A stretch of DNA of 50,211 nucleotides. It comes from Bacillota bacterium (GTDB taxonomy: Bacteria > Bacillota > Sulfobacillia > Sulfobacillales > Sulfobacillaceae). The notes beneath the pieces were generated by a model that did no database searches, was not told where the DNA came from, and worked only from the letters and a program-made list of their open reading frames with translations. Location of the stretch: NCBI GenBank assembly GCA_021797825.1, contig JAJZZA010000019.1, positions 1 to 50,211 on the forward strand, given 5' to 3'. Numbering within the stretch: the first letter of the stretch is position 1; every line of letters begins with the position of its first letter. Shown piece after piece: positions 1 to 50,211 of the stretch. The translations under genes were made by a program, and so were the position numbers.

Positions 1-141
1 CCGAGTCCCGCGCCAATCCCCGCGGACAACCGGGGAGGAGCGCCGGCGGCTGGCCACGATGCCGATCTTTTGGCGAACACATCCCGGGATGGAATGCTAA
101 GCCTCGGGGCCGTCACCCGCCGCCGGGGGGTCGCCGCATGA
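1..141 (+). CDS. 3' end of an unidentified gene (partial)
   Basis: Frame 1 is open from the window edge to a TGA at 139-141. That stop overlaps the ATG of the aminotransferase at 138-140 as an ATGA junction, the translational-coupling arrangement that recurs many times in this window. The last residues include GHDADLLA, which vaguely recalls the end of amidohydrolase-type proteins where an Asp-Ala-Asp-Leu motif precedes a short C-terminal strand. The fragment is only 46 codons long, so the family cannot be identified. A second frame is also open up to a TAA at 98-100, which lowers confidence. The coupling is the main argument that this frame is real. Confidence 0.4.
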   Translation, partial: PSPAPIPADNRGGAPAAGHDADLLANTSRDGMLSLGAVTRRRGVAA

Positions 142-1337
142 TCATCCAACCGGCCGAGCGGATCACCGGGCTGCCCGAGCAAATGTTCGCGCGGTTGGTC
201 CAGCAAGTCGAAGCCCGCCGACATCAAGGCTTGGACGTGATCAACCTCGGCCAGGGCAACCCGGACCAACCCACTCCGGATCGCATCGTGCGCGCCCTGC
301 AGGCGGCTGCGGAAAACCCGCGGTATCACCGCTATATCCCTTTTAGCGGCCTGGCCGAACTCAAACAGGCGGTGGCCGCCTGGTATCAAGCCCGGCACGG
401 GGTGACGCTGGATCCCGACCGCGAGGTCGCCATTCTTATCGGAAGCAAAATCGGCCTGCAAGAATTGGCGTTGTGTTTGCTAAATCCCGGCGACGTGGCT
501 CTAGTGCCCGATCCGGGCTATCCCGACTATTGGTCGGGCATCCGCTTGGCCCAGGGCACCATGCTCCCGTTGCGGCTTAAGGCAGACATGAATTTTCTGC
601 CCGATCTGGACGAGTGGCATCCCCAGGCGCGGCTCGCGTTTGTCAATTATCCCAACAACCCCACCGGCCGTCTGGCGCCGCCCGGCTTTTATGATGACGC
701 CATTCGCCAAGCGGCGCGCTTCGGCACCGTGATTGCCCACGACCTCGCCTACGGCGACATCGTCTATGATGGTCTCGAGTCGGTCAGTCTGCTCTCCCGT
801 CCCGGCGGCAAAGACGTCGGGGTCGAGTTCACCACCCTGTCCAAATCCTATAACATGGCGGGGTGGCGTCTAGGGTTTGCCGCCGGCCATCACACCATCA
901 TCCGCCTGATCGAACTGCTTCAGGACCATTTGCATTGCAGCCAGTTCGGCGCGGTACAAGCCGCCGGCATCGCCGCGCTGTCCGGACCGGAGGCCGAGGT
1001 GGTCCGACTGCGGGAACTCTTTCAAGCGCGACGCGACCGTTTCCTGGCCACCGCCGCCGCGCACGGATGGGATGGGGTTCCTGCCTCGCAGGGATCCATC
1101 TTCATGTGGTGCCCGGTGCCGGGCCCGGCTTCGGCCCTGGCCTGGGCGGAGCGGCTATTGGAAGAAGAAAATGTCATGGTGGCCCCCGGATCCGGATTCG
1201 GCCCAGGCGGGGAAGGCTACATCCGGATTTCCCTCACCGAATCGGCCGAACGGCTCGAGAGCGCAGCCATCAAAATCGCCCGCGCCCTGGCGCGCCACGC
1301 TGCCGGCCAGCGGACACCAGGGACGGTCGGACCCTAA
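138..1337 (+). CDS. PLP aminotransferase, MtnE/DapL-like (fold type I)
   Basis: This 399-residue class I/II aminotransferase uses pyridoxal phosphate. Visible landmarks are NLGQGNPDQPTP (about 36-47), PDPGYPDYWSG (124-134), NYPNNPTG (170-177), HDLAYGD (201-207) and the Schiff-base lysine K236 in TLSKSYNMAGWRLGF. These blocks match, as far as I recall, Bacillus MtnE (YkrV), which transaminates 4-methylthio-2-oxobutanoate in methionine salvage. LL-diaminopimelate aminotransferases and other PatA-like enzymes share most of them, so the substrate is uncertain. No other methionine-salvage gene lies nearby. The ATG overlaps the stop of the preceding frame, and a G-rich stretch at 123-130 could act as ribosome binding site. 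The M61 peptidase gene follows after 29 bases and may be cotranscribed. Confidence 0.85.
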   Translation: MIIQPAERITGLPEQMFARLVQQVEARRHQGLDVINLGQGNPDQPTPDRIVRALQAAAENPRYHRYIPFSGLAELKQAVAAWYQARHGVTLDPDREVAILIGSKIGLQELALCLLNPGDVALVPDPGYPDYWSGIRLAQGTMLPLRLKADMNFLPDLDEWHPQARLAFVNYPNNPTGRLAPPGFYDDAIRQAARFGTVIAHDLAYGDIVYDGLESVSLLSRPGGKDVGVEFTTLSKSYNMAGWRLGFAAGHHTIIRLIELLQDHLHCSQFGAVQAAGIAALSGPEAEVVRLRELFQARRDRFLATAAAHGWDGVPASQGSIFMWCPVPGPASALAWAERLLEEENVMVAPGSGFGPGGEGYIRISLTESAERLESAAIKIARALARHAAGQRTPGTVGP

Positions 1338-1366
1338 CCGCCACAAACCACCGCAAGGAGGTTCTC

Positions 1367-3193
1367 ATGGAGCCCACCGAACGTTTTACGGTAAGTTTTT
1401 TGGAACCGGGCCTGCACATCTACCACGTCACGCTGGAGGTGGGCAATCTTCCCGCCGGCCGGCATGCGCTAAGTCTTCCGGTCTGGACCCCGGGTTCGTA
1501 TGAAGTGCGGGACTTTGCCCGCCACCTCTTCAATCTGGCCGTCAGTGCCGACGACACCGTGCTGGAAGTCTACCATGCCGCCAAGAACCGGTGGCTCTTC
1601 GAGACCGTCCGCCCGGGTGCCGTGCGCATCACCTACCAGGTGTACGCGTTTGATCCGGGGGTTTCTTTGAGCCATCTCGATCAGAGCCACGCGTTTTGGA
1701 ACGGGGCCCAGCTCTTCTTGCTGGTCGATGAATACAAGCAATTGCCCATCGAGCTCGAAATCCAGGCGCCGCCGGGTTGGATCCCCGCCACCGGATTAGA
1801 TCGCTCCCCCGACCATCCCGGTCTCTTCCGGGCGGAAAACTACGACGGACTCATCGACTCGCCCGTCGAAGTCGGCACTCACCGCACCCTGTCCTTCGCG
1901 GTGGATGGCAAGCCCCACAGCGTGGTGCTATGGGGTCAAGGCAACGAGGACACGGAGCGGTTGGCCGCCGATATCGAGCAGATTGTGCGCACCCAAGGGG
2001 AAATGTTCGGGGGGTTGCCGTATGCTCACTACACGTTTATCCTGCATTTGGGCGACCGCGGGACCGGCGGACTGGAGCATCTCAATTCCACGGTCTGCGG
2101 CATCCAGCGGTTTCAGTTCCGCCCCGAGAAGAACTACCGCAAGGTCTTAAGCCTGATCGCGCATGAATTTTTCCATTTGTGGAACGTCAAACGCATCCAT
2201 CCCGACATGCTGGGCCCCTTCGATTACAATCAGGAGACTTACGTCCGCTTGCTTTGGGCCCTGGAGGGGTTTACCGACTACTATGCGTATTTAACCCTTA
2301 GGCGGGCGGGTCTCTATACCGTCAACCATTACCTGTCCGGTTTAGCGACGCGCATCAAGCAATACGAAGCCCAGCCGGGACGCTTCGTGCAGAGTCTGAG
2401 CGAAGCCAGCTTCGACACCTGGATTAAGTACTATAAGCGCCACGCCGACTCCCCCAACCGCACCATCTCCTATTACCTCAAAGGCGATCTGGTTGGCACC
2501 TGCCTCGATCTCGAAATTCGCCAGCGGACCGCAAACCGTCAATCCCTGGACAGTGTCCTCAAACGGCTCTACCAGCGCTACGGTCAAGACGGCCTCGGAT
2601 TTCCGGAGTCGGTCTATCAAGAGACGGTGGAGGAAGTCGGCGAATCGTCATTCGAAGAGTTTTTCCGACAATATATCCACGGCGTCGCCCCGGTGCCCTT
2701 TGAGCACTATTTGGCTTACGCGGGACTGGCCCTGGAACGCCGCTACAAACAGCCGGCCAGCGACCGCGGTCCTGAGGACTCCGAAGATGTCGGGGAGGAT
2801 GAACGGGACAAACCGGTCGCGGCCGGCGAAACCTTGCCCTGGCTCGGCATCGAAACCACTCCGCACCGGCACCGGGCGACAGTGTCCGTCAGTTACACGC
2901 ACGGACCTGCCCGCGCGCTCTTAAATCCCGGAGACGAAATCGTCGCGCTGAACGGCTACCAAATCGCGGGCCCCTCCGATCTGGCCAAGCGGCTGCGATT
3001 AAACCATCGCAGCGGAGAACCGGTCGAAGTCGCCTTTTTCCGGCGAGGCCGCTTGGAGACAGCGTCCATCGTGCTGGCCGACGCGCCGTTTAACCACCTC
3101 ACCATTAAACCGTTGCCGACCGCTTCGTCCTTACAACGGACCATCTACCAGGACTGGCTAAATGCGGAGTGGCCGGAACCGGTCAGTCAATAA
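1367..3193 (+). CDS. M61 family metallopeptidase with C-terminal PDZ domain
   Basis: This is a 608-residue member of the M61 (glycyl aminopeptidase-like) family, zinc enzymes of the gluzincin fold. The N-terminal beta domain carries the family signature PGSYEVRDFARH (about 42-53). The zinc site is HEFFH (266-270), with the third ligand E300 in the block LEGFTDYY. A PDZ domain covers roughly 505-590 and presumably binds peptide C-termini. The frame is open from 863, but AAGGAGG at 1355-1361 lies 5 bases before the ATG at 1367, and the protein from there begins like other M61 enzymes, so the longer reading overlapping the aminotransferase is discarded. No signal peptide is seen, so it is probably cytoplasmic. 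Natural substrates are poorly known for this family. Confidence 0.9.
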   Translation: MEPTERFTVSFLEPGLHIYHVTLEVGNLPAGRHALSLPVWTPGSYEVRDFARHLFNLAVSADDTVLEVYHAAKNRWLFETVRPGAVRITYQVYAFDPGVSLSHLDQSHAFWNGAQLFLLVDEYKQLPIELEIQAPPGWIPATGLDRSPDHPGLFRAENYDGLIDSPVEVGTHRTLSFAVDGKPHSVVLWGQGNEDTERLAADIEQIVRTQGEMFGGLPYAHYTFILHLGDRGTGGLEHLNSTVCGIQRFQFRPEKNYRKVLSLIAHEFFHLWNVKRIHPDMLGPFDYNQETYVRLLWALEGFTDYYAYLTLRRAGLYTVNHYLSGLATRIKQYEAQPGRFVQSLSEASFDTWIKYYKRHADSPNRTISYYLKGDLVGTCLDLEIRQRTANRQSLDSVLKRLYQRYGQDGLGFPESVYQETVEEVGESSFEEFFRQYIHGVAPVPFEHYLAYAGLALERRYKQPASDRGPEDSEDVGEDERDKPVAAGETLPWLGIETTPHRHRATVSVSYTHGPARALLNPGDEIVALNGYQIAGPSDLAKRLRLNHRSGEPVEVAFFRRGRLETASIVLADAPFNHLTIKPLPTASSLQRTIYQDWLNAEWPEPVSQ

Positions 3194-3218
3194 CGGGGGA
3201 GGAGCAAGCGCCACGCGC

Positions 3219-4367
3219 GTGTTGTGGATTTCCAAGGCCGCGGTGACGGCATCCTACCGCGCCAAAATCCTGTATGCCAATCGCTTGGCGCCCAACTGGA
3301 CGATTGGCGTCGTCACCGGCTTGGGCTGGGGCCCGGTCACCTTCGAGCCCCGGCCCGAGGATGGCGAGTATCCGCTTTACCAACTGCCGCAAGGACTCTC
3401 CGGCCGCAACCATTTTCATTGGTACCGCGGTCTGGCCGCCGTGGTCCGCGCCTTTAGCCCCGACATCCTGCATATCGACGAGGAGCATTACAGCGCGGTC
3501 ACCGCCCAGTCCATTCGCATCGCCCGCCAACAGCAGATCCCGCATATCATCTTTCAGACCTGGCAAAATATTTACAAGCGGTATCCCTGGCCATTTTCCG
3601 CTATTGAACAGATGGTCTTCGCTTCGGCCGAGGCGGCTTTGGCGGGCACCGAGGAAATCCGGGACGTCCTGCGTCAAAAAGGCTTCACCCGCCCCATCGC
3701 CATCATTCCGCTGGGTACCGACACCGAATCCTTTCGGCCGTTTCCCCCGGAGGTGCGGCAGGCGGCCCGGCGTGAGTTCGGCACGGAGGGAACCTTCGCG
3801 GTGGGCTACATCGGTCGTCTGGTGGAAGCCAAGGGCCTCCCCGATCTGTTCGACGGCCTACTGCCCTGGCTCGCCGACGAAGCGCGGAACCGTCTGGTTA
3901 TCGCCGGGGATGGCCCCTGGCGGGAGAAAGGCCGCCAGCGCGCCGCAGAGCGCGGTCTGGCCAAACAAGTCCGATGGCTGCCGTGGCTGCCATCGGACGC
4001 TGTGCCTCGCCTCATGAACGCGTTGGACCTGCTGGTGGTGCCGTCGCGGACGACGCCCGGCTGGAAAGAACAGTTCGGGCGCGTGCTGACCGAAGCCATG
4101 GCCACTGGCCTTCCCGTCATCGGCTCCAGCAGCGGCGAGATTCCCCGCGTCCTCGATACGGCCGGTTTAATCTTCCCCGAGGGCGACGCCAACGCCCTGC
4201 GCGCCGGGGTGGCCAGCCTGGCCGCAGATCCGGTCCGCCGCGAGGAGTTGGTCCGCCGCGGACTGGAACGGGTCCACGCGCGCTACACGCAAGCCGCGGT
4301 CGCCCGCCAACTGCTGGCGTTCTATCAAACCCTCGGCCCTACTCCAAGTCCGCAATCAGACGGGTAA
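3219..4367 (+). CDS. glycosyltransferase family 4 (GT-B fold)
   Basis: This is a retaining GT4-type glycosyltransferase. The N-terminal half has an acceptor-binding Rossmann-like domain. The C-terminal donor domain shows GYIGRLVEAKGLPDLF, IAGDGPW and EQFGRVLTEAMATGLPVIGS, the last corresponding to the EX7E-type donor site. The start is uncertain: GTG 3219 follows GGGGGAGGA at 3195-3203 with a long 15-base spacer, whereas ATG 3162 lies inside the M61 gene and would add 19 atypical residues. The 3' end overlaps the convergent S53 peptidase gene by 29 bases. Sugar donor and acceptor cannot be read from the sequence. It stands apart from the main polysaccharide operons, so it may serve a different glycan or glycolipid. 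Confidence 0.85.
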   Translation: MLWISKAAVTASYRAKILYANRLAPNWTIGVVTGLGWGPVTFEPRPEDGEYPLYQLPQGLSGRNHFHWYRGLAAVVRAFSPDILHIDEEHYSAVTAQSIRIARQQQIPHIIFQTWQNIYKRYPWPFSAIEQMVFASAEAALAGTEEIRDVLRQKGFTRPIAIIPLGTDTESFRPFPPEVRQAARREFGTEGTFAVGYIGRLVEAKGLPDLFDGLLPWLADEARNRLVIAGDGPWREKGRQRAAERGLAKQVRWLPWLPSDAVPRLMNALDLLVVPSRTTPGWKEQFGRVLTEAMATGLPVIGSSSGEIPRVLDTAGLIFPEGDANALRAGVASLAADPVRREELVRRGLERVHARYTQAAVARQLLAFYQTLGPTPSPQSDG

Positions 4368-5910
4368 GATCGGGACTGCCCCACCCCGTCACCGCGTCCC
4401 AACCCGGTCCGCAGGAATACCCGGCCACCCCCGCGTAGGAATTGTTGCCGATCACGATGTCATGAAACACCGGCGTCGCTCCCAGCGCGTAGAGACGCGG
4501 GTTGAAAAGCCCGATCGGCCCTTTCTGGGCGGCCGCCCGCGCCTGATTGAGGCAGGCCCCCGCCGCCGCCCAAATGGGGGAGGCCACGGAGGTTCCGCCC
4601 ACCACCGCCGCGGAACCTTGAAAGACCACCGCGTACCCGGTATCGGGGTCGGCATTGGCCGCCACGTCGGGCACTCCCCTCCCGGCGTGAAAGCCTGGCT
4701 TGACGGGCAAAGCGATTCCGATCTGAAAAGCGGGCACGGGAAACACCTGGCTAATGCCGCCGCCCGAAGCGCCATTGTTATTGGTGTCCGTCCATCCGGT
4801 CTCGCGCGCAATCGAGCCGTTCGGATTCAACAGCAAACGGGTTCCCCCTACCGCCACCGCGTGCGGGCAATTGGCGGGGGCGTCGGCATGCGCAATCAAC
4901 CGGCCCGCGCCGTGCAGTCCATAGGCGCCCTGATCGCCGGAGGCGACAAAGGTGGTGATGCCAATGATGGCGCCATGAGCCATGACGCTGTTCCAGGCCT
5001 CCATCACCCGTGGCGGAAAGCGGCTCTCGCCATCGCCGTAACTGATGGACAGCACCGTTGGCCGATGGACAGTGTCGTGAATCGCCGTGTGCAGCGCCTT
5101 TAACACAGACAGGCCGAACGAGACGTCAGTGCCGCCCGCGGAGGCCTCATAAACCACCAGGTGCGCGCCGGGTGCCATCGCGCCGGCCCATTCGACATCC
5201 AAGGTGGCCTCCAAATCCCAGGCATTGGCTCCGCCGTCGTTGGCCGTGCCATCCACCGACACGAAGCTCAAAGTGGGCGTCGGCAGGTGATACGCCGACC
5301 AGAAAGCCATCACATCGTACGTGCTGTAGCCGTTGGAAAACTCGAGCAAGCCGATCGTCATCCCCGATCCGTCGTAAGTGGAGGGAAAGGCGTAGGCGCG
5401 CTTGATGTCGGCGGGGAAAAACCCCTGCCCTTGATTGGCCAACTGCTCGGTGTCGCGGGGAAATCGCACGGATGGGATAAGCCGGGCCACGTTATCCAAT
5501 CCCGCGATGCCCGCCACCCAGGGCTCCATCCAATCGGGAACCTGCGGTTCGCGGGTTGGTTGGTAATAGGTCGTGGTATCTTTCACCTCGACCCGAAACG
5601 CGAGATCGAACGTCTTCGCGACCGCGGCCATCGTCCCCGCCAGCCAAAACACCAGGCCGTCCGGCCGTACCGTCAAGCCGCTGCCGGATAGCCACTCGGT
5701 CATCTGCGTCGCCAGTTCGGGCGGCACTCCATGTCGAGTGAGAAATTCCGCGCGGTCCAGCGGCCCGTCTTGAGACAAAACCGTCTGCTCCGCGTCGGCC
5801 AGGTTTACCGGATGCAACACCAGTGCGAGTTCCAGGGGACGGTCCGAATCCGCCGCCGGCACCCCCGGGACCCCATCCTGCGGCAGCATGTGACCGGTAA
5901 GACGCCCCAT
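4339..5910 (-). CDS. S53 (sedolisin/kumamolisin) acid serine-carboxyl peptidase proenzyme
   Basis: This 523-residue protein has an N-terminal pro-kumamolisin activation domain (about 20-150) and a subtilisin-like catalytic domain. The catalytic residues of the family are all visible: E234 and D238 in LEATLDVEWAGAMAPGA, the oxyanion Asp D326 in ASGDQGAYG, and S441 in GGTSVASPIWAA. Calcium-site aspartates are expected near FHDI (484) and GWDAVTGWGSPD (505). Such enzymes cleave proteins at low pH after autocatalytic removal of the prodomain. No classical signal peptide precedes the prodomain, as I recall is also true of kumamolisin, so the export route is unclear. GGGAGGTG stands just upstream of the ATG at 5910. 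The gene end overlaps the convergent GT4 gene by 29 bases. Confidence 0.93.
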   Translation of the reverse strand: MGRLTGHMLPQDGVPGVPAADSDRPLELALVLHPVNLADAEQTVLSQDGPLDRAEFLTRHGVPPELATQMTEWLSGSGLTVRPDGLVFWLAGTMAAVAKTFDLAFRVEVKDTTTYYQPTREPQVPDWMEPWVAGIAGLDNVARLIPSVRFPRDTEQLANQGQGFFPADIKRAYAFPSTYDGSGMTIGLLEFSNGYSTYDVMAFWSAYHLPTPTLSFVSVDGTANDGGANAWDLEATLDVEWAGAMAPGAHLVVYEASAGGTDVSFGLSVLKALHTAIHDTVHRPTVLSISYGDGESRFPPRVMEAWNSVMAHGAIIGITTFVASGDQGAYGLHGAGRLIAHADAPANCPHAVAVGGTRLLLNPNGSIARETGWTDTNNNGASGGGISQVFPVPAFQIGIALPVKPGFHAGRGVPDVAANADPDTGYAVVFQGSAAVVGGTSVASPIWAAAGACLNQARAAAQKGPIGLFNPRLYALGATPVFHDIVIGNNSYAGVAGYSCGPGWDAVTGWGSPDLTRLIADLE

Positions 5911-5935
5911 GTTTGCACCTCCCTCAGATTATCCG

Positions 5936-5953
5936 ATGGCTAGCATATGGCTA
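5936..5953. promoter_or_regulatory. 11-bp-spaced direct repeat upstream of the S53 gene
   Basis: ATGGCTA occurs at 5936-5942 and again at 5947-5953, one helical turn apart, in the short A/T-richer gap between the S53 start and the zinc-ribbon gene. On the minus strand the A/T-rich hexamer GATAAT lies between the repeats and the S53 ribosome binding site. This spacing suits a regulator binding one face of the DNA, but no -35 box is evident and the repeat is short enough to be chance. Confidence 0.25.
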
Positions 5954-5976
5954 TCTTGACCATATCGTGACAGAGT

Positions 5977-6441
5977 TTAAGGAATCCCCCACGGGGTGAG
6001 ACGGTGCCGGGTTTGCGTCTGGCAGCGCGGGCAGAGCACGCTTAACTGAATTTCTCCCCGGGAATCGGGCGGCAACGCGTTGGACAGAGCTTCGGCCACC
6101 TCTCCCGGCGGAACGGGGCGTTGACAGGTTTCGCAAGTGCGCAGCCGCTCATCCCAGCGGTCATCCTCCTCGACCACGGCGTCCGCGAGGTCACCGCGCT
6201 CTACCAGCACCGGCGAGCGGACCGGGCCAGCCGCCAGCACCCGGGTGATGGCGGCGGCACCCACCCGTTCCATAATCGCCAGTTCGCTGGAAAACGGATC
6301 CTGCCGGGTTAAGCGCAGCCACAGGGAACGCGGCACCAAAACCGACACCAAGCCGGTGCCATCGCCGTGCGGCAGCGAGAACACCGCCCACGGTCCTTCG
6401 GGTGCATCTCCCAACATATGGAGCAGATCGATGTGCGCCAC
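5977..6441 (-). CDS. hypothetical protein with C-terminal zinc ribbon
   Basis: This 154-residue protein starts at GTG 6441, preceded by a run of six G residues with an A (AGGGGGG) five bases upstream. The first 90 residues look like a compact alpha/beta domain without a recognised motif. The C-terminal third holds two CxxC knuckles, CETC (about 103-106) and CPRC (about 137-140), spaced as in a zinc ribbon. The role is unknown; binding to nucleic acid or protein through the ribbon is possible. It lies 66 bases upstream of the S53 peptidase on the same strand, so the two may be cotranscribed. Confidence 0.65.
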   Translation of the reverse strand: MAHIDLLHMLGDAPEGPWAVFSLPHGDGTGLVSVLVPRSLWLRLTRQDPFSSELAIMERVGAAAITRVLAAGPVRSPVLVERGDLADAVVEEDDRWDERLRTCETCQRPVPPGEVAEALSNALPPDSRGEIQLSVLCPRCQTQTRHRLTPWGIP

Positions 6442-6921
6442 GTCAACCCCCCTGCTCGATTAAATCTCGGTTAACAGCAAAGTCTTCCCCTGAATTCTAC
6501 CAGACATTGCCGGATCAAGCGCGGTTCCATTGGGCGTCGCCGATTAGCCGCGTCGTGCAAAGGATGGGCGCCAGACGCCGGGCGGGGCCCCGCCCGGCGT
6601 CAGCACCCGTCCAACCGCAGGGTTTAACGGGACAGGATGCCCCGCCGAGATTTCTGCGGGCACGCACGGGGATGCCGAGGCGGTCGCGGAGCGGCGGCAA
6701 AACCCCATGGGGGCATTGCCCTTCATGACGGGGCAGCCGCTTGACTTGCCGGAATGCCTGCGAAGGTATGGCTGGGGATGGGGCCCGCCACCAACCGGAG
6801 CCGCGCTGAAAAATGGCGATAACCTGCAGGCACAGCCGTCCCGGGGATTTCACGGCGCGGGCGAGAGTGGCCGACACTGGCGATTCGGTGCAAGGGCGCG
6901 GACTGCGCGTAGCCGTGGGGC
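6442..6921. other. 480-bp intergenic region without a supported gene
   Basis: No open frame here has both a ribosome binding site and a plausible protein. The longest frame (6515-7069, minus) runs into the sugar-transferase gene and is rich in Arg, Pro and Gly. The only notable structure is the palindrome at 6575-6600. No RNA gene signature was recognised. Confidence 0.5.
6575..6600. repeat. 26-bp perfect palindrome, GC-only core
   Basis: The 26 bases at 6575-6600 equal their own reverse complement and consist almost entirely of G and C (ends ACGCC...GGCGT). It lies about 320 bases beyond the stop of the sugar-transferase gene at 6922. No T-run follows on either strand, so it is not a standard intrinsic terminator. 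It could act as a transcript-stabilising hairpin or protein-binding site. Confidence 0.5.
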
Positions 6922-8325
6922 TTAGTGGGCTCCCCGCTGCATAAAGACCGCGGGAATGGTCTTGGCAATAATCTTCACATCCAACAAGAGCGACCAAGAG
7001 TCGATATATTCCATATCGAGCTTCATCCACTCCTGGAAATCGACCTGGTTTCGGCCCGAGATCTGCCAAAGGCAGGTGATGCCGGGACGCACCGACAGCC
7101 GTTTGCGGTAATTCTCCCCATACTGCTCAACCTCGGAAGGAAGCGCCGGGCGGGGACCGACCACGCTCATTTGTCCCACCAGCACGTTGAACAGTTGGGG
7201 CAACTCATCCAAGCTGGTCTTGCGCAAAAATTTTCCAACCCGGGTGACCCGCGGATCGTCGGGAATCTTGAAAACCGGACCCGACATCACATTTAAGTGA
7301 CTCAAGTCGGTCTTGCGCGCTTCGGCGTCGCGAACCATGCTGCGAAACTTAAGGCACGGAAACTCGCGGCCGTTTAATCCGACGCGGCGCTGAACGAAAA
7401 ATATGGGGTTTTTCGGCTCCGCGATCTTTAAGGCCAGCGCCACCGCCAGCATAACGGGGGCGGTGAGCGCAATCCCGGCCGCCGCCAGCGCGATATCCAG
7501 TGCGCGCTTGACCAGTGAGCGCGAGGTCTGGTGAGCGTACGACGAGTCCACCACCAGCACCGAATTGCCGTAGAAATCGTAAAGACGCGACCGGTGCGCC
7601 AAGGCGCCGACTTCATCAAGCACCAGACGCACCTCTTTGCCTTGCTGGCGGGCTAGGCGAATGGCCGGCATCATGACGTCGTCCGCCACCGGCAGGGCAA
7701 TCACCACGGTGTCGACCACGGTGCTTTGGATAAGGGAGCGAAGCCGCTCCAGGGCGGCGCGGCCCGCGTTGGGATCGGCCAGCGGAATTTGCACCGCGTC
7801 CACCATCAGCATGCCCGCTTCCGGCACCGCCGCAACGGTGTCGGAAAAAATTTTCACCCGTTGGGGATAGCCAATCGCCACCAGTCGGCGCACATCGCGA
7901 CCACTGAGCCGGAAGTGGCCCAGGGATATTTTGATCACGGCATGCACAACCACCTGAAATGTCCAAGCCAAGGTCGGTAGCAGCACGAAAATCAGCCGCG
8001 AAAACCAGGTCGCCTTCACCGCAAAAATGACGACCGCCAACGCGATGCTGGCCTCCGCGCTGGATATCAGCAACATGGCCATTTCCGCCGGCATCTGATT
8101 CCACCGGCGGGAATAGCCCCGGAAGTTGAGTTTTAGGGCCAACCACGAGACACCCAGCACAACCACCGAAAACGAAAAGTAATAGGAGACCAGTTGCATC
8201 GTGGCGACATCGGGGTTGATCCAGGTCAGATAGATGTGAACCGCCACCAGATACGCGATATACGCCGCCCCGGTGTCAACAAACACCGCTAACTCGTCCC
8301 ACCGGTTGGTCCAGCCTTTGAGCAT
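6922..8325 (-). CDS. polyprenyl-phosphate hexose-1-phosphate transferase (WcaJ/CpsE type), initiates polysaccharide synthesis
   Basis: This 467-residue integral membrane protein belongs to the exopolysaccharide polyprenyl glycosylphosphotransferase family, which moves a sugar-1-phosphate from a UDP-sugar to undecaprenyl phosphate. The N-terminal half has about four or five membrane spans and a Rossmann-like CoA-binding-type region. The catalytic bacterial sugar transferase domain covers the last 200 residues, with [37 protein letters not shown] and [15 protein letters not shown]. The ATG at 8325 is chosen over 8343 because GGAGGTGG lies directly before it. A TATAAT box at 8359-8364 fits a short leader. 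The closest polysaccharide operon begins its end at 9656, beyond the divergent hydrolase, so this gene has its own promoter. Confidence 0.93.
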
Positions 8326-8825
8326 CCACCCACCTCCGATCAACCCGCTCGCCTATCCATTATACATGGCTGGCACCATTCTGGATCCGGGGATTTTGAC
8401 CCCGCCATGTAAGATTGTCGGCTCATTCACCGGTTTTTGTCAGCATGACTGCCGTTTTGCGGGAGTTCGAGCCTCTGGCCCCACATCCCGGGGCAACCTC
8501 TCCAGATGCTCGACTCTGTCTGGCAAGCGCAAGGCTGGTCGCAGGTTTGCCGCCGGGGCGGCATTGCGGCCCGCCCGTCCGCGAACTATACTCGAACGAA
8601 GCGCCCGCCCTTTTACCCTGTCTGGACAAGGCTTGGCGGCGGCGCGGCCTTTGTTGCCGTGAAGAAAGCGGGTCCCCGGGAATGGGGCGCGGGCACCGGC
8701 TGCAAACAGCCAGACGGGCCGGCTTACCGAAAAACCGGCGAGAAGGAAAAACCAAATGATCCGGCTGGCCCGCGCTCCCGCCGGCGGACCAGCTGGCAAT
8801 GCGCCATGCGAAAGGAGTTCCCGCC
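8326..8825. other. 500-bp divergent intergenic region
   Basis: This region separates the leftward sugar-transferase gene from the rightward hydrolase gene. It holds the TATAAT box at 8359-8364 and the hydrolase ribosome binding site AAAGGAG at 8811-8817. Several frames are open because of the high GC content, but none has a credible start and protein. I could not fit a known riboswitch or tRNA to it. Confidence 0.5.
8359..8364 (-). promoter_or_regulatory. TATAAT -10 element for the sugar-transferase gene
   Basis: A perfect TATAAT on the minus strand, preceded directly by TG, lies 33 bases upstream of the ATG at 8325. No good -35 hexamer is seen 16-18 bases further upstream, so an extended -10 type promoter is likely. 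Transcription would begin near 8350. Confidence 0.45.
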
Positions 8826-9608
8826 ATGCCTTACGCGCCAGTCAACGGCATCACCCTATATTACGAGGAAGCGGGCCAAGGCGAGCCCTGGCTCTTGTTG
8901 CACGGGGCCACCGGATCAATCGATCAGCCCAGCAGCGGATGGGCGGCGTCCATGCCCGCGTTTGCCCGAGAGTACCGCGCCATCGCCATCGAGCATCGCG
9001 GCCATGGACGCTCCACCCAGATTGGCTCGGACCTATCGTATGACCTGATCGCGGAGGATTTGGCCGCGTTTATCGACCTCATGAACCTAGGCCCGGTCCA
9101 TATCGCCGGGGTTAGCGACGGGGCCATTGTCGCCCTGCACTTGGGAATGTATCAGCCTCATCGCGTCAAGACGCTGGTCTGCGTCGGCGCCAACTTCTAT
9201 AACGACGACATGGTCCGCGAAGCCAACCGCTTCGCCGACGTCCAAAAACTGGAGCAGGAGCATCCCGAGTGGATCGCCCGGCTCTCCCGGCTCCACGACC
9301 GCAACAAAGCCCCCGGCTGGTGGCGCCGGCTTTACCAGCAAGTCGCCGCCAATCTTGCCGTGAACCCGTGCTACGGCGTCGAGGACTTGCATCGCATCAA
9401 GGCTCCCACCTTGCTGGTGGCCGGGGAAAATGACTTATGGGGCAACCTTGCGCAAATGGTGGCGATGCGGCGCCATATCGAGCGGGCGGAGATGCTGATC
9501 GTTAACAATGGGGGGCATGTGGTGCAGTTTACCCATCAAGCGCTGGTTGAACCGGTGGTGCTGGACTTTCTCCGCCGCCACCGTGACCCGGCCGCCACCG
9601 CCATCTGA
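8826..9608 (+). CDS. alpha/beta-hydrolase fold protein
   Basis: This 260-residue protein has the full alpha/beta-hydrolase catalytic set: the oxyanion region LLLHGATG (about 23-30), the nucleophile elbow GVSDG with S97, an acid D203 in GENDLW, and H231 in NNGGH. It resembles 3-oxoadipate enol-lactonase, haloperoxidase and esterase-type hydrolases, but the substrate cannot be inferred. The ATG at 8826 is preferred over 8799 because AAAGGAG at 8811-8817 lies at good spacing and the protein then begins at the usual first strand. No signal peptide is present. It is flanked by polysaccharide genes on the opposite strand and is probably transcribed alone. Confidence 0.88.
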   Translation: MPYAPVNGITLYYEEAGQGEPWLLLHGATGSIDQPSSGWAASMPAFAREYRAIAIEHRGHGRSTQIGSDLSYDLIAEDLAAFIDLMNLGPVHIAGVSDGAIVALHLGMYQPHRVKTLVCVGANFYNDDMVREANRFADVQKLEQEHPEWIARLSRLHDRNKAPGWWRRLYQQVAANLAVNPCYGVEDLHRIKAPTLLVAGENDLWGNLAQMVAMRRHIERAEMLIVNNGGHVVQFTHQALVEPVVLDFLRRHRDPAATAI

Positions 9609-9610
9609 CG

Positions 9611-9634
9611 GCAGACCGGTTCGGCCTGGTCTGC
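9611..9634. terminator. hairpin between convergent genes
   Basis: GCAGACC at 9611-9617 pairs with GGTCTGC at 9628-9634 around a 10-base loop, directly after the hydrolase stop and before the end of the convergent epimerase gene at 9656. There is no T-run on either side, so termination, if any, would be weak or factor-dependent. Confidence 0.4.
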
Positions 9635-9655
9635 AGACGGCGCTGGCGGCACGGA

Positions 9656-10579
9656 TCAGTCCGCGGCGGGATGGCTCCGGAAGTAGGCATAGGTTTCCAA
9701 AATCCCTGCGGTCAGGGGAATCGCGGGGTGAAAGCCCCAGGCGGCGGCCCGGTCCACCGCCATCACGCTGTCGTGGATATCCCCGGGCCGCGTCGGCGCC
9801 GACTCCGCCAGCGCGGCGGGCAAGCCCTCCTGCTCGGCGAACATCTGCCAAAGGCCGCGGATGCTGGTCGCCTGCCCGGTGCCGACGTTAAACGTTCCCC
9901 CCGCGTGTTCCCCCAGCCGGTGCAAAAAGGCCCGCGCCACATCGCGCACCATGATAAAATCGCGGGTTTGGCTGCCATCGCCGTGAATCACCGGCGGTTT
10001 GCCCTGAGCCACCCGCGAACAAAACACCGCCACCACCCCGCCTTCCCCTTCCGACCGCTGGCGGGGACCGTAGACATTGGCCAGCCTTAACACCACCGCG
10101 GTCAAGCCGCGGGTCTCCGCAAAGTGCCGGAGATAGGCTTCCGCAGCCCACTTGGCCAAACCGTAAAACGACTGCGGACCGAGCGCCGCATCTTCTTTCA
10201 GCGGCAGCGCGGGCGTGTCGCCGTAGACCGCCGCCGACGAGGCCAGGCGAAACTCGCGGGCTCCCAGCGCCGCCGCCGCCGCCAGCATTTTCACGGTTCC
10301 GGCCAGATTGACCTCAAAATCGTAGACCGGGTCGGCCTCGCCCGCCGGCACCGACACCTGCGCGGCCAAATGCATCACCGCCTCCACCCGCCCCACCGCC
10401 GACATCCACCCGGCGGGATCGCGCACATCCCCCTCCACCAGGGTGGCCCCTTTAGCGACCTGGCTTCTAAGGCCCGCGCTAAAGTTGTCCAGCACAACCA
10501 CCGAATGTCCCGCCAAAAGCAATGCCTCCGCCACATGCGACCCGATAAACCCCGCACCGCCGGTCACCAGCACCCGCAC
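9656..10579 (-). CDS. NAD-dependent nucleotide-sugar epimerase/dehydratase (GalE-like SDR)
   Basis: This 307-residue extended short-chain dehydrogenase/reductase acts on nucleotide sugars. The NAD-binding TGGAGFIG is at residues 6-13, and the catalytic pair Y139 and K143 lies in FYGLAK, with serines at 114-115. This is the UDP-glucose 4-epimerase pattern, although other epimerases and dehydratases share it. The GTG at 10579 is chosen because GGGAGG lies 7 bases upstream and it leaves a 2-base gap after the upstream GT4 gene. An upstream in-frame extension to 10741 would overlap that gene and lacks homology. It is the last gene of the leftward polysaccharide operon and probably supplies one of its sugar donors. 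Confidence 0.88.
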   Translation of the reverse strand: MRVLVTGGAGFIGSHVAEALLLAGHSVVVLDNFSAGLRSQVAKGATLVEGDVRDPAGWMSAVGRVEAVMHLAAQVSVPAGEADPVYDFEVNLAGTVKMLAAAAALGAREFRLASSAAVYGDTPALPLKEDAALGPQSFYGLAKWAAEAYLRHFAETRGLTAVVLRLANVYGPRQRSEGEGGVVAVFCSRVAQGKPPVIHGDGSQTRDFIMVRDVARAFLHRLGEHAGGTFNVGTGQATSIRGLWQMFAEQEGLPAALAESAPTRPGDIHDSVMAVDRAAAWGFHPAIPLTAGILETYAYFRSHPAAD

Positions 10580-10581
10580 CG

Positions 10582-11736
10582 CTATCCCTCCCGTCCGCCG
10601 CCAGCCAGGCGCCGGTAAAGTGTGACATACTGTTCCGCGACTTTTTCCCAGCTGAAATCTTGAGCCCGGATTTTCCCCCGTGCCGCCATCTTTTGGGCCA
10701 AGGCGGGCGTTTCCAGCACGCGCAAGATAGCCTCCACCCACGCCTCCCCCGACTCGGCATCGACCAATATGGCCGATTCGCGCAGCACTTCCGCCACCGC
10801 CGGGGTATTGCCGGCCACAACCGGCACCCCGGCCGCCAAAGCCTGGGCGGGCGGCAGGCCGAATCCCTCGTAACGGGAGGGAAACACAAACACGTCTGCC
10901 GCGTGATAGAGCGCCACCACTTCCCGGCGGGAGAGAAACGGGGTCAGGATGGCGCGGTCGCCGATGCCGGCGCTGGCCGCCGCCCGCAGCACCTCCGCTC
11001 GCCCCGCCGCTCCCACCAGCACCAATTCCCCGTCCTTAACCCGGTCGAAAACCCGGCGCGCCGCCTCAATCAAGGTGGGGACGTTCTTTCTGGCGTCGTA
11101 TCCGCCCACATACAACAGACGCGGGTGCCGACGCAACCCATTGCGCCGATGCGCCGCCTCCATTAATGCCACATCGACCGGGAGGAAAAAATCCAGGTGC
11201 ACCCCGTTGGGAATAACCGTGACTTTGGACGCCAGACCCGGAAAAAAGTCGGCGATATCGCCGCGTGTCGCCTCCGAAATGGCCACCAGCGCGGTTGCGT
11301 AAGGCAATGTGCGTTTGATTTGGGAAAAATACGCCCGCTCCCGCCAACGGTGCCGATAGGACGGCAACCGCCAGGGGATGAGATCGTGAACCGTCACCAC
11401 GCTGGGGACCGGCAGGCGGCTGGCGGGATGGCTCAGATGGGGAATATGGAGAAGCTCCACCGCGGGTGGCACGCGTTTGACCCCCACCGTTTCCCACCAC
11501 CACTTCCGCCACAGGGAGGGATCCGGGCGCGCCGGCAAGCCCAATCCCGGTTGGTCGGGCAGCAGCGGGCCGTGCCGGCCCATGCCGACCACGGACACCC
11601 CTTGGCGATTAAGTCCCCACACCAGACCTTCAATGTACTCTTCGGTTCCGGTGCGGAGTTCCGCCAGCCCGGACACGTCCATGGCAATTTTCATCCCGTC
11701 AGAATGAGGCCCCTTCTTGGGATTTTGACTCATCAT
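10582..11736 (-). CDS. glycosyltransferase family 4
   Basis: This GT4 enzyme of up to 384 residues has the GT-B signature in its C-terminal half: LLYVGGYDARKNVPTLIEA, then FPSRYEGFGLPPAQALAAGVPVV containing the EX7E-like donor site. The ATG at 11736 overlaps the stop of the upstream gene as ATGA, suggesting translational coupling. A start at ATG 11694 (MKIAMDVSG) would match the usual GT4 N-terminus better and cannot be excluded. It belongs to the seven-gene leftward polysaccharide operon, and the epimerase gene follows after two bases. Donor and acceptor are unknown. Confidence 0.9.
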   Translation of the reverse strand: MMSQNPKKGPHSDGMKIAMDVSGLAELRTGTEEYIEGLVWGLNRQGVSVVGMGRHGPLLPDQPGLGLPARPDPSLWRKWWWETVGVKRVPPAVELLHIPHLSHPASRLPVPSVVTVHDLIPWRLPSYRHRWRERAYFSQIKRTLPYATALVAISEATRGDIADFFPGLASKVTVIPNGVHLDFFLPVDVALMEAAHRRNGLRRHPRLLYVGGYDARKNVPTLIEAARRVFDRVKDGELVLVGAAGRAEVLRAAASAGIGDRAILTPFLSRREVVALYHAADVFVFPSRYEGFGLPPAQALAAGVPVVAGNTPAVAEVLRESAILVDAESGEAWVEAILRVLETPALAQKMAARGKIRAQDFSWEKVAEQYVTLYRRLAGGGREG

Positions 11737-12836
11737 ACCGTATCGACCGGTTTCCGGCGAGATGTCTCTGCCAGATTCCGCCAGCGAGTGCGAAAAACGT
11801 CCGGTCGAAACCGCTCGGCGTTGCGCCGCAGAACCGCCGGATCCCAGGCTACGCGTTCGGTCCGTTCGATGGCGTCAATCAGCCCTTCGGGGGTTTGCTC
11901 GTCGAACAGCACGCCCGTCTCGTTGGGAATCACCGAATCCAGCACCCCGCCCCGGCCAAACGCCACCACCGGCAGTCCGCTGGCCTGTGCTTCCACCGGC
12001 GCAATGCCGAAGTCCTCTTCCCCCGGGAAGAGGAGCGCCCGCGCGCCGCACAGCAGCTCCCTGGCGGTACCGTCATCGACCCGCCCCAGAAACTCCACGG
12101 TCGGACCGGCCGCCGCCCGCAAGCGATCTTTTTCCGGACCGTCCCCGGCTACCAGCAGGCGGGCTTTAAGCCGATTGGCCGCCGCCACCGCCAGATCGAT
12201 GCGCTTATAAGCCACCAAGCGGGACAGCACCAAGTAATACCGCCCAGGCTGCTCGGCCAAAACAAACCGATCGACGTCGACGGGAGGATGGATGACCACG
12301 CTTTCCCGTCGATAGTGTTTTTGGATGCGGCGCTGCACGGTGCTGGAATTGGCCACAAAGTCATCCACCCGGTCGGCGCCGAGGCGGTCCCACATCCGCA
12401 GGTAATGAAACACCGGTCCCATGACCACCCGCTCCAGGCGGTTGGCTTCCCGATTGCGGTACTGATGGTACATATCCCAGGCATAGCGCATCGGCGTGTG
12501 CACATAGGCGATGTGCCGGGTCTCGGCCCGCGTAATCACCCCCTTGGCGACGGCGGCCGACGAAGAGATCACCAAGTCATAGGCCGAAAGATCAAATTGT
12601 TCGAAGCCATAGGCCAAAAGCGGCAGATAACGGTTGTACCACCGGGTCGCCCGCGGCAGGTGCTGAACAAACGTGGGGATAATGGTCCGCGTACGCAAAA
12701 AGGGAGACAGCCGGGCGTAATCGACAACGCCGGTATAAATGGGGGCTTCGGGATAGAGTCGCGCCAGCTCCTCCAGCACGCGCTCGGCCCCCCCCATGGT
12801 CACCAGCCAATCATGCACCAGCGCGACGCGTGTCAA
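11733..12836 (-). CDS. glycosyltransferase family 4 (WbaZ/mannosyltransferase-like)
   Basis: This 367-residue protein begins MTRVALVHDWLVTMGGAERVLEE, the typical start of mannosyltransferase-like GT4 enzymes in O-antigen and capsule clusters. The donor domain contains YYLVLSRLVAYKRIDLAV, VAGDGPEKDRL and FPGEEDFGIAPVEAQASGLPVVAFGRGG. It starts at TTG 12836, whose TTGA overlaps the stop of the Wzy-type gene by four bases, and it ends with a four-base ATGA overlap into the next GT4. This arrangement ties expression to the polysaccharide operon. A preference for mannose is only an analogy with WbaZ. Confidence 0.9.
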   Translation of the reverse strand: MTRVALVHDWLVTMGGAERVLEELARLYPEAPIYTGVVDYARLSPFLRTRTIIPTFVQHLPRATRWYNRYLPLLAYGFEQFDLSAYDLVISSSAAVAKGVITRAETRHIAYVHTPMRYAWDMYHQYRNREANRLERVVMGPVFHYLRMWDRLGADRVDDFVANSSTVQRRIQKHYRRESVVIHPPVDVDRFVLAEQPGRYYLVLSRLVAYKRIDLAVAAANRLKARLLVAGDGPEKDRLRAAAGPTVEFLGRVDDGTARELLCGARALLFPGEEDFGIAPVEAQASGLPVVAFGRGGVLDSVIPNETGVLFDEQTPEGLIDAIERTERVAWDPAVLRRNAERFRPDVFRTRWRNLAETSRRKPVDTV

Positions 12837-14302
12837 TGTCCCCGCCGCCGGTTCGCCACCCGATCCGACAACACCCAGAGGATGGCCATGGCCATCAACA
12901 GGGGCACGATTACCCCGTGATCAATCATAAAGTCCACCCAGTTGTGCATGATAAACGAGACGACGGTGCCAAACGCACCCAGTCCCAGCGCATACCAAAA
13001 CCGCGGCCAGGTGCGCGCCCGTCGCCGCATGGCTCCGATCGCCGTGCTAAGCCAGGTCCATTGCAGCCAGAGCGCCGCCACAATCCCGCCCACGCCCAAA
13101 TCCGCCCCCCACTCGAAATACAGATTGTGCGCCATCGGGGGTACCAGCGCCAGGCCTTTGGGGGGATGGGTGGCGATGTAGCGGTGAAACCCGCCTAAGC
13201 CGACACCGAGCCAAGGATGCGAAACCATCGCCGCGATGGCGGATTTCCAGATAATCAGCCGCTGCGCGGTGTTGAAATGCCCGTTGGGATTAAACACCGC
13301 GGTCACGCTGGAGCGAAGCCGCGCTCCGGTGGTTTGGTACGAGACCGCGGTGATGGCGTGTCCGGTCAAGTTGACCTTGCCCAGCAAATAGACGACGACA
13401 AACATGGCGACCGGCACCGCGATGCCGGCCAGCAGGTAGCGCCAGCCGATTTGTTTCCATCCGCCGAGGCTTAAAGCCAAGACACCCATAAAAAACACCG
13501 CCCCGGCGTCCGCCACCCAAGCTCCCCGGGAAAACGAGACCATGACGCCCAGCGCGTCCACCGCTAAGAGAGCCCACAGCAGCCACGAACGCCGGGCCCA
13601 CTCCGGTCCGGCCCAGACCAAGGCCAGCAGTAGGGGAAAGGTGTCGCCGACAAAGCCCCCAAACGCGTTGGGCTGGCCAAACCAGGCATCGGCCCGGATG
13701 TGATAGGTGTCGATAATGTTGGCCGCCGGACCGATTTGAAAAAGAAATTGCCAGGTCCCATAGAGAGCAACGGCGGCGACGGTAACAAACAGGCTCAGCA
13801 GGATGAGCCGCCAGGCCCGCTCGTCCCAGCCGGCGTCATGGGCGACGGCGACAATCACCAGGAAAAATTCCACATACTCCAGAATCTTGACCACCGTGGT
13901 GACATGGCTAATGGACACTGCCAGCGACAACACCGCGAGCCCGAACAAGAGCACCAAGGGCCCCCGAAACGGCTTCGCCAAAAATCCGGAAATCATGTTG
14001 GTGCGCTCCGCGCGGAATTTGCGGATGAGGCCCGCCATCGCCATCAACGCCACCACGTCCGACAGCTCGAAGTGATGGCCGTGAAAGGTCACCCCGATCG
14101 GGAACGCCGCCAGCACGATGTACATTGAAAGCACGGCGGGCAGTGACACCAAAGACATCCAAAGGCTGCCAACCGCCACCAGGGCGGCGGCCAACGGTCC
14201 CCAAACCAACGCCGCCGCGGCTCCGGCCCCGGTGAGCGCCACCGGCAGCACGCCGGCGCGGGGAGTCGCTCCCCGCACGGGACTGTGAGACCTTGAATTC
14301 AT
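12833..14302 (-). CDS. O-antigen ligase/polymerase-type membrane protein (Wzy-like)
   Basis: This 489-residue protein has about ten to twelve hydrophobic segments and a large loop near residues 330-410 that ends in the block AHNLYFEWGADLGVGG. That His-Asn block before a helix pair is typical of the Wzy_C (O-antigen ligase) family, which polymerises or ligates undecaprenyl-linked repeat units outside the membrane. The ATG at 14302 follows ACGGAGGAGTG at good spacing and lies 5 bases after the upstream stop, so the longer frame to 14365 is discarded. In this operon it is the only polymerase candidate, so it likely acts with the flippase encoded at 22541-23824. Confidence 0.85.
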   Translation of the reverse strand: MNSRSHSPVRGATPRAGVLPVALTGAGAAAALVWGPLAAALVAVGSLWMSLVSLPAVLSMYIVLAAFPIGVTFHGHHFELSDVVALMAMAGLIRKFRAERTNMISGFLAKPFRGPLVLLFGLAVLSLAVSISHVTTVVKILEYVEFFLVIVAVAHDAGWDERAWRLILLSLFVTVAAVALYGTWQFLFQIGPAANIIDTYHIRADAWFGQPNAFGGFVGDTFPLLLALVWAGPEWARRSWLLWALLAVDALGVMVSFSRGAWVADAGAVFFMGVLALSLGGWKQIGWRYLLAGIAVPVAMFVVVYLLGKVNLTGHAITAVSYQTTGARLRSSVTAVFNPNGHFNTAQRLIIWKSAIAAMVSHPWLGVGLGGFHRYIATHPPKGLALVPPMAHNLYFEWGADLGVGGIVAALWLQWTWLSTAIGAMRRRARTWPRFWYALGLGAFGTVVSFIMHNWVDFMIDHGVIVPLLMAMAILWVLSDRVANRRRGH

Positions 14303-14307
14303 GGGAA

Positions 14308-15408
14308 TCACTCCTCCGTTAGTTCGCCAAATAGGGAACGGGTCATTTTGGCCGCGTTGTCCCAAGTATACTCTTTCGCCCGCAGAAACCCTGCCGCAAT
14401 CTGCTCCTCGCGGCGGGAGCCACCCGTCAAGATCAGGCCGAGTCCGTCCGCGATCGATTCAGGATCTTCCGGATCGACCCAAACCGCCACGCCACGCGAG
14501 ACCTCCGCCAGCGCCCCCCGCGCCGAGCAGACCACCGGCGCCCCGGCCGCCATGGCCTCCACCACCGGCAATCCAAACCCTTCATAAAGACTGGGGTAGA
14601 CCACCGCCACACAGTGCCGGTACAACGTAGCCAACCGATCATCCGACACATATTGCAGAAAATGCACGTGATCGGCCACGCCCCGCCGCCCGGGCTCAGC
14701 CAAAATCTCCTGGTAGAGCCAGCCCGGCCCTCCGGCAATCAGCAGATCGGGCAGCTCATCTCCCAACCGGTCGCGGAGAACGGCATAAGCCGCAATCAAC
14801 CGGGAGAAGTTTTTTCGCGGCTCAATGGTCCCTACTGCCAGGAAATAGGGCCGGGGGTGCCCAGAGACGGCGTCGGCCCGGCCGAGCGGGCGCACCCCGT
14901 GCGGGATCACGCGAATCTTAGCGGGATCGCCTCCCAGAATCGCCAGCACATCCTCCCGGGTGGCTTGGCTCGGCACGATGATGCGATCCACCCGGGCGGC
15001 GGAGCGCCGCATCAATTCACGCTTGACCCGACCCATCGCCGCCGGAAAGAGTTCGGGGTAGCGAAACGCCACCAGATCGTGGATGGTCATCACGGTGCGC
15101 GGCATCCGGCGCAGCACGGGGATTTGGTAATCCGGAAAGTGGATGACGTCAAACCGCTCCCGGCGCGCGAGCGAAGGCAGCGCCAACTGTTCAAAAATCA
15201 ACCGCGCACCGCTTCCCGCAACCGGCCAGCGCACCGTCACCGCCTGCACCCCGGACCAAGTCCAGCCGGGGGCCAGGTAGGCCCGCACCGTGTCGTCCGC
15301 GCCAAACCGGGCGGTGTACGCCTCGTACAACCGGCGCATATACTGGCCAATGCCCCGCGCTTGGCCATTATAAAGCAAGCCATCCACCAAGACCCGCAGC
15401 GATCTCAC
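14308..15408 (-). CDS. glycosyltransferase family 4
   Basis: This 366-residue GT4 protein begins with RSLRVLVDGLLYNGQARGIG, where the Gly-rich loop is usual for this subgroup. The donor half shows FLAVGTIEPRKNFSRLI and YPSLYEGFGLPVVEAMAAGAPVV. The GTG at 15408 overlaps the upstream TGA as GTGA and is preceded by AAAGGGG. The frame is open much further upstream (to 15675), but that part is the antisense-like reading of the GT2 gene. It is the third gene of the polysaccharide operon and is followed after 5 bases by the Wzy-type gene. Confidence 0.9.
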   Translation of the reverse strand: MRSLRVLVDGLLYNGQARGIGQYMRRLYEAYTARFGADDTVRAYLAPGWTWSGVQAVTVRWPVAGSGARLIFEQLALPSLARRERFDVIHFPDYQIPVLRRMPRTVMTIHDLVAFRYPELFPAAMGRVKRELMRRSAARVDRIIVPSQATREDVLAILGGDPAKIRVIPHGVRPLGRADAVSGHPRPYFLAVGTIEPRKNFSRLIAAYAVLRDRLGDELPDLLIAGGPGWLYQEILAEPGRRGVADHVHFLQYVSDDRLATLYRHCVAVVYPSLYEGFGLPVVEAMAAGAPVVCSARGALAEVSRGVAVWVDPEDPESIADGLGLILTGGSRREEQIAAGFLRAKEYTWDNAAKMTRSLFGELTEE

Positions 15409-16292
15409 CGCCCCTTTGCCGAATTGCTTTCCCGGTGTTGCCGCCGGGCCGCGCGCACGGCCTGAAAAAACACCCGATGGCGCCGGTAAAACTTGCCCGA
15501 CACCCACGCCGCCTTGAGCACGCGCGAACCGTACAGGCGAAGCAGCCATAGCAGACGATGCCCCGCCGTCAAATCGAAAAACGCCAAGCGGGCATCGTTC
15601 ATCATTAAATCCTCCGCCACCGCAATTGACTTGTCCCGCGTTCCGCCGGATGGCGCCCCCAGGTGATATAACCACGCGCCCGGCGCGAAACGCAAGCGGT
15701 ACCCCGCGTGGCGCATCCGCAGCGAGACATCGGTATCCTCGCGAAAGGCGGAATGGGTAAACCGCTCGTCAAACCCGCCAATGGCCAGCAGCGCGGATTT
15801 GTGAAACGACATGTTGCACCCGCGCACACTCCAGGCTTCCCCGCCCCATCCGCTGCCAAAGCCCGGTTCGCGCGATCCCAAAAGACCCATCCAGCCGATG
15901 GCGCGCGCAACCGTTTTGGGCGGACGGTCCGGTTCCAGCACGCGCCCGGCTACCCCGCCGACGCCCGCTTCCCCCAGCGCCCGCACATGCTGGGACAAGA
16001 AATCACGGGCCGGCACGCGGACATCGTCGTCGACAAACAGCACGATCTCGCCCCGGGCTTCCCGAATCCCGCGGTTGCGGGCGGCGGTGAGGCTTGCCAC
16101 CGGCTGGCGAATCCAACGGATGGCCCCCTCCCGCTGCCACCTCTCAAGTTGGCTGGCCGTCGCCTCCTCGTGCCCGTCCGATTGATCCACCACCAGGATT
16201 TCGTATGCGGGGTAATCCCAGTCGAACATGTCCCCCAGCGCATCAATTAACAACTGCTCCCGGTTATAGGTCGCCACCACCACCGAGACCAT
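15405..16292 (-). CDS. glycosyltransferase family 2 (GT-A fold)
   Basis: This 295-residue inverting GT2 enzyme begins MVSVVVATYNREQLLIDAL and carries the metal/nucleotide site VLFVDDDVRVP (DxD type) near residue 100. The later block FDERFTHSAFREDTDVSLRMRHAG contains the ED motif that usually holds the catalytic base. The C-terminal region is basic and may contact the membrane. ATG 16292 is chosen because the N-terminus then aligns with the family and the upstream gene ends 11 bases earlier. The frame is open to 16904 but that extension overlaps the other GT2 gene. Donor and acceptor sugars are unknown. Confidence 0.9.
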   Translation of the reverse strand: MVSVVVATYNREQLLIDALGDMFDWDYPAYEILVVDQSDGHEEATASQLERWQREGAIRWIRQPVASLTAARNRGIREARGEIVLFVDDDVRVPARDFLSQHVRALGEAGVGGVAGRVLEPDRPPKTVARAIGWMGLLGSREPGFGSGWGGEAWSVRGCNMSFHKSALLAIGGFDERFTHSAFREDTDVSLRMRHAGYRLRFAPGAWLYHLGAPSGGTRDKSIAVAEDLMMNDARLAFFDLTAGHRLLWLLRLYGSRVLKAAWVSGKFYRRHRVFFQAVRAARRQHRESNSAKGR

Positions 16293-16303
16293 GGCGTCAC
16301 CCA

Positions 16304-17197
16304 CTAGATAATGCCCTCCCGCCGATGGCGCCAGCGAAAGCGCACCGCCCGCCAAAAGGCCCCGGGATGATGCGCCGCCGCCCAACCGGCGGACAGCCCG
16401 TCTCGCCAGCTGCGCGTCCGCCAGGCGCTCCACAATGCGTCCAGCGTGGCGCGGCCATGGTAAAGCCGCTGATCGCCCGCCGTCAGGCCCAGGCGCGGAA
16501 ACCACTGCCGCACCACGTACTCCTCGCTTTTCCTCATCGTCTCGCGGGCATGGTGCGAGCCGGCCGGATGATCGCGCCAGGTGACCAACGGTTCCTCGAC
16601 ATAACTGCCGCGGCCGCCGTGCGCCGTCAGCGCCAGCCACAAGACCCAGTCGTCCGCTCCCGGCCACGGCAAATCGGCCACCAAATTCAAGTGCGCCCAG
16701 GCGGATTGGCGGATCAGGGCCTGGCTGGGCGACACGATTTGGTTGGCCACCTTCAAGTCTTCTAGCAAGAGGCTGGGCCGCCGGGATCCATAAAGCGTCT
16801 GTTGGGACCCGCCCGCCAACACCCAAGCATTGGCCACCGCGAAATCCGCTGACCCCCGGATTTCCAGCTCCTGCACCAAACGCCGCAAAAATGCCGGGGC
16901 CCATTGGTCATCCTGATCCAAAAAGGCCAGATAGTCTGCGTGCGGAAAACGCCCCGCTCCGGCCAGACGCGTGGCAAAGACGCCGCAATTGCTCTCCTGC
17001 CGCAGGTAGTCGGCGCCATATTCCCGGACGATCTGCTCCGACCGGTAAGGTTCCGGGGTGCCGTCCTCGATGGCCAGCACCGAAACCGGGCCCCCGTAAT
17101 CCTGTTCCCTGACCGAGCGGAGCGCTTCGCCCACCAAGTCCCGTCCATAGTACAGCGGAATGATCACCGCCACGCTCGGTGCGGGGCTCCGGCTCAT
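16304..17197 (-). CDS. glycosyltransferase family 2, first gene of the polysaccharide operon
   Basis: This 297-residue GT2 protein starts SVAVIIPLYYGRDLVGEALRS and has the nucleotide-sugar site FLDQDDQW near residue 92. Further on, PWPGADDWVLWLAL supplies the ED/DD-like acceptor-side motif. GAGGCGAG upstream of ATG 17197 can act as ribosome binding site. It opens the seven-gene leftward block 17197-9656, in which gaps never exceed 11 bases and three junctions are four-base overlaps. The promoter must lie in the divergent region 17198-17526, but no clear boxes are seen there. Confidence 0.88.
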   Translation of the reverse strand: MSRSPAPSVAVIIPLYYGRDLVGEALRSVREQDYGGPVSVLAIEDGTPEPYRSEQIVREYGADYLRQESNCGVFATRLAGAGRFPHADYLAFLDQDDQWAPAFLRRLVQELEIRGSADFAVANAWVLAGGSQQTLYGSRRPSLLLEDLKVANQIVSPSQALIRQSAWAHLNLVADLPWPGADDWVLWLALTAHGGRGSYVEEPLVTWRDHPAGSHHARETMRKSEEYVVRQWFPRLGLTAGDQRLYHGRATLDALWSAWRTRSWRDGLSAGWAAAHHPGAFWRAVRFRWRHRREGII

Positions 17198-17526
17198 GGA
17201 CTCGCCTCGTTTAAAGACCTCATGCCGGTTAAAACCTCTTCCCTTCGGATCCGGCCCCCTCCGGGCAAGCCCGCGGCGCGCCCGGCCGTGCTGGCGACCC
17301 CTTCGTGCAGGCGGCTCGGGGCCCTCGCCATCGCTGAGGCGCCGCCGTTCGCATCATAACGAGGGCTTCTCATCGAGTCATCGCAACCATGATAGATGGG
17401 CCGGCAGAAAAATTCCACCAAAAAAGCAGGAAATCCGGGGTGTCCCGACTAATTATTGGCTGAATCGACATGAGTTGGCATCTCGCCTCGGGATCTGCGC
17501 TGGTTTCAATTCTAGGAGGAGTTTTC
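17198..17526. other. divergent intergenic region between the polysaccharide operon and the GH18 gene
   Basis: This 329-bp region must carry promoters for both directions. The part near 17385-17470 is visibly richer in A/T than the surroundings, and TAGGAGGAG immediately precedes the GH18 start. No convincing -35/-10 pair, riboswitch or gene was recognised. Confidence 0.45.
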
Positions 17527-20500
17527 ATGGCAAATCGCCCATCCCGCCGCCTTCGACCAAGGGCGTTGGCCCTTTTGTCCGCCGCCCTGGCTTACGGGCT
17601 TTTCCCGTCGATCGCCGTTGCCCAGTCCACCCCCGTCCTATCCTCGTATCAGGTCAGCCAGTCCTCCGGGACCACCTCGCTCACCCTGTCCGGGAGCGGC
17701 TTCGGCACCAGCGACAGCGGGGCAACCGTGACGGTGGATGGAATTAGCGCTCCCATCACCGCCTGGAGCGATACCACTATTACGGTCACGTTGCCCAACA
17801 ACGCCGGACCCGGCACGCTGCAGGTCGCCACGCCGGTCGGAACCTCCAATGCCATCAGCTTTGCCGGGGTGGAACGCGGCTACTACGTGCTGTCGTCCAA
17901 CGGCACGGTCAAACCGTTCGGGCAAGTCAAGTTCTACGGGGACTTGTCGACCCTGTCCCCGGCCGTCAGCGCCACCGCGATCGCGCTGGTGCCCACCCCG
18001 GATTACGGGGGTTACTGGATTCTGACCCAGTCCGGGCAATCGTATCCCTTCGGCGACGCCACCCCGTTTTCCACCCCCGACCTGCCCTCCGGCGTCACCG
18101 CGGTATCCATGGCGGTGGCCCCCAACGGCCAGTCGGGCTATCTGCTGGCCAGCAACGGCACGGTGTACCCGTTAGGATCGGCCACCGTCTATGGCAACGC
18201 GCCTGCCGGCGTGGCGGTCAACAGTCTGGCGCTCACCCCGTCCGGGCAGGGCTACTGGATTCTGGCGCAAAACGGCACCGTCTATCCCTTCGGCGACGCC
18301 GCCAATTTGGGCAATGCCCAGTTGTCCTCGTCAACGCTGCCCACTTACCCCAACGGCAGTCTCTTGCGGGTCACCAATACCAGTCCGGTCTTTGTGCTGT
18401 TAAACGGCACGCTGCATCATATCCCCAACCCGGCCATTCTGGCCGGGCTCGGGTACACCTGGTCGAATGTCCAGGTCGTCCCCACCTTGTCCAATTACCA
18501 GGTGGGGGCGCCTTTGGTGGTGCCCTATCCCTCCGGCACCCTGTTAAAGGCCAGCGGGCAAAGCGCCGTCTATGTGATTATGAATGGCGTGCTCCACCAT
18601 ATCTCCTCGGCGGCGGTCTTTTTCGGCATGGGTTATCAGTGGAGCCAAGTCATGACGGTTCCGGGCATTTCCCCGAATTGGCCGGTCGGCCCCGATTTGA
18701 CCCGCGTGGTTCCCTATCTGCCTTCGGGAACGGTTCTCAAGGCGTCCTCGGCCCCCACCGTCTACATGGTCAACAATGGGCAACTCGACCCCATCGCCTC
18801 CGCGTCGGCATTTTTGGCCATGGGTTATCAATGGTCGCAGATTGTGGCCGTCTCCTCCTTGCCGTCGCTGCCCACCGGCCCGGCGGTCACCACGCCCGCC
18901 CGCGCCTACCCGACCGGCACGCTGGTCCGGATTGCCAACACCAGCCCGGTCTACCTGGTGCAAAATGGGACGTTGCGCCACGTCACCAGCCCGCAGGCGC
19001 TCACCAACCTGGGCTATACCTTTTCGGAAGTCACGGTGGTGACGGAACTGCAGGGGCTGGCGATGGGCAGCGACTTGGAAAGCACCCAAAATCCCTCCCC
19101 AGCCCCGCCGCCACCCACCGCCGCCGTCTCCCTGGTCCCCACCGCCGACGGCAAAGGCTATTGGATCCTCACCTCCGCGGGCTCGGTCCAAGCCTTTGGC
19201 GACGCCACCGCCTATGGCAGTCCCAGCGCAACCCAGTTAAACGGGGCCCAGGCCGCCGCGCTGGCGGTCACGCCGGACCAGCACGGCTATTTGGTGGAAA
19301 CCACCGGCCAAGCCGTCTATGCGTTTGGCGATGCGGTCAGCTTCGGCGACCCGTCGGGCACCTCCGGCCTGGTCATCAGTCCGGCCACCGCCGGCAACAT
19401 TTTATCGATGGGCTATGGCTTCTTCCAAGATTCCAACGCCAATGGCCCCATCACCAACGGCTCGGTGGCCGACCTGCAGCAAAACGGATCGCAGCTGTCG
19501 ACCGTGATGCCCGCCTGGTTCAATGTCATGCAAAACCCCGACGGGTCATGGAGCCTGACCAACTGGACCACGGGCGTGCCGCTTTTAAACGGGGAGACCA
19601 ACATCCAATATGTCACCAACCTGGCCCATCAGCAGCACACGCTCATCATGCCGTCGATCGGAGCCTATTACAATCCGGCCAACGGCCCCATTTCCACCAC
19701 CGCCGACGTCTCTTCGCTGGTCTCGCAGATTGTCAACTGGGTTAATCAGTACAACCTGGACGGCATCACCATCGATTTCGAAAACAATTCCAACTATTTG
19801 TCGGCGGCCCAATACCTGACCCCCAGCGGAAGCTGGGCAACGGGCCCTATGACCGAGAGCCAGGCCTCGCAGCAATACACCTATTTCATCTCCCAGCTGG
19901 GACCGGCGCTGCACGCCATCGGCAAGAAACTGATGGTGGCGGTCTATCCTTCGCCCTATCCCAACACCATCTACAATTACGCCGCCATTGCGCCGTACGT
20001 GGACTACATCAACATCATGACCTACCCGCAGCACAACTCGGCCACCTATCCGGGTCCGACCGCGGGTTATCCCTGGGTTGAAGGCCTCATTCAAGGCGCG
20101 CTGGCCACCGGCGTCTCGCCCCAGCAGATCGTCTTGGGCGTGGCGCCCTACGGCCATTCCTGGACGCTGAGCAACAGTTCCGGGCTGACCGGCAACAACT
20201 TCATCACCAACCGCGCGGTGCAGCAATTGTTGGCCGCGACTCCGGCCAGCGGCGACGTCACCCCCACCGCCACCTGGGATCCGGTGCAAAAAGAGATATT
20301 CTTCACCGCCGGCGCGCCCGCCCAGGCACCCCCCGCGCCCTTGTCGCAAAGCCCGTCGTCGCTTAACGCGGTAAAAAACCTGCAGGGCCTGCTCAATTAC
20401 ATTCTGGCCCGCTATAACATATCGCAGGGGCAAGACCCGCCCCCGGCCCTCTGGATCGACGGCATCTACGGCAGTGCCACCGCCGCCGACGTAACCCAGT

Positions 20501-20757
20501 TTCAGCAGGATTTCAATGTGCAGGGCGCCACGCCCGGGGTTTACGACAGTGCCACCCAGGCTGCGCTGACCGCGCTCATCAGCCAATGGCAGATTGGCAA
20601 CACGGTCTATTGGGACGAAACCTCGCGATCCTTTCAAGATCGGCTGGCACTGGCGCTGAAATATAATCTGGCGGGCGTCGCCTCCTGGCGCATGCCGTTT
20701 GAAACCTCCGGCTACTGGAACGCGTTAGCTATTGATAGCAGTGTCATTCACTTTTAG
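17527..20757 (+). CDS. secreted GH18-like protein with TIG domain, two repeat families and an inserted peptidoglycan-binding domain
   Basis: This 1076-residue exported protein has a signal peptide (1-32, cleavage likely after AVA). An IPT/TIG-like domain follows (about 36-112). Four repeats of the GYWIL...YPFGDA type lie at about 118-268, four repeats of the type YPxGTLL...VYxxNGxLHHI...GYxWSQV at 274-518, and two more GYWIL-type repeats at 543-608. A GH18-like domain starts near 625 with the active-site motif LDGITIDFE; E752 is the expected catalytic acid. A PG_binding_1-like segment (about 945-1020, WIDGIYGSATAADVTQFQQD) interrupts the barrel before the final strand GVASWRMPF. The likely role is cell-wall or glycan binding and cleavage outside the cell. 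TAGGAGGAG fixes the ATG at 17527 rather than 17470. Confidence 0.88.
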   Translation: MANRPSRRLRPRALALLSAALAYGLFPSIAVAQSTPVLSSYQVSQSSGTTSLTLSGSGFGTSDSGATVTVDGISAPITAWSDTTITVTLPNNAGPGTLQVATPVGTSNAISFAGVERGYYVLSSNGTVKPFGQVKFYGDLSTLSPAVSATAIALVPTPDYGGYWILTQSGQSYPFGDATPFSTPDLPSGVTAVSMAVAPNGQSGYLLASNGTVYPLGSATVYGNAPAGVAVNSLALTPSGQGYWILAQNGTVYPFGDAANLGNAQLSSSTLPTYPNGSLLRVTNTSPVFVLLNGTLHHIPNPAILAGLGYTWSNVQVVPTLSNYQVGAPLVVPYPSGTLLKASGQSAVYVIMNGVLHHISSAAVFFGMGYQWSQVMTVPGISPNWPVGPDLTRVVPYLPSGTVLKASSAPTVYMVNNGQLDPIASASAFLAMGYQWSQIVAVSSLPSLPTGPAVTTPARAYPTGTLVRIANTSPVYLVQNGTLRHVTSPQALTNLGYTFSEVTVVTELQGLAMGSDLESTQNPSPAPPPPTAAVSLVPTADGKGYWILTSAGSVQAFGDATAYGSPSATQLNGAQAAALAVTPDQHGYLVETTGQAVYAFGDAVSFGDPSGTSGLVISPATAGNILSMGYGFFQDSNANGPITNGSVADLQQNGSQLSTVMPAWFNVMQNPDGSWSLTNWTTGVPLLNGETNIQYVTNLAHQQHTLIMPSIGAYYNPANGPISTTADVSSLVSQIVNWVNQYNLDGITIDFENNSNYLSAAQYLTPSGSWATGPMTESQASQQYTYFISQLGPALHAIGKKLMVAVYPSPYPNTIYNYAAIAPYVDYINIMTYPQHNSATYPGPTAGYPWVEGLIQGALATGVSPQQIVLGVAPYGHSWTLSNSSGLTGNNFITNRAVQQLLAATPASGDVTPTATWDPVQKEIFFTAGAPAQAPPAPLSQSPSSLNAVKNLQGLLNYILARYNISQGQDPPPALWIDGIYGSATAADVTQFQQDFNVQGATPGVYDSATQAALTALISQWQIGNTVYWDETSRSFQDRLALALKYNLAGVASWRMPFETSGYWNALAIDSSVIHF

Positions 20758-20834
20758 CGATGGTGGGCCCGGACCTTTAGGGGCCCGGCCCCGAAGGCCC
20801 TTCACCGCAGGTGGTCAAAAAAGGAGACGATTTC

Positions 20835-21521
20835 ATGCAATTACGATGGCTGCGGGCTTCGGCCGGCATGGCCAGCATGGCACTACTATCCGGATGCGGA
20901 CTGTTTTCCGCTTCACCCTCCCATCCTTCGCCCTCGACCTCGCCGACCGCAACCCAGACGTCTCCGAGCGGCAGCCCTTCCCCTTCGCCGTCGAGTCCCA
21001 GCAGTTCCAGTCCCAGCAGCTCCAGTTCCAGCAGTTCCAGTCCCAGTCCCAGCGCGTCCGTCTCGGTCACCAACAGCGTCAGCCCGACAGCCTCGGCCAA
21101 CCCGCCCGCCCCGCCAGGAGCCGGCAACTATATGGAACTGCACGTGACCGTGGCCGGGGTGACCCGGGAAGGAACCGCCACCGCCTCGGGCAAGTCCTTA
21201 AATCTCTACCTGGTGCGCTTTTCCATCGAAAATCCGACTAGCGCCATGATTTCCCTGACCTTAAACGACGTGACGGCGGTGCCAGCCGGTCAATCCTACT
21301 CGTACTCGTGGAACGATTACGCCAGCACCGGGCTGTCGAGCGGGACGTCGCTGTTTCCCTATCCCCTGACTCCCAAGACCCCGAGTTCCACCGTGCTCAA
21401 CATCTTTCCCGCTCAAACCGTCAGCGGGGACATTACCGTGCAAGTCCCCGCGGCCTCCAGTTATCAGGTCAAATGGGGAGACAGCGACTCAGCGACCGTC
21501 GTCGCCACGTTTACCAGTTAA
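20835..21521 (+). CDS. Ser/Pro-rich lipoprotein with a C-terminal beta domain
   Basis: This 228-residue protein has a lipoprotein signal peptide ending in the lipobox LLSGC (Cys21), so it should be lipid-anchored on the outside of the membrane. Residues about 24-85 form a low-complexity Ser/Pro/Thr linker that could span the wall. The C-terminal 130 residues are beta-rich (YMELHVTVAGVTREG...NLYLVRFSIENPTS) and resemble DUF4352-type immunoglobulin-like domains, though this is tentative. AAGGAG precedes ATG 20835, and the in-frame ATG at 20811 lies upstream of that site. The gene follows the GH18 gene by 77 bases and may be cotranscribed. Its end overlaps the convergent GT4 gene by 33 bases. 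Confidence 0.8.
   Translation: MQLRWLRASAGMASMALLSGCGLFSASPSHPSPSTSPTATQTSPSGSPSPSPSSPSSSSPSSSSSSSSSPSPSASVSVTNSVSPTASANPPAPPGAGNYMELHVTVAGVTREGTATASGKSLNLYLVRFSIENPTSAMISLTLNDVTAVPAGQSYSYSWNDYASTGLSSGTSLFPYPLTPKTPSSTVLNIFPAQTVSGDITVQVPAASSYQVKWGDSDSATVVATFTS
20985..21056 (+). repeat. degenerate tandem repeat encoding a Ser/Pro linker
   Basis: Short units of the form CCCAGCAGTTCCAG recur with variations across this stretch and encode alternating Ser and Pro residues of the lipoprotein linker. Such repeats are prone to length change. Confidence 0.7.
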
Positions 21522-22544
21522 CAGGGCCAGCACGGCTTCCGCCCGGCGGTCCCAGTGGTGGGGGCCGGCCACCGCCGCCAGTGCGCCGGCGGCAAAGCCG
21601 GCCCGCATGGCGGGATCCCCCATGAGGCGCGTCAAACCCGCCGCGATGCCCTCAACCGACGCCGGCACCGCCAGCCCGGCGCCCGCCGACTCGGTCAGGC
21701 TGGCCGCCGCGGACGGCCCCGTCACAACCACCGGCAGTCCGTGCGACCAATAGTCCAGCAGTTTAACCGGCAGCGCCAAACGGTTATAGGCGGTATCCGG
21801 CCGGGGGATAACCGCCAAACCCGCCCGCCACAGGTAGGGCGCGAGCTCGGGGCCAGCGGCCTCCACCAGCTCGACCCCGTCCGGCACTTTGGACAAAGGC
21901 CATTCCGGCCGCCGCATCACCAGCGTCAGACGGGCGCGGGGCTCTGTGGCCCGCACCTGTTGCATCGCCTCCAGCAGCCCGTCGACCCCATCATAAGGCC
22001 CCCCTGCCCCCACGTAGAGCACCTGGCAGGGATCCGGCGGAGGTCCGGGCGGGCGCGGATAGGGTCGCCCGCCGGGTGGCAGGAGCGCGGGATGGGGGCT
22101 CCTGACCACTGCCGCCAGGCCGGGGGTTGGCACAAACACCTGGGTAGCCAGCCCGTTGTACGCCGCTAACGATACGCCGTACAGCGCGGCCAGCAGCTTC
22201 TCCTTGGCGGTTCGGGCCGGGTAGAGATCGGGAAACCGCTGGTAGGCGTCCCGCACATAGACTGCCAAGGGGATGCGGCGCTGGCGGACACGGGCTAAGA
22301 ACCACAAGTCGGTCGGCGTCGCCGTGGAACTGGCGCTTTCCACATAGACCAGATCGACGCGCGGCAGGATGCCGGCCGCCACCCCGCGCAGTCGCCGCGC
22401 ACGGTCGCGGCGCGAACCCGCCACCAAGGTCACGGTGGCGTAGTGCGCCAGCGCCGAAGCCATCTCATAGATGCGAACTTTGGGCGCCCGATCGAGCCGC
22501 TCAAGCGGGTAATGGCCGATAACCAGAACCTGCGGGCGGCTCAT
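21489..22544 (-). CDS. glycosyltransferase family 4-like
   Basis: This 351-residue GT-B type protein begins MSRPQVLVIGHYPLERLDRAPKV. Its C-terminal half has LYVGAGGPYDGVDGLLEAM and a donor-binding region PVKLLDYWSHGLPVVVTGPSA, where the usual Glu residues are replaced or shifted, so it is a divergent member. The ATG at 22544 overlaps the flippase stop as ATGA. The convergent end overlaps the lipoprotein gene by 33 bases. It is the last gene of the three-gene leftward set 25034-21489 and probably adds a sugar to the lipid-linked repeat unit. Confidence 0.82.
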   Translation of the reverse strand: MSRPQVLVIGHYPLERLDRAPKVRIYEMASALAHYATVTLVAGSRRDRARRLRGVAAGILPRVDLVYVESASSTATPTDLWFLARVRQRRIPLAVYVRDAYQRFPDLYPARTAKEKLLAALYGVSLAAYNGLATQVFVPTPGLAAVVRSPHPALLPPGGRPYPRPPGPPPDPCQVLYVGAGGPYDGVDGLLEAMQQVRATEPRARLTLVMRRPEWPLSKVPDGVELVEAAGPELAPYLWRAGLAVIPRPDTAYNRLALPVKLLDYWSHGLPVVVTGPSAAASLTESAGAGLAVPASVEGIAAGLTRLMGDPAMRAGFAAGALAAVAGPHHWDRRAEAVLALLTGKRGDDGR

Positions 22545-23824
22545 GGGAGGGTCCCGCCGGTGGGCCAACGGCCGACAAATCGCAGCCATTCCCGGGGGGA
22601 AAACCGCATCATGTCCAACCAGGTCACGTCGGGGTGCACCCGCCGGAAGCCCACCGCCAGCACCGCGGTGGTCACGGCATAGCTAAAAGACTGGGCCGCG
22701 GCCAAACCGCCGATGCCGCAGGCGGCCAACCCCATCCATCCCGTCAATACCAGGCTGGCCGCCCCGGTCAGGGAGGCGGCCGTGCCCCACTCCGGGCGAT
22801 TGCGGCCGGCCAAATCGGAGGCCAGGATTTTGGCCCAGGCGAACAGCGCCGTACCGGGCAGCAACTCCCACAACGGGCCCAGCGCGGGACGAAAGCCCCG
22901 GCCCCATATCACCGGCAGCAGTCCCCAGGCCAACGCCCCCCCCGTCAGCGCCAGGGCCATTGACAGCCAGCCCAGCGTGCGCGCCAGCGCCACCGTGTCC
23001 CGGGACCCGACACGACCTTGTCCCACCCGCGGCAGCCAGGCCCCGGCGGCGGCCTGCGGAACGTACCACAGCAGTTCCGACAAGGTCAGCGCCAACCAAT
23101 ACCATCCCGCCCGTGCCGTCGCCCCGGTCAATCCGAGCAGCCAAAGACCCACCCGATAATTCAGCAATTGCGCCACATTGCCCCAATGCCCCCGCAAGCC
23201 ATACCCGGCAGCCGCTCGCCAAAGGTCCGGATTCCACGCCGGAGCCCGGGGCGGGCCGAGCACAACCAAACCGGCCAGCGCCGACAGGCCCGCCGCCAGC
23301 CAATAGAGCGGCACGACCTGGGCGGGGGTCAGTTGGTGGACCAGCCATCCCGTGGCCAAGCCCAGCATAACGATCAGCCGGGGAACCGTGGTCACCACCA
23401 TGACGGCACTGGCCCGCTGCTCGGCAATCGCTACGGCGGAAACCCCGTTGGCCAGGGTTTGCGCCCCGGCCGCCAAGGCCCCCGCCTGCAACACTCCGGG
23501 CGCCATCCCCGCCGCCCTGGCGGCGGCAAAGAGACCCGGCACACCGGCGATCAGCGCCCAGGCCAGCACCGCCACTGCGGCCGCCAGCACGTAAAGCCAT
23601 CCCAACACCGCCGGCCGCGAGCGGCCTTGGCTTCTGAAATAGGTCAGGGTGGCGCTGCCTCCGATTGCTCCGGCCAAGGCCAACGCCTGCGGAACCAACA
23701 CCGTCACTTGCACCAGCCCCTGTCCCCCCGCACCGAGCGCGTGGGAAAGCGCCACCCCGACCAAAAGACCTCCGGCCAGGTTGGCCAACTGAGCCGCCAA
23801 CAGCCAACCCGCCGTGCTATCCAC
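22541..23824 (-). CDS. polysaccharide flippase-like membrane protein (Wzx/MOP family)
   Basis: This 427-residue, strongly hydrophobic protein has about twelve predicted membrane helices distributed evenly, starting with an N-terminal stretch rich in Gly and Ala (ANLAGGLLVGVALSHALGAGGQG) that is typical of the oligosaccharide flippase family. Wzx proteins move undecaprenyl-linked repeat units across the membrane. It starts at GTG 23824, overlaps the upstream GT4 gene by 8 bases, and ends in an ATGA overlap with the next GT4. It is the only flippase candidate in the window and so probably serves one or both polysaccharide operons. Confidence 0.8.
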   Translation of the reverse strand: MDSTAGWLLAAQLANLAGGLLVGVALSHALGAGGQGLVQVTVLVPQALALAGAIGGSATLTYFRSQGRSRPAVLGWLYVLAAAVAVLAWALIAGVPGLFAAARAAGMAPGVLQAGALAAGAQTLANGVSAVAIAEQRASAVMVVTTVPRLIVMLGLATGWLVHQLTPAQVVPLYWLAAGLSALAGLVVLGPPRAPAWNPDLWRAAAGYGLRGHWGNVAQLLNYRVGLWLLGLTGATARAGWYWLALTLSELLWYVPQAAAGAWLPRVGQGRVGSRDTVALARTLGWLSMALALTGGALAWGLLPVIWGRGFRPALGPLWELLPGTALFAWAKILASDLAGRNRPEWGTAASLTGAASLVLTGWMGLAACGIGGLAAAQSFSYAVTTAVLAVGFRRVHPDVTWLDMMRFSPREWLRFVGRWPTGGTLP

Positions 23825-25034
23825 CTGACACCAGGCCTTTTAGCCAACGATCCACGATAGCGCTCCAGGTATAGTGTTCCATGACAAACCGGTGGCCGTT
23901 CTGACCCATTGCCTGCCACTCGTGATCGGTCAAACGCGCCATAAAATCGACCGCCATGGCCAGGGCCCCGGCATCCTCCGGGGGCACCACCACTCCGCCT
24001 TGGGCTGAGTCGATCAAATCGGCCATCTCCCCTTCTCCCGAGAAAATCACCGGGATGCCGACCGCCCAGGCCGGAAACACCTTGCTGGGCCGCGCGCCCC
24101 GAAAAAGTTTATGGCGGCGCAAGGGCACGATCACGGCCTGCGCCAGGGAAAAATAGGCGGCCATCCGTTCAACCGGCTGCAATGGCTCGAACCGGACGTT
24201 TTTTAAACCGCGGCGCGCCACGTCCTCTTCCAGGGCCGACCGCACCGGTCCGTCCCCGACCAAAAGAAACACGATGTCCGGCTGTTCGCGCAATATGTCG
24301 GCCGCCTCCACGATCACGTCCAACCCCTGCGCGTACCCGACCGTACCGGGGTAGAGAAAAATCTTTTTCTGGGTGAGTCCCAACCGGACAATCAGGTCGC
24401 TCCCCGGTTCCACGCGCCGAAACAGCGCGGGATCCACCCCATTGGGGAAAAACAGCACGCGCTGTGCGGGCAATCCGCTCTCCGCCACGGTCTGGCAGAT
24501 GCCTTCGGTGACGCCGGACACAAACGCGGCGTGCCGGTACAAAAACAACTCCAGCCAGCGTGTGACGCCAATGATGGTGCGGTTGGTCACCAGTCCTAAG
24601 GCCACTGCCGACTCAGGCCATAAATCAGAGACGGACAAAATGTAGGGCACCCGAAACAGCCGATGATACACATAGGCGGTTATGCCGAGAAACAAGGGCG
24701 GCGATTCCACAATCAAAAAGTCCGGCCGGCCGCTTTGCAAAAGTCCCCAAAAACCGGTGATGACAAACGAAAAATAATTTAACAAGCGCAACCAAAAGCG
24801 CCCCTGCGGCACGCGCCAAATCCAAGTCCGCAGCACCGGAATCCCGCGCACCTCTTCGCGCACCACCGGCCAGCGCCCGAACCGGCCGCGGCGCGCACCC
24901 AGATGATGCGGTTTGGCCGTGACCACCGCCACCGCATGCCCATGGCGCGTCAATTCCTGAGCCATCGCCTCCAGCCGCAACGAGGCCGCTCCGGGTTCAG
25001 GGGGATAATATTGGGTCAGTAAAAGAAAACGCAT
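23817..25034 (-). CDS. glycosyltransferase family 4 (WbuB/WcaI-like)
   Basis: This 405-residue GT4 enzyme starts MRFLLLTQYYPPEPGAASLRLEAMAQELTRHGHAVAVVTAKPHH read in parts, the pattern of WbuB/WcaI-type transferases, which often act on N-acetyl-amino sugars. It also shows SVSDLWPESAVALG, LYPGTVGYAQGLDVIVEAAD and the donor region GARPSKVFPAWAVGIPVIFSGEGE. ATG 25034 is chosen because GGGGAGGAG lies upstream and the protein then begins at the first strand; 25067 would add 11 atypical residues. It opens the leftward three-gene unit. Confidence 0.9.
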   Translation of the reverse strand: MRFLLLTQYYPPEPGAASLRLEAMAQELTRHGHAVAVVTAKPHHLGARRGRFGRWPVVREEVRGIPVLRTWIWRVPQGRFWLRLLNYFSFVITGFWGLLQSGRPDFLIVESPPLFLGITAYVYHRLFRVPYILSVSDLWPESAVALGLVTNRTIIGVTRWLELFLYRHAAFVSGVTEGICQTVAESGLPAQRVLFFPNGVDPALFRRVEPGSDLIVRLGLTQKKIFLYPGTVGYAQGLDVIVEAADILREQPDIVFLLVGDGPVRSALEEDVARRGLKNVRFEPLQPVERMAAYFSLAQAVIVPLRRHKLFRGARPSKVFPAWAVGIPVIFSGEGEMADLIDSAQGGVVVPPEDAGALAMAVDFMARLTDHEWQAMGQNGHRFVMEHYTWSAIVDRWLKGLVSGG

Positions 25035-25392
25035 GAAACCGCCAGGCTCCTCCCCGCCGAGAGTCATTTCCTGTTATGATACCCCACCTGGCCGCGCACC
25101 GCCGACATCGCGGACAAAGACTGCCGGTAACGGCCGTCAACCACCCCCACCGTTTCCTCAAGACGGCGATTTTTCGCTTGAGGCGCCCCAAAACCGCGCG
25201 CACCCCATCCCGCCGGACCCCGGTCGGCGAGAAATATCCCTAAAATTTTCCCCCAAAACCCGTGAACCCCTGCGAATGGTATAACAGCCGGATTTTTCGG
25301 CACCGAGACGAAGCGAACGGGCGCCGGGTCCACGCTTTTACCGAACATTTCCGTTTGAATTTGGTTGTGGGAGCGAAAAAGGGAGGAACCCG
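25035..25392. other. divergent intergenic region
   Basis: This 358-bp region separates the leftward GT4 unit from the rightward secreted-protein gene. A/T-richer islands occur near 25070-25085 and 25240-25390, and GGGAGGA at 25381-25387 is the ribosome binding site of the secreted protein. I see no defined promoter pair, riboswitch or small gene. Confidence 0.45.
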
Positions 25393-26079
25393 ATGAAAAA
25401 ATCGATGGGGATTATTTTGGCCGCGGCAGCAGCGGTCACCGCCAGTGTGCCGGTATTTGCCCACGGCGGAACACATGGAGGTCCCCCCGCCTCGCTCAGT
25501 TTGCCATCGCAAGCCACCGCCAGCCACTCAGCCCAGTCGGGGCCGCCGTCCAGTCTCCCGTCCCAGGCCAGCGGCCATTCGTCCCACGGCGGACCGCCGT
25601 CCAATCTTCCGTCTCAAGCCGCCCAGGGTCAGGCCAACCGTCCCTCCGGCCACGGTCAGTCCGCGTCCGTCTTGGCGGCGGTGCAGCAACTTCACCAATA
25701 CCGGACGGAAATCCAGGCGGAGCGGCAAACCTTCGCCGCCAATATGAAAACCATGGGACAAGCTCTTAACCAGGCAGTGCAGGCTGGCAACCCCGGGGCC
25801 ATCAGCACCGTCACCAGCGAACTGAAGACGATTGTGACCGCGCTGGCCCAAGCGGTCCGGTCGTACCATGCCGGCTTGACCAGTTTGAGCGCCACGTCGA
25901 CCGCCGGCGGGAGTGCTTCCGCACCGGCCGGGCTTACCAACGCGGTGGCCATGTTTAAGGCGGAGTCCACGGCGTTGGCTACCGCCAATACCGATTTGAC
26001 CCAGTTGATCGCGCAACTGAGCGCTTCCGGCGGCACCCAGAGCACCTCGCCCAGTTCCTCCGCCTCCTCGTCGCCCTGA
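25393..26079 (+). CDS. secreted His/Gly/Pro-rich protein with N-terminal repeats and helical core
   Basis: This 228-residue protein has a Sec signal peptide (about 1-23, cleavage near VFA-HG). Residues 24-76 carry three copies of a motif close to HGGPPSSLPSQA (about 29-41, 49-59 and 65-76). Residues 90-215 are predicted to form long helices rich in Ala, Gln and Thr. The C-terminus is a Ser-rich tail. No known family was recognised. It starts at an ATG with GGGAGGA a few bases upstream. It sits between two polysaccharide operons on the other strand, so a cell-surface or matrix role is plausible but unproven. The His residues near the mature N-terminus could bind metal. Confidence 0.75.
   Translation: MKKSMGIILAAAAAVTASVPVFAHGGTHGGPPASLSLPSQATASHSAQSGPPSSLPSQASGHSSHGGPPSNLPSQAAQGQANRPSGHGQSASVLAAVQQLHQYRTEIQAERQTFAANMKTMGQALNQAVQAGNPGAISTVTSELKTIVTALAQAVRSYHAGLTSLSATSTAGGSASAPAGLTNAVAMFKAESTALATANTDLTQLIAQLSASGGTQSTSPSSSASSSP
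25477..25620 (+). repeat. three imperfect repeats encoding GGPPSSLPSQA-type units
   Basis: Three imperfect units, each beginning with codons for (H)GGPP or SGPP and ending in LPSQA, occupy this stretch of the secreted-protein gene, separated by short Ser/His-rich spacers. Confidence 0.65.
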
Positions 26080-26084
26080 TGTTC

Positions 26085-26107
26085 GGGGCGGCCATTACGG
26101 TCGCCCC
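26085..26107. terminator. hairpin between convergent genes
   Basis: GGGGCGGCC at 26085-26093 pairs with GGTCGCCCC at 26099-26107 (one G-T type mismatch) around the loop ATTAC, 5 bases after the secreted-protein stop. It could end transcription in both directions between the secreted-protein gene and the convergent sugar-transferase gene. The following T-run is poor. Confidence 0.45.
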
Positions 26108-26133
26108 TTGCCGGTTGTTCACCGACGCAGGGC

Positions 26134-26748
26134 TCACCAGGCGCCTTTTTTGCGCAACACCGAGGCGATGGTCATTAGGAGAATACGCAAGTCCAAGCCC
26201 AGCGACCAGTGCCGGCAGTACTCCAAATCCAGTCGAACCGTTTCTTGAGTGGTTAACGCTCCTCGGCCGGACACTTGCGCCAGGCCCGTAATGCCCGGCT
26301 TCATGACATGCCGGCCGTGCATTTCCGGGCTATAGAGCGCCACCATTTCGGGAATCTCGGGCCGCGGCCCGACCAAGGACATTTCCCCCCGCAAAACATT
26401 GTACAGTTGCGGCAGTTCGTCCAAAGACGTCTGCCGCAACCATTGGCCCAGCCGGGTGATGCGGACGTCGCCGCGGTCTTGGAACAAAAACGTTTCCAGC
26501 GCGTCCGCGTCGCTGGGCGCGACCCACTCCCGCTCCGCGCCGAGTCGCATCGTGCGGAATTTCCACATCACAAACGGCCGCCCCTGCTGGCCAATCCGGG
26601 TTTGGCGATAGAGCGCGGGACCATCCGAGTCCAGCCGGATGAGGATGCCCAGCGCCAGCAACAGCGGCAGCGCGACGATCAATAGGCCGAGCGAGACCGT
26701 CAGGTCGAGCCATCGCTTGACTCCGGCCGCAAATCCTACCGAAGCCAT
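26134..26748 (-). CDS. short initiating sugar-1-phosphate transferase (PglC/WbaP C-terminal type)
   Basis: This 204-residue protein consists only of the bacterial sugar transferase catalytic domain, with one N-terminal membrane segment (about 10-36). It shows [41 protein letters not shown] and KPGITGLAQVSGRG. Monotopic enzymes of this size (PglC type) transfer phospho-sugars, often 4-amino sugars, to undecaprenyl phosphate. It overlaps the upstream aminotransferase by 13 bases and has no obvious ribosome binding site, suggesting coupling. It is the last gene of the nucleotide-sugar operon and is the second initiating transferase of the window, distinct from the long one at 6922-8325. Confidence 0.93.
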   Translation of the reverse strand: MASVGFAAGVKRWLDLTVSLGLLIVALPLLLALGILIRLDSDGPALYRQTRIGQQGRPFVMWKFRTMRLGAEREWVAPSDADALETFLFQDRGDVRITRLGQWLRQTSLDELPQLYNVLRGEMSLVGPRPEIPEMVALYSPEMHGRHVMKPGITGLAQVSGRGALTTQETVRLDLEYCRHWSLGLDLRILLMTIASVLRKKGAW

Positions 26749-27893
26749 GGGGTGAGCACGTCCCGCACGGCCGCTGCCACGTCATCCGCATCCGAGAAAC
26801 TCATCGCGGGATAGAGCGGAAGCGACACCTCCGCCTCGAAAAACGCCTCCGCCCGCGGGAATTGGCCCCGTTTCCAGCCCATCCGGGATTGGTAATAGGA
26901 ATGAAAATGAATCGGGATAAAGTGAACCGAGGTGCCAATGTTCCTGTCCTGCAACGCCTCAATCAATTGGCTCCGGTCCCCGTCAAGCTGATCCAAACGC
27001 AGCCGCAGCGGGTAGAGATGCCAGGCGTGGCTCACGCCGGGGCGCGCCGTCGGGAGCACAACCGGCAAGCCGGCCAATCCCCGCGACAAGCGGTCGGCCA
27101 ACGCGGTCCGCCGATTCTGCATGGCGTCCAGTTTATTAAGCTGCCGAAGTCCCATCGCGGCCTCAATATCGGTCATGTTAAACTTGAATCCGGGCGCCTT
27201 TACGTCATAATGCCAGGAACCTTTTTGACTGTAGCGGTTCCACGCATTCTGTGACAGGCCGTGCAACGACAGCACCCGAATGCGGTCGGCCATCTCCGCC
27301 TCCGGCACCACCAACGCGCCCCCTTCGCCGGTCGTCAGGTTCTTGGTGGCATAAAAAGAAAATGCGGTTAGATTGCCAAACGTTCCCACTTTGCGCCCCT
27401 GGCTCGCGCTGGCCAAGGCATGCGCCCCATCTTCGACGATCCTCACCCCATAGCGGTCCCGAAGTTCATTAAAGGCCTCCATATCCGCCGGGTGGCCAGC
27501 GAAGTGCACCGGCATAATCGCGCGCGTACGGGATGTGATGGCCGCCTCCGCCAAATTTGGGTCAAGGTTGCCGGTATCCTCTTCGATGTCCGCCAGCACC
27601 GGCGTGGCTCCGACATGCATGATGACATTGACCGACGCCGCGAACGTGTAGGGCGTGGTAATGACCTCGTCGCCCGGCCCGATTCCCGCCGCCAAAAGAG
27701 CCAAGTGCAGGCCGGCCGTGCACGAACTGAGCGCCACCACCCGGGCCCCCCCCAAATATTCCGACAGCGCCTCTTCAAACTGCCCGGTCAGGGGACCGCG
27801 CGTAATCCACCGCGAGCGGATGGTCTGCAACACCGCCTCGGCTTCGTCGTCTCCCACTTCCGGCAGGTTGTACGGCAAGAACGTTTCGCGCAT
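26736..27893 (-). CDS. DegT/DnrJ/EryC1-type sugar aminotransferase
   Basis: This 385-residue PLP enzyme transfers an amino group to a keto sugar bound to a nucleotide. The PLP lysine is K184 in FSFYATKNLTTGEGG, and SSCTAGLHLAL (56-66) and EDGAHALAS (154-162) are the usual cofactor contacts. The sequence resembles ArnB/PglE-type aminotransferases acting at C4 of 4-keto sugars. It is the second such enzyme of this operon and would fit downstream of the WbpM/CapD-like dehydratase, giving a UDP-4-amino-4,6-dideoxy sugar (inference). ATG 27893 is preceded by GGGGGAAAGG and lies 10 bases after the epimerase stop. Confidence 0.9.
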   Translation of the reverse strand: MRETFLPYNLPEVGDDEAEAVLQTIRSRWITRGPLTGQFEEALSEYLGGARVVALSSCTAGLHLALLAAGIGPGDEVITTPYTFAASVNVIMHVGATPVLADIEEDTGNLDPNLAEAAITSRTRAIMPVHFAGHPADMEAFNELRDRYGVRIVEDGAHALASASQGRKVGTFGNLTAFSFYATKNLTTGEGGALVVPEAEMADRIRVLSLHGLSQNAWNRYSQKGSWHYDVKAPGFKFNMTDIEAAMGLRQLNKLDAMQNRRTALADRLSRGLAGLPVVLPTARPGVSHAWHLYPLRLRLDQLDGDRSQLIEALQDRNIGTSVHFIPIHFHSYYQSRMGWKRGQFPRAEAFFEAEVSLPLYPAMSFSDADDVAAAVRDVLTPWLR

Positions 27894-27903
27894 GCCTTTC
27901 CCC

Positions 27904-28956
27904 CTATTCTTGCACCAGGTCGGCCACCATCAGACCGACGGGATCCCGGTCCAGCGATTCCACCCGGGGCCGGGCGGTCCCCGCCGTCACCGCAGACCGA
28001 ATCCGTTCGGCCTGCGCGCCCACCAACACCGCACGGCCCTCTTGGACCAACTCCACCCATTCCGTTTCATCCCGCAGCACGTAGGTGGGCACCCCCAACG
28101 CGCACGCTTCCCGCTGCAGGCCCCCGGAATCCGTCAGCACGGCGCCGGCGGCCCCCGCTAGGCTCAGCATGTCGCCATATCCCAGCGGGTCTAACAACCG
28201 GACCGCGTCGCCCGCCGCGAGGCCCCACTCCGCCATCCGCCTCCGGGTCCGCGGATGCAGCGGCAACAGGACCGGCCAGGGCAGCGAGCCAAGCCCCTGC
28301 AAGATGGCCGCCAGCCGGGTGCGATCATCGGTGTTCTCTTGGCGGTGCACGGTGGCCACCGCGTACCCGCCCGGCCTCACCTGATAGCGCCCCGGCACGT
28401 CCGCGTCGCGGACCATCATCCGCACCGCCACGTCCATGACGTCCCCCGTCAACCGCACCCCGCGGGTAATCCCTTCCCGGGCCAGATTGGCTACCGCCGA
28501 CGGCGTCGGGCAATACAGGCGGGCGGCCAGATGATCGGTCATGACCCGGTTAATCTCTTCCGGCATCGCCCGGTTGAAGGACCGCAGACCGGCTTCGACG
28601 TGGGCCACCGGGATCCCTTTTTGGGCGGCCGTCAAGGCGCCCGCCAAGGTGGAGTTGGTGTCGCCGTACACCACCACCACATCGGGATGTTCCCGGCTCA
28701 TGACGGGTTCCAGCGCCAACAGCATGCGCGCGGTCTGTACCGCGTGGCTGGCCGAGCCGACGGCCAGCTCGTAATCCGGTTTGGGCATTTTGAGCTCATG
28801 AAAAAAGTTCCCGGACAACGCCGCATCATAGTGCTGCCCGGTGTGCACCAGCACCTCGCGCGCGCTCTGCCGCAAGACCGGCGAGACCACCGCCGCTTTG
28901 ATGAACTGCGGCCGGGCACCGATCACCGTCAGCACCGTGCGCGGCTTAATAGCCAT
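27904..28956 (-). CDS. wbpI: UDP-GlcNAc 2-epimerase family, non-hydrolysing (WbpI/WlbD-like)
   Basis: This protein of about 350 residues belongs to the WecB/MnaA/WbpI family that inverts C2 of UDP-N-acetylglucosamine-type sugars. It shows VIGARPQFIKAA, VVYGDTNST with D99, HVEAGLRS with E121, MPEEINR with E134, VHRQENTDD with H204, and DSGGLQREA near the C-terminus. In this gene order it most likely converts UDP-GlcNAc(3NAc)A to the ManNAc(3NAc)A form as WbpI does, although plain UDP-GlcNAc epimerisation remains possible. The start is ambiguous: ATG 28956 gives the typical N-terminus, while TTG 28983 would add nine residues. It overlaps the end of the upstream aminotransferase by 11 bases. Confidence 0.88.
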   Translation of the reverse strand: MAIKPRTVLTVIGARPQFIKAAVVSPVLRQSAREVLVHTGQHYDAALSGNFFHELKMPKPDYELAVGSASHAVQTARMLLALEPVMSREHPDVVVVYGDTNSTLAGALTAAQKGIPVAHVEAGLRSFNRAMPEEINRVMTDHLAARLYCPTPSAVANLAREGITRGVRLTGDVMDVAVRMMVRDADVPGRYQVRPGGYAVATVHRQENTDDRTRLAAILQGLGSLPWPVLLPLHPRTRRRMAEWGLAAGDAVRLLDPLGYGDMLSLAGAAGAVLTDSGGLQREACALGVPTYVLRDETEWVELVQEGRAVLVGAQAERIRSAVTAGTARPRVESLDRDPVGLMVADLVQE

Positions 28957-30052
28957 GGCCGTAAAATGCCGCGACGGCTTCAATCACGGCGTCCACCTCG
29001 TCATCGACCAGTTCGGGGAACACCGGCAAGGAGAGGGCGGTGCGACTCAGCTCTTCGCTGGCCGGAAAGTCTCCGGGGCCGTAACCCAATTCCGCGAAGA
29101 CCGGCTGCAGATGCAGCGGCACCGGGTAGTAGACCGTGGAGCCGATGCCCGCTTGGTTAAGGTGCGCCTTTAAGGCGTCGCGCCGCTCGGCGCGAACGGT
29201 ATATTGGTGAAAGACATGCACCGATCCGGCGGGAACCGCGGGCGGCAGCACTTCGCTGACCCCGAGCGCGGAAAAGCCCGCCGTGTACCGGGCCGCAATC
29301 GCCTGCCGACGAGCCGTCCAGTCCGCCAAATGCGGCAGCTTGACCCGGAGCACCGCCGCTTGCAGGGCATCCAGCCGCGAATTGACGCCAAACCGTTCGT
29401 GCAGGTATTTGCGGCGGGAGCCATGCGTGCGTAAAATCCGCAAGGCTTCCGCTAAGCTCCCATCTTGCGTCGTCACCACCCCCCCGTCTCCGAAAGCGCC
29501 GAGGTTTTTGGTCGGGAAAAAGCTGAAACAGCCCATCGCACCGGCGGAGCCCGCGCGATAGCCATCCCGGCGGGCGCCGATGGCCTGCGCGGCATCCTCA
29601 ATCACGGTTCCCGCGAATCCGGCCAGCAGCGGGGCCATATCGACCATCAAGCCAAACAAATGGACCGGCAGCATCGCCCTTGTCCGGGGGGAAACTTGGG
29701 CCAATGCCTTCGCCGGATCCATATTAAACGTATCCCGGTCAACGTCACTAAAGACCGGTTTTGCCCCCACCCGCGAAATACTGCCAGCCGTGGCAAAAAA
29801 CGTAAACGGGGTGGTCACCACTTCGTCACCCGGACCAACCCCGGCAGCCAACAGCGCCAGGTAGAGGGCATCGGACCCGTTGGCCACCCCCACCGCGTGC
29901 GTCACGTCCAGCGCCCCCGCGATCTCCTCTTCAAAAGCCGCGACGGTTCCGCCCAAAATAAACTGGCCGGCCTCGATCACCTCGGTCATCGCCCGGGTGA
30001 GCTCGCCAGACAGCGACCGGTTTTGCCGCTTGAGGTCAAATGCGGGTATCAC
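28946..30052 (-). CDS. wbpE: DegT-type aminotransferase, WbpE/WlbC-like
   Basis: This 368-residue PLP enzyme starts MIPAFDLKRQN and has K182 in FSFFPTKNLGAFGDGG, the standard WbpE/WlbC signature, with EDAAQAIGA at about 152-160. In the P. aeruginosa pathway WbpE aminates the 3-keto group of UDP-2-acetamido-2-deoxy-ribo-hex-3-uluronic acid, working together with the WbpB-type dehydrogenase. Here the WbpB-like and WbpD-like genes are immediately upstream. It starts at GTG 30052, whose GTGA overlaps the acetyltransferase stop. Confidence 0.9.
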   Translation of the reverse strand: MIPAFDLKRQNRSLSGELTRAMTEVIEAGQFILGGTVAAFEEEIAGALDVTHAVGVANGSDALYLALLAAGVGPGDEVVTTPFTFFATAGSISRVGAKPVFSDVDRDTFNMDPAKALAQVSPRTRAMLPVHLFGLMVDMAPLLAGFAGTVIEDAAQAIGARRDGYRAGSAGAMGCFSFFPTKNLGAFGDGGVVTTQDGSLAEALRILRTHGSRRKYLHERFGVNSRLDALQAAVLRVKLPHLADWTARRQAIAARYTAGFSALGVSEVLPPAVPAGSVHVFHQYTVRAERRDALKAHLNQAGIGSTVYYPVPLHLQPVFAELGYGPGDFPASEELSRTALSLPVFPELVDDEVDAVIEAVAAFYGHGY

Positions 30053-30804
30053 GCGTCTTTTTCCCCCTTTGCCTGACCGTGTTCGTCCGCGGCGCCGGGC
30101 GGAAACAGCATCTCCGCCGGGGGCACCGGGCGGGTCACCCGCGCCGGGACACCCATCACCACCTGATAGGGAGGAACGTCGCGCGTGACCACCGCCCCCG
30201 CCGCCACCAGCGCTTCCACCCCAATTTCCACTCCCGGCAGCAAGGTCGCGCCGCCCCCGACGCGCGCCCCCCGCCGGATCCGCGGTCCCCGCCTGGCTTC
30301 GTGCCGCGCCTCGGTCCGCGCCACGTAGGGGTCGTTGGTGGTCGTCACCATGGGAGCCAAAAACACGTGCTCCTCGACCAGACTGTGGGCGGTCAGATAG
30401 ACCCCGGTTTGCAGTTTGCTATGGTCTCCCACCACCGTATCGTTCTCCACCGTGCTGGCGTGGCCCACCACCACCCGCGACCCGATGCGGCAGCGCTCGC
30501 GGATTTGCGCGCCGTCGGCGACAAAAGCCTCGGGCCCGATTTCCGTGCCCGCGTAAAGGATGGCGAGCGCCCCCACCACACTCCCCCGACCCACCCGGAG
30601 CGGCCCCAGCGCGGTGATCCGTAGCGTGCTGGTTTTGCCGGCGGTCGGTTCCTGCCCGAGGATGGCGCCGTCTCCCACCACCACATCGTCTTCGAGCACC
30701 ACGGCCCGCTTGACAATCACGCGGTGGCCGAGCCGCACGCGCTGGCCAAACACCGCGCCCGGTTCGATTATGCAGTCCTGGCCGACGTGTTCGGGCTGGT
30801 TCAT
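30049..30804 (-). CDS. wbpD: left-handed beta-helix N-acetyltransferase, WbpD/WlbB-like
   Basis: This 251-residue protein is built largely from hexapeptide repeats of a left-handed beta-helix, visible as runs such as IIEPGAVFGQRVRLG and VVVGDGAILG. The later part contains VEEHVFLAPMVTTTNDPY, the TND loop typical of WlbB/WbpD enzymes, and ends with ALVAAGAVVTRDVPPYQVV. WbpD acetylates the 3-amino group of UDP-GlcNAc(3NH2)A using acetyl-CoA. It is longer than the roughly 190 residues of WbpD, with extra N-terminal coils. It has four-base overlaps with both neighbours. Another sugar N-acetyltransferase role cannot be excluded by sequence alone. Confidence 0.87.
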   Translation of the reverse strand: MNQPEHVGQDCIIEPGAVFGQRVRLGHRVIVKRAVVLEDDVVVGDGAILGQEPTAGKTSTLRITALGPLRVGRGSVVGALAILYAGTEIGPEAFVADGAQIRERCRIGSRVVVGHASTVENDTVVGDHSKLQTGVYLTAHSLVEEHVFLAPMVTTTNDPYVARTEARHEARRGPRIRRGARVGGGATLLPGVEIGVEALVAAGAVVTRDVPPYQVVMGVPARVTRPVPPAEMLFPPGAADEHGQAKGEKDA

Positions 30805-31832
30805 CCCGCCTGCACCTCGTCAATGCGCACCGGCCGCCGCAAGTCGACCGAGCGCATGGCCGCCTCGATCACCGCCAAAACCGGTAGGCCGCTGGCCGCA
30901 TCCAGACGGGCGGGAATCTTCCCCAAAATCGCCTCGGTAAAGTCCACCAGCGCGTCGGCATGGCTTTGCCATCCCGGCCGGGCGGGCAGGGCAGCCAGAC
31001 TGTCGCGCACGGTATCCTCGTCTTCCCCGGCAATCCGCCAGGTGCTGATGGTTTGGGGAGTGGGCCCAATCACCACCACGCCTTTGTCGCCGATTACCGT
31101 GACCCGCTCTTCCAAATTGGTGTCCGGCACCGACGTGGTGGCGGTGACCGTGCCCAATGCGCCCGAGCCGAAGCGGATACTGGCCACTAACGTATCTTCG
31201 GTTTCAATCGCGTGGGTTAGAGTTCCCGCGAACGCAAACACCTCTTCCGCCGGGCCGGTGAATTGCAACAGGATATCGAGCGCATGGATGGCCTGATTGT
31301 ACAAGACTCCGCCGTCCATGGAGCGCGTGCCGCGCCAGGCGGCGGCGTCGTAATACGACTGCGGGCGCGCCCAACGCAGCGCGACAGCCCCTTCGATTAC
31401 GCGGCCCAGCTGGCCCCGCTGGTACGCGGCCACCGCCTGCGCCACCGCCGGCAGCAGCCGGTTGAACTGGGTGGCGGTGACAACCCGGCCAGCGCTTTGG
31501 CCCGCCGCCACGATGGCCGCGGCGTCACGGTAAGAGAGCGCCAGCGGCTTTTCCACCATCACGTGCAGTCCCGCGGCCAGCGCCCATTCCGCCAAAGCGC
31601 GATGGGTGCCCGACGGCGTCGCCAAAATGATGGCATCCACCTCGACCGCATGTTGCATCTCCTCCAGGGTTTCGAAGGCATCGGCGTCAAAAGCCACCGC
31701 GGCCGCCACGGCCCGTTCCCGCTCGCTATCGACGGTCGCCACCAGGGCCGCTCGGTTTTGATGCACCAGAGCCTGTAAGTGCCGCTGACCGATTTTTCCG
31801 CAACCCACCAAGGCCAGCCTCACCTGCGCCAC
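30801..31832 (-). CDS. wbpB: Gfo/Idh/MocA oxidoreductase, WbpB/WlbA-like
   Basis: This 343-residue NAD-dependent oxidoreductase has the Rossmann motif GCGKIGQRH (10-18), the family lysine K95 in VEKPLAL, and the substrate-side motif DGGVLYNQAIHALDIL. In the Wbp/Wlb pathway this enzyme oxidises C3 of UDP-GlcNAcA to give the 3-keto acid that WbpE then aminates. It starts at GTG 31832 after AAAGGGGGC, 15 bases beyond the dehydrogenase stop, and ends in an ATGA overlap with the acetyltransferase gene. Position and order strongly support the WbpB assignment, since this family as a whole has many substrates. Confidence 0.88.
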   Translation of the reverse strand: MAQVRLALVGCGKIGQRHLQALVHQNRAALVATVDSERERAVAAAVAFDADAFETLEEMQHAVEVDAIILATPSGTHRALAEWALAAGLHVMVEKPLALSYRDAAAIVAAGQSAGRVVTATQFNRLLPAVAQAVAAYQRGQLGRVIEGAVALRWARPQSYYDAAAWRGTRSMDGGVLYNQAIHALDILLQFTGPAEEVFAFAGTLTHAIETEDTLVASIRFGSGALGTVTATTSVPDTNLEERVTVIGDKGVVVIGPTPQTISTWRIAGEDEDTVRDSLAALPARPGWQSHADALVDFTEAILGKIPARLDAASGLPVLAVIEAAMRSVDLRRPVRIDEVQAG

Positions 31833-31847
31833 GTTGCTTGCCCCCTT

Positions 31848-33191
31848 TTATAACCGTACAATCCTGTCACGATGCGCTTTGACCTCCCGCGTGGCGTTGC
31901 GCGTATCCATCACCAGCGCGGAATGGCGCACGACCCATTCATAATCGATGACCCGGTGATCGGTGGTCACCACGGTGCAATCCTGGGCCGCCAGCTTCTC
32001 CGCGGAAAGGTCCACCGACCGAATTTCCCGCGCGAAAAACGGGTGCGGCTTAACGACCGGAACATAGGGATCGTGATACGTCACAATCGCCCCGGCCGCC
32101 TCCAATAAGTCGAAAATTTTTAGCGCCGGGGATTCCCGTTCATCATTGATGTCGGCCTTGTAGGCCACCCCCAGCAAGAGAATTCGCGATCCCTTGACGG
32201 ACTTTTGCCGGGCATTGAGCGAACGCGCCACCTTATCCACGACAAAATATGGCATCCGCAAATTAATATCGCCCGCCAATTCAATAAACCGGGTAGAAAA
32301 ATCGTACTCCCGCGCCTTCCAACTCAGATAAAACGGATCGAGGGGAATGCAGTGGCCGCCCACGCCGGGTCCCGGCCGGAAAATCTGAATGCCAAAAGGT
32401 TTAGTCGCAGCCGCGTCCAAGACCTCCCACACATCAATGGCCATGCGATCGCACAGCAGCGCCAACTCGTTGACCAACGCGATATTGACGGCCCGATAGG
32501 TATTTTCGAAGACCTTGGACAGTTCCGCGACGCGCGGGGAACCCACCGGAATGACCGTGGCGATGGCTTGCCGGTAAAACAGGGTCGCGGCCTCCTGACA
32601 ACGCGATGTCACCCCGCCAATCAGTTTGGGCGTATTGTGCGTCTGAAAGTCAATCCGTCCCGGGTCGACCCGCTCCGGGGAAAAGGCCAGAAAAAATTCG
32701 TCGCCCAACCGCAGTCCGCTGGTTTCTAAAATGGGTTGCAGAACCTCTTCGGTGGTGCCAGGATAGGTGGTGCTTTCCAGCACGACCAGCTGACCGGGAC
32801 GCATAATCCCGCGAACCTTGTTCGCCACGGCAATAATATACGACAAATCCGGCTCTTTGTTCGGGGTCAAGGGCGTCGGCACACAGATGACAATCACATC
32901 GGCGTCCGTCAGCGCGTCGAAGTCTACGGTGGCGCTCACCATCGCGTGGGCTACCAGCCGGGATAACACCGCCTCATCGACATCGGGGATGTAATTCTCG
33001 CCGCGCATGATTTTGGCCACTTTAACCGGGTTGTCGTCGACGCCAATCACCCGGAAGCCCGCCGACGCATGCGTAACCGCCAGGGGAAGACCCACATAAC
33101 CGAGTCCGACCACCCCCACCGTAGCCTGCCGGGAGCCGATGCGGTCAATCAAGGCCTGAAAATGCGTCCGCTCACGATCTGTGGACGACAC
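31848..33191 (-). CDS. wbpA: UDP-N-acetyl-D-glucosamine 6-dehydrogenase (WbpA-like nucleotide-sugar dehydrogenase)
   Basis: This 447-residue NAD-dependent dehydrogenase oxidises C6 of a UDP-sugar twice to the uronic acid. It shows VGVVGLGYVGLPLA (25-38), the central LESTTYPGTTEE block, and catalytic C281 in GPGVGGHCIPLDPFYL. The wording IPLDPFYLSWKA and the length match the UDP-GlcNAc/UDP-ManNAc dehydrogenase group rather than UDP-glucose dehydrogenase. GTG 33191 is chosen because AAGGGGGGCGG lies upstream; the frame continues to 33299 within the preceding gene. It overlaps that gene by 20 bases. It would catalyse the first committed step of the pathway encoded downstream. Confidence 0.92.
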   Translation of the reverse strand: MSSTDRERTHFQALIDRIGSRQATVGVVGLGYVGLPLAVTHASAGFRVIGVDDNPVKVAKIMRGENYIPDVDEAVLSRLVAHAMVSATVDFDALTDADVIVICVPTPLTPNKEPDLSYIIAVANKVRGIMRPGQLVVLESTTYPGTTEEVLQPILETSGLRLGDEFFLAFSPERVDPGRIDFQTHNTPKLIGGVTSRCQEAATLFYRQAIATVIPVGSPRVAELSKVFENTYRAVNIALVNELALLCDRMAIDVWEVLDAAATKPFGIQIFRPGPGVGGHCIPLDPFYLSWKAREYDFSTRFIELAGDINLRMPYFVVDKVARSLNARQKSVKGSRILLLGVAYKADINDERESPALKIFDLLEAAGAIVTYHDPYVPVVKPHPFFAREIRSVDLSAEKLAAQDCTVVTTDHRVIDYEWVVRHSALVMDTRNATREVKAHRDRIVRL

Positions 33192-35109
33192 GAATCCGCC
33201 CCCCTTCTTTCCCCGCGGCGCCCCCGGCCGCAGATGCGGGTTCGCTGTATGCCGAATGGGCCGACAACGGGTCGGCATCAGGTTGATACTCAGGCACAAT
33301 GCGCTTTAAGATCGCCCTCACTTCCGGCAGCGGAGCCTCCGCCACCCGGCTGATCAGTTGATCAATGGCGGGCAGCATGCGTTCCGGTTCCACCGGCTGT
33401 TCGATATGAATAAAGATGCGCTCGTGACGGGTGGCTCGGGTCTTATCTTCCGCCGTCAGCAGTTCCTCATAGAGTTTTTCCCCGGGACGGATCCCGGTAA
33501 ACACAATATCAATATCGACGCCGGGGCGCAAACCCGACAACCGCACCAGATTGGTGGCCAAATCCAGGATGCGGATCGGTTCGCCCATATCCAGCACAAA
33601 GGTCTCGCCGCCTTGTCCCATGGCGCCGGCTTGAATCACCAGCTGCGACGCCTCCGTCACGGTCATGAAATAGCGAACCATGTCTGGATGGGTCACGGTA
33701 ACCGGGCCGCCTTGCGCAATTTGTTGCTGAAAAATGGGGACCACACTGCCGCGCGAGCCCAACACATTGCCAAAACGCACGGTCACAAACCGCGTGGTCG
33801 AATATTGGGCGAAGACCCGAACGACAATTTCTCCAATGCGTTTGGTGGCCCCATAGATGCTGGTCGGATTGACCGCCTTGTCGGTGGAGATAAAGACAAA
33901 CTTATCCACATGAAATTGATGGGCCACTTCCGCCAGTTGCCACAATGCGCCCACATTGTTGGCCACCGCCTCGTCGGGTTGCAGTTCCATCAGCGGCACG
34001 TGCTTATGCGCCGCGGCATGAAACACCACCTGCGGACGCCATTCTTCAAACACCCGCACCATGCGCGCCCGATCCCGCAGGTCAGCCACCACCGGCACCA
34101 CCGGCACGTTCGGGAACTGCTGCGTGAGGTCCCGATGTACATCGAAGATGGACGTCTCATCCATCCCCATCACCAAGAGCCGCGAGGGCGCAAACGGCGC
34201 GACCTGCCTGGCCAGTTCCGCACCAATCGTCCCCCCCGCCCCGGTAACCAGCACCACCCGGCCGGTCAAGTATCCGGCTATCTCTCCGAGGTCGATGATG
34301 GCCGGTTCGCGTTGCAGCAAGTCTTCAATTTGCACGTCTCTAATCTGGTGCACCGAGACGGTGCCGCCGATCATTTGGTTAATCGCCGGCAGAGTTCGCA
34401 CCTTCAACCCCAGGTCGCGCGCCTCTTCAACCAAAGGCCGCAAAACGCGGCCCGACGCCGACGGCATGGCTAACAGCACCTGATCCACATTATGGGCACG
34501 GCCCACCGCCTTAAGTTGCTTGGTGGTGCCCAGCACCTTTAAGGGACCAATCTGCATCCCGATTTTCTGCATGTCGTCATCCAGAAAGCCTACCGCCAAC
34601 CCGACTTCGGGATGGCGGAGCAGTTCGTGCACCACCAGTTGCCCGGCTTTTCCGGCCCCCACGATGAGGATGCGGGCAGCGGCTCCGGCGTGCGGCACCC
34701 AGGTAAAATCATAGAACGACCGGAGCAAAAATCGCCAGCCGCCAATCAGCGCGATGGAAAACACCCAATACAACAGGTAGACCGCCCGAGAGTAATGGGC
34801 GGTCCGGGTCAGAAACAGCAGGCCTCCCAAAATTAGGGTGCTGCCGGCCATGGCCGCAATTAGCACCTGCGCGTCCCGGGATCCGGCATAGCGCCACATC
34901 CGATGGTAGAGCCGCATGCCCCAAAATAAGAGAATCGAAACCGCGGTAAAAAGGACCGCCACATGCAGATAAGGCAAAAGATACATGCGCGGAATGTGCG
35001 GCGTGTCAAACCGCAAATATAAAGCCAGATAGACCGCCGCGTTTATCAAGACGGCATCCAGCAACATGGTGATAGTCATTTTGAAATAGACCCAAAGACG
35101 TTGTGCCAT
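33172..35109 (-). CDS. CapD/WbpM-like membrane UDP-sugar 4,6-dehydratase/epimerase
   Basis: This 645-residue protein has four N-terminal membrane helices (to about residue 135), a CoA-binding-type Rossmann domain with ILIVGAGKAGQL, and a C-terminal extended SDR domain with LVTGAGGTIGAELARQ and the catalytic YxxxK in SIYGATKR. This layout is that of WbpM, CapD and related UDP-N-acetylglucosamine C4,C6-dehydratases, which begin synthesis of 4-amino-4,6-dideoxy and FucNAc-type sugars. ATG 35109 is preferred over 35115 because AAAGGA then lies 6 bases upstream. It is the first gene of the eight-gene operon and is preceded by an extended -10 promoter near 35195. Its product could feed the second aminotransferase at 26736-27893. 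Confidence 0.92.
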   Translation of the reverse strand: MAQRLWVYFKMTITMLLDAVLINAAVYLALYLRFDTPHIPRMYLLPYLHVAVLFTAVSILLFWGMRLYHRMWRYAGSRDAQVLIAAMAGSTLILGGLLFLTRTAHYSRAVYLLYWVFSIALIGGWRFLLRSFYDFTWVPHAGAAARILIVGAGKAGQLVVHELLRHPEVGLAVGFLDDDMQKIGMQIGPLKVLGTTKQLKAVGRAHNVDQVLLAMPSASGRVLRPLVEEARDLGLKVRTLPAINQMIGGTVSVHQIRDVQIEDLLQREPAIIDLGEIAGYLTGRVVLVTGAGGTIGAELARQVAPFAPSRLLVMGMDETSIFDVHRDLTQQFPNVPVVPVVADLRDRARMVRVFEEWRPQVVFHAAAHKHVPLMELQPDEAVANNVGALWQLAEVAHQFHVDKFVFISTDKAVNPTSIYGATKRIGEIVVRVFAQYSTTRFVTVRFGNVLGSRGSVVPIFQQQIAQGGPVTVTHPDMVRYFMTVTEASQLVIQAGAMGQGGETFVLDMGEPIRILDLATNLVRLSGLRPGVDIDIVFTGIRPGEKLYEELLTAEDKTRATRHERIFIHIEQPVEPERMLPAIDQLISRVAEAPLPEVRAILKRIVPEYQPDADPLSAHSAYSEPASAAGGAAGKEGGRIRVVHRS

Positions 35110-35428
35110 GAGCATTCCTTTCCGTCACCGGGTTTCCCCCGGCGACGTTTCGCCGGGCGCAGCAGGCCGCGGCCGATCTGTTTCCGGCGCCAGCATTATA
35201 CCATGTGCTGACGCCGGGCTGGTGCCTCACCGGAACAGGCTCGCGCCAGTGAACCGGACCGATGCCTGCACCCGATGAAACGCCCCGGGGCCGCCTGATG
35301 TAACCAACCCGCCGGAACATGCGTTTTACCTCGCAAAGGCGTGCGATCAACCCCATCGCGGTTGCCAAATCGAGCCATCGGACTTAAAGTGGTGTCGGTA
35401 CATCTTGCGAAAGAATTGAGGGATAAAC
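35110..35428. other. intergenic region upstream of the nucleotide-sugar operon
   Basis: This 319-bp divergent region contains the extended -10 promoter at 35195-35203 and the leader of the dehydratase gene. No further gene is supported. The part from 35215 to 35428 carries the upstream sequences of the small rightward gene, where no promoter is clear. Confidence 0.5.
35195..35203 (-). promoter_or_regulatory. extended -10 promoter of the nucleotide-sugar operon
   Basis: The minus strand reads TGGTATAAT, a perfect extended -10 element, about 86 bases upstream of the dehydratase start. No -35 box near TTGACA is visible, as is usual for extended -10 promoters. Transcription would start near 35188 and leave a leader of about 80 bases. 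Confidence 0.55.
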
Positions 35429-35710
35429 GTGGCGGAACGGCTCGAGCAGTCCACCGCAAACCCAGCGGTGGATGCCCAACGGATCCTCATCACTGTTCCC
35501 GACCCAGGTCGGCCCCGGGGCGGGGAACTCTTGGCGGTAGGCATCGCCCGCGATGCGCTGCAGCAGATTATGCTGAATGATCCCCGGCCCCCGGAGATTC
35601 TATTACCCCTGATCGCGGAACGCGCCATCCGCCGGATGCCCGTTCCCAACGGCACCGACGGACAGCGACTCATTACCGCCTATAACCTCTCGCTGGTCTG
35701 GCCAAGCTGA
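35429..35710 (+). CDS. small hypothetical protein
   Basis: This 93-residue frame starts at GTG 35429 with GAGGGA eight bases upstream. It has no membrane segment or signal peptide. The composition is ordinary for a folded soluble protein, with a core such as RILITVPDPG and QQIMLNDPRPPEILLPLIAE. No family was recognised. It ends 8 bases before the convergent ftsH stop. An antisense frame (35347-35673) is also open, so this call depends on the ribosome binding site and on protein-like composition. Confidence 0.5.
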   Translation: MAERLEQSTANPAVDAQRILITVPDPGRPRGGELLAVGIARDALQQIMLNDPRPPEILLPLIAERAIRRMPVPNGTDGQRLITAYNLSLVWPS

Positions 35711-35718
35711 CCCATCCG

Positions 35719-37512
35719 TTATGTGCTTTGCACCAGAGTCCGCAATTCGTCGGACTCTAGTGTTTCCTTTTCCATCAAGGTCAAGGCCACCCGATTCAGC
35801 GCCGCCCGGTGCTGCATCAAGAGGGTTTTTGCCCGGTCGTACTGCTCCAGCACGATGCGGCGAATGGCATGGTCGATTTTCGAAGCGACCTCGTCACTAT
35901 AGTCCCGTTGCCGCATCAAGTCCCGGCCCAAAAACACTTCCTGCCGACGTCCATAGGTCAGTGGACCCAGCTCATCGCTCATCCCAAACTCGGTAATCAT
36001 CTGCCGCACCATCCGGGTCGATTTTTCCAGATCGTCATGCGCCCCTGTCGAAATTTCCCCGAACACAATTTGCTCGGCAGCTCGCCCGCCCAGCGCCATG
36101 GCCACCCGATCCAAAATTTGCTCCTTGGTAATCCGGTAGCGATCCTCTTCCGGCACCGGCATGGTATAGCCCATCGCCATGCCGCGCGGCACAATGGTCA
36201 CCTTGTGAATCGGATCGCCATGGGTGACCAGCATGCCCACCAGGGTGTGCCCGGATTCATGAAACGCCACAATCCGCTTTTCAAAGTCGGTGATCACCCG
36301 GCTCTTTTTTTGCGGACCCGCCATGACCCGTTCGGCAGCCTCCACAAAGTCATTCATGCCAATTTTCTTTTGTCGCCCGCGCGCCGCCAACAGGGCCGCT
36401 TCATTGGCCAAATTGGCGAGGTCGGCGCCGGTGAACCCGGGTGTCCGCTTGGCAATCACGTCAAGCGCCACATCCTCGGCGACGGGTTTGTTCTGGGTAT
36501 GCACCTTAAGGATTTGCAACCGGCCCTTTAAGTCCGGGGGATGGATCACGATCTGGCGGTCAAACCGCCCCGGCCGCAGAAGAGCCGGATCGAGGACATC
36601 CGGACGGTTGGTGGCCGCCATGAGGATAATCCCTTCATTCACCCCAAATCCATCCATTTCAACCAGCAGCTGGTTCAGCGTCTGCTCGCGCTCGTCGTTG
36701 CCGCCCCCGTAGCCCGCGCCCCGCATCCGGCCCACCGCGTCCAGCTCGTCGACAAACACGATGCAGGGCGCGTTCTTTTTGGCCTGGTCGAAAAGATCGC
36801 GGACCCGCGACGCGCCCACCCCCACAAACATTTCCACGAAAGCCGAGCCGCTCTCGGAAAAGAACGGCACGCCGGCCTCGCCGGCCACGGCCCGCGCCAA
36901 CAACGTCTTGCCGGTACCGGGAGGACCAAACAACAAGATGCCCTTGGGGATTCTGGCCCCCATATCCAGATAGCGTTTGGGGTTTTTTAGAAAATCGACA
37001 ACTTCCTCGAGTTCCTGTTTCTCCTCTTCAACCCCCGCCACATCCGCAAATGTCACCCGTTGCTGGGTATCCGGCACCATTCGCGCCTGGCTCCGCCCAA
37101 ACGACATCATGCGGTTGCCGCCTTGTCCCTGCCGAATGAAAAAGTATACCAGCCCGACGACAAACAAAACCGGCAAAAAATCACCCAACAGCGTCAACCA
37201 GATCCCCGTCCCCGGCGGCTTGACGATAGTCACCGCGGTCCCCGTTTTGTTAAGGGCGATGCCGAGGTTGTTGGTGTCGCCCGGCGGGTAGACCGAAACA
37301 TATTGGTGTCCTTGCCGATTGGTCCACTTGACTTCATGGGTGCCTGGGTCCACGGTGGCCGTGGCCACCTGCCCGGCATTGGCCGTGACGATCAAAGAAC
37401 TGTACGGCGTTTGGCTCGCGGTCTGGCTCGGGGTGTTGAGGAAGTCCATCAACAACGACAAAAACAGCACCACAAACACGATCATCAGGACTCCGCGCAA
37501 CCACCTCTGCAA
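35719..37512 (-). CDS. ftsH: ATP-dependent zinc metalloprotease FtsH
   Basis: This 597-residue membrane-anchored AAA+ protease degrades misfolded membrane proteins and short-lived regulators. Two membrane helices (about 5-23 and 106-126) flank a small extracellular domain. The AAA module has Walker A GPPGTGKT (196-203), Walker [12 protein letters not shown] (251-261), the pore loop FVEMFVGVG (225-233) and the second-region-of-homology arginines in [10 protein letters not shown]. The peptidase zinc motif is HESGH (418-422), and an Asp downstream in [10 protein letters not shown] supplies the third ligand. It starts at TTG 37512 after GGGAGG. The length is close to usual for the family. tilS and hpt, its common neighbours, are absent here. 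Confidence 0.97.
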
Positions 37513-37690
37513 TTCGACCGCCTCCCGCCCCGCAGGGATTGGTGCCGCCGTCCGTCGGGCGGCCTCCTCCCCTTATAATACGTTATCCGCTATTGGGGGC
37601 ATACTACCATCAAAACCGGTTGGGCTCAACACTACGGCGCACAATACCGCCCAACCGGGCCGGATCGGCGATTTGCGAGGGGGGATCACC

Positions 37691-38194
37691 GTGACCGTCA
37701 CCCAACGCGGAGCCTGGTCGATGCTGTTTGCCGCATGGATCGAGGCGAGCCTCCTGCTTCGACACGCCCACCCCTTGGACGGCGCGTTGGGCCCAAATCT
37801 CGCTGCCGGACTGATCCTGTTACCGTCCACGCTCGTCGCGCTGGCCGCCAGGATGCGAAATTTTGCCGCCGCTCTGCTGACCATGGTTGTCTCCGCCACG
37901 GAAGCGTGCGCCGACTGGGTGTGGTCGCGCCCGGCCCCCAGCACCGAGTTCCGGATTCTGGTCGGGTTTGCCGTGGTGCCAATTGCGGCCCGCGCGGCCC
38001 AAAGCTGCCATAGCCCGCAACAGGGACTGCGGGGAGCGCTAGGCGTCTTGGGTGCCGCCGTCCTGCTGCTGGTGGTCTTTGCCGGCCCGCTTGCCATGCT
38101 GGCCGGGTCCGTTGCCGCGGTGTGGGGCGGGTTTGGGCTTAGCCGCCGTTTAGCCATCCGAGGTAAAGCTGGAACAGCGCCTCGACGTCCGTGA
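37691..38194 (+). CDS. small hypothetical membrane protein
   Basis: This 167-residue protein starts at GTG 37691 directly after GAGGGGGGATCACC. Four hydrophobic segments are visible, around 33-55, 58-75, 88-105 and 117-150, with a basic C-terminal tail. No family was recognised. It is divergent from ftsH and its 3' end overlaps the convergent lytic transglycosylase gene by 56 bases, unusually long even for this window. An antisense frame across the same DNA (37573-38442) lacks a start site and is Arg/Pro-rich, so the plus-strand reading is preferred. Confidence 0.6.
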   Translation: MTVTQRGAWSMLFAAWIEASLLLRHAHPLDGALGPNLAAGLILLPSTLVALAARMRNFAAALLTMVVSATEACADWVWSRPAPSTEFRILVGFAVVPIAARAAQSCHSPQQGLRGALGVLGAAVLLLVVFAGPLAMLAGSVAAVWGGFGLSRRLAIRGKAGTAPRRP

Positions 38195-39536
38195 CGTAAA
38201 GCTGGGTTTGCCCGGGCAAGCCCGCCTGAATGGCGGGATAACTGGATGAGCCGGCTTGCTGGATAAGGTAGTCGACGGTGCCAGGACCGGCATTGTAGGC
38301 GGCCAAGGTCAACTGCGTGTTGCCGCCGTAGGTCCCCAAGAGATAGTGCAGGTAGTAGCTCCCGAGCAACACGTTTTCCTGGGGATTGGTCAGTTCTCCC
38401 AACACGGTTTGCGGATTCTGCCCGAGTTGTTGGGCCAGCCACTGGGCCGTGCCCGGCTCAATCTGCATGAGGCCGATGGCGCCGGTTACGCTCTGGGCGC
38501 TGGCGTTTCCCCCGGACTCCTGGGTAATCACGGCAATAATCAGCGCAGGCGACAACCCATACTGTTGGGCGATGGGTTGAACCAAGGGCAGCATAGCGGT
38601 GAACAGGGCATGCCGTGACAACGTGCCCTGATTGAATTGTCCCAACAACGCCTGGATTTGGCTGACAATGCCGGCAATCCGCGACTGCAAGGCCGCCATG
38701 TCGGAGGCCAGCGCCGCGCGTTGCGACTGCAGCGCGCTCATCAACGCCTGGTGCTGCGCCACCCCCGCCGCCGCTTGCTGACGGGCGGCCACGGCCTGAT
38801 TCTCCAGCGCCACCGCCTGTGCCTTTTCCCGGGCCAGCAGCGCGTTCCCCGACTGCAGCACCGCTTGATGCTGCAGGATCGACTGCTTGGCCTCTTGCAG
38901 GAATACGGTTTCGGTCTTTAAGCGGGCTTGGGCGGCCGCCTCCACCAGCTGTTCGTGCTTAATCACCTGGACTTCATGGGCCGCTTCCCCCGCAATTTGA
39001 CCCAACAGGTCGAGCCGGCTTAAGAAATCGGTAAAGGAATGGGCTCCCAGCACCACGTCGATATACCCCACCGAACCATGTTCCTCAATCAGCTGCAATT
39101 GTCCCGACAATAATTGGGCGTGGTACAAAAGACTGGTGTGAATGGCGGCCAGCCGCTGGGTTGTCGCTTGATAATGGGCCTGGGTCGAGACCAGTTGCTG
39201 CTGGGTGGAGGTCAATTGGGCCTGGGCCTGCGCGATGAGCCCCTGCGTCACGGCGATATTGTGGTTCACCGCAGCAATCTGCTGGCTTACCGTGCCGATC
39301 TGCTGGTTGGCCGCCGCCATCTGCTGGTTGAGCGCCGCAATTTCTCCGAGCGTGGCCGAAATCGTCTGTTGGGTTTTCTTGTAGGCGGCCTGCTCGCTGG
39401 CCAGTTGGGCCTGCGCCTGCGCTTCTTGCTGCTGCAATTGCTGCAGGGTGGCGGCCTCCGTCACCGGCCCCACAGCCAATACCACAGCGATTGCCGCCGC
39501 CAATCCCAAACGGGTATTACGCCCAAACAATGCCAT
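38139..39536 (-). CDS. secreted lytic transglycosylase (SLT domain) with long coiled-coil N-terminal region
   Basis: This 465-residue exported protein has a signal peptide (about 1-28, cleavage near TEA-AT). A long Gln/Ala-rich coiled coil (30-300) follows, resembling the PcsB/CwlO-type regulatory helices of Gram-positive wall hydrolases. The C-terminal SLT domain (about 318-445) has the catalytic E340 in ITQESGGN, then GLMQIEPGTA and LAAYNAGPGTV. It would cleave the glycan strand of peptidoglycan between MurNAc and GlcNAc, leaving anhydro ends. Coiled coils in such proteins are often contacted by FtsEX, but no ftsEX gene is present here. A G-run lies just before the ATG, so a TTG two codons later is an alternative start. 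Confidence 0.92.
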   Translation of the reverse strand: MALFGRNTRLGLAAAIAVVLAVGPVTEAATLQQLQQQEAQAQAQLASEQAAYKKTQQTISATLGEIAALNQQMAAANQQIGTVSQQIAAVNHNIAVTQGLIAQAQAQLTSTQQQLVSTQAHYQATTQRLAAIHTSLLYHAQLLSGQLQLIEEHGSVGYIDVVLGAHSFTDFLSRLDLLGQIAGEAAHEVQVIKHEQLVEAAAQARLKTETVFLQEAKQSILQHQAVLQSGNALLAREKAQAVALENQAVAARQQAAAGVAQHQALMSALQSQRAALASDMAALQSRIAGIVSQIQALLGQFNQGTLSRHALFTAMLPLVQPIAQQYGLSPALIIAVITQESGGNASAQSVTGAIGLMQIEPGTAQWLAQQLGQNPQTVLGELTNPQENVLLGSYYLHYLLGTYGGNTQLTLAAYNAGPGTVDYLIQQAGSSSYPAIQAGLPGQTQLYVTDVEALFQLYLGWLNGG

Positions 39537-39853
39537 TCCCCCCGCCGTGATTCGAGCGATTCTGGCAAAAGGATCGGGGCCCCCCGACGTCGGGCATCCA
39601 TCCTTCGGTCAGATTCTCGCAAAAAATGCTATTCGCGACGGAGGACAAGTTTTCCTGCAACGGCCTGACATTTTTCATCCGAATGCCGGCCGCCCGACAC
39701 CCGGCGGGGGCGGCCGACCGCTCCGGCCACGAGCGATTGGTCATAAACGGTGGGGGCGTGCGTACACTGGGAGGGAGTGGCCGAGGCCGGACGGGGTCCC
39801 CGCGGCGATTGGCGGCATGCGCGCGAGCCACTACCGGAAAGGAGGCCCATGCC

Positions 39854-40333
39854 ATGGCGGGGGCTTGGCGTCAGGTGACGGTCTCCGGCGTTGCGGCCAC
39901 GATCCTGTCCGGCCTGGTGCTGCAGGTCGCCGCGATGGCCGGTTTGCCGGCCCCCAATCTCGCGCTGTGGGCCGGCACGTTGATCACATTGCATTTGGGC
40001 ACGGCCACGGCCGTCGGCTACGTTCTGGAATTGCTGGCGGGGGTAGGGCTCGCCAGGCTTTATCTCGCCCTGATCCGGCATCGGCGGCGATCGACGGTGC
40101 TGCGGGGAATGGCATATGGTCTGTTGCTGTGGGCGTTGGTGATGACAATCGGTCTGCCCCTGTTTGGCCGGGTTAGCCCGCTGGTCGGCAACGGCCTCCT
40201 ATTGGATCCCGGATTCTTTTCCCTGCAGTTCGGGCCTTCCGCCCCCGTCATTTGGCTCGTGACCCTCGAAATGTTCGGCGCGTCGCTTGGTTTACTGATG
40301 GGGGACGCCATCACACGTTGGCCTCCCGGTTAG
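39854..40333 (+). CDS. hypothetical four-helix membrane protein
   Basis: This 159-residue protein begins at ATG 39854 after AAAGGAGG at 9-base spacing. About four hydrophobic helices are visible (around 10-30, 38-66, 86-106, 130-150), with a short basic loop HRRRS between the second and third. Conserved-looking glycines and LWALVMTIGLPLFG suggest a helical bundle of unknown function. No family was recognised with certainty. It ends with a four-base overlap against the convergent lspA-like gene. Confidence 0.7.
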   Translation: MAGAWRQVTVSGVAATILSGLVLQVAAMAGLPAPNLALWAGTLITLHLGTATAVGYVLELLAGVGLARLYLALIRHRRRSTVLRGMAYGLLLWALVMTIGLPLFGRVSPLVGNGLLLDPGFFSLQFGPSAPVIWLVTLEMFGASLGLLMGDAITRWPPG

Positions 40334-40758
40334 CGGGCGGGACCGGCGGGCGGAATCACCCCGGCCCGCCGACGCCGCCAGACAGCGTCAACCACAATCC
40401 ACACCACGCCGAGCCGGATCAAGACATCGGCCAAGTTGAATACGTAAGGATACGGGGGGACCCGCCAGTAGTCGATCACCCCAGGGAAGAACAGCCGGTC
40501 GAAGCCGTTGGCCAGACCGCCCGCCGCCACCAACACGGCGGCTTCGCGCCGCACCGGACCTCGCATCGTCAGCCACACCACGACCAGCAGACCACCAAAA
40601 TCCACGGCCGCCGCCAGAACCGGCGCCGAGGCCAGCATCCCGAAACCCACGCCCCGGTTGACCACCAGCACATGCAGCCCGATCCCTTTAACGGCCAGCA
40701 AGGTCAGCAAGAGAGAGGCGCCAAACGCGGGGCCCCCCACCGCCAGCAATTTAGCCAC
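40330..40758 (-). CDS. lspA: divergent signal peptidase II (LspA family)
   Basis: This protein of about 142 residues has four hydrophobic segments and the two catalytic aspartates of prolipoprotein signal peptidase, in NGFDRL and FNLADV, along with VVNRGVGFGM for the conserved Asn-Gly box. It cleaves the signal peptide of prolipoproteins after lipid attachment. The first helix lacks the usual LDQxTK motif, so it is a divergent member. GGAGGAG lies 10 bases before GTG 40758, whereas ATG 40779 has a weaker site, so GTG is preferred. It overlaps the upstream GHMP kinase gene by 8 bases and shares its operon with a lipoprotein gene. Confidence 0.85.
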   Translation of the reverse strand: MAKLLAVGGPAFGASLLLTLLAVKGIGLHVLVVNRGVGFGMLASAPVLAAAVDFGGLLVVVWLTMRGPVRREAAVLVAAGGLANGFDRLFFPGVIDYWRVPPYPYVFNLADVLIRLGVVWIVVDAVWRRRRAGVIPPAGPAR

Positions 40759-41701
40759 TGTAAAACGTCTCCTCCGCATTGGATTCCAGGCTCTCCGAAA
40801 ATACGCCCCCCACCGGAATCGAAGCCGACCAGGTCCAAAACCGGTTGATCGGCCCCCGGTTCAGTCCCGCCAGTAGCGTTTCGGCCCGGCGCACGACCCC
40901 GTTGGCGGCGGCCTCCGGGCTAAACAAAAATCCGCGGGCGGTTCCGCTGTGGGCAATCACCACACCCCATTTTTCGCGGTCTGCGATGGTCAGCACGTCG
41001 GCCAGCAAGCCGTCTGCGGGCGAACGCTCGAGTTCCACGTCGGCCGAGATCCGGCCCGCCCGGCCGATGCCCTCGCAATCGCCCGCTGCCGCCGCCATCC
41101 GCAGGTGGGCAATCGCCTCCATCAACCGTCGTTGTTGCGAAACGGTGTAGGGGGCCCGGACTTGATGGTGGGCCACCGTGTTGACCCGTCCCGGTCCCAA
41201 AATCCCCACAATCAGGGCGCGGGGGGCAGGCCCCAGTTTTTCCAAGAGACGCCCCCGCATCACGTCGAAGGCCACAATGCCGGGATACATCACCCCGTCG
41301 GACGGCTCAATCCGGGCCGCCATATCCGCCATCTGGGCGGGCGTGAGCCGCGCGCCATACGCCGCCGCCACCGCCCGCATCGCCGCCACCACATCCGCCG
41401 AACTCGATGCCAGTCCTTTGCCCAGCGGCAATACCGAGGAGAGGGCGAGCGCTCCGCCGGGACGGCCCAGCGCCCGGCACGCCAATTCCGCCGCCAACCG
41501 CGCCTTATGCCGGTAGGCCGGGAACACCTCAACCCGCGGTCCCGCTCCGGGAACAAAGCGAGCCCGGGCACCCCACCTGATGGGGAGGGTGACCAAAAAC
41601 GGAACCTGCAGCCACTCTCCTTGAATGAGTTCCCCAAACGTCCCCGGGGCGTACCCCCAGCCTCCCGCGATCCGCGGGTGGGCATTCACGCCCAGCGTCA
41701 T
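40751..41701 (-). CDS. GHMP kinase, PduX-like (L-threonine kinase type)
   Basis: This 316-residue small-molecule kinase has the GHMP phosphate-binding loop LPLGKGLASSSAD (91-103) and the N-terminal PGTFGELIQG (19-28), the mark of the PduX/L-threonine kinase subgroup, which makes threonine phosphate for the aminopropanol linker of cobalamin. The C-terminal motif WGVVIAHSGTARGFLF corresponds to the third GHMP motif. No other cobalamin gene lies in the window, so a different alcohol substrate is possible. The ATG overlaps the lipoprotein stop as ATGA. It lies between a lipoprotein gene and lspA, an unusual neighbourhood for a cobalamin enzyme. Confidence 0.85.
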   Translation of the reverse strand: MTLGVNAHPRIAGGWGYAPGTFGELIQGEWLQVPFLVTLPIRWGARARFVPGAGPRVEVFPAYRHKARLAAELACRALGRPGGALALSSVLPLGKGLASSSADVVAAMRAVAAAYGARLTPAQMADMAARIEPSDGVMYPGIVAFDVMRGRLLEKLGPAPRALIVGILGPGRVNTVAHHQVRAPYTVSQQRRLMEAIAHLRMAAAAGDCEGIGRAGRISADVELERSPADGLLADVLTIADREKWGVVIAHSGTARGFLFSPEAAANGVVRRAETLLAGLNRGPINRFWTWSASIPVGGVFSESLESNAEETFYSG

Positions 41702-42795
41702 GGACTGGCCGGGGTGGCGTTCGCACTGGCCGAACCCGGGTTGGGCGCGCTGGTCAGATTGCCCCAGGCGGTCAGCATGCTGTCAATCTCCGCAGTCGGG
41801 CCTTCGGCCACCACCAGCGTGTGACTCACCCGAAAAGCAGCCATTTCCCCTCCTAACGGCAACGCCCCCACCCGAATGCTGAGTGTCCCCACCGTCTCGG
41901 TGACCAGACTGACACCCGCCGGGGGAGCCAAACTTCCTGCGGAACTCTCGGTTATCAGCACGGGCTGACCGTTGCCTTGCGAAAAGTTCAGCAACACCAG
42001 CCGCTTCCCCTGGTCGGTATTCACCGTCACCTGATTGAGGGTCAGATCCGTCTGTCCCGGCGGCATCACGATGGGAAACGTCACCTGCTGCTTGGCTTCG
42101 TCCAAGGCCACTCCCGCCTGGGACAACACCACCTCAGGCGTCACCCCGGCCGGCGGTGAAAACTGAAAGTCGGAACGGCTTAAACTGGGATTGACCGCAA
42201 AGCTCTTCACCGTCTCCGTAACCTGGCCGCCACGCCACGAGGCCTGCCACTTAAGCGGGGAATTTGTGGCCAGGTTGAACCACAGGACGGTTTTAGCCGA
42301 CACGGCAGACGTTACCGGCGAAATCATGGTGACCACCGCTTGGTTGCCGCTGATCCGCGCCGACTGGACACGGCTGGCGTGAAGAATCGCCGCCAACCCC
42401 ACACCGAGCACCCGACGCTGCTGCACGGTCGGCGTCGTCCCGGCTACGATGGCGTAATGTGCCGCGCCCGCTTGATACCGTGTTGTCTCTTGGCTATCCG
42501 AAACCCACACCGTAGAGGGACTTCCGCTGGATGATTCTTGCAGCGAAAACGACGCCGGATGCGCCTGGGTCATCAGCCGCAGCTGAAATTGCTGGGTATG
42601 GGCACCCGTTTGATAGGTCTCTTCAATGGTAGCGGCCGTCGACTGCCAGGCATCCACCCGGGCGAGGATTTCTGCCTTAATTTGTGCCGGGCGCAGGTTG
42701 TGGGAAATGGCAGGCTGACCACCGCCACAGCCTGTCATTCCCATGCTCACGAGACCAAATCCCGCCGCCAGCAAAAGAACTCTCGGATTGCTCAT
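41698..42795 (-). CDS. LolA/RseB-like lipoprotein
   Basis: This 365-residue protein has a lipoprotein signal peptide with lipobox GMTGC (Cys23) and should be anchored outside the membrane. Residues 35-210 read as an antiparallel beta-sheet of the LolA/RseB type (ATIEETYQTG, LRLMTQAHPASFSLQ, TVLWFNLATNSPLKWQ). The C-terminal part (about 220-345) resembles the DUF4367-type domain found in sporulation and anti-sigma lipoproteins. Such proteins may sense wall or membrane state, but the ligand is unknown. No strong ribosome binding site is visible before ATG 42795. It heads the three-gene operon with the PduX-like kinase and LspA. Confidence 0.78.
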   Translation of the reverse strand: MSNPRVLLLAAGFGLVSMGMTGCGGGQPAISHNLRPAQIKAEILARVDAWQSTAATIEETYQTGAHTQQFQLRLMTQAHPASFSLQESSSGSPSTVWVSDSQETTRYQAGAAHYAIVAGTTPTVQQRRVLGVGLAAILHASRVQSARISGNQAVVTMISPVTSAVSAKTVLWFNLATNSPLKWQASWRGGQVTETVKSFAVNPSLSRSDFQFSPPAGVTPEVVLSQAGVALDEAKQQVTFPIVMPPGQTDLTLNQVTVNTDQGKRLVLLNFSQGNGQPVLITESSAGSLAPPAGVSLVTETVGTLSIRVGALPLGGEMAAFRVSHTLVVAEGPTAEIDSMLTAWGNLTSAPNPGSASANATPASP

Positions 42796-43119
42796 AGGTT
42801 CATGGTACCGATCGCTTGGCGCCGAAGCAACTGCCGATTAACGGCGATGGACGACTGGGCTAAAGCCAAGCCCCGGCGCTCTCCATCCCGCCGGGGTTCA
42901 AGTGGAGAGCGCCCCGCCATGGAAGACTCGCGGTCAAACCTGCCATCCACAATACGTCACGGTTCGCCTTCTTTGTCGGACGTTTTTCGGTTGTGTCCCC
43001 TTGACTTTCGCTGGCCGAAGAATTACGTCATAATAATAACAAACACCCACCTGCAGGATCCCCGCTGGTTGTAATGACCGGCGCTAGGGAGCCTAATCAC
43101 AAACGTAAGGAGAGACATT
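42796..43119. other. divergent intergenic region with hairpin and A/T-rich promoter zone
   Basis: The 324-bp region holds the hairpin at 42875-42913. TTGACT at 43001-43006 precedes an A/T-rich stretch (CATAATAATAAC, 43029-43040). That pair is a plausible but imperfectly spaced promoter for the NYN gene, whose AAGGAG site lies at 43107-43112. No gene is supported here. Confidence 0.45.
42875..42913. other. 11-bp perfect stem with 17-base loop
   Basis: GGCGCTCTCCA at 42875-42885 pairs perfectly with TGGAGAGCGCC at 42903-42913. It lies 80 bases upstream of the leftward lipoprotein operon and 206 bases upstream of the rightward NYN gene. No T-run follows on either strand, so it is more likely a leader hairpin or operator than a terminator. 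Confidence 0.45.
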
Positions 43120-43635
43120 GTGAGTTGCCGCAATGAAAGAGTGGCTATTTTCGTTGATGGAGCCAACATGTTCTATGCTCAGCGGGTTCTCGGCTGGCAT
43201 TTGGATTTCGCCCGGGTCATCGAGCATTTTACCCGCGGACGGGAGATGTATAACGCTTTTTATTACACCGGGGTGCAAGTTCCGCCGGATAATAGCCAGC
43301 GTGATTTTCTCACGGCGCTACGTCATCTGGGATTCACCATTCGGGAGAAATCGATTAAGGAGACGGTGGATCAAAGTTCCAACGCGGTAATCCGTCGCGC
43401 CAACCTCGACATCGAGATCGTGATCGATATGTTTAACACGGTCAATCGGTACGACATTGCCATTCTCATGAGCGGAGACGGAGATTTCGAACGCGCCGTC
43501 GAATTAATTCGGTCAAAAGGCAAAGAAATCGTCGGGGTCGGAACACGCGGAATGATTTCGTCGGAGCTGGAAAACGCGTGCGACCGGTACATCAAGCTTG
43601 AGGATATCCGCTCGGACGTCGAAAAGATCCGGTAA
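43120..43635 (+). CDS. NYN-domain protein (LabA/DUF88, PIN-like nuclease fold)
   Basis: This 171-residue protein of the NYN family has a PIN-like fold associated with RNA cleavage. The acidic residues expected at the metal site are visible: D13 in IFVDGANMFYAQ, the aspartates in NLDIEIVIDMF, and SGDGDFERAVELIRSKGKEIVGVG. It starts at GTG 43120 with AAGGAG seven bases upstream. Targets and biological role are unknown. It is preceded by an A/T-rich promoter zone and followed after 120 bases by the secreted transglutaminase-like gene, which has its own -10 box. The protein is soluble with no signal peptide. Confidence 0.9.
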   Translation: MSCRNERVAIFVDGANMFYAQRVLGWHLDFARVIEHFTRGREMYNAFYYTGVQVPPDNSQRDFLTALRHLGFTIREKSIKETVDQSSNAVIRRANLDIEIVIDMFNTVNRYDIAILMSGDGDFERAVELIRSKGKEIVGVGTRGMISSELENACDRYIKLEDIRSDVEKIR

Positions 43636-43706
43636 GGGAGCGGTCCACCAAACTGAGCCCGCTGAGGGCGGATGGTTTGCGGGTTCCCCGTCCTTGGCCC
43701 GGACGA

Positions 43707-43712
43707 TATAAT
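43707..43712 (+). promoter_or_regulatory. TATAAT -10 element for the transglutaminase-like gene
   Basis: A perfect TATAAT lies 43 bases upstream of ATG 43756 and is followed by GGAAAGGGGG as ribosome binding site. No good -35 hexamer is found at 16-18 bases spacing. Confidence 0.35.
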
Positions 43713-43755
43713 GGGAGAGGTATTGTGCGGGCCAGGAAAGGGGGCACGGGAATCT

Positions 43756-44928
43756 ATGGGCTTCTTTCGCCGACTGGCGGCGGGCCTGATGATGTTCGCG
43801 TTGCTGGTCGGCTTGGCCGCCCCGGTCCAAGCGGCTTCTCCCGGCATTGCCGTCACCGCGCTCCCCGCATACTACGGATTTACCAACACCGTCACGCTCA
43901 CCAACCAAGGGTCCGCGGATGCTTTGGACGTGGTGGCCAACGTCGTCTTGCTGGCTCCCCAGACGCCATACGCGCATGTCACCCTCACCGGGGAATCGGT
44001 CAGTCCCGCCAGTACATTTCGCGACCAGTTTGGCAATGTTGTCGGCCAGTTCAACTGGCCGGTACTAAAACCCAAGCAGTCGGTGACACTTACCCTGCAC
44101 TACCAAGCGACCTCGTCGGACATTTCCTATCGGCTGCCCGCGTCGTATCCGCCCTACAACACACAAAGTGCGCTCTATAAATTTTATACCAATCCCGCTC
44201 TGGAACATACTGACGGGGTCGACACGGGAGCCCCGCAGATACGGCAACTCGATGCGGCAGTGACTCGCGGCATCGGTTCTCCCTATCTCCGCGCCCAAGC
44301 CCTGTTCCAATGGATTGTGCATAACATCCATTACAATTATTCCCTGCAGGCATCGGGTTCGGCAGTCCGCACGCTGGCCACCCATCTCGGCATCTGCAGC
44401 GACTTTGCCGACCTCTACGTGTCAATGCTGCGCACCGACGGCATCCCGGCCCGTCTCGTTGGCGGCTATGTCACCAACAACGGCGGAAACCAGGGAGGAT
44501 TTCACCAATGGACCGAGTTTTATCTTCCTTCCGTCGGCTGGGTGGTGGCTGATCCCACCTGGGGTCAGTACGGATATTTCGCATCTCTCGAGGATGATTG
44601 GCACATCCCGCTTTATGACGGCATTCGGCCCGACATTTCGGTTCACTGGCAGTTTTCCTCGGCGTCGTCGGGTCGGCCGCAATTGGCCATTCACTATCAT
44701 TATCACTTCGTCACGGAACAAAGCCCGTCGGCCGCCAAGTCGGTCAAACTCCCCATTTTATCCGTCAGCCCGCCCGTAACCATGCATCACGTGGCGCTCA
44801 ATCCGTGGGCCTCGCTCTGGATTCACTGGCAACATGTGCTGATTGACACGGCCATCCAAATCTTACACAGCCTGGAGGCCTTGGTTAGCCGCATCACCGC
44901 CCACAGCGGTGCCCGGCAGGGTGCTTAA
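43756..44928 (+). CDS. secreted transglutaminase-like (papain-fold) protein
   Basis: This 390-residue protein has a Sec signal peptide (about 1-27, VQA-AS). An immunoglobulin-like beta region (30-120) precedes a transglutaminase-like core. The catalytic triad is C214 in THLGICSDFADLYVSMLR, H250 in GGFHQWTEFYLP and D266 in WVVADPTWG. Members of this superfamily in bacteria are mostly proteases or amidases of unknown target rather than crosslinkers. ATG 43756 is chosen as the first start with a typical signal sequence; GGAAAGGGGG lies about 13 bases upstream. The frame is open to 43672. An intrinsic terminator lies 30 bases after the stop. Confidence 0.87.
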   Translation: MGFFRRLAAGLMMFALLVGLAAPVQAASPGIAVTALPAYYGFTNTVTLTNQGSADALDVVANVVLLAPQTPYAHVTLTGESVSPASTFRDQFGNVVGQFNWPVLKPKQSVTLTLHYQATSSDISYRLPASYPPYNTQSALYKFYTNPALEHTDGVDTGAPQIRQLDAAVTRGIGSPYLRAQALFQWIVHNIHYNYSLQASGSAVRTLATHLGICSDFADLYVSMLRTDGIPARLVGGYVTNNGGNQGGFHQWTEFYLPSVGWVVADPTWGQYGYFASLEDDWHIPLYDGIRPDISVHWQFSSASSGRPQLAIHYHYHFVTEQSPSAAKSVKLPILSVSPPVTMHHVALNPWASLWIHWQHVLIDTAIQILHSLEALVSRITAHSGARQGA

Positions 44929-44957
44929 GCGGCAGCCCATCCTGCCCCAAAAGGGTG

Positions 44958-44980
44958 CGGACGAGGTTGTCCGGTTTTTT
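44958..44980 (+). terminator. intrinsic terminator after the transglutaminase-like gene
   Basis: CGGAC at 44958-44962 pairs with GTCCG at 44969-44973 around a 6-base loop and is followed by G and six T residues (44975-44980). The stem is short, but position and T-run fit a Rho-independent terminator. Confidence 0.55.
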
Positions 44981-45241
44981 CGATCCCGGGCTGATTGTCG
45001 GAAAGCGCCCCGCGCACCGCAACTGTGGCGACACCCGCCCATCCGTCTCCCTGGCGGCAGCGGGCTTGCCGCGGGCTGACTCGCCCGGCTTGGCCGCTGC
45101 GGACAACGTCCCCCTGGCCGCCTGACGGACCGGCGCCGACCAACCTTCGGCGCCGCGGCCCGCCAGATTAATGCGGAATCGCGGCCCCGGCGGAACATAG
45201 GATGAGCCTAACCGGAGGAAGACTAAGGCCGGAGGTGACTC

Positions 45242-45577
45242 GTGTTGCAAAGGATTTGGGGATGGTTTCAAGATCCTGAAGTGATGCTCCCTTGTCTTCA
45301 CAGTTTGACCGGCAACGCCACGGTTTCCATCGCATTTCGCTGGCCGCAGGAAGCGCCCGACGAGGTGACGGTGGTCGGCCCGTTAGGCCGGGATTTGGCC
45401 TGTTACCCATTTCTTGATCTGGTCCATCAGCTCCGCAGGCTGGGTTTTAACCCGCAAACGGCAGAACGCTACCGCCGGGCGGTTGAAACCGGAGCCGTTC
45501 TGGTTTGCGTGGAAGGTGGGCAGCGGCACATTCTCGACCTGTTGACGCGTCACCATGCCCGTGATTTGGTGTGCTAG
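45242..45577 (+). CDS. small protein resembling YflT-type general stress proteins
   Basis: This 111-residue protein starts at GTG 45242, preceded by GGAGGTGAC. The central pattern VTVVGPLGR, then DLVHQLRRLGF, YRRAVETGAVLVCVEGG and HILDLLTRHHARDL recalls the YflT (GSP17M) stress-protein fold, in which an alpha/beta repeat follows a short VVG strand. The similarity is weak and the function of that family is poorly known. It has no signal peptide. The gene stands alone between the terminator at 44958-44980 and the convergent cupin gene. The 261 bases before it (44981-45241) contain no recognisable element beyond its ribosome binding site. Confidence 0.6.
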   Translation: MLQRIWGWFQDPEVMLPCLHSLTGNATVSIAFRWPQEAPDEVTVVGPLGRDLACYPFLDLVHQLRRLGFNPQTAERYRRAVETGAVLVCVEGGQRHILDLLTRHHARDLVC

Positions 45578-45666
45578 CCACACGCGTCCACCATCGATCG
45601 ATGCCGTCGCGACGGCCAGCACGATCGTTCCTCAGCGGAGCCACCCCATTCGCCCTCCAGCAGCGG

Positions 45667-46479
45667 TTAGCTGAAACGACCGCTTGCCCACCTGAGCATC
45701 TTTTCGGGATTTTTCAGAAGATCGCCATAGAGGTCGGTCCGGGTTGTCCATTTGCCCAGCAACGGCCGGCCGAGTCTGATCAAGGGCAGGCGGTCGACTT
45801 CGGTTGTCCGCAGCGGGGGTAGGTCGAGGTAGTGCGGGTTCGGCCGCGCGCCGTCGGGCCCGAGATAATACGCCGCGCCACGGTGTCGAGCCAGCTCTTC
45901 ATGCTCGGCACGCACCGTGCCGCTGGCAGCAACATGTCCCACCGCCAGATTCCCGGTTCCCGTGTTCACCAAGACCCGGGCCGAGCGCGGCGGGATCACC
46001 ACCACGCTCCTGCTTTGGAGTTTGACGCAGGTCACTTGCTCAAGCCCACCATCCGGCGCCGGGGTTTGCACTAACACGATACCGGAGCCCAACACGATTT
46101 CCATCATTTCGACCGACGCCGGGGACCGGTAATGGCCAGCCGTTTTGACCCACTCCCGGCCCAGACACCCGGGCCGCAGCACGGTCATGCCATAGCGGAG
46201 CCCGGCGCGTTGCCAAAGGCGGGCGTCGCTTTGCGGACACAGGTGTTGATAAATCACCGAGACAATGCCGCTTGCCTCTGAATCGGGGTCTTCGAGAAAC
46301 GGTCGGAGATGTTCCGCACTCCGAATCTCTACGGGACCCAGAAATATTCCGGGTCCGTCATTCACGTCAATATTGGGCGTCAATGGCCTCAAAGCCAATT
46401 CCAGCGCAAAATGGCCCAACAGATTCAGCCTCCAGCGGATGGTTGTGCTAAGACTACCAGCGAATGGATGCCGAGACAA
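45667..46479 (-). CDS. cupin-type (archaeal) phosphoglucose isomerase homologue lacking two metal ligands
   Basis: This 270-residue protein aligns with the cupin phosphoglucose isomerases known from Pyrococcus: MTVLRPGCLGREWVKTAGHYR (98-118, given here in family terms), EMMEIVLGSGIVLVQTP, PPRSARVLVNTG and ARPNPHY. In the family the metal is held by two histidines of a GHxH motif, a Glu and a later His. Here H116 and E124 remain, but the second His is R118 and the fourth ligand is R168. It may therefore be inactive or use another chemistry. It starts at TTG 46479, one base after the stop of the small membrane protein, which suggests reinitiation. A C-terminal extension of about 50 residues is unassigned. 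Confidence 0.75.
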   Translation of the reverse strand: MSRHPFAGSLSTTIRWRLNLLGHFALELALRPLTPNIDVNDGPGIFLGPVEIRSAEHLRPFLEDPDSEASGIVSVIYQHLCPQSDARLWQRAGLRYGMTVLRPGCLGREWVKTAGHYRSPASVEMMEIVLGSGIVLVQTPAPDGGLEQVTCVKLQSRSVVVIPPRSARVLVNTGTGNLAVGHVAASGTVRAEHEELARHRGAAYYLGPDGARPNPHYLDLPPLRTTEVDRLPLIRLGRPLLGKWTTRTDLYGDLLKNPEKMLRWASGRFS

Positions 46480-46480
46480 C

Positions 46481-46771
46481 CTAACGCGCGACGATGGACA
46501 ATATCCACCACACCCAGGCCACCGTTTCCACTACAGTTACGCTGGGTCGCCCAGGGTTGGAAGAGTAGCCCCTCAAGGTCTCCCACACCGCCGGAATTAG
46601 CCATAGCAGCGTCCACGGGCTAAGCCACCCGTGCCAAAAAAAGAGCGATTCCCCCACTATCGCCGACCATCGCGCGGCAAATGCCGCCGACCGCCAGCCT
46701 GCGATGCCGTCCACCATCACCACCACGGCGGCGCACGCCGTGAAGAAACGCCCCACCTCAAATACCGTCAT
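46481..46771 (-). CDS. small hypothetical membrane protein
   Basis: This 96-residue protein starts at ATG 46771 with a strong GGAGGAGGGGGG site upstream. It is rich in Trp, Phe and Val, with hydrophobic segments around 8-25, 40-62 and 80-95. No family was recognised. Its stop is one base from the TTG of the cupin gene, so both are probably translated from one transcript, perhaps starting in or beyond the ylbJ fragment 57 bases upstream. Confidence 0.65.
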   Translation of the reverse strand: MTVFEVGRFFTACAAVVVMVDGIAGWRSAAFAARWSAIVGESLFFWHGWLSPWTLLWLIPAVWETLRGYSSNPGRPSVTVVETVAWVWWILSIVAR

Positions 46772-46828
46772 GCCGACCCCCCTCCTCCATGCTATGGAAG
46801 GGGGTCATTGCGAGTTCTCGCGTTGTCT

Positions 46829-47650
46829 CTAGCGAAATCCGAACCATCCGCGGCGGATCCGCTGCGCCACCGCCAGCACCGTGGCCCCGGCGGTCAAGAT
46901 CGCCAGCGATCCCGCCGCCATCAGCAAGGCGAGATGGACTCCGACCGCCAAAGCCGCCCCCGGAGCCGCCGTCACCCTGAAATCGCCTGCCGCGAACGTC
47001 GGCAGCCGCACCCCGCTCAGCCAGGTTTTGGCCAGCGGAAAGAATGCCACGGTAAGCACGGCGGCGTACGCTGCGTGCAATGCGCGGGCGACAAAATAGG
47101 GTTTTAGGGAAATGTCGGTGTCGGCGAGCACCGACGCCACCTGGCCGTGAACCGACAGCCCCGACCAGGCAATGATGGCTGAGACCACCGTCAACTGTTG
47201 GACCAAGGGCGCGTGCGCTCTTGCGGCTGCGGCGGATCCCAAATCAATCTCGAAAAACCCCTGCAATGTCGCATCAACCAAATGCGGCGACATGCCCAAC
47301 AGGTTAAAGAGCGCGCTTAAGGGCAGGGTCAACACCATTGCAACCCCCGTGACCTGCAACACCCGGATCAGAACGGCAAACAGCACCATGAACGACATAA
47401 TCATAAAAAGCGTTGAAACGGACTCCGATATGGCGCTGTTGAGCACTTTTCCAAGCCTGCGCCCGTCGTCGGCCCGTCCGCGCAACAGGGCGTCGTACGC
47501 CCGGCCATGAATGCCGCGCGCGCCCCATTCGGCGGTTTGCGACCGCGGCTCCTCGCGCGACTTGTAGAAGCGAAAGGTGAGACCGACCAACAACACGGAC
47601 ACATAATGGGCCAACGCCAGCACGCTGCCAAGCGCCGGATTGCCAAACAT
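46829..47650 (-). pseudogene. ylbJ: 3' part of ylbJ (sporulation integral membrane protein), interrupted by a mobile element
   Basis: This 273-residue frame matches the C-terminal two thirds of YlbJ, a nucleoside-recognition-domain membrane protein needed for the spore cortex. It begins MFGNPALGSVLALAHYVSVLL, which in YlbJ lies in the middle of the protein. Further blocks are SALFNLLGMSPHLVDA, QLTVVSAIIAWSGLSVHGQVASVLADTDI and PYFVARALHAAYAA. The coding reading continues upstream of this ATG as NTGDPLFIFGAVAVG (back to about 47695), the conserved YlbJ core, before a TAA at 47699-47701. The missing 5' third would be expected beyond the element, outside the window. As it stands the fragment is probably not functional. 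It may be restored if the element excises. Confidence 0.82.
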
Positions 47651-47770
47651 GCCTACGGCGACGGCGCCGAAAATAAAGAGGGGATCACCTGTATTGCGTT
47701 ACGAAATGCTATCGCGTGTATCTGCGAGGATTGCTCTGGTTGAGGACTAATTCGATAATCGAGACAAGCA
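47651..47770. other. left junction of the element with ylbJ (candidate attL)
   Basis: From 47651 to about 47690 the minus strand still encodes the YlbJ core (PLFIFGAVAVG). From about 47700 to the recombinase stop at 47771 the sequence is A/T-richer, has no coding match and includes the in-frame TAA at 47699-47701. The crossover should therefore lie near 47684-47700, around GGTGATCCCC on the minus strand. The exact two-base core cannot be fixed without the right junction. Confidence 0.6.
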
Positions 47771-49291
47771 TTAATCGGACAACCGAAACACAATGCGCAA
47801 CTCGTCGGTCTTCCGATTATACACGAAATGGTCCAGCACTTGGCTCAGTAAGCCCCGCCGCACCTCGACCGGATCATCATCCCGCCACTGGTGCATAATG
47901 TTCTGAAACGCCTGGGCCAGCGCGCGGTCCGGCCCGCGATCATCCGCGAGCCGCCGCTGAATGTCTTGAAGGGTGGATTCCAGTTCTGCCTGTTCCGTCG
48001 CCAGGCGCTGTTTCGCCGCTCGCAATTCATCCAAGTCTAGGATGCCTTGCTCATACGCGACGAGTTGCCGCTGAAAGCGGTCGTGCAACTGTCCCAGTTG
48101 CCGCCGCGCCGCGTTCAATTGCCGCGTCAGCTCTTCGCGGCCAGCCCATAAAATTTGATCCGGCGACAAGGTTACCTGCCCAGCGATGACTTGACGAATC
48201 GTTCCTAAAATAGCGGATTCGGCGTCGGCCATGGCCACCCAGTTGCGGTATCCCCGTTCACAGCGGTATTGATAATACCGGTAGCACGCGAGGACTTCCT
48301 TGTAGGTCCGCTCGGCAGCGGGATCGCCCCGCCGCCAATTATTGTAGGCGCGATAGTAGGTGAGCGCCCCGCCGCACAAGGCACAGCGGCCAAAGCCGCG
48401 CAAGAGATAGTCGCCCCATTCCTCCCGCCGCCCGCGGCGGCCTTGATCCAGGAGCGTTTGCACCCGAGCAAAGAGCTCAGGGCCAACAATAGGGGGATGG
48501 GCGTTTTCCACGACAATCGGTTCCGCGTCCGTTTGCGGTTGCCACCGAAATTCCCCGAGATAGGCCCGGTTTTTCAAAATGACTTTGACCCCTTGGGCGG
48601 ACCAGCGGAATTGGGCCGCTATTGGCCCGAACTGCGAAACCCCATGATCGCGCAGCCACACGGCAATGCCGTTCATCCCGCGCCGCCGCGCCGCGTATTC
48701 CTCGAAAATGCACCGGACCACCGCCGCTTCCTCGTCGACCACCGCGAACCGTCCATCGTCCCCGATGCGATACCCCATTGGCGCCAACCCCAAGGCTTGC
48801 CCGCGCGTCGCCTTTTCGCGCATGCCCTTGAGCACTTCATGAGACAAATTAGCCGAATAAAATTCCGCGATGACCTCCATGATGCCTTCGGTTAGCTTGC
48901 CCGTCGGGGTATCGTCAAACTGTTCGGTGATGGAGACGACGTCGATGCCCAGTTCCTTACGCAGGAGCGCCTTGTACACCGCGCTATCCTCGCGATTGCG
49001 GGCAAACCGATCCATCTTATGTACGAGGATCAGGTCGAACGGTTTCGGGCGTTGCTTGGCCGTGGCAATCATGCGCTGAAAGGCCGGCCGCTTGTCAGTC
49101 CGGGCTGATTCACCGGCATCAATGAAGGGCTCCACAATCGCATAGGCCCTCTGCCGGCAATATTCCCGCAGGGCATGCAGCTGAGCATCAATAGACAGGC
49201 CTTCTTGAGCCTGTTCCTCGGTGGAGACGCGAACGTAGAGCGCTGCCCGTAGCGGCTCTAGGCGCGTCGGTTTGGTCAAAGAGTTCCCCAT
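47771..49291 (-). CDS. large serine recombinase (site-specific integrase/excisionase)
   Basis: This 506-residue recombinase has a resolvase catalytic domain (about 15-160) with nucleophile S23 in LYVRVSTEEQ, and KMDRFARNREDS for the conserved Arg region. A Recombinase domain follows (about 180-285, GLAPMGYRIG). A zinc ribbon comes next, with CALC near 318 and later cysteines near 353 and 361. A long coiled coil (about 395-460) typical of phage integrases and SpoIVCA/CisA- or SprA-like proteins ends the protein. Such enzymes integrate and, with a directionality factor, excise DNA between short att sites. No clear ribosome binding site precedes ATG 49291. The gene ends 70 bases from the broken ylbJ. 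Confidence 0.93.
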   Translation of the reverse strand: MGNSLTKPTRLEPLRAALYVRVSTEEQAQEGLSIDAQLHALREYCRQRAYAIVEPFIDAGESARTDKRPAFQRMIATAKQRPKPFDLILVHKMDRFARNREDSAVYKALLRKELGIDVVSITEQFDDTPTGKLTEGIMEVIAEFYSANLSHEVLKGMREKATRGQALGLAPMGYRIGDDGRFAVVDEEAAVVRCIFEEYAARRRGMNGIAVWLRDHGVSQFGPIAAQFRWSAQGVKVILKNRAYLGEFRWQPQTDAEPIVVENAHPPIVGPELFARVQTLLDQGRRGRREEWGDYLLRGFGRCALCGGALTYYRAYNNWRRGDPAAERTYKEVLACYRYYQYRCERGYRNWVAMADAESAILGTIRQVIAGQVTLSPDQILWAGREELTRQLNAARRQLGQLHDRFQRQLVAYEQGILDLDELRAAKQRLATEQAELESTLQDIQRRLADDRGPDRALAQAFQNIMHQWRDDDPVEVRRGLLSQVLDHFVYNRKTDELRIVFRLSD

Positions 49292-49340
49292 GCTGTTAGC
49301 TTAACCGAACCGCAGGCTGTGTTGGTATACGAAGAAAAAA

Positions 49341-49505
49341 TTAAGAGGACTGGGATGTGGGCGCGGGCTCCTTGAACGCAATGTCGGGAAACCGGACTTT
49401 AAGTAGGGCTTTGGCGAAGTGATTGGCCAACGCTTCCAGCTGGGCCGGGGTCGGGTGTGCTACCGGCTGGCCGTGGGCATCGACAAACTCCACAATCACC
49501 TTCAT
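49341..49505 (-). CDS. 54-residue hypothetical protein next to the recombinase
   Basis: This small protein starts at ATG 49505, with GAGGAGGG upstream, and reads MKVIVEFVDAHGQPVAHPTP followed by a helix (AQLEALANHFAKALLK). The in-frame ATG at 49535 is less likely because that site lies after it. It ends 50 bases before the recombinase start and is probably cotranscribed with it. Small proteins in this position can be recombination directionality factors, as SprB is for SPbeta, but no similarity to SprB is claimed. A T-rich tract follows the stop. Confidence 0.6.
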   Translation of the reverse strand: MKVIVEFVDAHGQPVAHPTPAQLEALANHFAKALLKVRFPDIAFKEPAPTSQSS

Positions 49506-49676
49506 GCGAAAAGCCCTCCTCTCAGCTACTCCCATGCATATGGCGGCGGGAGGCCACGTAGACGTATTGTCCCATTCCGAGTTGAGACTGGCGTAACCTC
49601 AGACCACTGAATGCGCATCGAACAGCGCAAGGCGTTATCGTGCGACCTCAATATCGTTTACGTTACCCCTTGCAAT

Positions 49677-50132
49677 TTAACGCAGCCCGTCCATGGACCG
49701 GGCAAAATCCCGTGATTCGGCCAGAGAACGATCCAGGCCGCCGATTTGGGCACAGCCCATGGGGCCCCCGGTGCCGCGGCCCCACCCATGCGCGACCAAA
49801 TGGGACCGCTTGGCCCGTCTTGGCACGAAATGGCCCACGGCGGGGGTGGGATTCCGCTCCCGGAATGCTTTGGCGGCCGCCGCAAAGCGGCACGCGTCGA
49901 CCGCCGCCAGGAGTGCGATGGTCTGCATCACGGCTGCGCGATCGCCCTGCACTGACACATAAATGCCCGTCATCAAGGGCTCGATGCGGCCGCGGCGGAG
50001 TTGTCGGCCAATTTCCCCCGGGGTAGCAATATCCACCCACTGGGGTCCGACAATAACCTGTTTCGCGGGGGAAAAGGCGGCCAAGGCCTGGGCGACGGCG
50101 CGATGCGAGCTGTCCCACGTCAAGTGGTGCAT
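49677..50132 (-). CDS. hypothetical protein in the mobile element
   Basis: This 151-residue frame starts at ATG 50132 after GGAGG at 10-base spacing. It begins MHHLTWDSSHRAVAQALAAF and has a central segment KQVIVGPQWVDIATPGEIGRQL. The C-terminal third is Arg/Gly-rich. No family was recognised. Another frame on the same strand (49663-50163) is open but has no comparable ribosome binding site. The frame could also begin at GTG 50195. Its place within the element suggests cargo or a phage-like gene of unknown role. Confidence 0.5.
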   Translation of the reverse strand: MHHLTWDSSHRAVAQALAAFSPAKQVIVGPQWVDIATPGEIGRQLRRGRIEPLMTGIYVSVQGDRAAVMQTIALLAAVDACRFAAAAKAFRERNPTPAVGHFVPRRAKRSHLVAHGWGRGTGGPMGCAQIGGLDRSLAESRDFARSMDGLR

Positions 50133-50211
50133 GTTGGCGGAACCTCCGTAAAGTGTGTGACATATGGGCAGAGCGATGCCCGGGATATCGGCCACCTCCC
50201 GCCCGGAGATG

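Follow-up and report, generated by a model that had tools for sequence, protein, structure and literature searches.

A probable large-serine-recombinase element at a fixed attachment site in the sporulation gene ylbJ (spoVV) of Sulfobacillales

Main finding

The window (the whole stretch of DNA analysed, 50,211 bp, from genome G000, which comprises 3.59 Mb in 156 contigs) most probably carries the right junction (attR) of a large-serine-recombinase integrative element. The element is placed at a fixed attB in the Asp134 codon of ylbJ/spoVV, with the core GA, and a probability of roughly 85% is given to this reading. The attR would run in the order recombinase, attP half-site, core and 3' two thirds of ylbJ. 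Position 50211, the last of the window, still belongs to the element, so that the element's length and other end fall outside the window.

YlbJ (SpoVV) is the dipicolinic-acid (DPA) transporter of the outer forespore membrane. The mother cell produces it under sigma-E control, and DPA loading requires it; its loss in B. subtilis lowers the number of heat-resistant spores more than 10^6-fold (PMC5629000). An element lodged in this gene must therefore be cut out, tolerated or bypassed. With the element in place, no whole YlbJ would be expected from the cell. Excision at the core by the recombinase and a directionality factor (perhaps the product of a small upstream ORF) would yield an in-frame ylbJ, as would replacement of the element by another 5' half.

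Junction between ylbJ and foreign DNA

The following features were located at the junction (coordinates and strand of the window).

46829..47686, minus strand: 3' part of ylbJ/spoVV, codons 134-418 plus stop, with the B2 half-site at its 5' edge (TIGR02871, E 5e-52, profile positions 120-324)
47563..47686: 124 bp that are 100% identical to the end of contig C80 of the same genome (sequence match), fork of the split and intact states
47685..47686: dinucleotide core of the crossover, GA in the sense of the gene, codon positions 1 and 2 of Asp134 (attB/attL/attR comparison)
47687..47709, plus strand: P1 arm, an attP half-site, ACCTGTATTGCGTTACGAAATGC when read outward from the core (half-site profile)
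47699..47701, minus strand: TAA, first in-frame stop upstream of the ylbJ 3' part across the junction

On the minus strand the ylbJ frame is open from 46829 to the break. Homology to intact ylbJ stops at the core (TC/GA), and all sequence from 47687 on is foreign DNA, which sets the cut point at 47686/47687, in codon 134 of 418. The initial annotation had described a ylbJ frame interrupted at about 47690; the break is real, but that position was too loose. The TAA was given there at its correct position, and the absence of the N-terminal part was confirmed as the lack of codons 1-133 (of 418) from the window. The split is more than chance: it recurs in genomes G012, G032 and G043, and of 5,550 candidate sites in the window the half-site beside it ranks best.

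Attachment site

GA are the sole bases common to attB (C80), attL (contig C67 of the same genome) and attR (window), and the same core was found at the junctions of G012, G032 and G043. With a half-site profile built from the half-sites of other genomes, the window half-site scored 15.3 bits and ranked first among the TC-flanked sites of the window, the runner-up reaching 8.9 bits. From the two ends of the G012 element, which lie on separate contigs, GCCTTTGCTAAATAAATTCAGGT-GA-ACCGAAATTTATTTAGCAAAGGC was rebuilt, an almost perfect 48-bp inverted repeat. An inverted-repeat attP is the classical form for serine integrases. The form known for large serine integrases (about 50 bp, two inverted half-sites and a 2-bp core, beside the integrase gene) fits both the G012 arms and the window arm. 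Judged by these sequence comparisons, the ylbJ break is a large-serine-recombinase attachment site with a GA core and an attP half-site. A pattern search of IMG/VR with the attP arm returned no match.

Recombinase, upstream ORF and element interior

Beyond the junction, three further features were assigned.

47771..49291, minus strand: gene for a large serine recombinase of 506 aa, directed at the break (PF00239, E 1e-34; PF07508, E 2e-18; phrog_95 integrase, E 1e-108)
49344..49505, minus strand: conserved ORF of ~54 aa just upstream of the recombinase (homologues and alignment)
49704..50211: element interior, 72% identical to G012 C92:13184-13686 (sequence comparison)

The recombinase, which the initial annotation had also recognised as a large serine recombinase directed at the break, has its stop codon 84 bp from the core. 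It carries the Resolvase catalytic and Recombinase domains together with the catalytic serine motif (YVRVSTEEQ-type, conserved in 5 recombinase homologues) and is thereby classed as a large serine recombinase/integrase. Homologues in G012, G032, G043 and G048 are 47-72% identical. In searches of phages, plasmids and IMG/VR, the best match outside the order had ~33-34% identity, and no closer phage or plasmid relative was found. The protein thus resembles the large serine integrases (phrog_95, CcrB/XisF-like) in the order of PF00239 and PF07508, in the inverted-repeat attP of ~50 bp and in the 2-bp core, but by sequence it forms a clade of its own. The cut in ylbJ is probably made by this recombinase itself.

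The ~54-aa ORF lies directly upstream of the recombinase in G000, G012, G032 and G048 and ~6 kb upstream in G043; one further copy is present in G015, without the recombinase. It had no Pfam or PHROG match, and it was not found beside the four other G000 serine recombinases whose neighbourhoods were searched. In size and place it is a fitting candidate for a recombination directionality factor or partner, and it may serve the window recombinase as its directionality factor.

A homologous element is carried by contig C92 of G012. There, the match to the end of the window lies ~21 kb from the recombinase, so that the related elements are arranged differently. The element is assembled over only 2.5 kb in the window; no phage structural genes were recognised among the G012 proteins scanned (a subset), which included Tad-type and restriction-modification genes. 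Upstream of the recombinase, G012:C92 1-35824 (L080/L081/L050) encodes a C5-methylase with an NgoFVII-type endonuclease and Vsr, Tad/Flp-pilus-like proteins (T2SSE, T2SSF, RcpC) and a very long repeat-rich protein.

Occurrence in related genomes

A survey of 42 genomes of the order was performed with a cut-off of E < 1e-100 for the recombinase clade. The clade was present in 5/42 genomes, and 4 of those 5 are split at the same ylbJ codon (Fisher p 4e-4). The split genomes (G000, G012, G032, G043) belong to four genera. In G000 and G012 the recombinase is located directly at the junction (~23 bp from the core in G012), in G032 it is ~3 kb off and inverted, and in G043 it is found on another contig. 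When the halves were joined, a single in-frame protein of 414-421 aa resulted for each of the four split genomes, and likewise for C80. Serine-recombinase elements thus insert repeatedly at one ylbJ codon in acid-loving, spore-forming Sulfobacillus relatives. Intact ylbJ, which the initial annotation had proposed to look for in related genomes, is present in several, including Sulfobacillus thermotolerans Kr1 and S. harzensis.

G012 and G043 hold split copies of ylbJ only, and both halves show 0-1 deviations at ~74 invariant positions. Such undecayed halves suit either a recent insertion or function through excision. In two other genomes, contigs start exactly at the core (G014 C95 and G002 C102), and C95 overlaps the contig with the intact 5' half by 141 bp; the second branch of the fork was sought in G014 and G002 and was not in those bins. 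Several of the relatives are metagenome bins, and from their overlap lengths the related assemblies with forks also look metagenomic.

Split and joined ylbJ in one assembly

Two further ylbJ 5' pieces were found in G000, on contigs C67 and C80, which brings the ylbJ pieces to three. C67:17621-18025 is a 5' half ending in 'SHSAEP...stop' that departs from the ylbJ sequence directly past the core and is an attL-type junction; a 5' ylbJ fragment beside an att-like sequence, as sought by the initial annotation, thus exists in the same genome. On C80 (3.2 kb), the 5' half is continuous with the 3' half, an uninterrupted junction. Loss of the reading frame on joining the halves had been named as an argument against an intervening element; instead, the window 3' part joins in frame with the 5' half of either C80 or C67.

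C80 ends in a fixed, k-mer-like overlap exactly at the junction, which points to an assembly-graph fork. The reads probably held both a recombinase-joined and a 5'-half-joined version of one 3' half. These states could be cells of one strain or two strains, and the assembly is compatible with both. A fork is also where an assembler might fuse a recombinase contig to ylbJ, but such a chimera is very improbable, given that the same type of joint occurs in independent assemblies with different sequences (G012, G043, G032) and that the half-site motif matches across genomes.

The 5' halves of C80 and C67 differ at 12 positions and their upstream DNA is unlike; merely taking the element out of the C67-window pair would therefore not yield C80. 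The half-site arm of C67 scores lower than that of the window (7.2 vs 15.9 bits), and an older insertion may therefore have its left end on C67. Its 5' half is eroding: 6/7 amino-acid changes are derived in C67 (one is unpolarised), 4 deviations occur at 74 invariant positions and the promoter is damaged. C80 and the window 3' half have 0 deviations at the ~74 invariant positions. No G000 contig joins the element's own attL to the live 5' half (C80), the element being assembled at its right end only. Near the end of C67 a group II intron maturase domain is encoded (G000:C67 19356-20159), the likely cause of the assembly break there.

The unlike 5' halves are what would be expected if ylbJ were an ordinary integration hotspot, that is, a convenient attB whose carriers sporulate badly or not at all, the intact junction coming from other strains. 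The restriction-modification and Tad-pilus-type genes on the G012 element agree with this, being cargo typical of a mobile island. The undecayed split halves of G012 and G043 argue against it, since strains that never sporulate should lose constraint. About an even chance is given to this reading.

Comparison with sporulation-linked elements

Alternatively, the element may be developmental, as skin is: the recombinase would be turned on in the sporulating mother cell, excision would follow, spoVV would be made only there and the spore would inherit the split gene. The precedents are skin/sigK, SPbeta/spsM, vfbin/spoVFB, vrin/spoVR, gin/gerE and yin/yabG (PMC5595907, PMC4191935, PMC10747680). 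In each a large serine recombinase element precisely splits a sporulation gene that excision would rejoin in frame. Split and joined forms of yin can coexist, as they do here, and the vfbin target spoVFB encodes the DPA synthase, of the same pathway as spoVV. The ylbJ element differs from them by its repeated insertion at a single codon in several genera and by the truncated 5' copies that it leaves behind.

Point by point, the window element agrees with skin-type elements in its exact placement inside a sporulation gene, whose frame is restored once the halves are joined. The recombinase is present, and the ~54-aa ORF is a candidate directionality factor only. The promoter of ylbJ itself is clear; ahead of the recombinase or the ~54-aa ORF, a pattern search (a weak method) found no sigma-E/K-like promoter. 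A DNA search near the recombinase end found no circular (attP) junction in the G000 assembly. Of the initial annotation, the interruption of ylbJ by a serine-recombinase element accordingly stands, with a precise split and an intact junction (C80) in the same data, but developmental excision remains a plausible proposal.

Several observations nevertheless favour developmental excision. DPA loading depends on the target, a mother-cell gene under sigma-E (PMC5629000), a conserved sigma-E-like promoter precedes this gene in most of the family, and where only split copies exist neither half has decayed. The sigK gene of the same genome is also split: profile residues 5-117 are encoded within C101:29930-31871 (L141) and residues 109-226 within C131:31225-31578 (L142). 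A second large serine recombinase, with 30% identity to that of the window, lies ~110 bp from the 5' half, which makes this a skin-like element. Besides the missing promoter, the sporadic distribution (4/42 genomes) and the location in a region of foreign DNA speak for an ordinary mobile element, and the related forked assemblies, by their overlap lengths, resemble metagenome bins. Overall, a skin-like element is a real possibility, at somewhat less than even odds. Excision may serve sporulation; mother-cell timing of the excision is likewise possible, though rather short of probable.

No description of an intervening element in ylbJ/spoVV was found in the open-access literature. The gene would be a new target, in a deep-branching lineage of spore-formers, on the short list of rearranged sporulation genes.

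Probable exchange of ylbJ 5' halves

Truncated 5' halves ('SAEP..stop' followed by an attP-like arm) were found in G010, G014 (two), G022 (two), G043, G012 and G032 and on C67. In G014 and G048 an intact 5' half lies downstream of a relic on one contig; the G048 relic retains a few extra codons (NSADPLF-stop). A GTCATACC-N14-CATAGCAT promoter is mostly common to relic and intact copies and precedes ylbJ in most of the family; by the general sigma-E consensus, it is sigma-E-like. The relics form a natural record of insertion frequency. In relatives, these remnants of earlier insertions lie close to an intact ylbJ or upstream of it, which favours an ordinary hotspot, as does the replacement of 5' halves, as if insertions were costly; excision, on the other hand, would be the simplest repair.

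Within G014, G022 and G048, the 5' copies of one genome differ at about half of the 4-fold sites, but at only 3-8/123 amino acids, which most likely points to an origin in different lineages, each copy having been functional in its own. This comparison ruled out decaying local duplications as the origin of the relics in the three genomes. Decay was retained for C67, because 6/7 of its amino-acid changes are derived and its promoter is eroded.

Between G014 and G005 (one genus), the 3' half is 2.7% different and the 5' half 15.3% (p 2e-10). The step in divergence sits at the core, with 8/30 differences to the left and 1/30 to the right, and the 5' half of G014 ylbJ is thus of other ancestry than its 3' half. 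For G013 and S. harzensis the contrast is reversed. An explanation in which the 5' half is more conserved because it is mobile was not needed, as the 5' half is better conserved than the 3' half in distant classes, too.

The simplest reading of these sequences is a site-specific exchange of ylbJ 5' halves between lineages. A likely route would be integration of a composite (cargo, 5' half and active element), after which the active element alone excises. The cargo would stay behind, the resident 3' half would now follow a foreign 5' half, and the former 5' half would persist as a relic. The gene arrays in relatives suggest that arrival of a fresh 5' half may be a second route to intact ylbJ. 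The wider proposal, that spoVV of Sulfobacillales has an exchangeable front half, with elements replacing the promoter and codons 1-133 at the core, leaving relics and continuing to split and rejoin the gene in the spore cycle, is put forward tentatively, as more doubtful than probable. As far as could be found in the open-access literature, an exchange of 5' halves at a fixed recombinase site in an essential developmental gene is undescribed.

Elements of the SXT/dusA type, which use tyrosine integrases, are similar in that they place a foreign promoter and 5' coding part on the target gene. Here, in contrast, a serine-recombinase site lies 133 codons into the gene, whole 5' halves with their promoter differ in ancestry, relics remain, and the window element does not restore ylbJ. 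The SXT/dusA-type elements insert at the very 5' end, where the target gains its new start by site-specific recombination; the new N-terminus of dusA has 61% identity over 35 residues (PMC8409611).

The region upstream of ylbJ resembles an island of defence or cargo genes. In the DNA that separates relic from intact 5' halves, or that lies past a relic, genes of defence or toxin-antitoxin type were found, namely DarT/DarG (PADLOC E 1e-66, 1e-131), Beta_protein (PF14350) and Fic/Doc, at L047 (G014:C22) 1380-3088, L107 (G048:C60) and L062 (G000:C67, after attL). Just upstream of a relic 5' half, L051 (G012:C188) 342-2872 encodes a relaxase/RepB-primase fusion and a NikA-like mobilisation protein, which suggests an older mobilisable element with its end abutting the ylbJ 5' half.
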